Assembly: GCA_017628025.1 (NCBI GenBank)
Contig: JAGBZX010000012.1
Location: 1 to 58,149 of the forward strand
From: Kiritimatiellia bacterium
GTDB lineage: Bacteria; Verrucomicrobiota; Kiritimatiellia; RFP12; UBA1067
Direction: 5' to 3'
Length of the DNA: 58,149 bases
The notes under the pieces were generated by a model. The model was not told the origin of the DNA and did no database searches. It was given only the letters and a program-made list of their open reading frames with translations. Both the position numbers and the translations under genes were made by a program. Positions 1 through 58,149 of the stretch are shown one piece after another (position 1 is the first letter of the stretch; each line of letters starts with the position of its first letter).

Positions 1-30
1 ATTTAAGTATTTAAGTATGTATATTAACTC

Positions 31-969
31 TTAATAAGCCCAATTTGGACGAGCCCAATTTGGCAAAGCGGTGCTTATTGTGGTTTCTACACCTGTAGAA
101 GGGTGGACGAATGTCGCGTTAAGCGAGTGTAGGAAGTGGCCTTTTATGCCTTCTACAGCAAATGCACCGTAAAGCGTGTCGTTTATAATATGCATGCTTA
201 AACTTGCCAACTGTGCTCTAATTTGGTGCGTAACGCCCGTCTTGATTGTTACTTCTAAAAGAGTCCTGTCTTCACATTCTGTTTTAGTTGTGAAAATTGG
301 CTTGTAGGAAGTGATGGCATGCATAGGCTTTTCATTGCGTGGACATCTAGCTTTTCTTATATCCACCATACGACAAAAACGACAAGAGTCATCATGAACA
401 AGGTCAGTTTCAATTACGCCAGATTCTTCTACTTTGCCCTCTACAAGCGCTAGATACGTCTTTTTAACTGTGTGCTGCGAGAACTGTTGTCTTATATTTT
501 CATAAGTAGTTTTGTCTCGGGCGATTAAAACAAGTCCTGATGTGCCAGTATCTATTCTATGTAATGCACCTCCCATTAAAGGCAAATCACCCGAAGAGGC
601 ACATTCTGGCCACCTAGAAACAACCCCATTCATAAGAGTGTCCGTTTCAGTACAAGAAAGTGGTTGGACTTTCATACCCGATGGCTTGTCAAAAGCAAGA
701 AGCTGTTCATCAGTATAGATATTGTTTACTTCTATTGAATTGTTAGGAGCTATTGTGTTGTCATTTTCCTCAAGCAACTCTTTGATTTCTAATATCTCAG
801 AGCCTTTTAATTTTAAACCCTTGAATGCTTTGCGTGAATTAACAAGGATACTCCCATTAGAGATGGCCTGGCGAATAAATGACCGAGAAGAAGTAGGAAA
901 CAACATTAGAAGAGCGGCATCCAAACGAATACCGCTCTTTTTGTTTTCTGCTATGACGTTTTGTATCAC
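31..969 (-). CDS. RluA-family pseudouridine synthase
   Basis: Predicted to convert specific uridines in rRNA or tRNA to pseudouridine. An S4-like RNA-binding segment at the N-terminus (about residues 12-60, GTG numbering) is followed by the catalytic domain with the family signature HRIDTGTSGL, whose Asp is the known catalytic residue, and later TGVTHQIRAQL. It is the last gene of a three-gene minus-strand operon. The reading frame extends upstream to an ATG at 1014, but that stretch overlaps the preceding lipoprotein gene and is Leu-rich and unlike the family, so I choose the GTG at 969, 4 nt after that gene's stop (312 aa). No clear Shine-Dalgarno supports this start. Which RluA subtype (RluC, RluD or other) cannot be decided from sequence alone. 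The C-terminus ends in a small NWARP/NWA duplication. Confidence 0.9.
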   Translation of the reverse strand: MIQNVIAENKKSGIRLDAALLMLFPTSSRSFIRQAISNGSILVNSRKAFKGLKLKGSEILEIKELLEENDNTIAPNNSIEVNNIYTDEQLLAFDKPSGMKVQPLSCTETDTLMNGVVSRWPECASSGDLPLMGGALHRIDTGTSGLVLIARDKTTYENIRQQFSQHTVKKTYLALVEGKVEESGVIETDLVHDDSCRFCRMVDIRKARCPRNEKPMHAITSYKPIFTTKTECEDRTLLEVTIKTGVTHQIRAQLASLSMHIINDTLYGAFAVEGIKGHFLHSLNATFVHPSTGVETTISTALPNWARPNWAY

Positions 970-973
970 GCGA

Positions 974-1150
974 TTAATCGTATCGATCCATAACGGAAGG
1001 AGCAATAGGAGCAATACCTTCCCAGGATTTGTTTGATGACCAAGGCAAGTCGCTATCTTCAGGTGAATCAGCTATGCATCCTGAAAGGATTGATGAAATG
1101 CTTATGGATACAACAATAGCGAATATGACGCGCTTGATCATCAAGTTCAT
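974..1150 (-). CDS. small lipoprotein, 58 aa, unknown function
   Basis: A short gene squeezed between the coiled-coil protein and the pseudouridine synthase. Its ATG shares one base with the upstream stop (TAATG), indicating translational coupling. The protein starts MNLMIKRVIFAIVVSIS, a basic n-region and hydrophobic core, followed by a lipobox ending ILSGC, so Cys25 should be lipidated by Lgt and the preceding segment removed by signal peptidase II. The mature part is only about 34 residues, acidic and then Trp-containing (DLPWSSNKSWEG), ending in a Pro/Ile-rich tail. I do not recognise the family. The membrane-anchored neighbour upstream suggests an envelope role, but this is inference. 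Confidence 0.75.
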   Translation of the reverse strand: MNLMIKRVIFAIVVSISISSILSGCIADSPEDSDLPWSSNKSWEGIAPIAPSVMDRYD

Positions 1151-2286
1151 TAGTCAGCAAATACTACGTCGTTGATATTGAGCTTTGACTGCTCCCATTC
1201 GCCAAGGATATCACAAATAACATAGTTCTTACCCTTAACTTCTTGACGTAAGCGAATGCGGCCAACAAATTCACCAGCAGCACCGTTAAAGCCAGGGCGC
1301 TTGACGCCGAACTCCATATTGGGGAGCGGATGGCTAAGGTCGTTGCCTTTAAGCTGTTTCATAGCTTCTGGCGTGAATTCAACGGCGGCGAACATGGATT
1401 CATTGTCAACTATTACAATCTTACCCTTGTCGCCAAGAGGAATAGTAGTGACGGCTGTTCCGCGGCTTGTGTTGCCGGTCTGCTGCTGAGCAATAGCTTC
1501 AGCAAGAAGCTTCTTGAGGTTTTCGTTAACCTTCTGAAGTTTAGCAAGCTCTTCTTTTGTGGCTTCTGTTTCGTCTTGTGCAGTTGCTACCTCGTCCTTG
1601 AGAGAGGTAATCTCTGCGTTTAACTCATCAATCTGGGCTTTGATTTTAACGATCTGATTTTCAAGATCAGCCTTTTCTGACTCAAGCTTGGCAATCTTCT
1701 CGTCGCGTTCAACAATCGTTACCTTGTCTTGACGAGCTTCGGGCTTAATTTTGTTTAACTCGTTTACTTGCTCTTCAAGCTTGTTGCGAAGGGTGACAAG
1801 TTCGTTACGAGTATTGTTGAGCTTCTGCTGCATTAACTTCGAAGCTTCAAAGAGATTGGAGAGAAGTTCGTCTTCAGTGCCGCGACCAGTCATCTTAGGA
1901 CGATTGCCATCCATGATCGGCTTGCCTTCAGCATCGAGAAGATAAACCATGCGTAACTGTCTGCGCGTTTTATCGTTGTCCCAATCAAACGTCTTGAGGT
2001 TGGCCTGTTCAAGATAGTAGTTATAACCATCAAGTACATTCTCCATCTCAGGATTGTCAACGATCTCCGCTTTAACTGAAGAGACATCTTTCTTGATTTC
2101 AGTTTGGACATCTTTGTTTGGCTCCTCCATTTCTATAGTGCGCGCAATCTTGACGAGGTAATCTTCTTGCATTCTATTACGATCTGTCAAGAGTGTGCGC
2201 TTGGCATTGAGTTCTATCTCAAACCAAAGACCCGCAGAAGCGATTATTAAGAACAAATATACTAGGAAGTGAAGTGCTTTATTCAT
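1150..2286 (-). CDS. membrane-anchored coiled-coil protein
   Basis: Unrecognised 378-aa protein. One N-terminal transmembrane helix (about residues 4-22) is followed by a periplasmic region with a long heptad-rich coiled coil at about residues 150-265, rich in Glu, Lys and Leu. A globular C-terminal part of roughly 100 residues ends in a segment reading GKNYVICDILGEW. The frame is open further upstream, but the ATG at 2286 follows AAGG about 12 nt away and begins directly with the membrane helix. It is the first gene of a minus-strand operon with a lipoprotein and an RluA enzyme. The architecture suits an envelope scaffold or cell-shape protein, but no specific function can be given. Confidence 0.8.
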   Translation of the reverse strand: MNKALHFLVYLFLIIASAGLWFEIELNAKRTLLTDRNRMQEDYLVKIARTIEMEEPNKDVQTEIKKDVSSVKAEIVDNPEMENVLDGYNYYLEQANLKTFDWDNDKTRRQLRMVYLLDAEGKPIMDGNRPKMTGRGTEDELLSNLFEASKLMQQKLNNTRNELVTLRNKLEEQVNELNKIKPEARQDKVTIVERDEKIAKLESEKADLENQIVKIKAQIDELNAEITSLKDEVATAQDETEATKEELAKLQKVNENLKKLLAEAIAQQQTGNTSRGTAVTTIPLGDKGKIVIVDNESMFAAVEFTPEAMKQLKGNDLSHPLPNMEFGVKRPGFNGAAGEFVGRIRLRQEVKGKNYVICDILGEWEQSKLNINDVVFAD

Positions 2287-2320
2287 ATTTCTTTTTACCT
2301 TGTGAACCGTAGTTATGAGA

Positions 2321-2349
2321 ATGATACCCTTTTTTTTGGCAAAAATCAA
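2321..2349 (-). promoter_or_regulatory. promoter of the coiled-coil/lipoprotein/RluA operon
   Basis: On the minus strand TTGATT (2349-2344) and TATCAT (2326-2321) are separated by exactly 17 bp, a good sigma-70 type promoter about 35 nt before the ATG at 2286. Its -35 region overlaps the tgt promoter on the other strand. Confidence 0.6.
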
Positions 2350-2366
2350 CTGAAATTTGATAGAAT
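2336..2366 (+). promoter_or_regulatory. extended -10 promoter of tgt
   Basis: TGATAGAAT at 2358-2366 is an extended -10 box, with a possible TTGGCA (2336-2341) upstream at a 19-bp spacing. Only 7 nt separate it from the tgt ATG, so transcription should begin at or next to the start codon (leaderless). Confidence 0.55.
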
Positions 2367-2373
2367 ATGCGCC

Positions 2374-3471
2374 ATGGCATTTGAGGTTATATATACTGAT
2401 ACACGCACAAAGGCGCGTTTAGGGCGCTTGACGACGACTCACGGAGTGGTCGAAACCCCTATGTTTATGGTGGTTGGAACACAGGGTACTGTAAAAGGAC
2501 TTGAACCGCGCGACCTTCTTGAGACGCGTTCGCAAGTCGTTTTAGGAAATACGTATCACTTGATGCTTAGACCCGGTCGCGAGATAATTGCCGCCGCCGG
2601 GGGGTTGCATCGCTTCATGGGATGGGATGGTCCAATCCTTACAGACTCTGGTGGTTTCCAGGTTTTTTCGCTTGCTAAATTGCGCAAGATAACCGATAAA
2701 GGATGTGTCTTTAATTCTCACATTGATGGTCACGAATTTACTTTAGGACCAGCAGAGTCGATGGAGATGCAGAGAGTCATTGGCTCTGACATTGCGATGG
2801 TTTTCGACGAATGTCTTCCGTTCCCTTGTCCAGAAGATAGAGCTATTAAATCTGTTGAACAAACCTTAAAATGGGCAAAGGCGTCAAAGGACGCCCCGCA
2901 CGCTCAAGGACAGCAGGTTTTTGGTATTGTTCAAGGTGGTGTTTATGACCAGTTGCGTCGTAAATGTGCTGAAGGACTGGTGGATATAGGGTTTGACGGT
3001 TATGCTGTAGGCGGCGTTTCTGTCGGTGAGCCCGAAAACTTCATGTATCAGGCTGTTGATGCGAGCGTTCCTTATTTGCCAGAAGATAAGCCTCGTTATG
3101 TAATGGGCTTAGGAGTTATGCATCAAATGGCAGAGTGTGTTGCACGCGGAGTTGATATGTTTGATTGCGTTATTCCAACTCGTGTCGCACGTCATGGTAC
3201 GGCGATAACTAGGCGCGGCAATGTTGCTATTAAAGCTGCTAAATGGGCCTTTGATCAAGGTCCAGTAGAAGAGGGTTGCTCGTGTTATTGTTGCCGTAAT
3301 TTCTCCCGCTCTTATGTAAGGCATTTGCTTAACGCTGGTGAAATTTTAGGCATGAGATTATTGACGATACATAATGTCTGGAGATTAAATGAATTTATGG
3401 CGGAAATGCGTACGGCAATAGCTGGCGGATATTTCGCCGATTGGAAAGAACAAATAAAGGAGACAACATAA
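2374..3471 (+). CDS. tgt: tRNA-guanine transglycosylase (queuosine biosynthesis)
   Basis: Exchanges guanine-34 of GUN-anticodon tRNAs for the queuosine precursor preQ1. TIM-barrel protein of 365 aa. Visible marks are DSGGFQVF with Asp91, the segment VDMFDCVIPTR with Asp264 at the position of the known nucleophile, and a C-terminal zinc site of CxC, a third Cys and a His in LLTIHN. An in-frame extension upstream to 2269 is rejected, because homology starts at MAFEVIYTDTRTKARLG and an extended -10 box lies just before 2374. No Shine-Dalgarno is visible, which fits a leaderless transcript. yajC follows after 1 nt, the classic tgt-yajC order, but secDF does not follow here. Confidence 0.97.
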   Translation: MAFEVIYTDTRTKARLGRLTTTHGVVETPMFMVVGTQGTVKGLEPRDLLETRSQVVLGNTYHLMLRPGREIIAAAGGLHRFMGWDGPILTDSGGFQVFSLAKLRKITDKGCVFNSHIDGHEFTLGPAESMEMQRVIGSDIAMVFDECLPFPCPEDRAIKSVEQTLKWAKASKDAPHAQGQQVFGIVQGGVYDQLRRKCAEGLVDIGFDGYAVGGVSVGEPENFMYQAVDASVPYLPEDKPRYVMGLGVMHQMAECVARGVDMFDCVIPTRVARHGTAITRRGNVAIKAAKWAFDQGPVEEGCSCYCCRNFSRSYVRHLLNAGEILGMRLLTIHNVWRLNEFMAEMRTAIAGGYFADWKEQIKETT

Positions 3472-3472
3472 A

Positions 3473-3877
3473 ATGAACGAATGCGTAATGTTTTGCACTT
3501 CCGCACAGACAGCGAGTGCTGCGCCTCAGGAAACTACAGCAATTGAAGTACAAAGCGCTAATCCCAATGACGCGGCGGCTGCCGGCGTAGCGAAGCCTCA
3601 GCAAGGTGGTTTTGGTATGCTTCTGCCTATGCTTCTTTTGTTGGCAATCTTCTATTTTATGATGATTCGCCCACAGCAGCGCAAGGAGAAAGAACGCCGT
3701 AAAATGATCGAGGAACTTCGCGCTGGTGCGAGGATTGTTTTCGCTGGCGGCCTTACTGGCGTTATTGCAGAAGCAACAGAGAAGACTTTTATCGTTGAGC
3801 TTTGCGGTGGCGTAAAGATGGAGATTTTGCGCTCTTCTGTTCAGGGTGTTATCAACGAGGCTGGCCAAGAAGGCTAA
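3473..3877 (+). CDS. yajC: preprotein translocase subunit YajC
   Basis: Accessory membrane subunit of the Sec translocon that associates with SecDF. The 134-aa protein has an unusually long Ala/Gln-rich N-terminal stretch of about 45 residues, then one transmembrane helix (about 48-68) followed by the family signature MMIRPQQRKEKER and a small cytoplasmic beta domain containing VFAGGLTGVI. It starts 1 nt after the tgt stop and is surely co-transcribed with it. secD and secF are not adjacent in this window, so they must be elsewhere if present. Confidence 0.95.
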   Translation: MNECVMFCTSAQTASAAPQETTAIEVQSANPNDAAAAGVAKPQQGGFGMLLPMLLLLAIFYFMMIRPQQRKEKERRKMIEELRAGARIVFAGGLTGVIAEATEKTFIVELCGGVKMEILRSSVQGVINEAGQEG

Positions 3878-3899
3878 ATTAGGTTAGCTTCTTGCGGCA

Positions 3900-4790
3900 A
3901 TGGGATATATACGACTTAAGTATGGAGTTGAATACAACCCTCATGGCACAGACTCCAATGAGTCCTCTGGCCTTGGGTGTCTAATAGTCGCTATTGTCAT
4001 TGTTGCTATAATATCGATTGTATGGTCGATAGTTGCGCACCTTTACGAAAGTGGAAAGGTGGTAGAAAAGACGGCGGCAGCGCAGAGAATTGAATCTCCT
4101 GCGCCGCCGCCGCAAGTTCAGAAAAAAGAAACTTCTCAAACTACTTCTAAAAACAATCCTCAACGGCCAAGCATAAAAGTTTCTACAGAGGCAAATGTCT
4201 CTAATAGGCCAGTAGTTGTGCGGAATCTTCTTTTAAGGCTCGATGAAGCAGAGCGCCTTTGTGATGTGGAGATGGCGGCAACTACGATAGAGCGAATACG
4301 CGCGCTTCCAGGAGAGCCGGCGGCGGATATTGATGACAAGTTAGCGCGCAGGTTGGGGGATTTGAATTTAAGACGGCTTTTTGAATTTCATAATGGCCAG
4401 TGGGTAAAGCCTATAGTTGTAAAAACAGGAGACTCTGCCATACGCATTGCTAGAGAAAATGGCTCTTCATATGCTTCTGTAATAAAGCTTAATGGTCTTA
4501 GTGATGCTAATAAAATTCGAGTAGGGCAGAAACTTCTTGTAATGGCAAATCCCCGCTTTATACTAGTAGTTCACAAACGTTTGCGAATAGCAGATTTGTC
4601 ATTAAACGGTAGGTTTTTCCGCAGGTATGATTTGCTTACAATTCCTTCGTGCAAAGAAGGTATTTATGAAGTAACTTCCAACACGAAGCGTTTTTTATCT
4701 TCGATGAAATTCGATTTCTCTGCAAAAGATCGAAGCGAATTGGAGATGCTTCTTGTTGAAGGGGCGCAGGTTTCAGTCTCGGAGATGTAG
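3900..4790 (+). CDS. LysM membrane protein with degenerate L,D-transpeptidase-like tail
   Basis: 296 aa. A cytoplasmic N-terminus leads into one transmembrane helix (about 27-48), a Pro/Gln/Lys-rich linker, a helical part, then a LysM peptidoglycan-binding domain at about 170-215 (KTGDSAIRIARENG to KIRVGQKLLV). The last 80 residues look like the two ends of a YkuD (L,D-transpeptidase) domain: RFILVVHKRLRIADLSLNG resembles its first strands and DRSELEMLLVEGAQVSV its end. The central HGT and SHGC(I/V)R catalytic block is absent, so I predict it binds cell wall but does not catalyse. The start is the first ATG after yajC, with a weak ribosome site. It lies in a run of envelope genes. Confidence 0.7.
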   Translation: MGYIRLKYGVEYNPHGTDSNESSGLGCLIVAIVIVAIISIVWSIVAHLYESGKVVEKTAAAQRIESPAPPPQVQKKETSQTTSKNNPQRPSIKVSTEANVSNRPVVVRNLLLRLDEAERLCDVEMAATTIERIRALPGEPAADIDDKLARRLGDLNLRRLFEFHNGQWVKPIVVKTGDSAIRIARENGSSYASVIKLNGLSDANKIRVGQKLLVMANPRFILVVHKRLRIADLSLNGRFFRRYDLLTIPSCKEGIYEVTSNTKRFLSSMKFDFSAKDRSELEMLLVEGAQVSVSEM

Positions 4791-4801
4791 AGGAGTTTTT
4801 T

Positions 4802-5662
4802 ATGAAGATATTAGTGACGGGTGGATGCGGGATGCTGGGGCGCGAAATAATTTCAAGGCTTTCGCCAATGCATGAAACTCTCGCTGCGGATTTGCCAGAA
4901 TGGGATATCACAGATGGCGAGAATTTTACTTCTCGCTGTTTGGATTTTGCGCCAGATGTTATTATTCACGCCGCGGCCATGACGAATGTTGACGGCTGTG
5001 AAAATGCTACTTTAGATGCTGGGCGTATTAATGAAGATGGTTCGCGGAATGTAGCCATAGCTGCAGTTGCCAGTGGTGCGCGCCTTATAGCTATTTCAAC
5101 AGATTATGTATTTGGAGCTTGTCCTCCATCTAAAAATTGGGCATGGTCAGAAACAGATTTACCGCACCCGACATCAGTATATGGGACAACTAAACTTGCT
5201 GGAGAGAGAATGATTTCAATGATCCTACCGGCAGCAGTTATTTTGCGTATAGCTTGGCTTTACGGGCATGGCGGTCCGTCATTTGTTCATACTATGGCGC
5301 GTTTGGGAGGTGAAGAGGGTGAGCCCATAAAAGTCGTAAATGACCAAAGGGGCAACCCAACCTCCACAAAGGTAGTAGTTGATGTTATAGAATATCTTTT
5401 AAATAAACCAGAGCTAACAGGTATCGTTCACGCTACTTGTGAGAATCAATGCTCTTGGTATGATTTCGCAGTTGAGATTTTCAAACTTCTTAATTTAAAG
5501 CGTGAAATTGTTCCATGCACAACACAAGAGTATCCGCGCCCCGCAATAAGGCCAGTAAATAGTGCCCTTAAGAAAAGTGTTTTAAATAGGTTAGGTTATA
5601 GAACGCCTGATTGGCGAGATGCTCTTGAAGAGTTTATTGCAAAAGAATTCCCCAAAACCTAA
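4802..5662 (+). CDS. NAD-dependent epimerase/dTDP-4-dehydrorhamnose reductase family protein
   Basis: Rossmann-fold sugar-nucleotide reductase of the RmlD (RfbD) type, 286 aa. The N-terminal motif GGCGMLG binds NAD(P)H; STDYVF and Y127-x3-K131 (YGTTK) supply the SDR catalytic residues. RmlD makes dTDP-L-rhamnose by reducing dTDP-4-keto-L-rhamnose; the full length and the C-terminal segment RPVNSALKK fit that family. However, rmlA, rmlB and rmlC are not nearby, so the true substrate is uncertain. A clear GAGGAG lies 7 nt before the ATG. murD follows immediately. Confidence 0.85.
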   Translation: MKILVTGGCGMLGREIISRLSPMHETLAADLPEWDITDGENFTSRCLDFAPDVIIHAAAMTNVDGCENATLDAGRINEDGSRNVAIAAVASGARLIAISTDYVFGACPPSKNWAWSETDLPHPTSVYGTTKLAGERMISMILPAAVILRIAWLYGHGGPSFVHTMARLGGEEGEPIKVVNDQRGNPTSTKVVVDVIEYLLNKPELTGIVHATCENQCSWYDFAVEIFKLLNLKREIVPCTTQEYPRPAIRPVNSALKKSVLNRLGYRTPDWRDALEEFIAKEFPKT

Positions 5663-5663
5663 A

Positions 5664-6809
5664 ATGATGGTAGAGCGAGTTTTAGTTTTGGGTGATGGCG
5701 CTAGCGGATTGGCGGCAGTAAAACTTGCGCAGCGTCAAGGTATGGAGCCTACCTTAGTTTGTAAGGATGCGCAACTGCCAGAAGGTGAGTTTAGTTTTGC
5801 GGTACTTTCTCCAGGTGTGCCACCATGGCATTTTTGGTTTGACGAGCTTCGCAAAAGGTCGATTCCTTACAAAAGCGAGTTAGAGTTTGGTGTTACGAAT
5901 TTAAAAAAATTAGGATGGGAACTTTTCGCAGTTACTGGCTCAAAAGGAAAGTCTAGCGTTGTTAAGTTAGTAGCCGATGCTATTGGAGCAGTGCCTTGCG
6001 GTAATTATGGTTTGCCAGTTAGTAGTGTAGAAGGTGATTCAGGGCGAGCAGTAGTAGAGGTTTCAAGTTTTATGATGGAGACAACAACTCTGCCTAGTGA
6101 TACATTTAAAGCTGCCGCGTTAATAAATCTTCAAAAAGATCATCTTGATAGGCATAAGACGGCTGAAGTTTATCATGAACTAAAAAGAAAATTACTTTCG
6201 TTTGCGATAAAGAAAATTGATGCAACAAAGGGCGAAAGCCACTTTAAAGGCTCGGCACATTTGTATGAAGGGTCTTACTTTGATAATTCTGTATTAAAAG
6301 TAAATGCCGAGTGTGCAGTGCAACTTATGCGCATTGCGGGGCTTGACGATGGCGCAATAAAGGCGGCATTTAAGAATTTTAACCCTCTCCCACATCGCAT
6401 GCAAATTGTGTATGAACGCGAAAAAGTGCTATTTATTGATGATTCTAAGTCTACAAGTCTAGAGTCGCTAAGGGCTGCACTTCAGATGTGTAATGGCTCG
6501 CCAATAAGGCTTATCGCGGGAGGACTTGATAAGGCAGATGACCCGAAAGATATCATTTTTGACTTGACTAAACAGGTGAAAAAAGTGTATCTTATAGGGT
6601 GTTGTGCTGAAAAGTTTTTTGCGGCATGGTCAACTAGTGTAGCATGTGAAAAGTCTGTTACTCTAGAAAATGCAGTAAAAGCAGCTAAGCGCGATGCTAA
6701 ACCAGGAGAGGTTGTGCTACTTTCTCCTGGAGCGGCTAGTTATGATCAATTTAAAAATTTCGGGGAGCGCGGTGATACATTTGTGCGACTCGTTAAACAA
6801 CAAGGATAA
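5664..6809 (+). CDS. murD: MurD-like UDP-N-acetylmuramoylalanine-D-glutamate ligase
   Basis: Adds D-glutamate to UDP-MurNAc-L-Ala in peptidoglycan synthesis. The order is an N-terminal UDP-binding domain, a central ATPase with P-loop GSKGKSS (Lys96), a segment KDHLDRHKT that matches the metal-binding LNxxxDHLDRH motif, and a C-terminal ligase domain with LPHRMQ and DDSKSTS. It is short (381 aa against about 440 usual) and the P-loop departs from the usual GTNGKT. The upstream frame to 5619 overlaps the rfbD-like gene, so the ATG at 5664 (or 5667) is preferred. The neighbours are LysM and SEDS genes, a dcw-like context. Identity as MurD is likely, though a divergent Mur-ligase relative is possible. 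Confidence 0.85.
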   Translation: MMVERVLVLGDGASGLAAVKLAQRQGMEPTLVCKDAQLPEGEFSFAVLSPGVPPWHFWFDELRKRSIPYKSELEFGVTNLKKLGWELFAVTGSKGKSSVVKLVADAIGAVPCGNYGLPVSSVEGDSGRAVVEVSSFMMETTTLPSDTFKAAALINLQKDHLDRHKTAEVYHELKRKLLSFAIKKIDATKGESHFKGSAHLYEGSYFDNSVLKVNAECAVQLMRIAGLDDGAIKAAFKNFNPLPHRMQIVYEREKVLFIDDSKSTSLESLRAALQMCNGSPIRLIAGGLDKADDPKDIIFDLTKQVKKVYLIGCCAEKFFAAWSTSVACEKSVTLENAVKAAKRDAKPGEVVLLSPGAASYDQFKNFGERGDTFVRLVKQQG

Positions 6810-6815
6810 AAGAAA

Positions 6816-7784
6816 ATGAAAAAATTAGGCTTAGTTCTCGGTGCGGCAGCTGTTGTTACGCTTGCAGGTTGTAAAGATCCCAATTTTAAACGTAGTCGCG
6901 TTGCTTCTTCCGATGAAGTGAAAAAAGTCGCAGTTGAAGAGACTGAGAAACCCGCTCAAGAAATAGTTGCAGTCGAAAAAGAGGAGCAAGCCGCTCCAAA
7001 GGTAGTTGAAAAAGAAGCTGCCCCAGAGGTTGTTGCTCCGCCTCCTGCTGTTGAGCCAGAAACTACTCCTTACGTAGTTCAGCCAGGTGATAGCCTCTCG
7101 AAGATTTCTAAGAAATATAACATCAAGATTGCCTCGATTAAGGAACTTAATAGTCTAAAGAGCGACAAAATTCTCGTTGGTCAGAAGATAAAACTTCCTG
7201 GTAAGGTTGAAGTTGGTGAACAGAAGGTTGTCTCTATGAGACCGGCAAAATCTACTAAATCATTTAAGAAGTACGAGGGTGCTACGGTAAAGTATACTGT
7301 TAAGTCGGGCGACCACCTCGGTAAGATTGCTTATACGCACGGCATTTCTGTTCGTCAGCTTAAGGAAATGAATAATATTTCTGCTGATTTAATCCGCGTA
7401 GGTCAAAAGCTTAATGTTCCAGCAAAGGCCGTAGAGAAGAATTCTGTTAAGCCAGTTGAGACAGCTAAGCCAAAGGTAGAAGAGAAGAAAGACGTTGTAA
7501 ATGACAAAACTCCTGTAGTTGAAGCTACAGAAACAACTCAAGAAGTCTCTCCAGTTCAGCCTCTTGATGGCAATGCTGATGTTTCTACGGAAACTGTAGC
7601 GCCCGTAGCTACCGATTCTCTCTACAAAACTTATCAAGTTAGAGAAAATGAGTCTGTCAACGACATCGCCGCTTCTTGGGGTCTTGTCCCAGGGACAATT
7701 CGCGAAATCAACAATCTCGGCGAAGATGGCGAGGTTCAGGCTGGACAGATAATTAAGCTTCCTGCATCAGCTACGCAAGAGTAA
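6816..7784 (+). CDS. triple-LysM lipoprotein
   Basis: 322-aa lipoprotein: signal MKKLGLVLGAAAVVTLAGC with lipobox LAGC (Cys19). A Glu/Val/Ala/Pro-rich spacer follows, then three LysM domains at about 89-132 (VVQPGDSLSKISKKYNI), 157-201 (YTVKSGDHLGKIAYTHGI) and 272-318 (YQVRENESVNDIAASWGL), separated by another charged linker. LysM modules bind GlcNAc-containing glycan, so the protein probably tethers the outer membrane to peptidoglycan. It has no catalytic domain. It sits between murD and the ftsW/rodA gene, whose ATG directly follows its stop, suggesting a role with the division or elongation machinery. Confidence 0.9.
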   Translation: MKKLGLVLGAAAVVTLAGCKDPNFKRSRVASSDEVKKVAVEETEKPAQEIVAVEKEEQAAPKVVEKEAAPEVVAPPPAVEPETTPYVVQPGDSLSKISKKYNIKIASIKELNSLKSDKILVGQKIKLPGKVEVGEQKVVSMRPAKSTKSFKKYEGATVKYTVKSGDHLGKIAYTHGISVRQLKEMNNISADLIRVGQKLNVPAKAVEKNSVKPVETAKPKVEEKKDVVNDKTPVVEATETTQEVSPVQPLDGNADVSTETVAPVATDSLYKTYQVRENESVNDIAASWGLVPGTIREINNLGEDGEVQAGQIIKLPASATQE

Positions 7785-8957
7785 ATGCGTAAGCAAGTGC
7801 TATTTATATTTGGCCTGGTTACCACGGCTTTGGTGGTGCTGGGCCTTGTAATTTTATCTTCTGCTGGTCAGAGGTATGGGGTGCGCCTTTATGGCAATGA
7901 GGGCGTTAACGAGTATATTTTCTTAAGGGGCCAACTTAAGTATGTGGGCATAGCCCTAGTCGTAGCTACTTTATTTGCTTGCTTTGATTATAGAAATTGG
8001 CGAAACTATCCGTTTCTTACGATAGCAGCTTACATTTCGATATTAATCTTACTTGTTTTAGTGTTGTTTACCGACCCCATCAAAGGCTCTAGGAGATGGC
8101 TTGATTTAAAGTTTTTCAATTTTCAGCCTGGTGAAATGGCGAAAATTTTTACAGTGATTGCGGTTGCCGCATGGCTCGATAGAAGTAGTTGGCGAGTAGG
8201 GCTATGGAAGAACGGCTTCTGGTGTCCGATTATGATAATAGGTTTGTTTGCTGGTCTAGTAATAGCGGAGCCAGATTTTGGCTCTTTTATGGTTATTGGT
8301 TTAGCTGGACTTTTAATGATGGTGTTAGGTGGCGTGCAAATGATACAAATCTTCATAATTTTTCTTATTGGATTTATTGGGTTTGTGGGTTATCTAATTC
8401 ATAACCCTAACCGAATGGCGCGATTGGCAGCTTGGCTTGGAGTGTCTGATTTAAATGTGGGAGCTAAGATTTCAGAAGGCGCAGCAGAACAGGCTGATTA
8501 TCAAGTAAATCAAGCGCTTATTGCTTTTAAGAATGGTGGATACTTTGGTGTTGGCCTTAATCAGTCAATGCAAAAGTATCATTATTTGCCAGAAGCGCAT
8601 ACGGATTTTATATTTGCAATTGGAGCAGAAGAATTAGGAATGGTATTTACAATACCTGTTTTTTTGCTTTTTGTTTTGTTTTTTATTCTCGCTCTTTATA
8701 TTGCTCGTAAGTCGTGCGATAAGTTCGGTCGTTCCCTAGCATATGGCATGGCGTTTCTTATTTTCTTTCAGGCGATGTTTAATATGGGGGTTGTCTGCAA
8801 GGCGTTTCCAACAAAAGGTATGGCGTTGCCATTCTTTAGTTATGGCGGTACCAATATGTTGTCTAGTGCCATTGCGGTTGGTACGATATTATCTGTCGGT
8901 ATTCAATCGCTTAAAGAAAAACGACGAGCGCTACTTAGGAAAGTTGTTTTAAGATGA
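7785..8957 (+). CDS. SEDS peptidoglycan polymerase FtsW/RodA
   Basis: Integral membrane glycosyltransferase that polymerises lipid II with a class B PBP partner. 390 aa with about ten hydrophobic helices. The family marks are GSRRWLDL, FNFQPGEMAKI, EPDFGS, the periplasmic segment LPEAHTDFIFAIGAEELG and the C-terminal PFFSYGGTNML. Context (murD, LysM lipoprotein) favours FtsW over RodA, but no partner PBP gene is adjacent, so I leave it unresolved. The ATG abuts the stop of the LysM gene without a spacer, and the 3' end overlaps xseA by 4 nt. Confidence 0.92.
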   Translation: MRKQVLFIFGLVTTALVVLGLVILSSAGQRYGVRLYGNEGVNEYIFLRGQLKYVGIALVVATLFACFDYRNWRNYPFLTIAAYISILILLVLVLFTDPIKGSRRWLDLKFFNFQPGEMAKIFTVIAVAAWLDRSSWRVGLWKNGFWCPIMIIGLFAGLVIAEPDFGSFMVIGLAGLLMMVLGGVQMIQIFIIFLIGFIGFVGYLIHNPNRMARLAAWLGVSDLNVGAKISEGAAEQADYQVNQALIAFKNGGYFGVGLNQSMQKYHYLPEAHTDFIFAIGAEELGMVFTIPVFLLFVLFFILALYIARKSCDKFGRSLAYGMAFLIFFQAMFNMGVVCKAFPTKGMALPFFSYGGTNMLSSAIAVGTILSVGIQSLKEKRRALLRKVVLR

Positions 8958-10264
8958 CTCAATCACCAAGCTCAAGCATAACTCCGCCGACTCCTTTGAC
9001 AGTTACCCAATTGTCTAGGCGTATCAAGGCGAAGCTTGAAAATGATTTTTCATGTGTTGATGTGGAAGGAGAGATAAGTGGGTGGAGGCCTCATTCGTCG
9101 GGGCATATGTATTTTACGCTTAAAGACGAGAACTCACAGATATCTGCTATTATATTTTCATTTACATTAGCATCTTTGATTTCCAGCGAACCCAATCTTA
9201 AATCGGCGCTTAAAGATGGCGCGAAGGTAAAGGTAAGAGGTTCGATTAGCCTTTACTCTCAGCGCGGCACATATAGCCTTATTGTTAAGCGAATTAAGTT
9301 GGCTGGCATGGGAGATCTGATGGCTAAGTTTCTTGAGTTAAAGAGTAAACTTGAGGCTGAAGGGCTCTTTGATGCTTCTCGTAAAAGGCCATTGCCATTT
9401 CTTCCTAAACACATTGGAATAGTAACGAGCGAAGCTGGCGCAGTAATACATGATATGTGTCATGTTTTTGAAAGGCGATTTCCAAGTGTTCAAATTCGTC
9501 TTTATCCTGCTCAGGTGCAAGGTGCAGATGCGCCTGTTTCGCTTATAGCAGGAATAAAATATTTTAATTCTAATCCTTGGGCAGATTTGATAATCGTAGC
9601 TCGAGGAGGCGGAAGTTTTGAAGATCTTTTTTGTTTTAATGACGAGGCTTTAGTTCGCGAGGTGGCCTCTTCTATCGTTCCAATTATAAGCGCAGTTGGT
9701 CACGAAACTGACTATACATTATGTGATTTCGCCTCTGATCGCCGTGCAGGAACGCCGTCAATTGCCGCTGAGATTGCTGTGCCAGATAGAGCAGAACTCA
9801 TTTCAAGACTTAATGATTTTTCAAGACGGCTTTCGTCATCCTTGCGTTCAAAGGGCGATAATATTATTCAACAACTTGATTACGCGTCAGATTCACTTTC
9901 TAAAGCACTTAATTTAGTACTTGAGCGCTCCAATACAAAGTTAAATGATTTATCGCGGCGTTTAGATTTAATTTTTAAATCTCAACGAGATTCATTGGCT
10001 AGTCGATTTAATAATTGTCAAGAATTGCTTCTACGCACGCTTATTTTGGCAGAGCAACGAGCTAAAACACGATTAGAGGCAGTGACGCGCGAGTTAAATC
10101 TTCTTTCGCCATATTCTGTGCTGGAAAGAGGCTATAGCCTAGTTACATTACCTGATGGTAGAGTTGTTAAATCGGTTGATAGAGTAGCAGTTGATAGTGA
10201 TTTGGCTATTAAGTTTGCAGATGGCGCAGCGCAGGTGAAGGTTAATAAGGTTTTGAAACAATGA
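8954..10264 (+). CDS. xseA: exodeoxyribonuclease VII large subunit
   Basis: Catalytic subunit of exonuclease VII, which degrades single-stranded DNA in both directions during repair. 436 aa: an N-terminal OB-fold domain (about 17-115, VDVEGEISGWRPHSSGHMYF), a nuclease domain with GIVTSEAGAVIHD, GGGSFEDLFCFNDE and AVGHETDYTLCDFASD, then a long helical coiled-coil region and the C-terminal segment LERGYSLV typical of the family. It begins within the last codons of the SEDS gene (ATGA overlap). The small subunit xseB does not follow; uppP does. Confidence 0.96.
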   Translation: MTQSPSSSITPPTPLTVTQLSRRIKAKLENDFSCVDVEGEISGWRPHSSGHMYFTLKDENSQISAIIFSFTLASLISSEPNLKSALKDGAKVKVRGSISLYSQRGTYSLIVKRIKLAGMGDLMAKFLELKSKLEAEGLFDASRKRPLPFLPKHIGIVTSEAGAVIHDMCHVFERRFPSVQIRLYPAQVQGADAPVSLIAGIKYFNSNPWADLIIVARGGGSFEDLFCFNDEALVREVASSIVPIISAVGHETDYTLCDFASDRRAGTPSIAAEIAVPDRAELISRLNDFSRRLSSSLRSKGDNIIQQLDYASDSLSKALNLVLERSNTKLNDLSRRLDLIFKSQRDSLASRFNNCQELLLRTLILAEQRAKTRLEAVTRELNLLSPYSVLERGYSLVTLPDGRVVKSVDRVAVDSDLAIKFADGAAQVKVNKVLKQ

Positions 10265-11001
10265 CTCAATTTATTCAAGTTACAATACTTTCTCTCGTCC
10301 AAGGAGTTGCTGAGTTTTTGCCTATTTCATCGTCTGGGCATTTAGTAATATGTAAGAAAATTATTGGGATGGACGATCCAAGTATGATGTTAGATATTTT
10401 CTTGCATGCGGGAACGCTTTTGGCTGTTTTTCTTTTTTATCGCCATGTAATTTTTCGCATTTTGGCGCGCAGAGAATGGTCTTATGTTTTTAAAATCGCA
10501 TTGAGCGCTGTGCCTGCTGGTGTGATAGGGTTGTTCTTGTATGAGCGAGATTTTTCATTTCTGATGTCATGGGCATATCTCTTTACTGGATTGGTGCTTA
10601 TTAGTACGTGTTTTTTGCCGCGAGGCAAGGATAGAGTAACTTTTCCCAAGGCTTGGGTGATAGGTGTGGCCCAGGCGTTAGCTCTTTTGCCTGGTATCTC
10701 TCGTAGTGGAATGACTATAACAGCAGGTCGATTGTTAAAAGTCTCTCCTGAAAAATGTGCTGAGTTTTCCTTTCTAATGAGTGCGCCGCCGATTATCGGG
10801 GCAACGTTGCTTGAGTTGATTTCTTCAATAAATCAAAGCTCAGAAACTTCTGTTTCGTGGGCTTTGGTTCTTTACGGAACTATTTTAGCTGGGGTATCCG
10901 GATATTTTTCATTAAAACTTCTTGTCCGTTTGCTTGGAGCCGGGAGATTTTGGTATTTTGGTCCTTATTGTATAATCCTTGCAGTTTATCTAGCATTGTG
11001 A
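10261..11001 (+). CDS. uppP: undecaprenyl-diphosphatase
   Basis: Membrane phosphatase (BacA family) that recycles undecaprenyl pyrophosphate to the monophosphate carrier used for peptidoglycan and O-antigen. 246 aa, mostly hydrophobic. Both family motifs are present: EFLPISSSGH at residues 18-27, containing the catalytic Glu and Ser/His cluster, and PGISRSG at 144-150 with the phosphate-binding Arg148. It overlaps xseA by 4 nt (ATGA). Slightly shorter than the E. coli enzyme (273 aa), which is common in the family. Confidence 0.95.
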   Translation: MTQFIQVTILSLVQGVAEFLPISSSGHLVICKKIIGMDDPSMMLDIFLHAGTLLAVFLFYRHVIFRILARREWSYVFKIALSAVPAGVIGLFLYERDFSFLMSWAYLFTGLVLISTCFLPRGKDRVTFPKAWVIGVAQALALLPGISRSGMTITAGRLLKVSPEKCAEFSFLMSAPPIIGATLLELISSINQSSETSVSWALVLYGTILAGVSGYFSLKLLVRLLGAGRFWYFGPYCIILAVYLAL

Positions 11002-11049
11002 GGCAGTTAATGTCACTTTGCGACAACTAATTCATAAGTGGGACTAGGT

Positions 11050-11229
11050 ATGAGTAATATAAAGTGGCTAAAATCAGAGATTGAGAAATGGCTTCGAGAT
11101 GGAGTTGTAGAAAAGAGTACAGCAGATATTATCTTATCTCGTTTGTTGTTTTTGTCAGGTGTTTTGTTGTTGGTACTTAATGTTTTTCTAGCGCGTAAAA
11201 AGAAAAGGATTGCAAGCAATGAAAATTAA
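11050..11229 (+). CDS. minimal DUF2157-like membrane protein, 59 aa
   Basis: A tiny protein consisting of a helical soluble start (SEIEKWLRDGVVEKSTADII) and one transmembrane helix followed by a basic tail. The first part resembles the N-terminal helix pair of DUF2157 membrane proteins, which normally have many more helices. The next gene is of the GDYXXLXY type, a known genomic companion of DUF2157 proteins, which supports the match. I prefer the ATG at 11050; a GTG at 11038 in the same frame is possible. It overlaps the next gene by 11 nt. Function unknown. Confidence 0.6.
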   Translation: MSNIKWLKSEIEKWLRDGVVEKSTADIILSRLLFLSGVLLLVLNVFLARKKKRIASNEN

Positions 11230-11842
11230 TAAAAGCATCCTTGGGATAATATTTACGCTTTTGTTGCAACTGCTAGGGACGGTTTGCTTTGTATGGCGTT
11301 ATGAAAGAATACTTTTAAAGGGCGAAGAGGTTCGCTTAAAATGCATGCCATACGATCCGTATGACCCTCTTAAGGGAAGGTATCTAATGGTTACTGTAAT
11401 GGAGGATTGCACGAATATTCTCTTTGATGCGGAAACTCCGACTGTTATGCAGAATAGGAAAAAAGATTACTATGCGAAACTTGAAAAAACAACAAATGGC
11501 CTTTATCGGGTAGCGGCTGTTGCAAACAAGGTGCTTGATGATGGGTTATGGGTTAAAAGAGATAATATAAGCACAAGGTATATATTACGTTATGCTGACA
11601 AGCTAAAAGATGAATCAGGTGAAGAGTTTTATGAGCCTCAAAAAAAATTGGGGAAAATGGCTACGGTATCATTTCCGAATAAACTTTTTGTAAATGAGAA
11701 GATGGCTCCTAAGGCAGAGCAATTGCTATCTAGTAGATCTAAAGATGCAGTTGCTGTATATCGTCTTTTAGATCAAAAGATTATTCTTACAGATATAGAA
11801 ATTGAAGGCGTATCAATCTTAAGACGAGTTAGAGAATTGTAA
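11219..11842 (+). CDS. GDYXXLXY-domain membrane-anchored protein
   Basis: 207 aa: an N-terminal transmembrane helix (about 6-25) and an extracytoplasmic domain starting with GEEVRLKCMPYDPYDPLKGRY. The segment DPLKGRYLMV corresponds to the GDYXXLXY signature, although the exact Gly-Asp-Tyr is replaced by Gly-Arg-Tyr. The first ATG with a good ribosome site (AAAGGA, 10 nt upstream) is 11219; a TTG at 11210 is less likely. Translational overlap with the DUF2157-like gene implies the two work together. The biochemical role of this family is not known. Confidence 0.65.
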   Translation: MKINKSILGIIFTLLLQLLGTVCFVWRYERILLKGEEVRLKCMPYDPYDPLKGRYLMVTVMEDCTNILFDAETPTVMQNRKKDYYAKLEKTTNGLYRVAAVANKVLDDGLWVKRDNISTRYILRYADKLKDESGEEFYEPQKKLGKMATVSFPNKLFVNEKMAPKAEQLLSSRSKDAVAVYRLLDQKIILTDIEIEGVSILRRVREL

Positions 11843-11859
11843 ATGCGGTTGTTTGTGTA

Positions 11860-12867
11860 ATGGCAAATAAAAATATACCTAATGATATTTCTATAGTAGT
11901 TGTCACCTGGAATGGAGATGAGTTACTAAAGAAACTGTTAGACTCGATAATTAAAGTTTATGGTCAGCTCCCTGAGACAGTAGTTGTAGATAATGCCAAC
12001 AACCCAGAGACGAAAGTTCTTGTAAACTCTTATCAAAACACAACCTTAGTATCACTTTTAGAAAATCAAGGTTTTGCTGGCGGTAATAATGCCGCATTGC
12101 CTTATTGCACTAAAAAGTATATGGTTTTACTTAACAACGATACGGAACTTATAGACGATTCTATTTCTCCGCTTATAGAATTTCTTGAAACTCATCCAAA
12201 TGTTAGTGTGGCGCAAGGTAAAGTTGTTATTGCAACTAGTGGGCGATTAAATGGGTGCGGAGGATTTTTTAGTCCCATAGGAGTTTTGGCATTTAATGGT
12301 TTTGACGAAGATGACCTTGGTCAGTATGACAAAGCTTATAGGGCATTTACGATAGGTGGCGCTTTTTTTGCAATTCGCCGAGATGATATTAGCAAAATAG
12401 GAGGGCTTTTTTATAATCACTTCAAATCTTATTACGAAGAAGTTGATCTTTGCCACCGCGTAAATCTAGCAGGAAAGGAGTGTTGGTATGTACCAACGCC
12501 TAAGGTTTTGCATTGGCACGGAAGGACGATGGTCAAGTTTAAGCGATTAAGTATAATGCGTCAATATTACACGAATATTTGGTTTTCTTTTCTTACCTGT
12601 TATGGATTTTTTGCACTAATTTACTTTGGTTTTATGCTTTTCTCTATTTCGATAGCACATTCATTAGCGGGGCTTTTATCAGGTAATGCAGAAAATTTAA
12701 AAGCGCATTTGTTTGCTTTAAGGCGAACTTGTCAAAATAGAAAAGAAATTTTTAAAACTAGAAAGTATCTTAAGAGCTTGCGCAAAATTACCGATTGGCA
12801 ACTACTTAAGTTTGCAGTCCGTAAGCAAAAATGGTCTTACTATCTTTCTCTAATAAAACGAGGGTGA
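11860..12867 (+). CDS. family 2 glycosyltransferase (rhamnosyltransferase-like)
   Basis: GT-A fold transferase, 335 aa. The N-terminal domain carries ISIVVVTWNG, VVVDNANN, ENQGFAGGNNAAL and the metal-binding LLNNDTEL, then GGAFFAIRRDD and YEEVDLCHRV, the pattern of GT2 enzymes that add rhamnose or similar sugars to polysaccharide chains. A hydrophobic stretch at about 243-275 may dip into the membrane. The uppP gene upstream and the rfbD-like gene earlier in the run fit surface polysaccharide assembly. The exact donor and acceptor cannot be read from the sequence. Confidence 0.88.
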   Translation: MANKNIPNDISIVVVTWNGDELLKKLLDSIIKVYGQLPETVVVDNANNPETKVLVNSYQNTTLVSLLENQGFAGGNNAALPYCTKKYMVLLNNDTELIDDSISPLIEFLETHPNVSVAQGKVVIATSGRLNGCGGFFSPIGVLAFNGFDEDDLGQYDKAYRAFTIGGAFFAIRRDDISKIGGLFYNHFKSYYEEVDLCHRVNLAGKECWYVPTPKVLHWHGRTMVKFKRLSIMRQYYTNIWFSFLTCYGFFALIYFGFMLFSISIAHSLAGLLSGNAENLKAHLFALRRTCQNRKEIFKTRKYLKSLRKITDWQLLKFAVRKQKWSYYLSLIKRG

Positions 12868-12926
12868 GAAGGTGTTAAATGACACAAAAACAGATACAAA
12901 TAGCCAAGCAAATAGTGGTGATTTTT

Positions 12927-12935
12927 TGATATAAT
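12927..12935 (+). promoter_or_regulatory. extended -10 promoter of the rpiB-glyA operon
   Basis: TGATATAAT followed by ACACA, the recurrent promoter core of this window. No good -35 is visible. A strong GGAGG lies just before the ATG at 12964, so this transcript has a short normal leader. Confidence 0.65.
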
Positions 12936-12963
12936 ACACATACTTCAAATTCAAGGAGGCGAG

Positions 12964-14643
12964 ATGAAAATTATTATCGGAAGTGATCACTGTGGTATTG
13001 AGCTAAAACAAGGCGTTGTCGCCGAATTATCGAAAGAATTTCAAATTAAAGATGTCGGCACTAATTCCCTTGCTGGTTGCGATTATCCAGACTATGCCCT
13101 AGCAGTGGCAGAAAGTGTTGCTCTTGGTGAGAGTGACGCAGGTGTACTTATTTGCAAAACCGGTATCGGTATGTCAATGACGGCTAACCGTTTTCAGAAT
13201 GTTCGCGCGGCACTTTGTGCGACAGTTGAAGATGCTGTCCTTACTCGCCAGCACAATGCAGCTAATGTCCTTTGCATTTCATCTCAGAACGTTTCCTTTG
13301 ATTATGCTCTTGAGATGATCCGCGCTTTTATGGCAACTCCCGTTGATATGGACGAGCGTCATGTCCGTAGGCGTTGGAAGCTTGAGCGCGCAGGTAGACT
13401 TTCTGATGTTTCAGGTCTTATGAAAGACGATCCTGAGGTTTATGCGGCAATTAAGGCTCAGACTGTTCAGGAAGATACAGAGATTAATCTTATCGCCTCT
13501 GAAAATACTTCATCACGTGCTTGCCGTGAAGCGGCAGGTAGCGTCCTTATGAACAAGTACGCAGAAGGTTACCCGGGCAAGCGTTGGTATTCTGGGTGTT
13601 TACCAGTAGACGCGGCAGAAGAATTAGCGTGCAAGCGTGCGTGTGAGCTTTTTGGTGCAGATCACGCAAATGTTCAGCCTCACTGTGGTAGTGCTGCTAA
13701 TATGGCAGTTTATTTTGCGACAATTAAACCAGGCGACACGATTCTTTCAATGTCGTTAGACCAAGGCGGTCACCTCTCGCACGGCTCGCCAGTTAATTTC
13801 TCAGGTAAGTATTACAACATTGTTCCGTATACAGTAAATAAAGATACGGAAATGCTTGATTATGATGAGCTTGAAAAGCAGGCACTTGAAGTTAAGCCAG
13901 CAATTCTTTTGACTGGCGCTTCGGCATATCCGCGTAAGATTGACTTTAAGCGTGTGCGCGAAATTTGCGACAAGGTTGGATGCATAATGATGGTTGATAT
14001 GGCGCATATTGCTGGCTTGATAGCTGGTGGCGCTCATGAATCCCCCGTTCCGTATGCAGACTTTGTTACCACGACAACGCACAAAACACTCGGCGGTCCT
14101 CGTGGCGGCATGGTGCTTTGCAAAGAAAAATGGGCAAAGGCGCTTGATAGCGCAGTGTTCCCTGGTATGCAGGGCGGTCCGTTAGAGAATATTATTGCAG
14201 CTAAGGCTGTTGTGTTCCGTGAATGGATGATGCCTGAGAAGAAGGGCTATGCGCAGCAGGTTGTTAAGAACTGCGCTGTTCTTTGCAAGACAGTTCAAGA
14301 TCGTGGTTATAGAATCGTCTCCGGTGGTACAGATAATCACCTCTTCCTAGTTGATGTAAAATCCTCTAAGGGTATTACTGGTAAGGAAGCAGCAGCTGCT
14401 CTTGATGCAGCTGGTATTGTAGTTAATAAAAATACGATTCCTTATGACACCGAGTCGCCATTTAAGACATCAGGTATTCGCATTGGTACAGCATCTGTTA
14501 CTACGCGCGGCATGAAGGAGCCAGAAATGCTCAAGATTGGCACGTGGATAGCAGATGTACTTGATGATATTACTAACACAGTCGTGCAGGAGCGCGTAAA
14601 AGAAGAGGCCGCTAAACTCGTGGCGGGCTTCCCCGTTCCTTAA
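12964..14643 (+). CDS. RpiB-GlyA fusion: ribose-5-phosphate isomerase B / serine hydroxymethyltransferase
   Basis: 559 aa with two complete enzymes in one frame. Residues 1 to about 142 are RpiB, interconverting ribose-5-P and ribulose-5-P: GSDHCGIELK, catalytic Cys64 in LICKTGIGMS (the usual Gly after Cys is Lys), and His97 in TRQHN. From about 145 it is GlyA, which makes glycine and methylene-THF from serine: NLIASENTSS, YAEGYPGKRWYSG, DMAHIAGLIAGG and the PLP lysine Lys374 in TTTTHKTLGGPRGG. The two genes are often neighbours in bacteria; here there is no stop or start between them. Strong Shine-Dalgarno GGAGG. era overlaps its stop by one base. Confidence 0.93.
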   Translation: MKIIIGSDHCGIELKQGVVAELSKEFQIKDVGTNSLAGCDYPDYALAVAESVALGESDAGVLICKTGIGMSMTANRFQNVRAALCATVEDAVLTRQHNAANVLCISSQNVSFDYALEMIRAFMATPVDMDERHVRRRWKLERAGRLSDVSGLMKDDPEVYAAIKAQTVQEDTEINLIASENTSSRACREAAGSVLMNKYAEGYPGKRWYSGCLPVDAAEELACKRACELFGADHANVQPHCGSAANMAVYFATIKPGDTILSMSLDQGGHLSHGSPVNFSGKYYNIVPYTVNKDTEMLDYDELEKQALEVKPAILLTGASAYPRKIDFKRVREICDKVGCIMMVDMAHIAGLIAGGAHESPVPYADFVTTTTHKTLGGPRGGMVLCKEKWAKALDSAVFPGMQGGPLENIIAAKAVVFREWMMPEKKGYAQQVVKNCAVLCKTVQDRGYRIVSGGTDNHLFLVDVKSSKGITGKEAAAALDAAGIVVNKNTIPYDTESPFKTSGIRIGTASVTTRGMKEPEMLKIGTWIADVLDDITNTVVQERVKEEAAKLVAGFPVP

Positions 14644-15557
14644 TGAAAATTGCAGTAGTAGGTGTTGTAGGTCGCACTAATGCTGGTAAGTCGACGCTCG
14701 TAAACTCGCTCGTAGGCGAAAAGGTTTCTATCGTTTCGCCTGTCGAGCAAACTACGCGCAACACGATACGTGCAATTGTTTCAGAAGAGCGTGGGCAATT
14801 AGTTTTACTTGACACTCCTGGACTTCACAAGGCCGTTGGAGAGTTAGGTAGACTACTTAATCGCATGGCGCGTCGTAGCGCAGCTGGAGTAGACATAACC
14901 TGTGTTGTGTTTGATGCTGCGCAAAAGCCGTGTCTTGAAGATATTGGGTGGATGCAGCGTATTGCCCACGAAAGTGCGTCTAAAGTTATATTTGTCTTGA
15001 ATAAGGCTGACAAGCGCAGTTTTAATGAAAATCTTTTTAGAGAAGCATGGGCTGAAGTGTTAGCTGAAGAAGGTGGTGAAAATCCTCCTCCAGAGCCAAA
15101 GTGGGTTAAGTGTATTAGTGTAGATGAGGGTGGTTCTAAAGGCGTCCTAGATGCGCTTTTTGAGTTTGCCGAAGAGGGGGAGCCTCTTTTTGACGAGGAT
15201 ACGATTACTGACTACCCTAGGCGCCTTACTATAGCAGATGTAATACGTGAAAAATATATCGCAAAGCTTTTTCAAGAGTTACCTCACGAGCTTGGTATTG
15301 TAGTTAGGCAGATAGAAGAAACTCCTGAGAAATGGCTAGTAAAAGTCGATGTTTTAGTAAATCGCGAGTCGCAAAAACCTATCGCTATTGGTAGGGGCGC
15401 AGAGACAGTTCGCTATGTTCGCAAGGGCGCAGAGCGTGAGCTAAAAGAAATTTACGGCATTAAGGTCTCGCTTGATATGACCGTTCGCATCTCAAAGAAC
15501 TGGATGAAAAATCCTGTCCTTTTAAGAGAGATGGGTTATATGGGAGATCTTGTCTAA
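14643..15557 (+). CDS. era: GTPase Era
   Basis: Ribosome-assembly GTPase that binds the 3' end of 16S rRNA. 304 aa: G1 GRTNAGKST, switch segment QTTRNTIRA, G3 DTPGLHK, G4 NKAD, then a C-terminal KH domain with ESQKPIAIGRGAETVRYVRKGA and a closing KNWM segment. The usual Gly-Arg-Pro-Asn of the P-loop is here Gly-Arg-Thr-Asn, and the KH loop has a slightly unusual GRGAE. ATG shares one base with the upstream glyA stop (TAATG). Confidence 0.95.
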   Translation: MKIAVVGVVGRTNAGKSTLVNSLVGEKVSIVSPVEQTTRNTIRAIVSEERGQLVLLDTPGLHKAVGELGRLLNRMARRSAAGVDITCVVFDAAQKPCLEDIGWMQRIAHESASKVIFVLNKADKRSFNENLFREAWAEVLAEEGGENPPPEPKWVKCISVDEGGSKGVLDALFEFAEEGEPLFDEDTITDYPRRLTIADVIREKYIAKLFQELPHELGIVVRQIEETPEKWLVKVDVLVNRESQKPIAIGRGAETVRYVRKGAERELKEIYGIKVSLDMTVRISKNWMKNPVLLREMGYMGDLV

Positions 15558-17638
15558 TGAAGCGTGCGTTAGTTCTTCTAGGTGTTCTTTGCCTTACCGC
15601 AAGCCTTATAGCAGACACTAACGCTCTATTTATCGCTAAATCAGCCTTGCGCGATGGTCTTTGGGGCTTAGCACGAAGAGCGGCCAAAGATGTTGGCGGG
15701 CAGCAGGGTGCAGAATTAACAATTGAATCGTATGCGCGCGAAGGCGCATGGGATGATTTAATTATAAATTTGCCATTAGATTTAAAGTCTGAATGGGCTA
15801 TTTATTATCGAGCACTTGCTCTTTTTATGAAAGGTGAGAACGAGGCGACTATTCAGCTTCTTTCTGAAACAAAGTTTACTAGTCCGCATTATAAGCGATT
15901 AAGTTCGATTCTTTATGCTCGTATTCTGTTTGCAAAAGGAGAGGCACAATTAGCTAGAGCAAAACTATCAGAAGAAGGTATAGCTCCAGACGATGATCAG
16001 ATGCGACTTTTTTTCGCTGATATTCACGAGGCTATCGGTGAAAAAGCAGTTGCTCAATCGTTTTGGCGTCAAATTTTAGCTTCAACAAATTCAACTGATA
16101 TTGGGCTTGCCACGGCAGCTGTTAAACTAAAAGACATTCAGGTGTGTGAGAATGTCATAGGGAGAATAAAAAGCTCACCAGCGAAGGCTGCCGTTTTGCT
16201 AGCACTATCTAAGGCTCTTTTAGAGCGCGGCGCGGAAGGCGATTTACAAAGTGCGAAGGTTGCGGCCAAAAAGAGTATTTCTCGCCATCCAGATGCCCCA
16301 GGGGCAAAGGAAATGATGGTGATGATTGCTGAAAAAGAATTTCATTCTTCAGATGCTGCAGGTGCTCTAAAAACATATGATGAGGCCCTTGTTGTTTGGC
16401 CGGATTTGTCTCGAGATTATACTGTCCATTCAGGTAGGGGGTGGGCATTACTTAGTCTTGGCAGAGCGCAAGAAGCAGATGAGGAATTTCAGAAAGCATT
16501 CAATTGCACAACGAATAATAACTTAAAGTCTCAATCGCTACTAAAACGTGCAGAATCACTTATCGTTATCGGAAAACGCCGCGACGCTGAAGTTATATAT
16601 GAGACTATAGTTAAAGATTTTCCAGAGACATCAGCCGCTCAAGAAGTACAGGTGGCAGTTAAGATAAAGCGATTGTTAGAGTCTGGCGATAAGTTTTTTA
16701 AAGAGTTTCGCTTTGAGGAGGCTGAAAAGATGTATCTTGAAGTTGCTAGTGTAGACGCTACGCTAGCTACTTCAATGAAATATAGAAGAGCTCTTTGTTT
16801 TTATGCTCGAGGGCTAGATGCAGAGGCAGAGAAGTTGATGCGAGAATTGGCAGCGGCAGAAAAGCCATCTCCCTTGGCTATTATGTGGCTTGGTAAATAC
16901 TTATACAATCGTCGAAACTTAGATGAGGCGGCGAAGTTCTTTACTATGTATGCAAGTATACCTAATGTTAATAATCCAGAAGAAGCGCTTCTTTGGGCAT
17001 CTCGCTCTTCATTTGGTAGAGGCGATTATGAAACTTCGGTAAAGTTAATTACCAAGATAGTATCTCAAGAGCCGGCTCCTTCTTTTTTATCGACAGCTTA
17101 TCTTCTTCAAGCAGATGCGCTTTTTGAGTTGGCTAGATTTGCTGAAGCGATACTTGTTTTAGAGCGCGTAATATCATATGATAAATCAACTCCTGAAGAG
17201 AAGACGAAGGCTGAGCTTAAAAAAGCAGATGCGCTTTTTGCAATGGGTGCTGATAATCCCGAGCGTTACCGCTCTGCCTTAGAAGCGTATGGTGCGTTAA
17301 AAAAAGCAGAAGCTGCTGATCCCTCTATGAAATTAGTTGTTTCTTATAAAATAGCCAGAACATTAGATAAGCTCGGTCGTCATGAGGAGGCAATTGAGCG
17401 TTATTACACAGAGGTGCTGCTAGAGTATAGGCGTAATCGAGCAGATGGACTTAAAATGACTGGTGAGGCTCAAGCGGTTTTTTCAAGGGCAGCGTTTCGT
17501 CTTGCAGACGAATATGAAAGCCGCGGCAAAAATTATCAAGCAGTTCATATTCTTGAGTTAGTTTCTGGTAGCGATGTACCAGCATCTAGCGAGGCTAAAA
17601 AGCGTATTGAATACATAAATGCGAAGGGGGTGTTCTGA
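15557..17638 (+). CDS. exported TPR-repeat protein of a Tol/Exb-like cluster
   Basis: 693 aa. A signal peptide (MKRALVLLGVLCLTASLIA, cleavage near ADT) is followed by tetratricopeptide-like helical repeats over almost the entire length, for example around 255-360 (AAGALKTYDEALVVWPD, GRAQEADEEFQKAF) and 500-690. No catalytic domain is visible. Such proteins are periplasmic or outer-membrane scaffolds. It begins with a TAATG overlap to era and is followed immediately by ExbB/TolQ-like, ExbD-like and a third small membrane gene, so it probably belongs to a proton-motive-force-driven envelope complex. Its partners outside the cluster are unknown. Confidence 0.8.
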   Translation: MKRALVLLGVLCLTASLIADTNALFIAKSALRDGLWGLARRAAKDVGGQQGAELTIESYAREGAWDDLIINLPLDLKSEWAIYYRALALFMKGENEATIQLLSETKFTSPHYKRLSSILYARILFAKGEAQLARAKLSEEGIAPDDDQMRLFFADIHEAIGEKAVAQSFWRQILASTNSTDIGLATAAVKLKDIQVCENVIGRIKSSPAKAAVLLALSKALLERGAEGDLQSAKVAAKKSISRHPDAPGAKEMMVMIAEKEFHSSDAAGALKTYDEALVVWPDLSRDYTVHSGRGWALLSLGRAQEADEEFQKAFNCTTNNNLKSQSLLKRAESLIVIGKRRDAEVIYETIVKDFPETSAAQEVQVAVKIKRLLESGDKFFKEFRFEEAEKMYLEVASVDATLATSMKYRRALCFYARGLDAEAEKLMRELAAAEKPSPLAIMWLGKYLYNRRNLDEAAKFFTMYASIPNVNNPEEALLWASRSSFGRGDYETSVKLITKIVSQEPAPSFLSTAYLLQADALFELARFAEAILVLERVISYDKSTPEEKTKAELKKADALFAMGADNPERYRSALEAYGALKKAEAADPSMKLVVSYKIARTLDKLGRHEEAIERYYTEVLLEYRRNRADGLKMTGEAQAVFSRAAFRLADEYESRGKNYQAVHILELVSGSDVPASSEAKKRIEYINAKGVF

Positions 17639-17639
17639 G

Positions 17640-18257
17640 ATGGACGCTACTATTCATTTTGGGGGGCCAATTTTTTGGGTTCTTGCTGTAGAAGCAATCG
17701 TTTCACTTTTCATTTACTTTGAAAGGCTTATAGAGATGCGTCGCGCGCAGATTGATTATCAAGACTTTTTAAAGGGTGTGTTTAATGTTCTGGATGCCAG
17801 TAATACCGAAGAGGCGCTGGCTATTTGTGATGACTCCTTAACACCAGTTGCTAATGTTACAGCTACGGCAATTAGACTTGGCGCTCAAGTTGGGGAGTCT
17901 TCTATGAAGGATGCTGTTGACTCGCAAGCGAGAGCAGAAATCGGCCGCTTGCGCCGTAGATTAGGAACGTTACAGATTATGGGTGATGTTGCGCCGTTAA
18001 TCGGTTTGTTTGGTACTATTACTGGTTTTATATCTACCTTGATAAAGCTTGATGGAGGTCTTGTGGTTTCGCGCGCAGAGCTTACTAGTGGAGTTATGGA
18101 GGCTCTCGTTTGTGCCGCGGCAGGCTTATTGGTAACTATTTTAATTTCTGTTATGCATGGCTCTTTGGCTATTAGATTGGAACGAATTGCATTGGAATTA
18201 GAGGCGGCAGTTGGCCGAATTTCAATCTATATGTTCTCTAAAAAGGTAGATGAATGA
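17640..18257 (+). CDS. ExbB/TolQ/MotA proton channel protein
   Basis: 205-aa inner-membrane protein with an N-terminal helix (about 8-30), a cytoplasmic stretch, and two further helices containing the family signature APLIGLFGTITGFIST and a third hydrophobic block ending LLVTILISVMHG. ExbB/TolQ pentamers conduct protons to power TonB- or Tol-type work. The ATG at 17640 follows a G-rich ribosome site and lies 1 nt after the TPR stop; the upstream frame to 17619 is rejected because it overlaps. It overlaps the ExbD-like gene by 4 nt. Whether it powers TonB or Tol cannot be told from sequence. Confidence 0.9.
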   Translation: MDATIHFGGPIFWVLAVEAIVSLFIYFERLIEMRRAQIDYQDFLKGVFNVLDASNTEEALAICDDSLTPVANVTATAIRLGAQVGESSMKDAVDSQARAEIGRLRRRLGTLQIMGDVAPLIGLFGTITGFISTLIKLDGGLVVSRAELTSGVMEALVCAAAGLLVTILISVMHGSLAIRLERIALELEAAVGRISIYMFSKKVDE

Positions 18258-18724
18258 AAAGTGATTTTTCAGTTCCGTCATACCTTACTCGTGATGACCA
18301 ACCTATGCGATGGTCACGCTATTTAATAGTTTTAGCTCCCTGGCTAATGGTTTTGTTTGCGCTAGCCATGTTTCTACTTTTAGAAAAGTCGATTTGTTTG
18401 CCAGAGGGTATGAAAGTTGATTTGCCTTCTACAACAATAGGTGACTCGACTAAACCAGATATCACAGTCCTTGTTGTCGCAGCTTCAGGCGGTACACTCG
18501 TTTTCTTTGATGACGCTCGTTATCTCGTTAAAGATTCTGTTGCAATGGAGACGCTAAAAGAACATTTGTCTAAGGCTTTGTCTCATACGGAAAATAAAAC
18601 TATTTTGGCTTTGGCTGGAAAAGATATTAAAGCAGGCGAATTGATGGCTTTTGCAAGTATTGCTTCGCGTTCAGGAGCAACGAAAGTGTTGTTTGCAGAA
18701 AAGCATCCGGAGGGCGCACAATGA
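18254..18724 (+). CDS. ExbD/TolR-like protein
   Basis: 156 aa: a cytoplasmic N-terminus of about 22 residues, one transmembrane helix (about 24-44) and a periplasmic domain (KPDITVLVVAASGGTLVFFD, KTILALAGKDIKAGELM) typical of ExbD/TolR in layout. The Asp that carries protons in the ExbD/TolR helix is not obvious here: the helix reads LIVLAPWLMVLFALAMFLLL with no acidic residue. The assignment rests on size, topology and its 4-nt overlaps with the ExbB-like gene upstream and a third membrane gene downstream. Confidence 0.75.
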   Translation: MKSDFSVPSYLTRDDQPMRWSRYLIVLAPWLMVLFALAMFLLLEKSICLPEGMKVDLPSTTIGDSTKPDITVLVVAASGGTLVFFDDARYLVKDSVAMETLKEHLSKALSHTENKTILALAGKDIKAGELMAFASIASRSGATKVLFAEKHPEGAQ

Positions 18725-19191
18725 GCAATGTAAAGTATTTGCGCTCGGCAAGGCATGAAATTTGTACGATTTTATTAGTCTTGGCTTTGCCAATTATTCT
18801 TTTTGCTTTTTTCCCGTTTAAGGCTCTTACTTTTGCTCCTGCAAGAGTAGAACAGAATGGCAAGACAATTTTTGAGTTAGTTCGCATTTCGCCAGAGTAT
18901 GAACGCTCACTTATGACCACTATAAGATCTACTTGGTCAGCTGGACGAAATACCAGTGTTTTAACTGTTCCAGAAATCCCTATGGAATTGCCAGCGGAAG
19001 TTTTAAATGTAAGATTAAACACATTGTTTCCTCCATCGTTACCATGTGCTGATTTTATTAAGTATGATTTTATTCCTATGCCTATTAGTTTAGCACAAGG
19101 CGCTTATGCAGAGCTCCCTCCAACTGAGAGTGATGAAAAAACAGAGACATTTTCTAAAGAAGAACTTTTGGTTTTACCAGAACTTAATTAA
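18721..19191 (+). CDS. single-pass membrane protein, third gene of the Exb-like set
   Basis: 156 aa, not recognised. A basic N-terminus is followed by one transmembrane helix (about 14-34) and an extracytoplasmic part of about 120 residues that ends in an acidic, Pro-containing tail. It overlaps the ExbD-like gene by 4 nt, so it is made together with that complex. Its layout (short cytoplasmic end, one helix, periplasmic tail) is that of a second TolR/ExbD-like or a reduced TonB/TolA-like transducer, but I see no TonB C-terminal domain. pyrE follows after 12 nt. Confidence 0.65.
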   Translation: MSNVKYLRSARHEICTILLVLALPIILFAFFPFKALTFAPARVEQNGKTIFELVRISPEYERSLMTTIRSTWSAGRNTSVLTVPEIPMELPAEVLNVRLNTLFPPSLPCADFIKYDFIPMPISLAQGAYAELPPTESDEKTETFSKEELLVLPELN

Positions 19192-19203
19192 GGAGAACAA
19201 GTC

Positions 19204-19812
19204 ATGACAGAAAAACAAATACTCGCAGAATTCAAAAAAACAGGCGCATTACTCGAAGGGCATTTTGAACTTCGCTCAAAGCTTCATTCAAACCGTTATT
19301 TTCAGTGCGCAAATGTTTTGATGTATCCTAAAATTGCGGGTAAGCTTTGTCGCGAGGCTGTGCGTAGAGCAGTTGCTTCTGGTAAACTAGGCAAGGTTGA
19401 TGGTGTCGTTTCTCCAGCAGTTGGCGGCATACTTGTCGGTCATGAGGTTGCTAGAGAGCTTGGCGTAAAGTGCATTTTTGCTGAGAAGGTTCAGGGCGAT
19501 GGTGTTGATGCGTCAGGTAAGCCCAATACAGTTCTTCAAATGCGCCGCTTTAAAATCGTTAAGGGTGAGCGTTATGTCGTAGCAGAAGATGTCGTAACAA
19601 AAGGTGGTCGTGTACAGGAAACTATTGACCTTATTAAGGCTGCTGGCGGCAAGGTGGCGGCAGTTGTAGTTCTTGTTGATAGATCTGGTGGCAAGGTTAA
19701 GTTCTCTCGCATACCCATGTTTTCTCTTGTTAAAATGACGCCTGAAACATGGACAGCAGATAAGTGCCCAATGTGCGCTAAGGGCGAGAAGATTGCCCAT
19801 CCAGGCAGCTAA
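19204..19812 (+). CDS. pyrE: orotate phosphoribosyltransferase
   Basis: Converts orotate and PRPP to OMP in pyrimidine synthesis. 202 aa. The PRPP-binding signature VVAEDVVTKGGRVQETIDLI is present, as are HFELRSKLHSNRYFQCA near the N-terminus and SPAVGGILVGHEVAREL. The C-terminus includes two cysteines (KCPMCAKG) as seen in many PyrE proteins of this type. Good ribosome site AAGGAG before the ATG. No other pyr gene is adjacent; ribBA follows. Confidence 0.95.
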   Translation: MTEKQILAEFKKTGALLEGHFELRSKLHSNRYFQCANVLMYPKIAGKLCREAVRRAVASGKLGKVDGVVSPAVGGILVGHEVARELGVKCIFAEKVQGDGVDASGKPNTVLQMRRFKIVKGERYVVAEDVVTKGGRVQETIDLIKAAGGKVAAVVVLVDRSGGKVKFSRIPMFSLVKMTPETWTADKCPMCAKGEKIAHPGS

Positions 19813-19832
19813 GGTAAAGTATTTAGTTAAAC

Positions 19833-21026
19833 ATGAAAATTAAATCGACTGTTGAGGAGTGTATCGAGGCTATCAAGCGAGGCGAGATAGTCTTAGTAAC
19901 TGACGATGCAGACCGCGAAAACGAAGGCGATTGTATTTGTGCAGCATCCTTTGCAACGCCTGAGAACGTAAACTTTATGGCAAAATATGCTAGGGGGCTT
20001 ATTTGCATGCCGATGAGTGCAACTAAATGCCGACAGCTTGATTTGCCACAGATGGTAGAGCAAAATACCGAGAGTTTACAAACTGCATTTACAGTTTCTA
20101 TTGATTCGGTTAAAACTACTACTGGTATTTCTGCAGCTGAGCGTTCAGAAACTGCTCTTGCTACAGTAAAGAAAGATGTGCGGCCAGAAGATTTTAGGCG
20201 ACCTGGTCATATGTTTCCTCTTGAGGCTCGCGAAGGTGGAGTTTTGAGAAGGGCAGGTCATACAGAAGCTACTGTTGACCTTTGTAGGTTAGCTGGGCTA
20301 GAGGAGGTAGGGCTTTGTTGTGAAATAATGAGAGATGACGGCACAATGGCTCGTATGGAAGATATTGAGAAATTTGCCGAAACTCATAGTTTAAAGCTTA
20401 CAACGATAGCTGATATAATCGCCTATCGCCGCAAGAGTGAAATTCTTGTTGAAAAAGTTGAGTCAGTAGATATGCCCACTGCTCATGGTCGATTTAGGCT
20501 AGAAATGTATCGCAGTAAAGTAACGAAGCTTGAGCATCTAGCACTTGTAAAAGGTGATGTTACTGGGGAAGAGCCCGTTTTGGTTCGTGTTCATAGCGAA
20601 TGCTTTACAGGCGATGTTCTTGGCAGCGAGCGCTGTGATTGTGGTCCGCAATTGCATACTGCAATGCAGATGATAGAAAAGGAAGGTCGTGGCGTTGTTC
20701 TTTATATGAGACAAGAAGGTCGCGGCATTGGGCTAGCCAACAAGCTTCATGCGTATAAAAAACAAGAAGAAGGCCTAGATACGGTTGAAGCGAATGTTGC
20801 ATTGGGTTTCGCGCCAGATCTTCGTGATTACGGTGAAGGCGCTCAAATATTAGTTGATCTCGGTGTTAAAAGGCTTAGACTTCTAACTAATAACCCTTGT
20901 AAAATTGCAGGCCTTGAGGGTTATGGCATAGAGATATCCGAAAGAGTCCCTATTGTAGTGCCGCCTACTGCTTTTGATAAGCATTATTTAGATACGAAAA
21001 AATTTAAGATGGGGCATCTTATTTAA
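19833..21026 (+). CDS. ribBA: bifunctional DHBP synthase / GTP cyclohydrolase II
   Basis: Supplies both precursors of riboflavin. The N-terminal RibB part (about 1-200) makes 3,4-dihydroxy-2-butanone-4-P from ribulose-5-P and shows DDADRENEGD plus RRAGHTEATVDLCRLAGL. The C-terminal RibA part (about 205-397) opens GTP and shows the zinc site SECFTGDVLGSERCDCGPQL and RQEGRGIGLANKL, then TNNPCK. 397 aa, the standard fused length. No FMN riboswitch or other rib gene is visible next to it; it appears to be part of the pyrE transcript. Confidence 0.96.
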   Translation: MKIKSTVEECIEAIKRGEIVLVTDDADRENEGDCICAASFATPENVNFMAKYARGLICMPMSATKCRQLDLPQMVEQNTESLQTAFTVSIDSVKTTTGISAAERSETALATVKKDVRPEDFRRPGHMFPLEAREGGVLRRAGHTEATVDLCRLAGLEEVGLCCEIMRDDGTMARMEDIEKFAETHSLKLTTIADIIAYRRKSEILVEKVESVDMPTAHGRFRLEMYRSKVTKLEHLALVKGDVTGEEPVLVRVHSECFTGDVLGSERCDCGPQLHTAMQMIEKEGRGVVLYMRQEGRGIGLANKLHAYKKQEEGLDTVEANVALGFAPDLRDYGEGAQILVDLGVKRLRLLTNNPCKIAGLEGYGIEISERVPIVVPPTAFDKHYLDTKKFKMGHLI

Positions 21027-21028
21027 AA

Positions 21029-21346
21029 ATGAAAACACCTGCAGACAAGAATGTAAAATTTACATTCGTTTCGATTCTTAGAAACGACTCGCGCCTTAGT
21101 TGGCGCGCAGTCTTGTCATTTCCTCAAGGGGCTACAGCAGAAACGTCGCTTTCGTTTGATGTTCAAAATCTAGATGGTAATCGAGTTGAAAGTGGTATTC
21201 TTGAGATATTTGGATTAAAGCTTCCTGTTGAGAAAGGTCAAGCGGTGCTTAATTATTCTCAATTTATTTTAGGAAAGCACGAAACTCCAATAAGTCTTAT
21301 TAGACCAAATCTACCTAAAGTCCCAGGGGAGCTTACTTTTCAGTGA
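21029..21346 (+). CDS. hypothetical protein, 105 aa, coupled to a sigma-like gene
   Basis: Not recognised. It has no signal peptide or transmembrane helix and looks beta-strand-rich, with several alternating hydrophobic stretches (SWRAVLSFPQG, ETSLSFDVQNLDG, GILEIFGLKLPVEKG). It lies 2 nt after ribBA, and its TGA overlaps the ATG of the sigma-like gene (TGATG). The tight coupling suggests a partner or regulator of that sigma factor, but this is inference from position only. Confidence 0.6.
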   Translation: MKTPADKNVKFTFVSILRNDSRLSWRAVLSFPQGATAETSLSFDVQNLDGNRVESGILEIFGLKLPVEKGQAVLNYSQFILGKHETPISLIRPNLPKVPGELTFQ

Positions 21347-21936
21347 TGAATAATGAGACAGATAGAGACTGGGCAGATAAGTTGGCGCAAGGAGATCCGT
21401 CTGCGTGGGACAAGGTTTATCAGAAGGTAGTTGTAGCAGAGCTAAAGTCGCCCAAGATAAGGCAAATGCTTTTAAAGTATTCTCTTTCCGAACATGACCT
21501 AGTAGGTATGCTTTTTGAAGAAATGGTCGGTCGCCAAAAGATTTCGCTTTATCGTGGAGAAGGAAGTTTGGCTATGTGGCTTAGAAAGTATATTAGGGGT
21601 TTTGTTTTTTCTTCTGACCCACGAAAGCACGGAGAGCTTTCAATTGAAGGTATCGCTAGCTTAAACGAGGATTCAAACCAGACTTCCTTTGATATCCCTA
21701 TCGATGATAATAGAGTTTTTCGTAATGAGGTTTGGGCAATAACGCATCGCTGTTTTCGAGAGCTTTGGGCTGAAGACCCAGAAAGAGCGTATATACTTTT
21801 GCTAAAAACGCGTTTCTTTCTTACAAGTGAAGAAGTAAAAGAATTTCTTGATGTTTCAACGTCAGCAAATGTTGATCAGATTTTTTCAAGAAGCGTTAAG
21901 TTCATGCGAGCAGCGTGGCCAGAGAAGGGGGCTTAG
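21346..21936 (+). CDS. ECF-like RNA polymerase sigma factor
   Basis: 196 aa. The segment YRGEGSLAMWLRKYIRG matches the region 2 pattern (F/YRGxxSLxxWLxxIxR) of ECF sigma factors. A C-terminal helix pair (FFLTSEEVKEFLDVSTSANVDQIFSRSVKFMRAAW) stands where the -35-binding region 4 lies. The N-terminus (DWADKLAQGDPSAWDKVYQKV) also fits the sigma-70 region 2 start. Region 4 is weak, so it may be a divergent or non-standard member. The GTG-ATG pair at 21343/21346 makes ATG 21346 the likely start. No recognisable anti-sigma gene is adjacent. Confidence 0.65.
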   Translation: MNNETDRDWADKLAQGDPSAWDKVYQKVVVAELKSPKIRQMLLKYSLSEHDLVGMLFEEMVGRQKISLYRGEGSLAMWLRKYIRGFVFSSDPRKHGELSIEGIASLNEDSNQTSFDIPIDDNRVFRNEVWAITHRCFRELWAEDPERAYILLLKTRFFLTSEEVKEFLDVSTSANVDQIFSRSVKFMRAAWPEKGA

Positions 21937-21939
21937 GAA

Positions 21940-22488
21940 ATGAGTTCTAAAAAATTCCTTGATACGGCTACTTATCTTAACGACATTTGGCTTCTTGCAT
22001 CAAAGGTAATGAAGTCTAGTTGGCGCCCAGATATTCTAATTGCCCTATGGCGTGGCGGTGCTCCAGTAGGGGTAGCGGTGCATGAATTTTTTAAGGTTGC
22101 TGGCCTAGAAGTAGAGCATATACCGCTAAAATGTTTTAGCTACACAGGCATTGATACTTCGACTGAAGAGGTCTTCTTTGAGCAAGGCGATGAAATTTTT
22201 AAGAAACTTAATAAAGAGAGTAGGGTTCTTGTTGTTGACGATGTGTTTGATACAGGTCGCACTGCACAAGCAGTAAAAGCTCGCATTGATGCGGTGGGTG
22301 CGCAAATGCGTATGGCAACAGTCTACTGGAAGCCAGCGAAAAATAAAACAAATTTAATACCTGATTATTATGCTAAAGATGTAGGTAATCAGTGGCTTGT
22401 CTTTCCGCATGAAATTGAAGGTTTATCAAACGAAGAAATTGCAGAGAAAAGTCCTTTTCTCGCCAAACTCCTTTCAGAGGTAAAATAA
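21940..22488 (+). CDS. purine-type phosphoribosyltransferase
   Basis: 182 aa with the PRPP-binding motif VLVVDDVFDTGRTAQ, an N-terminal region ILIALWRGGAPVGVAVHEFF and a segment KCFSYTGIDTSTEE typical of the xanthine/hypoxanthine phosphoribosyltransferase class (Hpt-like; PRPP plus base gives nucleotide and PPi). It lies 3 nt after the sigma-like gene and 1 nt before the transporter, so all may be co-transcribed. Specificity (xanthine, hypoxanthine, guanine) is not determinable by eye. Confidence 0.85.
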   Translation: MSSKKFLDTATYLNDIWLLASKVMKSSWRPDILIALWRGGAPVGVAVHEFFKVAGLEVEHIPLKCFSYTGIDTSTEEVFFEQGDEIFKKLNKESRVLVVDDVFDTGRTAQAVKARIDAVGAQMRMATVYWKPAKNKTNLIPDYYAKDVGNQWLVFPHEIEGLSNEEIAEKSPFLAKLLSEVK

Positions 22489-22489
22489 A

Positions 22490-23857
22490 ATGCAAGAAAA
22501 ACGCGCTAAATGGTCGGGTCATCTTTCTTTTGTGCTTGCAGCAGCAGCTTCCGCTATTGGTTTAGGTAATCTATGGCGTTTCCCGTATCTTGCTGCGCAG
22601 TATGGTGGCGGCGCTTTTATTGCCGCGTATATAATTCTCTCTCTTACATTAGGCTTTACGCTCCTTGTAACTGAAATCTCTATCGGTAGAAAGTCTCATC
22701 AAAGTCAGATTACTGCATTTACAAAACTTGGCGGTAAAAAATGGGCGTGGGTAGGAATATTTTCAACAATTGTGCCATTTCTTATTTTGCCTTATTATTC
22801 GGTTATTGGCGGCTGGGTGGTTAAATACTTTGTTCACTACTTTTTAGCGACATTTAACTGTGCCTCACAAATATCAGATCCTAAAGTATACTTTGAGAGT
22901 TTTATCTCTTCTGGCTTGACTCCAGTTACGTATATGATTATTTTTATATTGTTTACTTTTTCTGTTATTATGCTTGGTGTTAAGAATGGAATAGAAAAGG
23001 CAAATGCAGTTTTAATGCCTCTTCTTTTCTTAACTGCCATCGCATTATCAATATACATCCTTTTCCTTCCAGGTGCTATGGAAGGCGTTAAGTATTATCT
23101 CATACCGAATTTTTCGCGGTGTGATAGTATCGCAAAAGTTTTTCTAGGTGCGATGGGTCAAATGTTTTTCTCCCTTTCACTTGCTATGGGCATAATGGTT
23201 ACATATGGTAGCTACATGCTTAAATCCTCATCGATTCCTAACGCAGCTGTCAGAATAGCATTTGCAGATACCTTTATAGCTGTTCTTTCTGGTTTTATGG
23301 TTATCCCAGTTGTTCATGCTTTTGCTACGACCGCAGGCCAAGACCCTGAAACGGCTCTCAAAGCAGGCCCTGGATTACTTTTTATGTCATTGCCAGAGAT
23401 TTTTGGCACATTTGGTGCTGCGGGTAATGTGCTTGCGTTGGCATTTTTTACATTGGTGTTTTTTGCGGCCTTAACAAGTGCTATTTCTATGAGCGAGGCT
23501 TGTGTTGCGGCGATTTGTGATTATCTAAAATGGAGTAGGCGCAAGGCAGCTGTTAGTTTTGCGATATTTACTGTTTTCACAGGTATTATTTCTGCTCTCT
23601 CTATAAAAGCATTAGACTTCTTTGATTCGCTTGTTAATTCTCTTATTATGCCCGTCACAGCTATTGGAATAACGATATTTGCTGGGTGGTTTTATGGGGC
23701 AAATAAGATAGTTGAAGAAATGGAGATGAATGGTAACCTCTTTCGTCCAAAGCGTACTTTCGCAGTTGCGCTAAAGTATTTTGCTCCCATACTAGTTGTA
23801 GCAATTCTCATTTCTGAAATCTGCCGCGCATTGGGTATCGGTGGTTGGAATATCTAA
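22490..23857 (+). CDS. sodium-dependent (NSS/SNF family) transporter
   Basis: 455-aa symporter of the neurotransmitter:sodium symporter family, with 11-12 hydrophobic helices. The first helix carries the family signature SAIGLGNLWRFPYLAAQYGG, which forms sodium and substrate contacts in LeuT-type proteins, preceded by KWSGHLSF. Later marks are GGWVVKYF and the TM6-region unwound GAMGQMFFSLSLAMG. Bacterial members usually carry amino acids such as Trp, Tyr or Leu. It is directly followed by a sugar transferase, with no functional link evident. Confidence 0.93.
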   Translation: MQEKRAKWSGHLSFVLAAAASAIGLGNLWRFPYLAAQYGGGAFIAAYIILSLTLGFTLLVTEISIGRKSHQSQITAFTKLGGKKWAWVGIFSTIVPFLILPYYSVIGGWVVKYFVHYFLATFNCASQISDPKVYFESFISSGLTPVTYMIIFILFTFSVIMLGVKNGIEKANAVLMPLLFLTAIALSIYILFLPGAMEGVKYYLIPNFSRCDSIAKVFLGAMGQMFFSLSLAMGIMVTYGSYMLKSSSIPNAAVRIAFADTFIAVLSGFMVIPVVHAFATTAGQDPETALKAGPGLLFMSLPEIFGTFGAAGNVLALAFFTLVFFAALTSAISMSEACVAAICDYLKWSRRKAAVSFAIFTVFTGIISALSIKALDFFDSLVNSLIMPVTAIGITIFAGWFYGANKIVEEMEMNGNLFRPKRTFAVALKYFAPILVVAILISEICRALGIGGWNI

Positions 23858-24430
23858 ATGAATAGACTTATTGAGGTTTTTCTAGTTGTTTTTTTTGCGC
23901 CTATTTGGGTGGTGTTATTATTAGTAATTGCTAGTCTAGTTTTTTTTAGTGATGGCCGCCCAATAATCTTTAAAGATCTTCGAGCCGGGCTAAAAGGTAA
24001 AGAATTTGCTCTGTACAAGTTTCGAACAATGCGACCTGGGCAAGAAGACGATAGTAAGCGTATAACTAAGCTAGGGAAGTTTTTAAGAAAAACATCGTTA
24101 GATGAGCTGCCCGAACTTATAAATGTGTTAAAGGGCGATATGTCGCTTGTAGGTCCCAGACCTCTGCCCATGCGTTATATTAGTCGCTACACAGAGCGAG
24201 AGTTTCAGCGTCATAATGTTAAACCTGGTATAACAGGTTTAGCTCAAGTTAATGGACGCAATCAACTCTCATGGGAAGAGAAGTTTGAGTTTGATTTAGA
24301 ATATGTTTCAAAAAGATCTTTTTTACTCGATGTTAAAATACTATTTAAGACTATTCAAGTAGTTTTTTTAGCACGCGGGATAAATGAAAAAGCGGACACG
24401 ACAATGAGTGAATTTCGTGCCCGCTCTTGA
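23858..24430 (+). CDS. bacterial sugar transferase (polyprenyl-phosphate sugar-1-phosphotransferase)
   Basis: 190-aa short-form member of the WcaJ/WbaP C-terminal family, which transfers a sugar-1-phosphate to undecaprenyl phosphate to start surface glycans. One N-terminal hydrophobic hairpin (about 4-30) precedes the cytoplasmic domain with LKGKEFALYKFRTM, GKFLRKTSLDELPEL, GDMSLVGPRPL and KPGITGLAQVNGR. Start abuts the stop of the transporter. The last codons (from about 24386) coincide with the terminator of the convergent GH20 gene, so the C-terminal tail may be constrained by RNA structure. Confidence 0.93.
   Translation: MNRLIEVFLVVFFAPIWVVLLLVIASLVFFSDGRPIIFKDLRAGLKGKEFALYKFRTMRPGQEDDSKRITKLGKFLRKTSLDELPELINVLKGDMSLVGPRPLPMRYISRYTEREFQRHNVKPGITGLAQVNGRNQLSWEEKFEFDLEYVSKRSFLLDVKILFKTIQVVFLARGINEKADTTMSEFRARS
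24386..24425 (-). terminator. rho-independent terminator of the GH20 gene
   Basis: On the minus strand an 11-bp stem with one mismatch (arms 24425-24415 and 24401-24391) is followed directly by TTTTT (24390 downward). It lies past the GH20 stop, inside the coding end of the opposite-strand sugar transferase. Confidence 0.65.
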
Positions 24431-24450
24431 GAGTTTAATAAATAACTTTC

Positions 24451-25911
24451 TTATTCTAAAGGAGCGCAATTTACTCGCTGGTTAATAAGACGCGTTCTGT
24501 GATTTTTCATACGACGCTTGAAGTCATCAAATCCTGGGCGCTTTTCGCCAGTCCAGAGAACTTCGGCTAGCGCGCAAGTGCGAGGCCACATTTTCCACTC
24601 AAGGTCAAATTTGTTGAATGTATATTCTGACCAATTGTTGCATTGACCACCAAGAATATGTTTTTTAAGATTTTCAGGGATGCCAGCGGAAGGGTCAAAA
24701 GAATAGACTTTTTCTAGTGTTATATTGCCGCCAATGTACTGAAAAGGATCGTTCTTAATGCGTTGATTATAATCAAAGTAGCAATGCGTGCAAGGCGTCA
24801 TAACCATGTCATGTCCACGCGAAACACATTCCTCAGGTTTAAGGAATTTATGCCCAGCTCCAGCTCCACTGCGAGAGCGCCAACTCATACCGATTGCACT
24901 TTTCGGAACATCACCAAGAAGATATTCGTCCCATCCTAGGGCTCTTTTGCCGCGTTCTTCTAAGAATTTTACCATGCGCCTTGTGATCCATGGTTGAAGA
25001 TCGTGCTCATCCTTCATGCCTTCTTGTTTTACTCTATTTTTGCATTTAGCACAATCTTTCCAGCGCACAGTAGGGCATTCGTCTCCGCCGATATGAACTA
25101 CGTCGCCAGGGAAAAGCTTGCAAACATAATCAAGCACTTCTTCAAGAAATTTTATAGCGTTATCATTGCCAAGGCAAAGAACATCTTTTTCAATGCCCCA
25201 TGCACAAAGCGGTCCCTTGCCTTTCATTCTTTCAGGGAAGCATGCAAACTCAGGATATGCGGCAAGTGCGGCATAAAAGTGACCAGGAAGTTCAATTTCA
25301 GGAACAATAGTTATATGTTTTGATTGAGCATATGCGATTATTTCCTTTATATCTGCTTCTGTATAGAAAAAAGGACCATATTTTTCATCGTTTAAATATG
25401 GAGAAATATCCTTCATATTAACATGAGGGCGAGTGCCATATCTTGGGCTAGCAGCGCGAACGGCACTAATTTGGGTGAGTTTTGGCTTACCTGGAATTTC
25501 AATTCTCCAGCCTTGATCGTCTGTTAAATGCCAATGTAAACGATTAAGTTTATGCTGAGCCATAAGATCTATGACGCGTTTAAGATTTTCTTTGCCAAAG
25601 AAATGTCGACAATCGTCAATCATTGCACCGCGCCAGCTATATCTTGGGGCGTCTTCAATTTCTGCGAACTTGATCTTGCCGTTTTCTTTAAGTTGTTCGA
25701 GCGTTTGTTCGGCATAGAATTTTCCAGCTGGGGTAGAGCTAGTTATCTTAACGCCATCTTTATTAACGCTAAGGCGATAACCCTCAGAAGGAATAGAAGA
25801 CTCTTGAGCATACGATACTTTCGCAGTTTTTGCTTCTAGAGAGCCTTCTGAAAATTGTACAGAGCTAGGCATTGGTATTAGAGTAGCTGCAAGTAGTAAT
25901 GTTATTGGCAT
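24451..25911 (-). CDS. GH20 beta-N-acetylhexosaminidase
   Basis: Releases terminal GlcNAc or GalNAc from glycans. 486 aa. The N-terminus (MPITLLLAATLIPMPSS) looks like a short signal peptide. A GH20b-like domain at about 15-88 (GYRLSVNKDGVKITSS) is followed by the TIM barrel: HLTDDQGWRIEI, PEIELPGH and the catalytic pair Asp277-Glu278 in HIGGDECP (substrate-assisted mechanism). Upstream on the minus strand are an extended -10 box and a GGAGAA ribosome site. Downstream is a terminator, so it forms a single-gene unit. With NagA and the GH84-like enzyme it points to host-glycan use. Confidence 0.95.
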   Translation of the reverse strand: MPITLLLAATLIPMPSSVQFSEGSLEAKTAKVSYAQESSIPSEGYRLSVNKDGVKITSSTPAGKFYAEQTLEQLKENGKIKFAEIEDAPRYSWRGAMIDDCRHFFGKENLKRVIDLMAQHKLNRLHWHLTDDQGWRIEIPGKPKLTQISAVRAASPRYGTRPHVNMKDISPYLNDEKYGPFFYTEADIKEIIAYAQSKHITIVPEIELPGHFYAALAAYPEFACFPERMKGKGPLCAWGIEKDVLCLGNDNAIKFLEEVLDYVCKLFPGDVVHIGGDECPTVRWKDCAKCKNRVKQEGMKDEHDLQPWITRRMVKFLEERGKRALGWDEYLLGDVPKSAIGMSWRSRSGAGAGHKFLKPEECVSRGHDMVMTPCTHCYFDYNQRIKNDPFQYIGGNITLEKVYSFDPSAGIPENLKKHILGGQCNNWSEYTFNKFDLEWKMWPRTCALAEVLWTGEKRPGFDDFKRRMKNHRTRLINQRVNCAPLE

Positions 25912-25944
25912 TATTTTTCTCCTTTTGTTTATGCAATTTAGAAA

Positions 25945-25953
25945 AGTATATCA
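25945..25953 (-). promoter_or_regulatory. extended -10 promoter of the GH20 gene
   Basis: Minus strand TGATATACT, about 33 nt before the GH20 start, followed by AAAGGAG. Same TGnTATAxT form as other promoters in the window; no clear -35 seen. Confidence 0.5.
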
Positions 25954-26096
25954 AAAATGAATCATAAGGGCAAAAAGTAGATATTAAAAGAAAAGTCAAA
26001 ATTTTGTTTGCTTATTGTACTTGAACAGGCGTATATCTTCTAGGTTGTGCGACTAGAGTGTTTGTCCTTAATATCTAATAGCGGCACAAAAGCTTT

Positions 26097-26717
26097 TTAC
26101 GCTGCACGTATTAGGTCCTGCCCATGCTCAGTGAGTATTCTCTTGATAACACAGACTATTTTATAAAGGTTATTTATTGAGACATTGTGGTTCTTTTTGA
26201 CAATGTTGCTCGGGATATTGTATAGCTCGCGTTCTTTGTAAATTTCAATGTCGCGCTGAGAAACGCCTTTTGATGTAAGAAATTTATCTAGTTTATTAAG
26301 TGCCTTGCGACCAACAGTTAAAAATTCGTCATCTTTTTCGTCTGAAAAATACTTTTGGAACGAGTATTTAGATTCTATGCTGGGTTTGCAGCATCCGTCT
26401 TTATATTCTTCTTCAATATCATTGTTGAATGAATATTCAACTAATGATTTCTTTTGTTTTTTAGCTTCGGTATTAATAAGCCATTTAGAGGCGATTAGTG
26501 CAGAGTAAAAGAAGTGGTTTTCAGCAGTTTTGAGATTAGACCAGGCTATTTTTTTGTTTTTGATAGCGTAAGAAACGGCCTCAATAGCTATGTCTTCACA
26601 TGGTTTGGCGATGTTTTTTGTTTTGCCTTGGAGAGTTTTGGTTAATTTAAGTAGTACTTTTTTGATGATTTGTTCTTGGATGTAGTTTTTTTCGGTGTGT
26701 TTTTTATTGTCTATCAT
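26097..26717 (-). CDS. divergent sigma-70-like protein
   Basis: 206 aa, Lys/Asn/Ile-rich and clearly more AT-rich than neighbours. CEDIAIEAVSYAIKNKK, followed by a WxxLKTAENHFFYSALIASKWL helix and a basic patch, resembles region 2 of a sigma factor. The last 55 residues (SQRDIEIYKERELYNIP to IKRIL) resemble a region 4 helix-turn-helix. A good ribosome site (GAAAGG) precedes the ATG. No partner gene is adjacent, and GH20 lies downstream behind its own promoter. The biased composition suggests acquisition by transfer. It could instead be another DNA-binding protein; the match is by layout only. Confidence 0.5.
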   Translation of the reverse strand: MIDNKKHTEKNYIQEQIIKKVLLKLTKTLQGKTKNIAKPCEDIAIEAVSYAIKNKKIAWSNLKTAENHFFYSALIASKWLINTEAKKQKKSLVEYSFNNDIEEEYKDGCCKPSIESKYSFQKYFSDEKDDEFLTVGRKALNKLDKFLTSKGVSQRDIEIYKERELYNIPSNIVKKNHNVSINNLYKIVCVIKRILTEHGQDLIRAA

Positions 26718-26905
26718 TAATTTTCCTTTCGTTTTTTTGATGCTTATGGGTGTGTAAAAAGTGCCCCATACTTAATTAGCAAAATCCGTGCCAATGCGAA
26801 AATATCAAAATTAGGCTTATAAAATGTTCAGTATTTGATTAAGTGATTAAAATTTGAACAAGTCCCTTGGCTTTCTCCCTTAATTCGTAAAAATACGATA
26901 AAATG

Positions 26906-26947
26906 CCAAACATCAAAAAGTAGGTCGACCTACTTTTTGATGTTTGG
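26906..26947. repeat. perfect 42-bp palindrome
   Basis: Two 21-base halves, perfectly complementary with no central spacer; the centre is GTCGAC. The inner part is AAAAA, a GTAGG/CCTAC stem and TTTTT, so it would act as a bidirectional terminator-like hairpin. It divides the sigma-like gene's upstream region from a GC-richer structured segment. Confidence 0.9.
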
Positions 26948-26984
26948 TGGATTTAAAGGAAGGGAGGAATTTGATAGACTATAA

Positions 26985-27240
26985 ATGTTCCTGAGAGGTG
27001 AATAGCCTTGAGGGGATGATAGATTTCCCGCGTGGGGCATAGGAGGGCGTGCTAAAAAGATAGGCGCCGAAGTACTGCTGCGTTTGGGACGCGTCGAGTG
27101 AAAAGCCTCGAAACTTAGAACTCCAAAGACGCATTGAAGAGGACACTGCCCAGTCCGTGCAGTTTCGCCTCCTTCAATGTTTCTTTTGAAGGTCCATCCG
27201 AGGCACCTACTCCGAGACATTGGAGGAGGTGTTTTTCTTT
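26985..27240 (+). ncRNA. candidate structured RNA / attenuator-like leader
   Basis: A stretch of about 250 nt, visibly more GC-rich than the flanks and without a convincing ORF. A TGATAGACT extended -10-like box lies at 26972-26980. Hairpins can be drawn at TCGAG/CTCGA, GCGTC/GACGC and ACTGC/GCAGT. Near the end the segment 27168-27179 can pair with 27132-27142 (antiterminator-like), with 27186-27192, or with 27218-27229 (terminator), three mutually exclusive choices. The segment GGCGCCGAAG recalls lysine riboswitches, but the rest of that consensus is not found. The strand is chosen by the T-tract. Confidence 0.4.
27168..27240 (+). terminator. putative terminator with alternative antiterminator pairing
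   Basis: Arms 27168-27179 and 27218-27229 form 12 bp with one G-T wobble, followed by TGTTTTTCTTT. The 38-nt loop is long for a simple terminator. The left arm also pairs with 27132-27142 (one bulge), which would prevent termination. Confidence 0.45.
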
Positions 27241-27434
27241 CTTGCGCTTCTTTTAATGCTCAGGCAATACTAGGTTTGCAGACGAACTACTTCATTACGG
27301 ATATTTTCGGTATTTGCGCTTCGATTGATTATCGTATAGGGGATGAGGCTAAATTTAAGAAGTATGGTGAAAAGGTTGGCGAACTTGATATGGATGGGTG
27401 GTATGCAGGTATGGGAGTAATTATGCAATTTTAG
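27222..27434 (+). pseudogene. C-terminal remnant of an outer-membrane beta-barrel protein
   Basis: The frame reads GGGVFLSCASFNAQAILGLQ, then FITDIFGICASIDYRIGD, and ends GWYAGMGVIMQF. The alternating amphipathic strands, the SIDYRIGD turn and a terminal Phe are typical of the last strands of an OmpA-like barrel and its BAM signal. No signal peptide or earlier strands are found upstream, where the structured RNA segment lies instead. It is most likely a truncated gene; a tiny functional protein is less likely. A clear terminator follows. Confidence 0.6.
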
Positions 27435-27461
27435 TTTGTGATTTTGTATAAGTGATTATCT

Positions 27462-27500
27462 AATTGAGCACATTGATAACAGTGTGCTCAATTTTACTTT
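27462..27500 (+). terminator. rho-independent terminator after the barrel remnant
   Basis: Perfect 11-bp stem (27462-27472 with 27483-27493), 10-nt loop, followed by TTACTTT. It separates the remnant from the GH84-like gene's promoter. Confidence 0.75.
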
Positions 27501-27546
27501 CGGTTGATTTGTTTTTTGGAAAACACTTCTGAAAATAGATTAAGAG

Positions 27547-27576
27547 TTGCAAGGTTGAGGCTTATTTTGGTATACT
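27547..27576 (+). promoter_or_regulatory. promoter of the GH84-like gene
   Basis: TTGCAA (27547-27552), an 18-bp spacer, and extended -10 TGGTATACT (27568-27576). Only 6 nt separate the -10 from the ATG at 27583, predicting a leaderless mRNA. Confidence 0.65.
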
Positions 27577-27582
27577 TCTAAT

Positions 27583-30264
27583 ATGAAAATATTACCATCA
27601 TTGTTTAGTGTTCTAGTTTTAACTTTTTGTGCTTTCTCCGCACAAGCAAACGTCAATTCTAAGATTGTTTCGACAAATCCAGAAAATCTTGATGTAGATC
27701 CAGATTTGCCTCAAGAGCCTGAATTGAAAATTGGTAAAAAAACTCTAGGAGAAATTGCTCAAAATAATCAGTACTTGATTTATAGCGAAGTTCCAACTGC
27801 TGTTTTTGGAGTTTATAATGACCTTAATCGTATAAAATGGCTCTCTGTTCCTACTGATTCAACTAAACCTCTCGATCAAAAAAAATGCGACGAGATAAGC
27901 GATAGGTATATAGCTAGTTGCTTCGAAAAAGCTGTAAATGCTAAAAAAGATAAAGCGGCAAGATGGATTGATTATGCGTGGGCGCTAATGTATAGATCGC
28001 GTTGGGACGACGCAATAAAAGCCTATGAAAAAGTCTTTGAAGTAGCCCCCGAAGATGGATACTCTAAGGCTCGCGCCTTTTATGGTATTGCCGATTGTCA
28101 CCTAGGAGCTGGGCGTTATGAAAAAGCCCGTCAAACGCTACATGACCAATTAGCACAAAACCTCACTTGGAAATATTCTCGTAAGCTTACGAATTGGAAT
28201 TCGAAAGCCAGACAGGTTTTGCACTGGATGGACGGGCATAACTTACTTTCGCTAAATATGCCTAGATGGACAGATTACAAAGCTTTCCCAGAGCCAAAGA
28301 GCGCTAATTACACTGAAGATTTTGAATCCGCTCCAGAGATTACGCTCGATGTGAAAGGTTTCGATGAGAAAAATGCTAGAATTGAGTTTCTTAAAAAGAA
28401 GCTTACTAGTCGAGGAGTGAAGTTCTCGTCAAAAAGCGGATATAAGCTTTTTGTCTCACTAGATGCAAATGCAACTGTAGACAAGCCAGAAGGTTATACT
28501 TTATCGATAGCAAAACAATCTGCCCAGATTCTAGCGCGCGATATGCAGGGCATACTTTGGGGGCTAGTCTCGTTTATGCAGATTTATGATTACGAAAACA
28601 AGCGACTTCGTATCTGCAAAATTGATGACTGGCCAGATTGCCCTAAGAGAGGCTTTCTTGGGCGTTGCTGTATAAACGATCTTGAGTTTATGCTTTTTAA
28701 CAAGATGAATATTAATACAGCAAAGCCAAATTACCTTACGTTAGGAATATATACTCCTTTTAATTTGTTTCTCACAAAATCAATGGCGAAGGAATATAAA
28801 GATTTTGGATTAGAATTGTATTATGGTTTTAGTTCCTTTACGATGAATTTAGCTTGGCCGCTTTGCTGGAATGTGTTTCTTGAGATGCAGCTCGAAAATG
28901 CTATGATTTGGGCTGATTGCGGCGTTGGCATTTATTATCCATATGACGATGCTCGTTATTGGCCACAGACTTATAAGCAAGAGGATATAGCGACAGGGTT
29001 GTTGCCTTCTGATTATGATGCTAAGCATTTGCTTAAGTTTTATACGCGAATTAAAGAGCGTTATCCAGATTTTAAAATGCAATTTTGTCCTCCTTTCTAT
29101 TGGGGTCCAAGAAGAGGGCACCCGTATCCAGATGATAGAACTAAATACTTAGAAAGTCTTAGGTGTTTGCCTGAGGAGGTGTCAATTTTTTGGACTGGTG
29201 AACGCGTCGGTTCTCGCCATAAGACAAAAAGTGACTGCGATTGGTATGCGGAGCGCACTGGTAGACCGCCATCACTTTTCCAAAATAAGGCAGGACTTCA
29301 TTACTATCATTCGTATGTATTAGATGAGATGCCTTGGGATGAATGGTATTACAAAGGTTTTGTAGAAAATGATATGCGCAGTATCCAGAAGAACTCTGAT
29401 ACTCCACAAGATTATCCGATATTAAGCACCTTGGCTGATTATCTCTGGAACGTAGATGGCTATGACAGAAAAAGGTCAGTTAAGAACGGTCTTGAGCAAT
29501 ATGCAGGCAAAGGTATTTATGATGTTCTTAATAGAGTATACAAAAAGTTATGCAGAATTGACAGGTATCAGTATGGGAGACTAAATTCGCGAGTCTTGTA
29601 TGAAGATGCGGCAGATTGGGAGCAGGCGTCTAAGGAAATTCATCAAGCGACAGAAGAAGCTTCTAAAATTGCAGGTCCCGTAGTGATGAAGGGTGGCTTT
29701 GGTTCGTGGACATCGGCGTTAGTGTGGTTCGATGGTATATTAAAAAGGATAAAAAATCCGCCTAATTACCACAAGTTATATGAAAAACCATATCAAAAAC
29801 TAAAGGAGCATCTTTTAGAGGATAAAGATATAGCATATAACGAAACGAAGGACATATTTATTGATCCCATAAAGTTTAGAGAGTCTTATATTGTTCCTTA
29901 TCCAACATCAAAGAAAAAGCCAATTTTGCCCACGACTTCAGTTACCGCTCTTGTTGCGTATAATCAATTTGCGACAGCGGAATTTGATTTATCAAAGATT
30001 CCAGAAGAAGGCGTCGATTTGTTTTTCAGAGGCTCAAGTCTAATTTACCCTAAAGGTTTTAAAGTTGAACTCAATGGCAAAGTGGTCTATGATGATAAAA
30101 ATGTGTTTGCAACCGAGACCTATGGTAAGTGGAGTACTTTAAAAGTAACAGTGCCAAAAGAGGTGTTAAAGAATGGTAAAAACACCATTAAATTTTATAA
30201 TAGCAAAGGCTACGGGTATGCGATATATGTAGAATTTATCGTAGTTAAGCTAAAAGGGGAGTGA
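27583..30264 (+). CDS. exported GH84-like beta-N-acetylglucosaminidase with TPR-like N-terminus
   Basis: 893 aa. A signal peptide ends at about residue 22 (FSAQA). A helical TPR-like part lies at about 120-235 (RWDDAIKAYEKVFEVAPEDG), then an alpha/beta domain like that before hexosaminidase barrels at about 255-345 (GYTLSIAKQSAQILARDMQG). The catalytic barrel has PKRGFLGR, GVGIYYPYDDARYWP with Asp455-Asp456 where GH84 has its catalytic pair, and SIFWTGERVGS like the GH84 WTG motif. The C-terminal about 110 residues form a beta-rich domain. GH84 removes GlcNAc. Catalytic residues are inferred from position; a related family is possible. Promoter placement implies a leaderless start. Confidence 0.75.
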   Translation: MKILPSLFSVLVLTFCAFSAQANVNSKIVSTNPENLDVDPDLPQEPELKIGKKTLGEIAQNNQYLIYSEVPTAVFGVYNDLNRIKWLSVPTDSTKPLDQKKCDEISDRYIASCFEKAVNAKKDKAARWIDYAWALMYRSRWDDAIKAYEKVFEVAPEDGYSKARAFYGIADCHLGAGRYEKARQTLHDQLAQNLTWKYSRKLTNWNSKARQVLHWMDGHNLLSLNMPRWTDYKAFPEPKSANYTEDFESAPEITLDVKGFDEKNARIEFLKKKLTSRGVKFSSKSGYKLFVSLDANATVDKPEGYTLSIAKQSAQILARDMQGILWGLVSFMQIYDYENKRLRICKIDDWPDCPKRGFLGRCCINDLEFMLFNKMNINTAKPNYLTLGIYTPFNLFLTKSMAKEYKDFGLELYYGFSSFTMNLAWPLCWNVFLEMQLENAMIWADCGVGIYYPYDDARYWPQTYKQEDIATGLLPSDYDAKHLLKFYTRIKERYPDFKMQFCPPFYWGPRRGHPYPDDRTKYLESLRCLPEEVSIFWTGERVGSRHKTKSDCDWYAERTGRPPSLFQNKAGLHYYHSYVLDEMPWDEWYYKGFVENDMRSIQKNSDTPQDYPILSTLADYLWNVDGYDRKRSVKNGLEQYAGKGIYDVLNRVYKKLCRIDRYQYGRLNSRVLYEDAADWEQASKEIHQATEEASKIAGPVVMKGGFGSWTSALVWFDGILKRIKNPPNYHKLYEKPYQKLKEHLLEDKDIAYNETKDIFIDPIKFRESYIVPYPTSKKKPILPTTSVTALVAYNQFATAEFDLSKIPEEGVDLFFRGSSLIYPKGFKVELNGKVVYDDKNVFATETYGKWSTLKVTVPKEVLKNGKNTIKFYNSKGYGYAIYVEFIVVKLKGE

Positions 30265-30265
30265 T

Positions 30266-30892
30266 ATGTTTCAGGAATGTATTGCATCAGAAGATTTTAA
30301 GTATATAACGTTGGAGACTGGTTCTTTCGCAGTTAATACTACTATTTTTCTTTTGAAAAATAAAGTTTACATAGTAGACCCAGGTTCTAACGCAGAAGAT
30401 ATTTTTGCTTGTCTTTCGAAGCTTAACGCTACTAGTTATGACGTTTTGCTTACACATGGGCACTTTGATCATATAGGCGCGCTTTCTAGGCTAGCTGAAA
30501 AAAATGAGGATATGAAGGTATATGTTTCACAAGAAGATCTTAACGTTATAGATCATCCTTTTAATGCATACCCACCTGATTATCCACCTGTTAAAAGGCC
30601 AACTCAAATAGGTGATTTTTCATCTCTAGATGGCATTGAGGTTATCAAAACTCCAGGGCATACACCAGGAGGGGTTTGTTATTACATAAAAGATCACTCT
30701 ATTATTTTCTCTGGTGATACGCTCTTTAGGCGTTCTGTTGGTCGCACGGATTTGCCAGGTGGCGACATGGGGTTATTAATGTCTTCGCTTAAAAAGCTCA
30801 TGCTTTTGCCAGATACTCTAAAAGTAATCCCAGGTCACGGCGCTCCGACTACGATTGCAGAAGAGCGGGCGATGAATCCATTTGTTGTGTAA
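30266..30892 (+). CDS. metallo-beta-lactamase-fold hydrolase (glyoxalase II-like)
   Basis: 208 aa. The metal site HGHFDH (His64, His66, Asp68, His69), then TPGHTPGG, FSGDTLF and VIPGHG follow the order of the glyoxalase II/persulfide dioxygenase-like subgroup. Such enzymes hydrolyse thioesters or similar bonds in the cytoplasm. It lacks the C-terminal helical domain of true glyoxalase II, so the substrate is open. It is 1 nt from the GH84-like gene and 7 nt from nadK. Confidence 0.9.
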   Translation: MFQECIASEDFKYITLETGSFAVNTTIFLLKNKVYIVDPGSNAEDIFACLSKLNATSYDVLLTHGHFDHIGALSRLAEKNEDMKVYVSQEDLNVIDHPFNAYPPDYPPVKRPTQIGDFSSLDGIEVIKTPGHTPGGVCYYIKDHSIIFSGDTLFRRSVGRTDLPGGDMGLLMSSLKKLMLLPDTLKVIPGHGAPTTIAEERAMNPFVV

Positions 30893-30899
30893 TTTTAAA

Positions 30900-31709
30900 A
30901 TGAAAATATCGTTCTTCGTAAATGAGACAAAATTAGTTGCTAAGAAAGCATCAGAGGACTTGTCTCGTCTTGTATCGCGTTTTGGCATGACGCTTACAAG
31001 TGATAAAGAAGCTGACGTTATCGTTACTCTAGGCGGAGACGGCACAATTCTTAGGGCTGTGCATTCACATCAAGGTAAGCCTCTTTTAGGTCTAAATCTT
31101 GGTGGGCTTGGTTTTATGGCTTCAGTTGAAGAAAAGGATTTTATCAAAGCGTTAGAGTTGCTTTCGAAAGGAGAGTATACTGTTTCGCGCCGCACGATGC
31201 TTGCAGTTAAAGATGCTAAATCTCAAGTAGAGTTTAATGCGCTAAATGATGTCGTAATTAAGTCAACTACAGGCCACGCGGCAGTTGTTGATTTGTCGAT
31301 AGATGGAGCGACAGCGACGCGTTATCATTCTGATGGTTTAGTAATTGCTTCGCCTACTGGTTCTACGGCTTATTCGCTATCAGCGGGTGGGCCGGTTGTG
31401 ATGCCTGATTCTCGCTCTATAGTTATTACTCCAGTTTGTCCTCATGCGTTAGGGGTTAGGTCGTTAGTAGTTCGTGATGATTGTCAAATACAGATTATCA
31501 ATCGAAAGCGCAGTGCCCTAGAAGCGCGTAATGTTATGGTTTGCGTGGATGGAGAGGAGAAACTTTTGCTTCCTCCAGATAGTTCTGTAAGAGTTTTTAA
31601 ATCCTCATTGTGCGCTAATTTCGTTGAATTTGTTGGGCATAATCCATATGAGATACTTTCTCGCAAATTGGGTTGGAGAGGGAATAATCTTACCGAAGGA
31701 GAATGTTGA
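30900..31709 (+). CDS. nadK: NAD kinase
   Basis: Phosphorylates NAD to NADP. 269 aa with the diagnostic LGGDGTILRAV (Gly45-Gly46-Asp47), LGLNLGGLGFMA, ALNDVVI and SPTGSTAYSLSAGGPVV. The frame opens at 30882, but that overlaps the preceding gene's stop, so the ATG at 30900 is preferred. Its stop overlaps the next ATG (TGATG). Confidence 0.96.
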   Translation: MKISFFVNETKLVAKKASEDLSRLVSRFGMTLTSDKEADVIVTLGGDGTILRAVHSHQGKPLLGLNLGGLGFMASVEEKDFIKALELLSKGEYTVSRRTMLAVKDAKSQVEFNALNDVVIKSTTGHAAVVDLSIDGATATRYHSDGLVIASPTGSTAYSLSAGGPVVMPDSRSIVITPVCPHALGVRSLVVRDDCQIQIINRKRSALEARNVMVCVDGEEKLLLPPDSSVRVFKSSLCANFVEFVGHNPYEILSRKLGWRGNNLTEGEC

Positions 31710-32635
31710 TGACAATAGATGAATTAAATGCGTCAATTCAAGACGGTACAATCGATGATTTGATTATGGTGTGTGAGGCGCGCCAAATAAAGGCGCTTTC
31801 TCATATCGCAGATAGAGTTTCCGCTCGGCGCGATGTGAGGCTATTACTTGTAGCAGGAGGTTCCAGTGCTGGCAAAACAACTACTTCTAAACGCTTAGTT
31901 ACGCAGTTAGCAGTTAATGGCATAAAATCGTTGGCGATTTCGACAGACGATTATTTTGTTGGTGATAAGTATAATCCGCGTGATGAAAATGGCCAGCTGG
32001 ATTACGAGCATCTAAAGTGTGTTGACGCAGATAAATTAACTAGAGATATAAAAGAGCTTTTGGCTGGGCGTCCCGTTTTAGAGCATAGATTTGATTTTGC
32101 AAAACACGAGCCATACGATACTTCAAATATGCTCTCATTGCCTGCTGGTGGCATAATTGTGATAGAAGGTATTCATGCGCTTAACCCTGCGCTATTGCCT
32201 AATATTGATGATTCGCTCATACATAGAGTTTTTGTAGAGCCGAAGGGGCAGCCTATGGTTTTTGCAAAAACTCGCCTTGCTCCTCGCATGGGTAGGCTGT
32301 TGCGGCGAATGGTTAGGGACAATCGCTATCGTAAAATGTCACCTATAGATACACTTAATATGTGGCCAAAGGTGATAGCAGGTGAAGAGAAATGGATAGA
32401 TCCTTTTCGGAAGTACGCAGATGATGAGTTTGATTCTGCACTAGGTTATGAGTTGGCTGTGTTAAAGCCATTTGCAGAGGGGCTGCTTTTGGCAGCTGAG
32501 GCAAAACTTCCAGATAGCGTTGAGATACATATTTTAAAGGATGTTTTGCAACTCGTTAAGACAATTGGCCCAGCAAAAGTGCCTGGCGATTCTATTATTC
32601 GCGAGACAATAGGCGGCAGTCTCTTAGAATACTGA
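31709..32635 (+). CDS. uridine kinase-like P-loop kinase
   Basis: 308 aa. Walker A GGSSAGKTTTS (Lys56), followed by STDDYFVG and LDYEHLKCVDAD and then GIIVIEGIHALNP, the layout of the uridine kinase/phosphoribulokinase family. It is longer than simple Udk (about 210 aa); a C-terminal extension of about 100 residues is helical, like members that follow a TGS domain, but no TGS domain is present here. AGGAG lies 7 nt before ATG 31709; the earlier in-frame ATG at 31703 is too close to that site. Nucleoside specificity is uncertain. Confidence 0.85.
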   Translation: MTIDELNASIQDGTIDDLIMVCEARQIKALSHIADRVSARRDVRLLLVAGGSSAGKTTTSKRLVTQLAVNGIKSLAISTDDYFVGDKYNPRDENGQLDYEHLKCVDADKLTRDIKELLAGRPVLEHRFDFAKHEPYDTSNMLSLPAGGIIVIEGIHALNPALLPNIDDSLIHRVFVEPKGQPMVFAKTRLAPRMGRLLRRMVRDNRYRKMSPIDTLNMWPKVIAGEEKWIDPFRKYADDEFDSALGYELAVLKPFAEGLLLAAEAKLPDSVEIHILKDVLQLVKTIGPAKVPGDSIIRETIGGSLLEY

Positions 32636-32649
32636 TAAAGGTTACTAAA

Positions 32650-34635
32650 ATGGCGCACTTGCTAGACGATATCTATCTAAAGGACTACGAGGGAGCTATC
32701 CGCGGCAGAGCTTCTAGGGCAGACGCTAAGCAAAGAGAGCTACTTTGTGGTGAAATGAGTTTATCTGATTGGGCAAATGCGCACGAATACTACGGGCTTC
32801 ATTTGCAAAGTTCCCCGCGACGTTGGGTGTTTCGCGAATTAGCACCTAACGCTACAAATGTTTGGCTAGTTGGAGATTTTTCCAATTGGCAAGTTGATGA
32901 GCGTTTTAAATGCCAAAGAATTGATGAAACTGGAGTTTGGCAGTTGGTTTGCCCATATTCTAGTATTCACAATGGAGATAATTATAGGTTAGAAATTGAA
33001 TGGCCTACTGGGCGCGGCGAAAGAATACCAGCATATGCTAGATATGTAGTGCAAGACTCTCAAACTGGGTTATTTGCTGCTCGCGTCTTTGTTAGTCGCT
33101 ATAAGTGGCTTTCTCCAGTGCCTCCAAAACCATCTCGCCCGATAATTTACGAAGCTCACATAGGGATGAGCGGAGAAGAGGAAAAAGTTCATACATATAA
33201 TGAATTTAGAAAATATATCCTACCTAAAGTAGCAAAAGCTGGTTACAATACGCTTCAATTGATGGCTATAATGGAGCATCCGTATTATGCAAGTTTTGGC
33301 TATCATGTGTCTAGCTTCTTTGCTGCAAGTTCGCGCTTTGGAACGCCAGATGAGTTAAAGAAGCTTATTGATGCTGCTCATCGAATGGGCCTTAGTGTTG
33401 TTATGGATTTAGTGCATAGTCATGCTGTTAAGAATGAGCGAGATGGGCTTTCGTATTTTGACGGTACTGATTACCTTTATTTTCATGGCGGCAGTAGAGG
33501 TGTTCATAGTGCTTGGGACAGTCGGCTATTTGATTATGGCAAAACAAATGTTTTGCATTTCCTAATCTCAAATTGCAAATTTTGGTTAGATGAATATCGT
33601 TTTGATGGGTATAGATTTGATGGCGTTACATCGATGTTGTTTTATAATCATGGACTAGGAGATGCATATACAGACTATTCTATGTATTTTAATGGTTCTG
33701 TAGATGATGATGCTTGGGTGTATTTAAGACTAGCCAATAAACTAATTCACGAGCTTAGACCCGATGCGCTCACAATTGCAGAAGACGTTTCTGGGATGCC
33801 AGGAGTTGCTGCACCATTAGAAGATTGCGGTTTAGGTTTTGATTATAGAATGGCTATGGGCGAGCCTGATTTTTGGTTTAAGTTAGCAGAAAAGATTCGC
33901 GATGAAGATTGGTCGATGGGGCAAATTTTTTACGAGCTTACAAATAAACGCCAAGAGGAGAAGGTCGTTTCATATGTTGAGTCTCATGATCAAGCTTTAG
34001 TCGGCGGGAAGACATTTCTTTTTCAACTAGCAGATGCGTCGATGTATTATGGAATGAAAAAAGGTCAGCACTCTATTGAAGTTGATAGAGCTCTACAGCT
34101 TCATAAGATGGCTCGCTTAGCAACTTTTTCACTTAATGGTGGCGCGTACCTCAATTTTATGGGCAATGAATTTGGTCACCCAGAGTGGATAGATTTTCCT
34201 AGAGAGGGTAATTGTTGGAGTTATGCTCATGCTAGGCGGCTATGGTCATTAAGGGAAGATAAGAGCCTTTATTTTTCATATCTAGCCGATTTTGATAAGG
34301 CGATGCTCTCGCTTGAAAATTCAGAACAAGATAATATTATAAAGCTCGTTTCTGACGAAGAGGCAAAGGTGTTGGCTTTTATAAGATGGGGGCGGCTTTT
34401 TGTATTTAATTTTAATCATTCTTGTTCACATGTATCCTATGACATTTTAGTGCCTCCTGCTACTAAATGGCAACATCTATTAGATACAGATGAGATTCGT
34501 TTTGCCGGACAAGGTCGTGTACAAAAAGCGGCTTTATATTCACCAAGGCTTGTTATGGACAAAGGTGAGTTAGTTCAGAAAATTTCGTTGTATATACCAG
34601 CTCGTTGTGCTATAGTATTAACTAAAAAACTATGA
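32650..34635 (+). CDS. glgB: 1,4-alpha-glucan branching enzyme (eukaryote-like type)
   Basis: Creates alpha-1,6 branches in glycogen. 661 aa: an N-terminal helical part, a CBM48 domain (about 55-150, FRELAPNATNVWLVGDFSNW), a GH13 barrel with YEAHIGMSGEE, DLVHSHAVKN, the nucleophile Asp324 in YRFDGVTSM, acid/base Glu378 in TIAEDVSGMPG and VESHDQA, then a C-terminal beta domain. These details match the GH13_8 subfamily found in eukaryotes and some bacteria rather than the common bacterial GH13_9. No other glycogen gene is nearby. It overlaps the next gene by 4 nt. Confidence 0.95.
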   Translation: MAHLLDDIYLKDYEGAIRGRASRADAKQRELLCGEMSLSDWANAHEYYGLHLQSSPRRWVFRELAPNATNVWLVGDFSNWQVDERFKCQRIDETGVWQLVCPYSSIHNGDNYRLEIEWPTGRGERIPAYARYVVQDSQTGLFAARVFVSRYKWLSPVPPKPSRPIIYEAHIGMSGEEEKVHTYNEFRKYILPKVAKAGYNTLQLMAIMEHPYYASFGYHVSSFFAASSRFGTPDELKKLIDAAHRMGLSVVMDLVHSHAVKNERDGLSYFDGTDYLYFHGGSRGVHSAWDSRLFDYGKTNVLHFLISNCKFWLDEYRFDGYRFDGVTSMLFYNHGLGDAYTDYSMYFNGSVDDDAWVYLRLANKLIHELRPDALTIAEDVSGMPGVAAPLEDCGLGFDYRMAMGEPDFWFKLAEKIRDEDWSMGQIFYELTNKRQEEKVVSYVESHDQALVGGKTFLFQLADASMYYGMKKGQHSIEVDRALQLHKMARLATFSLNGGAYLNFMGNEFGHPEWIDFPREGNCWSYAHARRLWSLREDKSLYFSYLADFDKAMLSLENSEQDNIIKLVSDEEAKVLAFIRWGRLFVFNFNHSCSHVSYDILVPPATKWQHLLDTDEIRFAGQGRVQKAALYSPRLVMDKGELVQKISLYIPARCAIVLTKKL

Positions 34636-35714
34636 AAAAATTAATTATCGCTGTTTCCTTTGTTATAAGTTTTTACTCTTACGCAAAGAGTTCTAGTCCT
34701 ATTGGAGTTTTTGATTCTGGAATAGGAGGAATGACTGTTTTGGAGAAAATGCTTACGATCGATAATTTTGATAATGTCACTTTTGAACGTAAAAGTGATG
34801 GTAGGCCAGACTTTGAGGGCGAAAGTTTTATTTATTTCGGCGATCAAGCAAATATGCCCTATGGCGATTATGCTGCACATGGGAAAAGCGAATATTTAAA
34901 AAGGCTTATAGTAGCAGACGCAGAGTTTTTGCTTTCTAAAGAGGCAAAATCTCTCGTTATCGCGTGCAATACTGCAACAGCATGGGGATTAACTCTGGTG
35001 CGCGAACGTTCAGCGAAGGACGATGTTGAAACAACAGGGGTTATTGAAGCAGGTGTAAGAAGTGCGTTAACAGAACCAACTGCAGTTAATGCGTCAGGAG
35101 GTTTTACAATAGGAGTTATGGCTACTCCAGGCACAATAGCTTCCTCTGCATACGAGCGCACAGTTAAAGAGCAAACAAAGAAAATGGGAGTTACTGGAAA
35201 GGTGCTAGTATTCTCGCAAGGATGTGCTGGCTTAGCAGATGCCGTTGAAGCTGGTTTAGTAGATGCAGAGAAAATTGCTGTTGAAAACTTCCGCGCGTTA
35301 AAGGCTAAGGCGGATGCGGCAAAAGAGCCATTAAGAGTTGTTATTTTAGGTTGTACACATTATCCATTCGTTCTCGATGCGTTGCAAAATGAAGCTCCAA
35401 ATGTAAAGTTTGTAGATCCTTCTTTAGCTACTGCGGAGGAATGTTATTTATCGTTAAAAAACAAGGGGCTGCTATCTAAAAATAAAAAATCCTCTCTTAA
35501 AGTTTTTATTTCCGTTCCTAGAAAAGACTTGGATAAGAAGTTTCTTGATGAAAATGGTTCTCTTACTAGAGAATGCAAGTATGGTCGCGATATCAATGAT
35601 AAAACTTTATGGACAGAAGTAAAGCCTTACACCTCGGTTGATGCCGCTAAGAATAATTTTATTAGTAGGGCTCTACCTGCAGTTTCTAAGATGTTGAAAG
35701 GAGAAAATAAATGA
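34632..35714 (+). CDS. exported glutamate racemase homologue
   Basis: 360 aa. The fold is that of glutamate racemase (L-Glu to D-Glu): PIGVFDSGIGGMTVL, IACNTATAWG with Cys112 and LGCTHYPF with Cys241, so both catalytic cysteines are kept. Unlike cytoplasmic MurI it begins with a signal peptide (MKKLIIAVSFVISFYSYA) and carries extra segments near residues 48-62 and at the C-terminus (about 270 onward). A TGCTATAGT box at 34608-34616 may give it its own promoter. It overlaps glgB upstream and the next exported gene downstream by 4 nt each. Periplasmic action on amino acids or peptides is inferred. Confidence 0.85.
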   Translation: MKKLIIAVSFVISFYSYAKSSSPIGVFDSGIGGMTVLEKMLTIDNFDNVTFERKSDGRPDFEGESFIYFGDQANMPYGDYAAHGKSEYLKRLIVADAEFLLSKEAKSLVIACNTATAWGLTLVRERSAKDDVETTGVIEAGVRSALTEPTAVNASGGFTIGVMATPGTIASSAYERTVKEQTKKMGVTGKVLVFSQGCAGLADAVEAGLVDAEKIAVENFRALKAKADAAKEPLRVVILGCTHYPFVLDALQNEAPNVKFVDPSLATAEECYLSLKNKGLLSKNKKSSLKVFISVPRKDLDKKFLDENGSLTRECKYGRDINDKTLWTEVKPYTSVDAAKNNFISRALPAVSKMLKGENK

Positions 35715-37300
35715 AAGAGAAATTAACACTAGTGGCGTTTGCTGCACTTGTTGCGTCGGTAACAGTTGCCGACGATGCGCTTAAGGCCGCAGTTGATGAA
35801 GAATTAAAAAATACCGTTAGACAAGGTGGTATAAATAGCAGACCTTTTTGGAATGCAAACTCGCAAATGTTTATGTATCCTCCTGCCTTTGATTTTCGTG
35901 AGGTAGGGAACGTTAAGAGATACTCGTTTAGAGTTTTAGCTTCAGATGGAAAACTTCACACGTTTGTCTCGAAATCGTCTAAAGATTCGTTAGCTCCAGT
36001 TTGGGATAAACTTCCAACTGGTTGGACTGCGGTAGAATGCTTTGTTGGCAATCATGAAGTTGTTGGCTCTAGACTTTTCTGGAAGTCTGCTCCTTATAAG
36101 CCAGGGGCGTATTTACCACCTCAGATGCCTTATGCAGAAGCTATTTCTAGGGGATATTCATTCGTTGAGAAAGATCGCCTATCTCAAAGCGTGTTGACAG
36201 ATGGTCAACCGGATTACAAGGTATATCATTCTTGCTATCCTTCAAAGATGTATGCCGCGATAATAAAATCAATGATTTCATATGCTAGTTACGACGCTAG
36301 CAAATCAAAAGAAGCTATTGCCATAGCAAAAGCAGCGGCGGATTGGTTGATTAAGGTTAGTGAGCCTAAAGGTACACCGCTTGAAGGTTGGCCGCCTACG
36401 TATTTAGGCAACAATGCTGCCGCTAAATCAAACAAGGGAAGAGTGATGCTTCTTTACCCTGCTGATGTAGCAATTTCTTATACAGCACTTTACAAGAAGA
36501 CTAACGATAAAAAATATCTTGATGCAGCTGAAAAAATTGCTTCTCATTATTTAAGACTTCAAGATAAAGATGGCACTTGGCCGCTTCTTATGAAATTTGA
36601 AGACGGTTCAGTGTATGGTAAGAATAGGCTTTTGCCAATTCAAGGCCCGATTCCATTGTTTGGTAGCCTTTATGAAGTTACTGGCAAGCAAGAGTATAAG
36701 AAAGCAGAAGAGGCTGCTTTTGCTTACATAGAAGCAAATCCTTTGGTGACATGGAACTGGGAGGGGCAGTTTGAAGACGTGCATCCTTCAAGACCATATT
36801 ATAATCTTACAAAGCACAATGCCTGTTCGGTTGCTCTTTATCTTTTGGAAAAGTTCCCTGGTAACAAGAATCGAATCGCACAGGCCAGAGAGCTTCTTCG
36901 TTTTGCCGAAGATCAGTTTGTAAGTTGGGAGCTTCCTTTTGAAGGGGCGGCAAATGCGTCGTTCTTTGGCGATGGTGATTGGAATGCTGAAGTAGGTCGT
37001 AAGTATTTCGATACACCAGGTGTTTTTGAGCAGTATGCATGGTATGTACCTATCGATGCAAGTGCGTCAAAGCTAATTAGAACGTATCTTGCGCTTTACA
37101 AAGCTGAAGGCAAAGCGCTAGATTTAGCTAAAGCTCGCACACTTGGTGATGCAATAACGCGTCATCTTCATAAGGAGGATAACCATATTTCAACACATTG
37201 GTATGGTTTTGAGCCGCTTGCACATCAATGGATTAACTGTCATATCGCCTCGGTAGAAGCACTTCGCGAGTTAGAGGAAGTTGTTAAGGCAGCAAAGTAA
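35711..37300 (+). CDS. exported alpha/alpha-barrel-like protein of unknown function
   Basis: 529 aa with a signal peptide (MKEKLTLVAFAALVASVTVA). From about residue 170 the sequence is repeated helix pairs (AIAIAKAAADWLIKVSEP, YLDAAEKIASHYLRLQDKDG, YKKAEEAAFAYIEANP) with DGTWPLL between, typical of alpha/alpha toroid glycan-active enzymes. I cannot assign a CAZy family by eye. It overlaps the secreted racemase gene by 4 nt, and both should be exported together, so they may share a pathway. Confidence 0.75.
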   Translation: MKEKLTLVAFAALVASVTVADDALKAAVDEELKNTVRQGGINSRPFWNANSQMFMYPPAFDFREVGNVKRYSFRVLASDGKLHTFVSKSSKDSLAPVWDKLPTGWTAVECFVGNHEVVGSRLFWKSAPYKPGAYLPPQMPYAEAISRGYSFVEKDRLSQSVLTDGQPDYKVYHSCYPSKMYAAIIKSMISYASYDASKSKEAIAIAKAAADWLIKVSEPKGTPLEGWPPTYLGNNAAAKSNKGRVMLLYPADVAISYTALYKKTNDKKYLDAAEKIASHYLRLQDKDGTWPLLMKFEDGSVYGKNRLLPIQGPIPLFGSLYEVTGKQEYKKAEEAAFAYIEANPLVTWNWEGQFEDVHPSRPYYNLTKHNACSVALYLLEKFPGNKNRIAQARELLRFAEDQFVSWELPFEGAANASFFGDGDWNAEVGRKYFDTPGVFEQYAWYVPIDASASKLIRTYLALYKAEGKALDLAKARTLGDAITRHLHKEDNHISTHWYGFEPLAHQWINCHIASVEALRELEEVVKAAK

Positions 37301-37315
37301 GAAAAGTTTAAACTA

Positions 37316-37345
37316 TTGTTAGCGAGCATGTTAATTTGGTATAAT
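37316..37345 (+). promoter_or_regulatory. promoter of the Gfo/Idh-NagA-prfB run
   Basis: TTGTTA (37316-37321), 18-bp spacer, extended -10 TGGTATAAT (37337-37345) then ACACA. The leader holds a possible 6-codon ORF (ATG 37369 to TAG 37389) and a GAGGAA ribosome site before ATG 37403. Confidence 0.75.
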
Positions 37346-37402
37346 ACACATGTATTTGCAAGGACACAATGTCTTTACTAAAGAAATAGAGGAAACTATA
37401 AA

Positions 37403-38383
37403 ATGATCAAGCAAACTCTTTTTGCAGCAACTATTGTAGCGTCTGCAGCGCTTTTTGGCGCAACTAATGAAAAACGTATCGGTATTATAGGGCTCGATAC
37501 TAGCCACTCTACAAAATTTGCAGATATTGTAAATGTACAAAAGCCTGACTCATGTGCTGGTTTTAAGGTCACTTCTGCCTATAAATGGGGCTCAAAGGAT
37601 ATTTTCTCTTCTACCAACAGATATCCTAAGTATATTGAGCACATGAATAAACTCGGTGTTAAGATTTATGAAGATCTCGATGAAATGATTGCCTCTGTTG
37701 ACTTCATTCTTCTTGAAACTAATGATGGCCGTGAACATCTTTGGCAAGCAGAGAAGGTATTTAAAGCTGGTAAGCCTTGCTACATAGACAAGCCTCTTGC
37801 CGCTTCATTTGCTGACGCAGCCAAGATCGTTGAGCTAGGGCGTAAGTATAATGCCAAGTGGTTTACAACTTCTGGTCTAAGATATGGCGAAACAATGCGT
37901 AATGCTCGTGCTGGTAAGTACGGTAAGATTATCGGTGCGGCAATGTGCTCGCCTTCGCATTTCGCTCTTAACAACACACATAGTGAATATTATTGGTATG
38001 CGATTCATGGCTTTGAGCCACTTCTTACGATTATGGGCACAGGCGTAGAGAAAGTTCGCACAATTCGCAATGAAGGCGTTGATATTGTTACTGGCGTATG
38101 GAAGGACGGGCGCATTGGCACGCTTCGCGCGTTAACTGCTGGCGGTTTGTACATTTATGGCGGTTATATCATTCCTGAAAATCCGTGGGAGGGTAGCGCT
38201 TTTATTCCAATTTCAACTAATCCAGGATACGGTCCATTGGTTGGTGAAATTATTGAGTTCTTCAAAACAGGCAAGGCTCCTGTTAGCGATGAAGAGACAC
38301 TAGAGCTTTTCCGCTTTATGGAGGCAGCATCAATCTCTGCTCGCGAAGGTGGTCGTGAAGTTAAACTTTCAGAGGTCAAGTAA
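37403..38383 (+). CDS. exported Gfo/Idh/MocA-type oxidoreductase
   Basis: 326 aa. The signal peptide MIKQTLFAATIVASAALFGA is followed by a Rossmann domain (RIGIIGLDTSHS) and the conserved CYIDKPLA segment, which holds the EKP-type lysine of this family (here DKP). The C-terminal half gives the substrate-binding sheet. Gfo/Idh/MocA proteins oxidise or reduce sugars using a bound NAD(P). It overlaps the NagA-like gene (TAATG). Export of a nicotinamide enzyme without a Tat motif is odd; the cofactor may be absent or the protein may only bind sugar. Confidence 0.85.
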   Translation: MIKQTLFAATIVASAALFGATNEKRIGIIGLDTSHSTKFADIVNVQKPDSCAGFKVTSAYKWGSKDIFSSTNRYPKYIEHMNKLGVKIYEDLDEMIASVDFILLETNDGREHLWQAEKVFKAGKPCYIDKPLAASFADAAKIVELGRKYNAKWFTTSGLRYGETMRNARAGKYGKIIGAAMCSPSHFALNNTHSEYYWYAIHGFEPLLTIMGTGVEKVRTIRNEGVDIVTGVWKDGRIGTLRALTAGGLYIYGGYIIPENPWEGSAFIPISTNPGYGPLVGEIIEFFKTGKAPVSDEETLELFRFMEAASISAREGGREVKLSEVK

Positions 38384-39300
38384 TGAATAAAGGTTGGATT
38401 GATCTTCAAATCAACGGCTATGGCGGTGTTAATTTCAATGCCGAAGGGCTAACAGTTGAGGCCGTTAAAGAGGTTACAGAGAAGCTTGAAGCAGCCGGTA
38501 CTATAGGGTATTTGCCAACTTTTGTTACGTTAGATCCTGAGCTTCAGATTCGCTCGCTTCGAATAGTAGCCCAGGCTCGCCGTAAATATGCTGTTTGCCA
38601 AAAGAATATCCTTGGATACTTCTTTGAGGGGCCTTTTATTTCTAAAGAGCCAGGTGCTGTTGGCGCTCACGCTCCAGAATGGGTTCAAGCCCCCTCAAAA
38701 GAGCTTTTTGATCGCTTCCAAGATGCTGCAGAAGGTATGATTAAAATGGTTAATGTTGCAGCAGAAGTGCCTAATATGCCAGAGTTTGTTAAGTATCTTT
38801 CGGATTCTGGTGTTACTGTTTCTCTTGGGCATCAGATGGCTAGCTCGGGAGAAGAAATCGAAGAATGTATGGCTGCTGGTGCAAAAGCGTTTACGCATTT
38901 GGGTAATGGGTTACCTAACCTTATTGGTAGACATAAAAACATCATCAATACTGCGTTAGTTGATGACCGTGCGACAGTTATGTTTATTCCAGATGGTCAC
39001 CATTTGCCAGATACGCTTTTAAAGCTTTATCATCGCGCCGTCCCATTAAATAGACTTGTTGCAGTTTCAGATGCTCAATATGTTGCTGGCCTTCCTCCAG
39101 GCGTTTATAGCGTTGGGGGACTTGATGCAGTTCTTGAGCCTGATGGGCTTTTGTGGTATCCGCCACGTAATTGCCTTGTTGGTGCCACGACGCCTATGGC
39201 GAAAATGATGACACTTCTTAAAGAGCGCATAGGTTACACAGACGAAGAACTTGAGGCTGTTGGGCATGATAATCCCCTTAGACTCATTGGTTTAGCATAA
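38383..39300 (+). CDS. NagA-like amidohydrolase (short form)
   Basis: 305 aa, about 75-80 residues shorter than standard N-acetylglucosamine-6-phosphate deacetylase because the N-terminal part of the beta-sandwich is missing; it starts directly with GWIDLQINGYGGVNFN, where NagA enters its barrel. The metal and catalytic landmarks remain: FFEGPFIS, SLGHQMA, THLGNGLP and VSDAQY with the catalytic Asp, then MIFIPDG-like MFIPDGHH. It probably deacetylates an amino-sugar phosphate, but the changed THLFNAM (now THLGNGL) suggests a different substrate. It overlaps the Gfo/Idh gene by one base. Confidence 0.85.
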   Translation: MNKGWIDLQINGYGGVNFNAEGLTVEAVKEVTEKLEAAGTIGYLPTFVTLDPELQIRSLRIVAQARRKYAVCQKNILGYFFEGPFISKEPGAVGAHAPEWVQAPSKELFDRFQDAAEGMIKMVNVAAEVPNMPEFVKYLSDSGVTVSLGHQMASSGEEIEECMAAGAKAFTHLGNGLPNLIGRHKNIINTALVDDRATVMFIPDGHHLPDTLLKLYHRAVPLNRLVAVSDAQYVAGLPPGVYSVGGLDAVLEPDGLLWYPPRNCLVGATTPMAKMMTLLKERIGYTDEELEAVGHDNPLRLIGLA

Positions 39301-39301
39301 T

Positions 39302-40432
39302 ATGGCAGAAGAGAAAAATTTAATTGAATACGAAGATGTCCGCCAGCGAATCGCTGATCTTTCTCAAAAGGTCAGCGAGATGGCCGACTACATTAAAATA
39401 ACTGAAAGACGTAATCGTCTAGCGGAGCTTGAAGAACTTCAGTCACAAGGTGATTTTTGGAATAATCAACAAAAAGCGCGAGAAGTAATTGAGCAAACAA
39501 ATGCAGAGCGCGCTTATGTATTGCCTTATGATTCGCTAGTTAAAACGGTTGAAGATGCGGCCGTTATGTTGGAACTAGCAGAAATGGAAGAAGGACAGGC
39601 TCAGCAGACGGCATTTTCTGATGCGCTTCAAGAGTGTTCTAAAGCAGACGATTATTTTAGTAAACTTCGTCTCCAGTCGCTTCTCGGAGGTAAATTTGAC
39701 CAATGCAATGTGTTTGTTAAACTTCATGCCGGTCAAGGCGGAACAGAAGCGTGCGATTGGGTTCAAATGCTCTATCGTATGTACAAACGCTATGCAGAAG
39801 AGCAAGGTTGGAAAATCGAGGAGTACGATAATCAGCCTGGTGAAGAGGCAGGGTTAAAAGACGTTTATTTCAGAGTTGAAGGTCCTTATGCCTTTGGTAT
39901 GCTAAAGGCTGAACGTGGCATTCATCGTTTAGTTAGAATTTCACCGTTTGATGCGAATAAGCGCCGTCAGACTTCATTTGCATCAATGGAGACGGTTGCT
40001 GAAATCAATGATGATATTGATGTGGAAATCAAAGACGAAGATTTAAGGATTGACACATATCGAAGTGGTGGCGCAGGTGGACAGCATGTCAATAAGACAG
40101 ATAGTGCTGTGCGCTTGACGCACCTACCTACAGGTATCGTCGTTGCTTGTCAGAAGGAACGTTCGCAACATATGAATAAAGAAAAAGCGATGAATATGTT
40201 GCGTGCACAACTTTACGAATATTACGAAGACCAGAAAAAAGCAGAGATGGACCGCTTTTATGGTGCAAAAAGTGAGAATGGCTGGGGTAGCCAGATTCGT
40301 TCTTATGTCTTTTGCCCGTATACAATGGTTAAAGATCTTCGTACAGAGTGTGAGACTAGCGATGTCAATGCGGTGATGGATGGAAATATTCAGCCGTTTA
40401 TTGAATCGTGGCTTCAGATGAAGGCCAAGTAG
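39302..40432 (+). CDS. prfB: peptide chain release factor 2
   Basis: Terminates translation at UGA and UAA. 376 aa with a helical N-terminal domain, the UGA-reading SPF tripeptide in VRISPFDANKRRQTS, and the GGQ catalytic motif (Gly259-Gly260-Gln261) in GGAGGQHVNKTDSAVRL. The frame is continuous from the ATG: the programmed +1 frameshift with an early in-frame TGA known from many prfB genes is absent. It lies 1 nt after the NagA-like gene. Confidence 0.97.
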   Translation: MAEEKNLIEYEDVRQRIADLSQKVSEMADYIKITERRNRLAELEELQSQGDFWNNQQKAREVIEQTNAERAYVLPYDSLVKTVEDAAVMLELAEMEEGQAQQTAFSDALQECSKADDYFSKLRLQSLLGGKFDQCNVFVKLHAGQGGTEACDWVQMLYRMYKRYAEEQGWKIEEYDNQPGEEAGLKDVYFRVEGPYAFGMLKAERGIHRLVRISPFDANKRRQTSFASMETVAEINDDIDVEIKDEDLRIDTYRSGGAGGQHVNKTDSAVRLTHLPTGIVVACQKERSQHMNKEKAMNMLRAQLYEYYEDQKKAEMDRFYGAKSENGWGSQIRSYVFCPYTMVKDLRTECETSDVNAVMDGNIQPFIESWLQMKAK

Positions 40433-40434
40433 CA

Positions 40435-40767
40435 ATGGCGTTTGAAAACGGAGTAAATTGGGAGCCGATTGCACCAAAAGATCGCGGCAAATACTCGACT
40501 TTTGGCACGGCTCTTGATTCAGCCCTTAAAGAATTATTGGTTGAAAAAAACTCTTTTTTTGATTCGCTTGTTGATAACTGGAAGTCACTCTTTCCAAACT
40601 TGCCAATAAGACCTGGGCGCTATGAAAATGGTGTCATTTATCTTTATGTAAGAAGTGCCCCAGCGAGATTTGCTATGGAGCCAAGGATGGCTCATGTCCG
40701 TAAGACAATATCATCTCTTAAGGGGGCGCCTCAAAGACTTAAAGTTCTTCTGGAGATTCACCCTTGA
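40435..40767 (+). CDS. DciA-like (DUF721) protein
   Basis: 110 aa. The segment WKSLFPNLPIRPGRYENGVIYLYV, followed by basic helix residues (MAHVRKTISSLKG), matches the layout of the DUF721/DciA domain, in which a Trp/Leu-rich strand unit carries a helicase-binding fold. DciA loads or operates the replicative helicase DnaB in many bacteria without DnaC. The start at 40435 is 2 nt after prfB; an in-frame ATG at 40408 overlaps it. No neighbour supports replication; the call rests on the pattern alone. Confidence 0.55.
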   Translation: MAFENGVNWEPIAPKDRGKYSTFGTALDSALKELLVEKNSFFDSLVDNWKSLFPNLPIRPGRYENGVIYLYVRSAPARFAMEPRMAHVRKTISSLKGAPQRLKVLLEIHP

Positions 40768-42263
40768 TAAGTACTTTTTGTTCATTTTTGTTGGCAGCGT
40801 GTTTTTCTCGCCCACTAGATAGAGTGACGACGATAGACCCGCTCTATGTGACATCAGCATTTGAGTGCTTTCCTGCTAAGCTTCTTTATGAAACTCCGCT
40901 CGAGGTTGATTTCTATGCTAGGCCATATAGGTTAATACCTGGGGCGTGTAGTTTACCTGAAGTTAGTAAAGATGGGCTTTCGTATAGTTTCAAGATGAAA
41001 TCTCCATTCGTTTCATCTCATGATATAGCTAGGTCAATTAGTCGTATTTTAGATCCTAATGCTGCAACGCCAAATTTCTGGCTGGTGAAAGATATTAAAT
41101 CTTTAGAGACACCAGATGATAAAACTATTATAATCAGGTTAAAAAATAGATGTCACTTTTTCCCTTGGCTAATGGCTCTGCCGCAGATGGGGATACAAAA
41201 GTCTGACGGATCTGGGACGGGCGTATTTAAACTAGAAAAATGGCGAAGAAATCATGAGATGGTATTTGTCAGAAGAGATGCTAATAGTTTACCGAGTGAT
41301 CCTTCTCGCATAGATAAGATTAGATATTTAGTCATTGATGACCCAATGACTCAATGGTTGATGTTTTTAAAGGGTGAACTTAATTTTATTGAAGATGTTT
41401 CAAGAGACTGTATTGATGCAATACATTCTGACTCTACAATTCTTGAGCGTGCTAATGCAAGTAGCTATTCGGTGCCATTGCTTCAATTTTGCTATATCGG
41501 GATCAATATGACAGATCCTGTTATCGGTAAAAATGCTCCTTTAAGAAGGGCGTTGAATGCCGCTTTTGACGGAGAAACCTGGAAGAAGTTCTACAACAAT
41601 ACAATCGTTATAGCCGATACAGTTCTGCCTCCAAATATTGCTGGTCGTATTGATGAGCCGTATGAATATTCTTACGATTTAGAAAAGGCGCGCAAGCTTC
41701 TTGAGCAGGCAGGCTATCCTAATGGCATTGACCCTAAAACAGGGCGAAGGATAGAGCTTACTCTTACAATTGGTAAGGCCAATCAGGCCGCAAGAGAAAG
41801 AGGGGAGCTGTTACAATCATTTTTTGAGAAAATTGGCGTGTCTCTAAAACTTGATTTTATGACTTGGGATGCGTTTCTTACAGCTGTAAATGAAGGCCGC
41901 GTGCAACTTTTTGATATTGCTTGGCTAGCTGATTATCCAGATGCTCAAAATTTTATGCAACTTTTTTATTCTAAGTCAATGCGTCCAGGTCCTAATAGAT
42001 GTGCTTATTCAAGTGCAGATTTCGACCGTGAATATGAAGCGGCTATTGCAGCTAGTGATGAAGAAACAAGAAATCGTCATTGGATAGAATGTCAGCGAAT
42101 TTTGCGCCGTGATAGTCCTGTTATTATGCAACACTATAAAAAGTCTTTTTCAGTAGCGAAAAATGAAGTTAAGGGGCTTAAGGCGGGAGATTTTCTTTTT
42201 GGTTGTGAACGCAATTTACATATCGAAAATCAGCCAATAGAAAAATCTCTTAAAAACAAATAA
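40764..42263 (+). CDS. peptide/nickel-type ABC substrate-binding lipoprotein
   Basis: 499 aa of the SBP family 5 (DppA/OppA-like). It starts at a TTG within a TTGA overlap with the DciA-like gene, with GGAG 9 nt upstream. The short signal has a lipobox LLAAC (Cys13). Later marks are SYSFKMKSPFVSSHDIARSI, LRRALNAAFDGETW and AWLADYPDAQNFMQLFYS, all usual for this family. No permease or ATPase genes lie nearby, so it is an orphan binding protein. The ligand is likely oligopeptide, but unknown. Confidence 0.88.
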   Translation: MISTFCSFLLAACFSRPLDRVTTIDPLYVTSAFECFPAKLLYETPLEVDFYARPYRLIPGACSLPEVSKDGLSYSFKMKSPFVSSHDIARSISRILDPNAATPNFWLVKDIKSLETPDDKTIIIRLKNRCHFFPWLMALPQMGIQKSDGSGTGVFKLEKWRRNHEMVFVRRDANSLPSDPSRIDKIRYLVIDDPMTQWLMFLKGELNFIEDVSRDCIDAIHSDSTILERANASSYSVPLLQFCYIGINMTDPVIGKNAPLRRALNAAFDGETWKKFYNNTIVIADTVLPPNIAGRIDEPYEYSYDLEKARKLLEQAGYPNGIDPKTGRRIELTLTIGKANQAARERGELLQSFFEKIGVSLKLDFMTWDAFLTAVNEGRVQLFDIAWLADYPDAQNFMQLFYSKSMRPGPNRCAYSSADFDREYEAAIAASDEETRNRHWIECQRILRRDSPVIMQHYKKSFSVAKNEVKGLKAGDFLFGCERNLHIENQPIEKSLKNK

Positions 42264-42303
42264 AAAACAGAATATCTCTCTTATGGATAGTAAGCGCGTT
42301 TTA

Positions 42304-42312
42304 TGATATAAT
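42304..42312 (+). promoter_or_regulatory. extended -10 promoter of coaD
   Basis: TGATATAAT, 8 nt before the ATG at 42321, with no ribosome site between: a leaderless arrangement. No clear -35. Confidence 0.65.
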
Positions 42313-42320
42313 ATTTGAAA

Positions 42321-42818
42321 ATGAAAAAGAAAACGGCAGTATATCCTGGGACGTTTGATCCGATGACATTGGGTCACTTCGATATTATAAAACGCGCGGC
42401 AAAGCTTTTTGACCGGCTGGTTGTTGCTGTAGCAAGGACATCAGTCAAGAAGGGTGCTATGTTTTCTTGCGAAGAAAGATTAGAGATTATCAAACGAGAC
42501 ATTCAGTTAGCTGGGCTAAAAAATGTTGAGGTTAAGCCACTTGATACTCTTCTAGTTGATTTTTGCCGAGCAGAAAATTCCAATGTCGTTATTCGCGGTG
42601 TGCGTGTATATTCTGATTTTGAATATGAATTTCAGATGGCACTTACTAATAGGCGCTTGGCACCAGAGATAGAGACATTATTTATGATGCCTAGCGAAAA
42701 CCTAGCATATGTGACAGCTTCAACCGTAAGAGAGGTTGCTTGCTATGGTGGTGATACATCGTCATTTGTCACAAAAACAGTGCAGAAGAGGATAAAAAAA
42801 AGAACGGTAACAAAGTAA
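42321..42818 (+). CDS. coaD: phosphopantetheine adenylyltransferase
   Basis: Makes dephospho-CoA from 4'-phosphopantetheine and ATP, a late step of coenzyme A synthesis. 165 aa, normal length. The nucleotidyltransferase motif AVYPGTFDPMTLGHFDII is at the N-terminus, VIRGVRVYSDFEYEFQMALTNR is in the middle, and VTASTVREVA with the second ATP-binding motif is near the end. The frame also has a TTG at 42315, but the ATG at 42321 lies 8 nt from an extended -10 box and fits family length. Confidence 0.97.
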   Translation: MKKKTAVYPGTFDPMTLGHFDIIKRAAKLFDRLVVAVARTSVKKGAMFSCEERLEIIKRDIQLAGLKNVEVKPLDTLLVDFCRAENSNVVIRGVRVYSDFEYEFQMALTNRRLAPEIETLFMMPSENLAYVTASTVREVACYGGDTSSFVTKTVQKRIKKRTVTK

Positions 42819-42870
42819 TGAGAAGTTACTGCCGCGAAAACAAGTTTGAATTTTAAAAATAAAGGACAAT

Positions 42871-44268
42871 ATGCAAAGAAGAAGCTTTTTAAAATCAATC
42901 ATCGCAGCAGCCACAGGGCCAATGCTCTTTAATGGTTGTTCGACTAGTTTTTTAGCTTGTCGCAAAATCAATATTGGTGTTATTGGATTTGGGCGCATCG
43001 CATCTACTATGGACGTACCAAATACTATAAAGTATTTGGATAAATGTAGGTTTGTCGCTGTAGCTGAAGTTGATGCTAAGCGTAGAGAGTATGGCAAGAA
43101 GTTTATACAAGATCAATATCGCAAGCTCACTGGCGAAAGCGCAGCAGAAGTAAAAACTTATGCCGATTATCGCCAGATGCTGTTAGATCCATCAATCGAC
43201 GCGGTAATGGTTTGTGTGCCAGATCATTGGCACGCGATAATTGCAACAGATGCTGTTATATCTGGCAAGGATGTATGGCTACAAAAGCCTTTTACGCAGA
43301 CGATAGAAGAAGGGCGCATTTTGCGTGATCTTGCAATTGCAAGAGGTACTGTTATGCAGGTAGCGTCATGGCAGAGGTCGCGTCCACAATTTGCTCAAGT
43401 GTGTGAACTTGTTAGAAGTGGGCGTATTGGTAATGTTGTTAGAGTTGAAGTTGGTTGTGGGTTAGACAAGCCTGGCGGCTCTTCACAAAGGCAGCCTATT
43501 CCAGAAAATCTAGATTATGATCGTTGGCTTGGGCCGACAGATCCTACTCAGCCTTATAACGAAACCCGAGTCCATACGCAGGACCTTAAGCGAATTTTTA
43601 CTAGACCAGGTTGGATACAACTTGAACCATATGGTTGGGGGATGATTACTAACTGGGGTGCGCATCAAATTGATGTTGCGCAATGGGGACTTGGTAAAGA
43701 TGACTTTGGGCCAGAGTCTGTTGAAGGTACCGCAGAATGGATGCCAACGTCAAATGGGCGACTTTGGAATGTTCACACTAAGTATGATTTGCATTATTCC
43801 TACAATGCTGGAAAAACTGATGTAAATGTTTCGCACAAATACCCAATGGGTATTAAGTTTATAGGAGAAAAAGGTCAGTGGCTTTATTGTATGCGCGGTG
43901 CAACTGCTACGCCTTCAGATCCTAAAGATGCCAAGGCTGGTCGTATGATGCCGCTTATGGCAAGTGATAAAAAACTTTTAGAGCCGTTAGCAGCAAATTC
44001 TCCATACAAGGTTCATACTTCTAATGATCATTGGGTAAATTGGCTTGACGCAGTTCTTGCGCGAGATCCGTCAATGACCGTTACAAACGCATCAATTGCG
44101 CAGCGTACGGCAACAGCATGCAATCTTGGATATATGTGTATGAAGTTGGGGCGCAAGATTGAATGGGATGCTAAAGAAGAAAAGTGTCTTACGGTTGCCG
44201 CTCTTCCGCTAATCAAGCCCTTTGAGCGCGGTGACTATAATCTTTCGCGGGCTTATAAAGCATTATAA
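42871..44268 (+). CDS. Tat-type exported Gfo/Idh/MocA oxidoreductase
   Basis: 465 aa. The N-terminus MQRRSFLKSIIAAATG is a twin-arginine signal (RRSFLK), meaning export in folded, cofactor-bound form. A Cys in the following segment (LFNGC) could also be lipidated. The Rossmann domain (NIGVIGFGRIAS) and DVWLQKPFTQT with the catalytic-type Lys follow; TNWGAHQIDVAQWGL lies in the sugar-binding half. Such Tat-exported members are common in PVC bacteria and include GH109-like enzymes, but no family assignment is made here. The next gene is a sugar isomerase, starting 12 nt later. Confidence 0.9.
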   Translation: MQRRSFLKSIIAAATGPMLFNGCSTSFLACRKINIGVIGFGRIASTMDVPNTIKYLDKCRFVAVAEVDAKRREYGKKFIQDQYRKLTGESAAEVKTYADYRQMLLDPSIDAVMVCVPDHWHAIIATDAVISGKDVWLQKPFTQTIEEGRILRDLAIARGTVMQVASWQRSRPQFAQVCELVRSGRIGNVVRVEVGCGLDKPGGSSQRQPIPENLDYDRWLGPTDPTQPYNETRVHTQDLKRIFTRPGWIQLEPYGWGMITNWGAHQIDVAQWGLGKDDFGPESVEGTAEWMPTSNGRLWNVHTKYDLHYSYNAGKTDVNVSHKYPMGIKFIGEKGQWLYCMRGATATPSDPKDAKAGRMMPLMASDKKLLEPLAANSPYKVHTSNDHWVNWLDAVLARDPSMTVTNASIAQRTATACNLGYMCMKLGRKIEWDAKEEKCLTVAALPLIKPFERGDYNLSRAYKAL

Positions 44269-44280
44269 GGAGTAAAATAA

Positions 44281-45135
44281 ATGAATAAAACATGTCTTGC
44301 TGCAGTAGTTGCTGCGATAGCTTTTCAGGCGACAGCGGAAGTTCCGTTTAAGCTTGGTATAGCCGGTTATACTTTTAATGATGTCGGACTAGATAAGGGT
44401 CTAGCTACGATGAAGGCAATCGATTGCCATTATCTTTGCCATAAAGAGAAGTTTCTTTCCTATGATGCTACTGAAGAAGAAATAAAAGCCTACTATCAGA
44501 AACTAAAGCAAGCCAATGTAGAATGTCTATCAACAGGCCCTTTATATGCTTGCGATGAAGCATCATTAGTTAAACAATTTGAATTCGCAAAAAGAGCAGG
44601 GCTTAAACTTGTAATTGGTGTCCCTTATGAAGTTGAGCCAGGCAAGAAGGACGGCTGGGGAGCGCAGCGCCGCGAGTCAGATAAAGTCCTTGATATAATT
44701 GAAAAGCTTGTTAAAAAATACGATATCTATTATGCCATTCATAATCACGGCCCAGATTTGCCAACACTCTATCCAACTGGCGATTCCATTTTAAAGCGAA
44801 TTGAAAAGCGTGATCCACGCATTGGTATTTGCTTTGATGTTGGACACGAGCGCCGCGCAGGTAAAGATCCGATTGAGTTTATCCGCAACCACATAGACCG
44901 TATTTTCGATATTCATCTTAAGAATATTATGATTCATCGTGTCAAAAATATTGCAAAAGAAGGTCCTCGTGGCCAGTTAGATATTCCTGGTATTCTAACT
45001 GCTCTTGCAGAAGTTGGCTATAAAGGAGTTTGCCACATTGAGTATGAAAAAGATTTTAAAAACAATGCTATGGGGCTTGCCGAATCGGTTGGCTATTATA
45101 GAGGTGTAATGGATTCAATAAAGGTGAAAAAATGA
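44281..45135 (+). CDS. exported sugar isomerase/epimerase-like TIM barrel
   Basis: 284 aa of the AP-endonuclease 2/xylose isomerase-like family. The N-terminal 19 residues (MNKTCLAAVVAAIAFQATA) form a signal peptide. Barrel motifs are IHNHGPD, CFDVGHE, DIHLKN and CHIEYE, providing the His, Asp and Glu residues that bind the metal in this family. With the Tat-exported oxidoreductase upstream it suggests a periplasmic sugar-conversion pair, as often seen in Planctomycetes and Verrucomicrobia. It overlaps the PfkB kinase gene by 4 nt. The substrate is unknown. Confidence 0.85.
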   Translation: MNKTCLAAVVAAIAFQATAEVPFKLGIAGYTFNDVGLDKGLATMKAIDCHYLCHKEKFLSYDATEEEIKAYYQKLKQANVECLSTGPLYACDEASLVKQFEFAKRAGLKLVIGVPYEVEPGKKDGWGAQRRESDKVLDIIEKLVKKYDIYYAIHNHGPDLPTLYPTGDSILKRIEKRDPRIGICFDVGHERRAGKDPIEFIRNHIDRIFDIHLKNIMIHRVKNIAKEGPRGQLDIPGILTALAEVGYKGVCHIEYEKDFKNNAMGLAESVGYYRGVMDSIKVKK

Positions 45136-46205
45136 AAATCAAGAAGAATGCTAAATATGCTGTTGCCTGTCTTACGTCGATGGGTCTTCGTATAACCCCT
45201 GAGAATCGCATGGCGGTTCACAACTCCAATAAGTTTTACCTTCAAGCCACAAGTGCCGAGTCGAACGTTCTAAATGTGACAAGTTCTCTTGGTAAGGAGT
45301 GCTTGGTGCTTACGCGCTTTGTTGAAGGTAGCCCGATGGCTTTATTTATTAAGTCTCAACTTAGAGCGCGCAACATCGCGTATGTCGGCCCTGATGTTCC
45401 ACAGGGAGGGCCTTGGGGTTATCGTCATCAGTTTAATATCGCAGATTCTGGCTTTGGTCTTCGCGCTCCACGTGTCTGGAATGACCGTGCAGGTGAAGTC
45501 GGCCGTACTCTTGATGCGAAAGATTATGACACCGCCAAGCTTTTTGGTAAGGACGGTGTTCAAGTTCTCCATCTTTCGGGTCTTATAGCCGCGATGAGTC
45601 CTGAAACTACGAAATGCTGTCTTAAGCTCGCCGCCGATGCTAAGAAGCATGGTGTTTTAGTTTCGTTTGACCTTAATCATCGTGCTACATTTTGGAAGGG
45701 TCGCGAGGAGGAGCTTGCCAAAGCTTTCCATCGCATCGCTTCAGTTGCTGATATTCTCGTAGGTAACGAAGAAGACTTCCAGCTTTGCCTTGGTTTTAAA
45801 GGCCCAGAAGCTGGCGGTAAGGATATCTCCAGTAAGATTGAGCGCTTTAAAGAGATGATTCTTAAGGTTACCAAAAAGTATCCTAACGCAAAAATGTATG
45901 GCACAACGCTTAGACAGGTAATTTCTGCAGACGAGCATCTTTGGGGTGCGATAGTGTACTCTGATGGCAAGTTCTATGTTGAAGAGCCTCGTACAATCAA
46001 AGTGCTTGATCGCATTGGCGGTGGTGATGGTTTTACTGGTGGATTACTTTACGGTGTCATCAGTGGTTGGAGTGCAGAAAAGTGCCTTCAGTTTGGTTGG
46101 GCCTCTGGTGTGATGGCTGCTAGTTCCCTTAATGACTATGCTGAGCCTGCAGATGAAAAGCAGGTTTGGGATGTCTATGCCGGCAATGCCCGAGTCCAGC
46201 GCTAA
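45132..46205 (+). CDS. PfkB-family carbohydrate kinase
   Basis: 357 aa. The ribokinase-like fold is seen in the N-terminal segment NVLNVTSSLGKECLVLTRF and the C-terminal catalytic motif DRIGGGDGFTGGLLYG, where Asp is the catalytic base (normally DTxGAGDxF). LVSFDLNHRATFW and VGNEEDFQLCLG resemble 2-keto-3-deoxygluconate kinases, which is the most likely activity class. The N-terminus lacks a signal, so the kinase is cytoplasmic, unlike the two preceding exported genes. ATG overlaps the isomerase stop by 4 nt. Confidence 0.88.
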   Translation: MKIKKNAKYAVACLTSMGLRITPENRMAVHNSNKFYLQATSAESNVLNVTSSLGKECLVLTRFVEGSPMALFIKSQLRARNIAYVGPDVPQGGPWGYRHQFNIADSGFGLRAPRVWNDRAGEVGRTLDAKDYDTAKLFGKDGVQVLHLSGLIAAMSPETTKCCLKLAADAKKHGVLVSFDLNHRATFWKGREEELAKAFHRIASVADILVGNEEDFQLCLGFKGPEAGGKDISSKIERFKEMILKVTKKYPNAKMYGTTLRQVISADEHLWGAIVYSDGKFYVEEPRTIKVLDRIGGGDGFTGGLLYGVISGWSAEKCLQFGWASGVMAASSLNDYAEPADEKQVWDVYAGNARVQR

Positions 46206-46209
46206 TTTT

Positions 46210-47235
46210 ATGGAAGAAATTACTATTCCTGGGCGGACGATATTTGGCGATAGCGCTGTTATCGCCCGCTCTTATAAGCAACATCTTGCGCAACAAATTG
46301 ATGAAGAGCGCAATGCTCCCTCATTTGATTGTCAGTTTCCGCTTAAACGGCGCACTATAGCACGTGAGGTGTCTGTTTCTGGTGTCGGCACGTTTGAGGG
46401 TAGTTCGCGCCAAACGTTGACTTTATCGCCTAGTAATAAACCTGGTTGGTGGATTAGGCGCATGGATCAACCCGAGCAGCTTGATACATTAGTTGATATT
46501 TCTAATCTTTGGACTAGCGCGCAGAATCTTGTTTTGCGTAGTGGCTCACCTCGCAATTATTTGCGTATGGTAGAGCATATTGCCGCTCTTAAAGCAGGCT
46601 TAGGCGTTGATGATTTAATTTTGAAAGTCAATTCCGGAGACCCGCCACTTTTTGATGATTCCTCTTTACCACTAGTAAAAGCAGTCGAAGAGGCAGGTAT
46701 TGTTGAAAAGGAAGAGCAAGCGACTTTTGTTACGGTAAAAGAGCCAGTTGCCTTTGGTGGTAATCGTGGCGACTATTTATTGTTCTTGCCTGCTAAGCCA
46801 AATCAGCGAGGGTTAAGGATTGACTGTGCGATAAGCTGGAATACTATTATCGGTAACCAACGCGTCGTTTTTGATGTTGATCATGAAACGTTTAAGTATG
46901 CTTCATTTGCTAGGACTAATGCTACTCATAAGCAGTATCTCTTAGCTTTGACAGTCGGCAAGCTTTTTGCCGCAACTCGCAATTGGGGGTATAATAAGCG
47001 TAACATCTTAATTCATGGTGTGTCTAAATATTACTGTCCTCCGCGTTTCCCGGTTGGAGAAAAGTATTTAGAACCAGTATGGCATAGATCGTGTCTTGAT
47101 TTACTTGCTGCGCTAGCACTTACTGGCACAGATCGCTTTGCTGGTACTGTGTTGTCGTATCGCGCAGGGCACACTCTTGATTGTGATGCTATAAGATCCC
47201 TATATCGCAATGACCTTATTGTTAAGATTAGTTAA
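46210..47235 (+). CDS. divergent LpxC-like protein with altered active site
   Basis: 341 aa. It shares LpxC (UDP-3-O-acyl-GlcNAc deacetylase, lipid A synthesis) order: REVSVSGVGTFEG, VEHIAALKAGLGVDDL (Glu122, His123), WHRSCLDLLAALALTG and RAGHTLDCDAI (His321). The expected zinc motif HKxLDxxGD reads RSCLDLLAA: aligned on Asp297 the zinc His becomes Arg293, and the following Gly-Asp becomes Ala-Ala. A shifted His292 could compensate. There is an added N-terminal stretch of about 45 residues. The start is ATG 46210, 4 nt after pfkB. Whether it is the cell's only LpxC is unknown. Confidence 0.7.
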   Translation: MEEITIPGRTIFGDSAVIARSYKQHLAQQIDEERNAPSFDCQFPLKRRTIAREVSVSGVGTFEGSSRQTLTLSPSNKPGWWIRRMDQPEQLDTLVDISNLWTSAQNLVLRSGSPRNYLRMVEHIAALKAGLGVDDLILKVNSGDPPLFDDSSLPLVKAVEEAGIVEKEEQATFVTVKEPVAFGGNRGDYLLFLPAKPNQRGLRIDCAISWNTIIGNQRVVFDVDHETFKYASFARTNATHKQYLLALTVGKLFAATRNWGYNKRNILIHGVSKYYCPPRFPVGEKYLEPVWHRSCLDLLAALALTGTDRFAGTVLSYRAGHTLDCDAIRSLYRNDLIVKIS

Positions 47236-47247
47236 AAGGATAACCCT

Positions 47248-48618
47248 ATGATATTAGTTGCTGCCATCTGCTCGTTGTTTACATCTATTGCGCCTTTGTC
47301 ACCAAGACCAGTGCCAACTGATGCTTTGCGCGAGCGTTTGGCAGATAAGTCGCTTGATATCATAGGTATTGTACACTTTGGTCTTAATACATATACTGAT
47401 AAGGAGTGGGGTTATGGCGATGAAGACCCAAAATTATTTAATCCAGAAAAATTTGATGCTTCGCAAATAGTAAATTCATGTAAGGCTGCTGGCATTGGGG
47501 GGCTAGTGGTTGTAGCGAAGCATCATGATGGCTTTTGTCTTTGGCCAAGTAAAACGACAGGGCATAATATAAAAGCTTCTCCTTGGCGCGAAGGCAAAGG
47601 CGATTATGTCCGTGAAATGGCTGATGCTTGCCGCGCAGCAGGGTTAAAATTTGGTGTTTATGTTTCTCCATGGGATAGAAACAACCCTTACTACGGAACA
47701 GATCGCTATGTGTGTATTTTTCATCGCCAGTTAAAAGAACTTCTTACTAATTACGGAGAAATTTTTGAAGTTTGGTTTGATGGGGCTAACGGCGGAACTG
47801 GTTGGTATGGCGGGGCGAAAGAAAAACGTATTATTCCACCTGGTTATTATCGGTATGCGGAAGTATCGCGTTTTCTTAAGGAACTTCAGCCGGCGGCTTG
47901 TTCCTTTGGTCAAGAGGATTGGTCGACGTTCCGTTGGCCTGGCAATGAAAAGGGGCTTTTGCCAGAAGTGTGCAGAGCGACAATGCCAAAGACTTCAGAT
48001 CCGCGGTACGGCGCCTTTATTGCTTCAGGGCTTAGGTCAGGCTCTCTATTTCAAGTTCCCGAAGCAGATTTTCCTTTAAGAAAAGGATGGTTCTATCATA
48101 AGCGAGAGGATGGGACAACAAAAACAGCGGAAACTTTGATGAAACTTTATTTAAGCAGTGTCGGCAATGGCGGTATTATGAATATAGGTGTCTCGCCGAC
48201 AAAAGAAGGTTTAATTGATGAAGCAGATGAAAAAGAGTTAAAAAGGTTTTCCGAGATTAGGCGTGAGTTTTTTGCGCGTGAAATTACAGATGAAAGCGAG
48301 TTTAATGTAGTAGTATTTGAAGAAAATCTCATTCGTGGCGAACAAGTTGATGCTTGGCAGTTTTTTGCTGATTCTAAAAAAGTTTTATGGGGTACGGCTA
48401 TTGGTCTTAAAAGAATACGAATTCTCGAAAAGCCTATAACTGCAAAAGAATGTCGTTTTCATTGTCAGAGGCATGGTGGCGATTTTAGGGGCGTTACCTT
48501 TAAGCGCTATTATGTAGATCCAAAACTTATTGATCGTATAATGAATTCTGCCGATACGGTGGAGACACAAACGGCCATTATGATGAAAACATCGTCAACA
48601 AATAAGGAGTCAAAATGA
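47248..48618 (+). CDS. GH29 alpha-L-fucosidase
   Basis: Removes alpha-linked L-fucose from glycans. 456 aa with a short N-terminal hydrophobic segment (MILVAAICSLFTSIA) acting as signal. The GH29 barrel carries GIVHFGLNTYTDKEWG, VVVAKHHDGFCLWPS and the nucleophile Asp178 in FEVWFDGANGG, then FGQEDWSTFRWPGNE. A C-terminal region from about 340 is probably beta-rich. It overlaps nagA by 4 nt, tying fucose release to amino-sugar breakdown, as expected for mucin or milk-type glycans. Confidence 0.94.
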   Translation: MILVAAICSLFTSIAPLSPRPVPTDALRERLADKSLDIIGIVHFGLNTYTDKEWGYGDEDPKLFNPEKFDASQIVNSCKAAGIGGLVVVAKHHDGFCLWPSKTTGHNIKASPWREGKGDYVREMADACRAAGLKFGVYVSPWDRNNPYYGTDRYVCIFHRQLKELLTNYGEIFEVWFDGANGGTGWYGGAKEKRIIPPGYYRYAEVSRFLKELQPAACSFGQEDWSTFRWPGNEKGLLPEVCRATMPKTSDPRYGAFIASGLRSGSLFQVPEADFPLRKGWFYHKREDGTTKTAETLMKLYLSSVGNGGIMNIGVSPTKEGLIDEADEKELKRFSEIRREFFAREITDESEFNVVVFEENLIRGEQVDAWQFFADSKKVLWGTAIGLKRIRILEKPITAKECRFHCQRHGGDFRGVTFKRYYVDPKLIDRIMNSADTVETQTAIMMKTSSTNKESK

Positions 48619-49778
48619 ATAAAACTATAATAGTCAATGCACATGTAATTTCACCTGACGTTAATATTCCAGAGGCAACTGTTGTTGTTGAAAATGGTCG
48701 CATTAAACAGGTAATAAAGGGCTCGAAAAAAATTAAGGCCGATAAAAATACGACTGTTGTAGATATTCAAGGTCAGTATCTTATGCCAGGCTTTATAGAT
48801 GTTCATACTCATGGTGCTCTTACATATGATTTCTGTGATGCTGATGAGAAGGCTATCTTTGAACTAGCCAAGGCAAAGCTTCAAGAAGGTGTTACAACGT
48901 TCCTTCCTACAACGCTTACGGTTTCTCACGAAGAACTTATTCAAGCGGCAAAGAATGCCAAGGCATATGTTGAAAAGGGCTCTCCTTATGCAAAAGTTCC
49001 TGGTATACACCTTGAAGGACCGTTTATTAATGTTAAGTGCTGTGGAGCGCAGAATCCTAAGTATGTTCGTAAGCCTTCTGTAGCAGAACTTGAAGATATC
49101 ATCAAGACTTTCCCTGTAAAGATGATTTCCTATGCAGTTGAATCTGAAGGTGGTGCACAGTTTGCTAAGGCTTGCATTAAACTTGGAGTAGTTCCTAGTT
49201 GCGGGCATACAGGTGCTAAAATGGCAGACCTTAAACCAGCCTACAAAAATGGTCTTAGACACCTAACTCATTTCTGCAACCAGATGACTCCGCTTCACCA
49301 TCGTGAAATCGGTATGGTTGGTGCAGGTTTTCTTATTGATGATCTTAATACAGAAGTTATTTGCGATAGAATCCACCTTTGTGATGATATGCTTAGGCTA
49401 GTCTTTTTGAAGCGTGATTTAGCACATGTTCAAATAATCACAGACTCTTTAAGATGCTCGCATTGCAAAGATGGTTATGCATTTGAAATGGGCGGCTTAA
49501 AGGTGCTTCTTAAAAATGGCGAGGCTCGCCTAGTTGAAGGTGGTAATCTAGCTGGCTCAACATTGTGGATGGGTAAGGGTCTAAAGAATGTTCACGATGT
49601 AACAAAACTTCCTCTTGAAAAGCTTGTGCGCACAACGTCGTGGAATCAGGCTATTGAACTAGGCTTGGGCGATGAACTTGGCAAAATCGAGAAGGGTTAT
49701 AAAGCCGATTTAGTGGTTATCAATCCTCGCAGTTGGAAACCATCTGCAGTATTCGTTGACGGAGAAAAGAGGATTTGA
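48615..49778 (+). CDS. nagA: N-acetylglucosamine-6-phosphate deacetylase
   Basis: Deacetylates GlcNAc-6-P to glucosamine-6-P. Full length (387 aa) with the beta-sandwich halves intact: PGFIDVHTHGALTYDF, HLEGPFIN, CGHTGA, LTHFCNQMTPLHHRE and IITDSLRCSH, the last containing the catalytic Asp (usually SDA). This is the second NagA homologue in the window; the other, at 38383, is shorter. No nagB is nearby. The next transcript starts with a promoter inside the last codons of this gene. Confidence 0.9.
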   Translation: MNKTIIVNAHVISPDVNIPEATVVVENGRIKQVIKGSKKIKADKNTTVVDIQGQYLMPGFIDVHTHGALTYDFCDADEKAIFELAKAKLQEGVTTFLPTTLTVSHEELIQAAKNAKAYVEKGSPYAKVPGIHLEGPFINVKCCGAQNPKYVRKPSVAELEDIIKTFPVKMISYAVESEGGAQFAKACIKLGVVPSCGHTGAKMADLKPAYKNGLRHLTHFCNQMTPLHHREIGMVGAGFLIDDLNTEVICDRIHLCDDMLRLVFLKRDLAHVQIITDSLRCSHCKDGYAFEMGGLKVLLKNGEARLVEGGNLAGSTLWMGKGLKNVHDVTKLPLEKLVRTTSWNQAIELGLGDELGKIEKGYKADLVVINPRSWKPSAVFVDGEKRI

Positions 49779-49784
49779 TATAAT
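49756..49784 (+). promoter_or_regulatory. strong promoter of tRNA-Ser
   Basis: TTGACG (49756-49761), exactly 17 bp, then TATAAT (49779-49784) preceded by TG (49776-49777) and followed by ACACA. It lies over the end of nagA and is the best consensus match in the window. Confidence 0.85.
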
Positions 49785-49839
49785 ACACATAAATTTTTGC
49801 GTGCCATAGCTTAGTAAAGGCTTTTTAGCGCGCAATGAT

Positions 49840-49933
49840 GGAGGGATGGCTGAGTGGCTGAAGGCAGCGGTTTGCTAAATCGTCGTACGGCTTAATTTCC
49901 GTACCGGGGGTTCGAATCCCCCTCCCTCCGCCA
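49840..49933 (+). tRNA. tRNA-Ser(GCU)
   Basis: 94 nt including an encoded CCA. The acceptor arms GGAGGGA (49840-49846) and TCCCTCC (49923-49929) pair fully, followed by G73 and CCA. The anticodon GCT at 49874-49876 sits in the loop TTGCTAA, so it reads AGC/AGU serine codons. A long variable arm (about 49882-49903) and the T loop GTTCGAATC confirm a type II serine tRNA. Confidence 0.97.
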
Positions 49934-49958
49934 ATTCGTAATATAGAATTGGCTTTTT
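49931..49958 (+). terminator. terminator whose stem includes the tRNA CCA end
   Basis: CCAATTC (49931-49937) and GAATTGG (49946-49952) form a perfect 7-bp stem followed by CTTTTT. The first three bases of the stem are the CCA tail of tRNA-Ser. Confidence 0.75.
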
Positions 49959-50026
49959 CTATTGCCTAATCCCAATCATTCACCACCTATCACCTATCAT
50001 CTTTAATTTATTTGCTGAGTTTTTTT

Positions 50027-51925
50027 ATGAAAATTAAGTTAGGCGTTATTTTATTCTCTTTGGTAGCTTCGCATTTTGTGCTTGCCGATTATCCTATTAA
50101 GCAGGTTGCTATTACCGATGTTAAACTTAACAAAGGGTTTTGGTTTTCTAGATTAGAAACAAATCGCATAGTCACACTTAAGGCGTGCTTTGATAAATGT
50201 AATGAAACGCCGCGTATTGCGAATATAACAAATTGTGCTATTCGTGCAAAAGGTGGCCTTTTTAAAGGTGTATTCTTTGATGATTCTGATGTTTTTAAGG
50301 TTATGGAAGGCGCTGCATATATTTATGCAACGACTAAAGACAAGAAGATAAAAGAATATATGGACTGGCTTATTGACCAAGTGTCAAAGGCGCAAGAAAT
50401 AGATGGCTATTTATATACTGCTAGAACTTTAGGTGGTAGTAAACATATTGATGGAACGGCGCGATGGGAATGTCTTGATTGGTCGCATGAGCTTTATAAT
50501 CAAGGTCATATGTATGAAGCAGCAGTTGCTTGGTATGAGGCTACAGGCGAGACGAATTTTCTTGATGTAGCAAAGAAGAGTGCAGATTTACTTTGTAGAA
50601 CTTTTGGATATGAGAATAATAAATTGCAAATGACCTCGGGCCATCAAGAAGTTGAATTGGCCCTTTGCCGTCTATATAAGGCTACAGGAGAAAAGCGATA
50701 TTTAAATCTAGCGCATTTCTTTTTAGATGTTCGCGGAAAGTCAAAGAACTCTTCAGAGTTGGTTTTTGATCAAGAAGGACATCTTGTTAAGGGTGAAGAG
50801 TTAGATGCTCCAGGTTCGTATAATCAAAAGCATTTGCCTGTTTGCATGCAAAGAGAAGCAGTTGGGCATGCTGTAAGAGCTGTTTATATGTATTCTGCGA
50901 TGACTGATATTGCAGCTTTTTTAGCTGACAAAAATTATCTCCGTGCGGTAAATGAGCTTTGGAATAATGTTGTATCAAAGAAATTGCATTTAAACGGATC
51001 GGTAGGAGCTAGAATGAAGGGAGAAGCTTTTGGCGCGGCATATAACTTGCCTAACGAAAAGGCCTATCTTGAAACGTGTGCAGGTATTGGTAATGCATTG
51101 TGGAATGCAAGGTTGTTTTTACTAACAGGAGATGTTAAATATATGGATGTGCTTGAGAGAGTGCTATACAATGGAATAATTTCAAGCGTTTCTCTTAAGG
51201 GGGATGAATTTTTCTATCCAAATCCACTTGCCTCTGGTGGCGGATACAAGCGCGAAAAATGGTTTTCTTGTTCTTGCTGTCCAGTTAATATCGTTAGGTT
51301 TTTGCCTCAAATTCCGACCTTTGCATATGCATATGATGGTAATGGCACTGTTTTTGTGAATTTGTATATGGATAGCTTTGCGATAGTTGATGGAGCAAAG
51401 ATAAAAGTTGAAACAGATTATCCTTGGAGCGGTAAGATAAAAGTCACAGTAGAGCCAGAGGGCGAAAAAAAAGAAAAACTTACGCTTAAACTCAGGGTTC
51501 CAGGCTGGGCGCGTGGAAGACCAGTGCCTAGCGACCTTTATAAACAAGTTTCGATTTCGTCATTTGACAATGAAAATGGATATATTGTTAGAGAGTTTTT
51601 ACGCTCTGAAGGTGTAACTATAGAGTTAGATTTCCCAATGGAAGTTAAACGTATACAAGCTCATAGTTTAGTTAAGGCTGATTTAGGGCGTTTGGCGGTA
51701 GAGCGTGGCCCCATTGTATTTTCTGCTGAAGGCTTTGATAATGAAGGAAAGGCGTATAATTTGCGTCTTCCTAAAGATGTAACATTCGAAGAAAAATCAG
51801 TTATGATTGGAGAGAACACATTTCCCGCCCTGAAGGCTTCAAATGGTGTTAAATTAATCCCGTATTTCGCATGGGGGCATCGAGAAAAGGGCAATCAAAT
51901 GCAATCGTGGTTCAAAATAAAATAA
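50027..51925 (+). CDS. GH127 beta-L-arabinofuranosidase-like enzyme
   Basis: 632 aa with an N-terminal signal (MKIKLGVILFSLVASHFVLA). GH127 is an alpha/alpha barrel that uses a zinc-bound cysteine nucleophile: here YLETCAGIGNALWNARL (Glu349, Cys351) and WFSCSCCPVNIVRFL (Cys415, Cys417, Cys418) supply the expected Glu and Cys ligands. The family removes beta-linked L-arabinofuranose from plant glycoproteins. I choose ATG 50027; a TTG at 50012 is less suited to the signal peptide. No ribosome site is clear. It stands alone between tRNA-Ser and panD. Confidence 0.9.
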   Translation: MKIKLGVILFSLVASHFVLADYPIKQVAITDVKLNKGFWFSRLETNRIVTLKACFDKCNETPRIANITNCAIRAKGGLFKGVFFDDSDVFKVMEGAAYIYATTKDKKIKEYMDWLIDQVSKAQEIDGYLYTARTLGGSKHIDGTARWECLDWSHELYNQGHMYEAAVAWYEATGETNFLDVAKKSADLLCRTFGYENNKLQMTSGHQEVELALCRLYKATGEKRYLNLAHFFLDVRGKSKNSSELVFDQEGHLVKGEELDAPGSYNQKHLPVCMQREAVGHAVRAVYMYSAMTDIAAFLADKNYLRAVNELWNNVVSKKLHLNGSVGARMKGEAFGAAYNLPNEKAYLETCAGIGNALWNARLFLLTGDVKYMDVLERVLYNGIISSVSLKGDEFFYPNPLASGGGYKREKWFSCSCCPVNIVRFLPQIPTFAYAYDGNGTVFVNLYMDSFAIVDGAKIKVETDYPWSGKIKVTVEPEGEKKEKLTLKLRVPGWARGRPVPSDLYKQVSISSFDNENGYIVREFLRSEGVTIELDFPMEVKRIQAHSLVKADLGRLAVERGPIVFSAEGFDNEGKAYNLRLPKDVTFEEKSVMIGENTFPALKASNGVKLIPYFAWGHREKGNQMQSWFKIK

Positions 51926-51941
51926 TTTACGAGCCTAGTAG

Positions 51942-51971
51942 TTGCGTAAAAGCACTGCAAAATGATATAAT
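51942..51971 (+). promoter_or_regulatory. promoter of panD
   Basis: TTGCGT (51942-51947), 18 bp, extended -10 TGATATAAT (51963-51971) and ACGC. Only 8 nt precede the ATG at 51980: another leaderless start. Confidence 0.7.
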
Positions 51972-51979
51972 ACGCACTT

Positions 51980-52315
51980 ATGTTGGTCACATTATTAAAA
52001 TCTAAACTACATAGAATTGCAGTAACTGAAGCCTGCCTTGATTATATAGGTTCGCTTACAGTTGATGAGGATTTAATGGAAGGTGCTGGTTTCTTCAAAA
52101 ATGAGAAGATTTTATGTGCCAATGTGAATAATGGTAATAGATTTGAAACTTATATTATCCCTGGACCTCGTGGCTCTCGTGTGTGTTGCCTTAATGGAGC
52201 TGCTGCTCATAAAGGTAAGAAGGGTGATAAGTTAATCGTTATGGCTTTCGGGCAGATGACTGCAGAAGAAGCTAGTGTTCATGAGCCAAAGGTGATTTAC
52301 TGCGATGAAGCCTGA
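51980..52315 (+). CDS. panD: aspartate 1-decarboxylase
   Basis: Makes beta-alanine for pantothenate and coenzyme A. 111 aa. The self-cleavage site Gly24-Ser25 lies in LDYIGSLTVDEDLM, producing the pyruvoyl cofactor from Ser25. Other marks are NVNNGNRFETYIIPGPRGS and CLNGAAAHKGKKGDKLIVMAFG. The start is fixed by the fully conserved N-terminal spacing to Ser25 and by a -10 box 8 nt upstream. coaD in the same window belongs to the same pathway. The last 11 nt overlap the DUF177 gene. Confidence 0.97.
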   Translation: MLVTLLKSKLHRIAVTEACLDYIGSLTVDEDLMEGAGFFKNEKILCANVNNGNRFETYIIPGPRGSRVCCLNGAAAHKGKKGDKLIVMAFGQMTAEEASVHEPKVIYCDEA

Positions 52316-52763
52316 AGAAAGCGAAAACCTACTAAGGATAGATCTTTGCCGTCTTAAAGCCGAAGGTGAGCTATTTGAGGGCGAAGTCGATATCATTGAC
52401 TGCGAAGAGGAGTATGTGCATCCTTTTGGTGGTGTGAGGTATTCTCTTTTTGCAAAGGTAATCGCGTCAGAACTTTTAGTAAAAGGGCGTCTAGAGCAAG
52501 ATTTTGACTTAGTTTGTGTCCGTTGTGGGGCAGATTTTGACATGACTTGCAAGGTTGAAGATTTCATAGAAAGTTATGAAATTAATGACAAAACAGAATT
52601 TGTCGATTTGACTAATGACGCAAGAGATAGTATAATACTCAACTTACCGACATACCCGGTCTGTTCCGAGACCTGTCCGGGGGTCGTTATGAAAAGCGAA
52701 AATTTTTCAGATGACCGGTGGAATGTGCTCGATGATTTAAAGAAAGAAGAAGGAGATAAATAA
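52305..52763 (+). CDS. DUF177 (YceD-like) protein upstream of rpmF
   Basis: 152 aa, with the family pattern GRLEQDFDLVCVRCGADFDM and paired cysteines in PVCSETCPG. DUF177 proteins are encoded next to rpmF and plsX in most bacteria and are linked to 23S rRNA/50S assembly, which is the same order here. It overlaps panD by 11 nt and carries an internal promoter for the next genes. Confidence 0.9.
   Translation: MKPEESENLLRIDLCRLKAEGELFEGEVDIIDCEEEYVHPFGGVRYSLFAKVIASELLVKGRLEQDFDLVCVRCGADFDMTCKVEDFIESYEINDKTEFVDLTNDARDSIILNLPTYPVCSETCPGVVMKSENFSDDRWNVLDDLKKEEGDK
52608..52636 (+). promoter_or_regulatory. internal promoter for rpmF-plsX
   Basis: TTGACT (52608-52613), exactly 17 bp, TATAAT (52631-52636) then ACT, inside the DUF177 coding region about 128 nt before rpmF. 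Confidence 0.6.
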
Positions 52764-52943
52764 ATGGCAAGTCCTAAGAATAGAGTGTCCAAGCGTCGTA
52801 AACGTGAACGCGTGGCTTCCCTTGAAAAACCCATTCTCGCTCAGCTCGGCACATGCCCTGAGTGTGGTGCAGCGGTTCGTTCACACCGTGCGTGCGCTAA
52901 GTGCGGCTCTTACAACGGCCGTAAGGTTGTTGCAGCAAAGTAA
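52764..52943 (+). CDS. rpmF: 50S ribosomal protein L32
   Basis: 59 aa, in the universal position after DUF177 and before plsX. It begins MASPKNRVSKRRKRERVA, a form of the L32 start (MAVPKRRVSKSRKRxRRA), and contains the zinc-ribbon pairs CPECG and CAKCG. AGGAG lies 8 nt before the ATG, which directly follows the DUF177 stop. Confidence 0.97.
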   Translation: MASPKNRVSKRRKRERVASLEKPILAQLGTCPECGAAVRSHRACAKCGSYNGRKVVAAK

Positions 52944-52973
52944 CAAATTTTGATAAAAGCAGGGGGGCTACCC

Positions 52974-54032
52974 ATGACCCGGATTGCACTTGATGCGATG
53001 GGCGGCGACAATGCGCCCGGCGAAATTGTCGTTGGCGCTGTTGAGGCCGCAGTTGGTATTCCAGATGTGAAGATACTTCTCGTCGGGCAGCTTACCCCTG
53101 TTCAAGAAGAGCTTCAAAAGCTCCCTAAAGATCTCCGCGCTGGGGCACAGGCGGCGATTGAAAAAGGCACGCTAGAAATCGTGCATGCCCCTGATGTGGC
53201 TGAAATGGACGAAAGCCCAGTTGACGCCGTCAAAAAGAAAAAGAATTGCTCTATTAATGTTGCTATGCGCCTTATCAAAGAAGGGCGCGCTGATGTGTTT
53301 GTTTCAGCGGGCAATTCAGGGGCCGTTGCAACAAGTGCGCTTTTAACTTTAGGCCGCATCCCTGGTGTAAAGCGCCCTGCGATTGCAGCAGTCCTTCCAA
53401 CGCGCAAGCCCACGCGCCCGCTTATACTTCTTGATGCAGGCGCTACTATGGACTGTCATCCTGAGTGGTTGCAGCAGTTCGCGATAATGGGTAATGCGTA
53501 TTCTAAGTGCGTTATAAGGCGTCAAACACCAGCTATTGGACTACTTTCGATTGGCACAGAAGACTGCAAGGGCAATGAAATGACGAAGTGCACCTTCCCG
53601 CTTCTCAAGAGTCTTAATGATATTAACTTTGTCGGTAATATTGAAGGTAAAGACCTTTACAAGGGTCATATCGATGTAGCTGTTTGTGATGGATTTGTCG
53701 GTAATGTAGTTCTTAAGACTACCGAATCAATCGCAAAGGCTATTGGCTATTGGCTTAAGAAAGAATGTTTTAAAGGTCCTCTAAGAATTCTCGGTGCGCT
53801 ATTGTTGAAAGGTGCGTTTCATTCGCTTAAGGAACAATTAGATCCTGAGATTTATGGCGGAGCACCACTTCTTGGTGTGGCCGGAGAGGTCATTATTACT
53901 CACGGTAGTTCTTCGCATAAGGCGATTTATTATGCAGTAAAAGCCGGCGTCGCCGCGGCGACCAACGACGTGTCGGGTCTTATTCAAAAAGCGATCGCCG
54001 AACATGCCGCAACTGGCGCGAAAGAGCAATGA
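52974..54032 (+). CDS. plsX: phosphate acyltransferase PlsX
   Basis: Makes acyl-phosphate from acyl-ACP in phospholipid synthesis. 352 aa, starting [70 protein letters not shown] and [11 protein letters not shown] are all family hallmarks. The ATG at 52974 is preferred over a TTG at 52950, since AGGGGGG stands 8 nt before it. leuS overlaps by 4 nt. Confidence 0.97.
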
Positions 54033-56632
54033 GCGAATATAATTTTTCAGCCATTGAGAAGAAATGGCAACGTTACTGGCTCGAAAACAAGACATTTAAA
54101 ACTGATACAAACGCAGAAGGCGAAAAATTTTACTGCCTTGATATGTTCCCGTATCCATCGGGCGCAGGTTTGCATGTAGGTCATCCTGAAGGTTATACCG
54201 CTACGGATATACTTTGTCGCTACAAGCGCATGAAAGGTTTTAATGTTCTTCACCCAATGGGGTGGGATGCTTTTGGCCTTCCTGCAGAGCAATATGCTGT
54301 AGAGACTGGTACTCACCCAGCTATTACAACACAAAAAAATGTTGACCGTTTTCGTGAGCAAATTCGTGCGTTAGGTTTTTCCTATGATTGGGATCGCGAA
54401 GTAAATACGACAGATCCAAAGTATTACAAGTGGACGCAGTGGATTTTTGAGCAACTTTATAAAAAAGGCTTGGCATATGTTGCTGAGGTGCCTGTGAACT
54501 GGTGCCCAGCGCTGGGTACAGTTTTGGCTAACGAGGAGGTTATTGATGGACGCTCAGAGAGAGGTAACCATCCTGTTATTCGTAAGCCAATGCGTCAATG
54601 GATGCTTAAAATTACAGAATATGCAGAGCGTTTATTAAATGATCTAGATGAGCTTGACTGGTCAGATGGCATAAAAGAGATGCAGCGCAACTGGATTGGA
54701 AAGTCTACTGGTGCGCTAGTTGATTTTTGCGTTACAATAGAAGGTGAAGCAAAAACATCTTCTAACGATAAAATTACAGTTTATACTACGCGCTGTGATA
54801 CGCTCTTTGGTGCTACATATATGGTGCTTTCTCCAGAGCATAGTCTTGTTCAGAAATGGTTAGAGCAAGGTGCTATTAAAAATGCTGATGAAGTTAAGGC
54901 ATATCAGAAGAAAGCCGCCTCGAAAAGTGATCTTGAGCGTACTGAACTTAATAAAGAAAAGACAGGTGTCAGGCTTGATGGTGTAAAAGGAGTTAATCCA
55001 GTAAACACCCAAGAGTTGCCAATCTTTATTTCTGATTATGTTTTAGCAACATATGGTACTGGCGCTATTATGGCCGTTCCTGCGCATGATGAGCGCGATT
55101 TTGAATTTGCCAAGGTTTTCGACCTTCCTATTGTTCAGGTAGTAGCGGCAGAGGGTAGTTTAGAAGCGAAGAATGCTTCGCCAGATCCTATTGTCTATAC
55201 TGGCAAGGAGGCGTTTACTGATATTGCAACGGGCATAATGGTTTCTTCTGGCTTTATTACAGGGCTCTCCGTTGAAGAGGCCCGAGTTAAGATGATTCAA
55301 TGGCTTGAAGAGAATTCCGTTGGTAAGGCTAAGACTCAGTATAAACTTCGTGATTGGCTATTTTCTCGTCAGCGCTATTGGGGCGAGCCATTCCCAGTTA
55401 TTCATTGGGAGGATGGTACGCAAACTCTCGTTCCAGAGGAAGATTTGCCGCTTACTCTTCCAGAATTGGCTGACTATAAACCTACCGGCACTGGTGAGCC
55501 ACCATTGGCAAAGGCTGCGGATTGGCTTAATGTAGTTGATTCTAAAACTGGCAAGAAGGGTGTTCGCGAGACAAACACTATGCCACAGTGGGCAGGAAGT
55601 TGCTGGTATTATTTAAGATATATTGATCCACTTAATGATAATGCTTTTGCCGATCAAGAGCTTCTTAAAAAGTGGCTTCCTGTAGATCTTTATGTTGGCG
55701 GAGCAGAGCATGCTGTATTGCACCTTCTTTATGCGCGTTTTTGGCATAAGGTACTTTTTGATCTAGGTTTTGTGCCAACGAAGGAGCCGTTCCAGCGCTT
55801 AGTTAACCAAGGTATGATACTTGGTTTAGCGTATAAGACAAAGCGCGGGGTTTTAGTGCCAATGGATCGTATTGAATGGCGCGAGGGCAAACCATGGGGC
55901 GCAGAAGAAGAAGGTGGAGAACTTGAAGAATTAACAGAGTTCCCAGCAAAGATGTCAAAGTCGCTTCGTAATGTTGTTAACCCTGATGATGTTATACGCG
56001 ATTTTGGTGCAGATTCGCTTAGGCTTTATGAAATGTTTATGGGGCCGTTGCAAGCAGTTAAGCCTTGGTCTACTAAGGGTGTAGAAGGCGTTCATCGCTT
56101 CTTAAAGCGTGCTAATCGCTTTGTGACAGAAACTCAAATAGAAGACCGTGCCATGACAAAGGCAGAGGCTAAGTCTTTAAACGCTATGATTAAAAAGGTT
56201 GGAGAAGATCTTGAAGCAATGGCGTTTAATACGGCTATTTCTGCGATGATGGTTTATATGAATGAGGCAGAGTCGTTTGCTAAAACTTCAAAAATGCCCA
56301 AGGAATATTTAGAAAAATTCGTATTGTGCCTTGCGCCATTTGCGCCACACCTAGGTGAAGAACTTTGGCAATTCCTTGGTCACAATGACACATTGGCTTA
56401 CGAAAAGTGGCCTGCATACGATCCTTCTGCGCTAGTTGAAGATGAGATTGAAATACCAGTTCAGGTTCTTGGTAAATTGCGCGGCAGAGTTAGTGTTTCA
56501 GCAAATGCAACGCCAGCCGAAATGGAAGAAGCAGCGAAAGCGAATGTGGACGTTGCTAAATTCCTTGAAGGCAAGACGATTGTAAAGGTTATTGCTGTTC
56601 CTAAGCGGATGGTTAATTTTGTAGTAAAGTAA
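54029..56632 (+). CDS. leuS: leucine-tRNA ligase
   Basis: Class I synthetase, 867 aa. HIGH-like motif in [20 protein letters not shown], a CP1 editing domain (about 220-420, including [12 protein letters not shown] and [16 protein letters not shown]), the KMSKS motif in [16 protein letters not shown] and a C-terminal anticodon-binding region plus the last tRNA-binding domain. It overlaps plsX by 4 nt. All parts of the catalytic and editing cores look intact. Confidence 0.98.
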
Positions 56633-56644
56633 AGGGGGTAACGC

Positions 56645-57208
56645 GTGGCAGAGCCTAAAATCAAGACCTTTAAGGTTAAGGGTACGTGGCGAGAAGTGGC
56701 TGATGCTGCGCGTACCACGATTCATCGTGATGAAGGCACAAAAGAGCCTTCATCAAGTTGGAAAAAGCGTATTCTTTTAGCTGAACATTCGCCAATTAGA
56801 AAATTATGTTTTAATTGGAAGTGGGTTGATTTACCGTATTGGGTATCTGTGCATTTTGTTCGTCATAAATATGGCATAGAGCATTTTGTTTCGACACAGC
56901 GTACAGACCGCACAGGCAATGATCGTACTCAATCTAGGCAGGATAGTCCTGTAATGCATGAATGTTTTGCTAATGCGCAAGCGGTTATGTTTATTTCGCG
57001 TCGCCGTTTGTGCCACCAAGCTAGTCCAGAGACGACTCAAGCCTGGCGTAAAGTGGTTGATGAAATAGCGCAAAAAGAGCCAGAATTAGCAGAATGTTGC
57101 GTGCCAGAATGTGTTTATCGTGGTTTTTGTCCTGAGTTTAAGAGCTGTGGTTATTGTGGCACGGACAACTGGCGCAAAGCTGTTGAAAAATATCGCGAGG
57201 TAAAATGA
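56645..57208 (+). CDS. ThyX-like (FAD-dependent thymidylate synthase family) protein
   Basis: 187 aa, GTG start after a GGGGGT ribosome site. Features of the ThyX family include AEHSPIRKLCFNWKWVDL, a RHK element (VRHKYGIEHFVSTQRTDR) in place of the canonical RHRxxSxxxxSxRY, and NAQAVMFISRRRLCHQAS. ThyX makes dTMP from dUMP with methylene-THF, NADPH and FAD. It is shorter than many ThyX proteins and has a Cys-rich end (CCVPECVYRGFCPEF). The motif is altered, so catalysis is uncertain. It overlaps the SDR gene by 4 nt. Confidence 0.7.
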   Translation: MAEPKIKTFKVKGTWREVADAARTTIHRDEGTKEPSSSWKKRILLAEHSPIRKLCFNWKWVDLPYWVSVHFVRHKYGIEHFVSTQRTDRTGNDRTQSRQDSPVMHECFANAQAVMFISRRRLCHQASPETTQAWRKVVDEIAQKEPELAECCVPECVYRGFCPEFKSCGYCGTDNWRKAVEKYREVK

Positions 57209-57840
57209 AAACGGTCGTTGTGACCGGCGGAACGACGCGCCTTGGTTTAGAGATTTCTAAATATTTAAGAAATCTTGGTTGGTGTGTTATTACGACATCT
57301 CATCGGGTTAACTCTGGAGCAGACATAATTGCAGACTTATCAAAAAGTGATGGTGCGATTAAACTTTATTTAAGCGTAATTAAGCGTTTAGGTGGCAATC
57401 CACCAGATGCATTAGTTAACAATGCATCGCTTTTTTCAGGAGATTCTCAAAGTATAAAAAATGTAAATTTTGAGTCTCCTAAAAAGCTTATATCGTTAAT
57501 GGGTTCTAGAGACACTCCGGACAGGGGTTTTGTTGTCAATATAATAGATGCAACATCGTGTATTGAGGGTAGTAGTGATTATGCTAAATCAAAAAGAGAA
57601 CTACTAGAATTTACAAAAGATGCATCTAAAATGTTTTTAAATACCATTAATGTTAATGCTGTAGCGCCAGGGCCAGTATTGCCACCTCAGGGTTTTAGTC
57701 TTAAGGCTGACAATTGTCCGATTGGGCGTCCAACTCCACAGGCAGTAGCAGAAGCGGTATCATACTTTTTATCTGCAACTTTTGTAACTGGCCAACTGAT
57801 TTCAGTAGACGGCGCCTATAATATCGAAAAGTCGCTTTAA
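57205..57840 (+). CDS. short-chain dehydrogenase, pteridine-reductase-like
   Basis: 211 aa. TGGTTRLGLEI at the N-terminus fits the TGxxxRxG motif of FolM/PTR1-type pterin reductases, and NNASLF plus Y-A-K-S-K (active-site Tyr and Lys) and PGPVLPP complete the SDR pattern. Being translationally coupled to the ThyX-like gene suggests dihydrofolate/dihydropterin reduction, which cells lacking FolA need. The pterin specificity is inferred from motif and context. Confidence 0.75.
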   Translation: MKTVVVTGGTTRLGLEISKYLRNLGWCVITTSHRVNSGADIIADLSKSDGAIKLYLSVIKRLGGNPPDALVNNASLFSGDSQSIKNVNFESPKKLISLMGSRDTPDRGFVVNIIDATSCIEGSSDYAKSKRELLEFTKDASKMFLNTINVNAVAPGPVLPPQGFSLKADNCPIGRPTPQAVAEAVSYFLSATFVTGQLISVDGAYNIEKSL

Positions 57841-57920
57841 AAAATCTATCAAATTCCTTCCGCAACTTCCGCAATTGGATTTTACCCCTCAAGATTTTTC
57901 CGCACATAATTCTCATTTTA

Positions 57921-57929
57921 TGATATAAT
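57921..57929 (+). promoter_or_regulatory. extended -10 promoter of the terminal gene
   Basis: TGATATAAT then ACG, 10 nt before the ATG at 57940; no leader of useful length. No clear -35. Confidence 0.6.
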
Positions 57930-57939
57930 ACGTCTTGAG

Positions 57940-58149
57940 ATGGCAAGAAAGAAGTATACTCATTCTCCTTATTGGAGGGCTAAGAAGTCCACTATTAAGC
58001 GTTCGTACGTTGCGGATGCTTTAAAGTATTTTGGGCTTTATGAGCTTTTTACTTCAGATTTCGGCGAGGAGGAGACTAACGGGATAGGCTCTTACTCTTG
58101 CCGCGGTAGTGGCTCTTTTGGGGATAGTTCTTCGTATGGCTCTTCTCGC
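57940..58149 (+). CDS. partial gene, hypothetical protein
   Basis: The frame is open to the window end (70 codons). It starts MARKKYTHSPYWRAKKST, very basic, then KYFGLYELFTSDFGEEE, and becomes Ser/Gly-rich with SYSCRGSGSFGDSSSYGSS. No signal peptide or known domain. The extended -10 box close upstream predicts a leaderless transcript. The rest of the gene lies outside the window. Confidence 0.55.
   Translation, partial: MARKKYTHSPYWRAKKSTIKRSYVADALKYFGLYELFTSDFGEEETNGIGSYSCRGSGSFGDSSSYGSSR

Follow-up and report, generated by a model that had tools for sequence, protein, structure and literature searches.

A structured RNA with a long kissing loop upstream of diverse genes in Kiritimatiellae: a probable cis-acting leader

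A large structured RNA without a match in Rfam occupies positions 26987–27243 of the window, by which is meant the whole 58,149-nt stretch of a Kiritimatiellia bacterium genome analysed here. It is one copy of an RNA family that is undescribed and absent from Rfam. Comparison of the copies leaves almost no doubt that the family is a genuine structured RNA, and indicates that it probably acts in cis, as a leader of the gene that follows it. No published description for Kiritimatiellae was found in the open-access literature, most subscription journals lying outside that coverage.

Results

An RNA family of Kiritimatiellae

The + strand from 26948 to 27245 folded to −102.9 kcal/mol (z −3.1), lower than 200/200 dinucleotide shuffles. 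Rfam returned nothing at gathering thresholds and no sensible family even at E≤10; the strongest matches at that level were chance plant-microRNA matches to a 42-bp palindrome, and all others fell far below their gathering scores. Acido-Lenti-1 (RF01687), one named Lentisphaerae motif, is in Rfam and had no match here. DNA searches gave matches in approximately 29 relatives, nearly all of the same genus and mostly covering a 150-nt core (window 27085–27232), together with a second copy in the source genome (contig 13, 91% identity) that ends at the contig edge. About 136 distinct copies were gathered with flanks; the roughly 130 that entered the comparative analysis show compensatory evolution in their stems and are fitted by no Rfam family, bearing out the original prediction that this segment might be an undescribed structured RNA. 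Elements of the window copy are listed here with their coordinates, strand and type of support.

26970–26980, + strand: degenerate extended −10 promoter, TTTGATAGACT (other copies have TTTGNTATAAT at this place in the alignment)
26987–27018, + strand: P1, the hairpin with which the transcript opens, GTTCC with GGGGAT, inner AGGT/GCCT (shuffle test)
27020–27088, + strand: conserved TAGATTTCCCGCG box and helix P2, inner hairpin 27046–27068 (box in 83 copies)
27091–27132, + strand: P3, closing loop 1, GCGTC 27091–27095 with GACGC 27128–27132 (compensatory series)
27096–27099, + strand: 5′ strand of helix X, GAGT, partner 27209–27212 (shuffle test)
27105–27112, + strand: K1, loop of hairpin P3a, kissing K2 at 27197–27204 (7/8 pairs in the window)
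27124–27127, + strand: 5′ strand of P4, CAAA, partner 27185–27188 (covariation)
27136–27143, + strand: purine strand R, proposed antiterminator partner of 27168–27176 (complementarity)
27141–27163, + strand: H-type pseudoknot, GGAC 27141–27144/GTCC 27153–27156 and CTGC 27146–27149/GCAG 27159–27162 (covariation)
27168–27229, + strand: P6, terminator-like stem, 27168–27183 with 27214–27229 (covariation between types)
27190–27208, + strand: P7 hairpin, AGGT 27190–27193/ACCT 27205–27208, with K2 27197–27204 in its loop (compensation)
27230–27243, + strand: U-tract after P6 (U count)
27258–27434, + strand: remnant of a gene 3′ of the RNA, encoding the C-terminal 58 residues of a protein of roughly 250 aa (homology)

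The exact core pattern occurred in 47 stretches among 84,980 bacterial and archaeal genomes. Kiritimatiellae, Lentisphaerae, Verrucomicrobia or rumen MAGs accounted for 46/47, most of them named from ruminant gut, and the one stretch in an actinobacterial record was taken as chance. Among viral contigs, the single exact-pattern match was a coding region without the core. Genome counts were made with a covariance model (R1) built from copies in this analysis, which placed the RNA in 37 of the 61 genomes of the genus, including 10/10 good-quality ones, at up to 8 matches per genome, and in 76/346 genomes of the class Kiritimatiellae, spread over 13 genera. Among 388 genomes sampled from the phylum, the covariance model found the RNA nowhere outside Kiritimatiellae. 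Besides type A there is a second, divergent subfamily, type B (30–60 bits), which can be aligned with type A from end to end. Three copies (L141, L145 and L146) represent a third subtype, in which P3 reads GGCUC/GAGCC and TATAAT is followed immediately by a very short 5′ domain.

A 96-aa ORF on the minus strand (26930–27220) is open in the window, as would be expected were the structure a chance fold of a decaying protein gene. That explanation is refuted by the other copies: no frame is conserved among them, none being open in more than 39/128, and their lengths fall into every phase (by the K1-to-P6-end distance modulo 3, the copies divide 50/44/34). The conserved reading frame that had been named as evidence against the original prediction was thus not found.

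Core helices and kissing loop

The kiss between K1 and K2 is an exact Watson-Crick 7-mer in 119/128 copies, spelled by 27 different sequences; positions in this count were picked by best match, and the shuffled control used the same search. Over the copies, the mean K score was 18.2 for own partners as against 14.6 for shuffled partners (maximum 15.0), and within a 38-copy set K1/K2 pairing was perfect in 32/38 copies, with several sequences, compared with 17 or fewer for shuffled partners. The fit of K1 is far better to K2 of the same copy than to K2 of others.

Compensatory change was abundant elsewhere in the core. P3 takes the forms GCGUC/GACGC, UCGUC/GACGA, ACGUC/GACGU, GGCUC/GAGCC and GCGUU/AACGC, and P7 passes from AGGU/ACCU to GGGC/GCCU in 9 copies. 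P4 is paired in 95% of cells, with both sides changing in 5/6 pairs and a score of 12.2 against 10.3 for shuffles; in the GGAC/GUCC stem of the pseudoknot, a region which is a plain hairpin in type B copies, both sides change in 3/4 pairs. Long-range helix X scored 12.5 with its own partners, against a maximum of 9.7 in 200 shuffles (123 copies); a local alternative, in which X pairs with the stretch preceding P4, was retained, although only half of the alignment cells pair in it. In the 38-copy alignment A1 the named helices jointly covary beyond 500/500 shuffles and partner-slid controls, most two-sided changes falling in K, P4, the pseudoknot stem and P3a, although the copies share descent, so that significance by shuffling is overstated and it is safer to count how many different compensated sequences occur. 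The window copy retains the family pairings, the exceptions being one K mismatch and a shortened X. Judged by sequence comparison, covariation is strong enough to define the predicted fold without experiments.

In that fold, the P3 loop would contain X, P3a (with K1) and P4, and the P6 loop would contain P7 (with K2) between the partners of P4 and X. P3, X, P6 and P4 would then meet in a four-way junction without linkers, and X, P3a, P4 and P7 in a second four-way junction, with the kiss linking P3a to P7 and so joining the two loops. An arrangement of X, K and P4 as one continuous 19-bp helix excluding P3 and P6 was dropped, because the drawing with two four-way junctions lets every helix coexist. 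With every helix accommodated at once, the sequence alone does not dictate a switch. The kissing loop, helix X, P4, the pseudoknot, the promoter and the many copies before other genes go beyond the pairings proposed originally.

A terminator-like stem and its possible competitors

The original prediction paired 27168–27179 with 27218–27229, ahead of a T-tract. This pairing is P6, and comparison establishes it as a conserved, covariation-supported, terminator-like hairpin at the end of the putative leader. P6 of the window consists of 16 contiguous bp, followed by UGUUUUUCUUUCUU. Within type A the stem is nearly invariant, with mostly one-sided changes and 96.5% of cells paired; between subfamilies it is compensated, reading CCUCCUUCGGUGUAUC/GAUGCAUCGGAGGAGG in type A and CCUCUCUUCGUGUUUC/GAGACACGAAGAGAGG in type B. 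The first 12 nt after P6 contain 5.7 U in type A and 7.5 U in type B, as against 1.2–1.3 further downstream. The type A tract is interrupted by other letters, and 59/94 copies have at least 6 U in these 12 positions. A conserved GC-rich stem with a U-tract lies upstream of the gene, as in an attenuator.

Two further pairings had been proposed for the same segment. That with 27132–27142 is present, in bulged form, and its complementarity is conserved, exceeding letter-shuffled controls in both subfamilies, but it lacks the covariation that would speak for an antiterminator role. The pairing with 27186–27192 (CCUUCAA/UUGAAGG) can be made by the window copy, but the alignment shows that other copies do not share it. 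Three more candidates were set aside: a terminal hairpin, CACCUC/GAGGUG, whose formation would be at the expense of P6 (94% of cells paired, covariation absent); a leader peptide, AUG-CAU-CGG-AGG-AGG, on the 3′ side of P6, whose start codon is replaced by AAG in several copies and by AGA in the window; and a Shine-Dalgarno-like GGAGGAGGUG, which is not conserved in type B.

Promoter and 5′ domain

In type A copies an extended −10 promoter, TGNTATAAT, lies a few nucleotides upstream of P1. Matches of at least 5/6 to TATAAT were present in 60/83 type A copies, compared with 23% of shuffled windows. In the 5′ domain, P1 scored 11.2 with its own partners (shuffle maximum 10.5, n=200) and the inner hairpin of P2 10.5 (shuffle maximum 10.1); the conservation of outer P2 is too high for a covariation test.

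Type B copies (L132–L151) have in common a block, AATCTCAAATCGTGGAAACTGAAAATGAAAGGAAC, approximately 130 nt upstream of the core. It starts just after the stop codons of toxin-antitoxin-like or mobile-type genes (PIN, zeta toxin, ORF6N, PD-(D/E)XK), and may represent a different promoter or a cassette boundary. One subgroup (L042, L044, L048–L050 and L052) has a second promoter- and terminator-like unit upstream of the RNA, with a conserved CCGGCTGAGAGAGCCCGG, for which an Rfam search gave no match.

Position before varied genes

A same-strand start lay within 190 nt in about 120/136 copies with a readable downstream ORF, most gene starts falling 20–190 nt behind the core. Where there was enough flank (n=115), a same-strand ORF started within 210 nt in 98/115 copies, and the end of an antisense gene was found there in 19/115. 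Beyond P6, the tail is complementary to the ribosome-binding region (13.7, against a shuffled-partner maximum of 13.3), and in some copies, such as L133 and L151, the two form a perfect helix that ends at the start codon.

These data bear on whether the RNA is instead a free-standing small RNA of approximately 260 nt, having a promoter and a terminator to itself, while the gene is transcribed separately or by leakage. A promoter at P1, a U-tract at the end of P6 and an elaborate pseudoknotted fold of the kind typical of stand-alone RNAs would all suit such an RNA; the position, which in nearly all copies is fixed with respect to the start of a same-strand gene, the pairing of the post-P6 tail with the ribosome-binding region, and the several type B copies that have no visible sigma-70 promoter of their own would not, and we regard it as unlikely. 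Promoter, U-tract, gene position and tail pairing, taken together, favour a leader over a free RNA.

Slightly less probable again is a structural or catalytic RNA, such as a ribozyme, a protein-binding scaffold or an RNA-only multimer of the OLE, ROOL or GOLLD sort; the kiss would then be intermolecular and the gene only loosely connected. Those large bacterial RNAs have covarying kissing loops that join subunits (PMC12286853) and a complexity similar in style, and the preference of K1 for its own K2 fits intramolecular and homo-oligomeric contact alike. The tight coupling to the starts of varied coding genes nevertheless argues for control in cis.

The downstream genes are diverse, mostly encoding surface or secreted proteins, as can be seen from 97 downstream proteins searched against Pfam, which included BspA-type LRR (12), FGE-sulfatase (7), Sel1 (6), FRG (4) and C10 protease (3) domains, as well as a single kinase, SNase, Hsp70 and others. 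By a simple rule, 65/136 downstream proteins have a signal-peptide-like N-terminus. Unlike those of most metabolite riboswitches, the downstream genes share no common pathway, and for this reason a global signal would be likelier than a biosynthetic end product. The leader and an FRG-domain gene occur together in different genomes (L019, L020, L037, L038 and L215), several of these loci having the same following gene, as if leader and gene moved as a unit.

Mobile elements and the state of the window copy

A 42-bp perfect palindrome (window 26906–26947) lies directly upstream of the RNA promoter. Copies of this REP-like palindrome are found elsewhere in the genome, on contigs C13, C6, C3 and C4, and on C13 they flank a Y1 (IS200-like) transposase gene adjoining the second RNA copy. 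The original prediction had offered part of a mobile element as an alternative, and in a fuller form the segment would be such a part, or a DNA recombination site (attC-like or RAYT/REP-associated), folding as single-stranded DNA. To the adjoining palindromes and their association with the transposase can be added that the RNA is multi-copy and often near contig ends, and that type B often follows toxin-antitoxin-like genes (PIN, HepT/nucleotidyltransferase, zeta toxin), as integron cassettes do. However, the palindrome is not common to most copies, an integron integrase passes the cut-off in only 1/30 relatives (G058, a genome without the RNA), and the fixed promoter and U-tract point to RNA. 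This explanation is accordingly very improbable, and the RNA itself has no support as a mobile element, despite its neighbour.

The −10 hexamer of the window copy aligns as TAGACT, where the second copy in the genome has TAAAAT. The gene remnant at 27258–27434 sits directly after the U-tract, and its homologues are open over 246–318 aa in three congeners (G015, G034 and G013); the next intact gene (27583–30264, 893 aa, NAGidase/GH20-like) starts 350 nt off. Because the downstream gene is truncated and the −10 weak, the window copy is probably decaying, a relic, or acting weakly on the 893-aa gene at 27583.

Discussion

Control of a terminator through kissing-loop docking is the leading mechanism for this RNA, and one that the sequence comparisons make rather likely. 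Transcription would begin at the dedicated extended −10 promoter present in most type A copies, upon which P1, P2 and the core would fold. The leader would continue past P6 and the U-tract into the ribosome-binding region of the next gene. The intrinsic terminator would be P6 with its U-tract. Whether P6 forms in time would depend on the P7 loop docking with that of P3a, and the purine strand at 27136–27143 may compete for the 5′ strand of P6. A putative cellular signal (small molecule, ion or protein) would stabilise or block the docked core, and would in this way set the expression of downstream surface, secreted and accessory proteins.

More tentatively, and with somewhat more doubt than belief on our part, the family may constitute a new class of riboswitch-like sensor, in which two loops, a long kiss and two flanking helices (two linked four-way junctions) exert terminator control over dispersed surface, secreted and accessory genes. 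Were that so, one signal would set a multi-gene programme in gut Kiritimatiellae; the nature of the targets suggests that surface and secreted proteins answer to a common regulatory signal. New architectures are seldom encountered among large structured RNAs of bacteria, and the present one is plentiful in ruminant-gut bacteria that have been little studied and are mostly uncultured. A kissing hairpin inside a terminator-like stem would be a different coupling of tertiary docking to gene control.

Comparison with known systems

The original prediction noted a likeness to the lysine riboswitch (RF00168). A short string resembling its junction, GGCGCCGAAG, is indeed present, but the RF00168 model has no match at E≤10, and the resemblance does not hold. 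The lysine riboswitch contains a kissing loop, as does the present RNA. In attenuators with intrinsic terminators, as here, a GC-rich stem and U-tract lie between promoter and gene; this RNA differs in that it has no conserved leader peptide, that its controlling element would be a pseudoknotted core, and that its antiterminator is putative. The Rfam models of OLE, ROOL and GOLLD were likewise unmatched, and in contrast to those RNAs the present one is about 260 nt long and occurs in many copies per genome, before coding genes.

Functionally the nearest system appears to be the cobalamin riboswitch (RF00174), to which the RNA is unrelated and like which it would at most work. In cobalamin riboswitches the upstream domain and the expression platform each contribute a hairpin loop to a kissing contact, next to the terminator or RBS hairpin; in the metE riboswitch of P. 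megaterium this contact acts in favour of the terminator (PMC10653944). The kissing loop here is analogous, the likeness being one of principle only: there is no match in sequence, the RF00174 covariance model is unmatched at E up to 10, size and register differ, and the downstream genes suggest no B12-type ligand. Whereas the cobalamin kiss comprises 3–4 bp, that described here comprises 7–8 bp, P7 lies inside the loop of the terminator-like P6, and X and P4 are two further long-range helices that join the same two loops.
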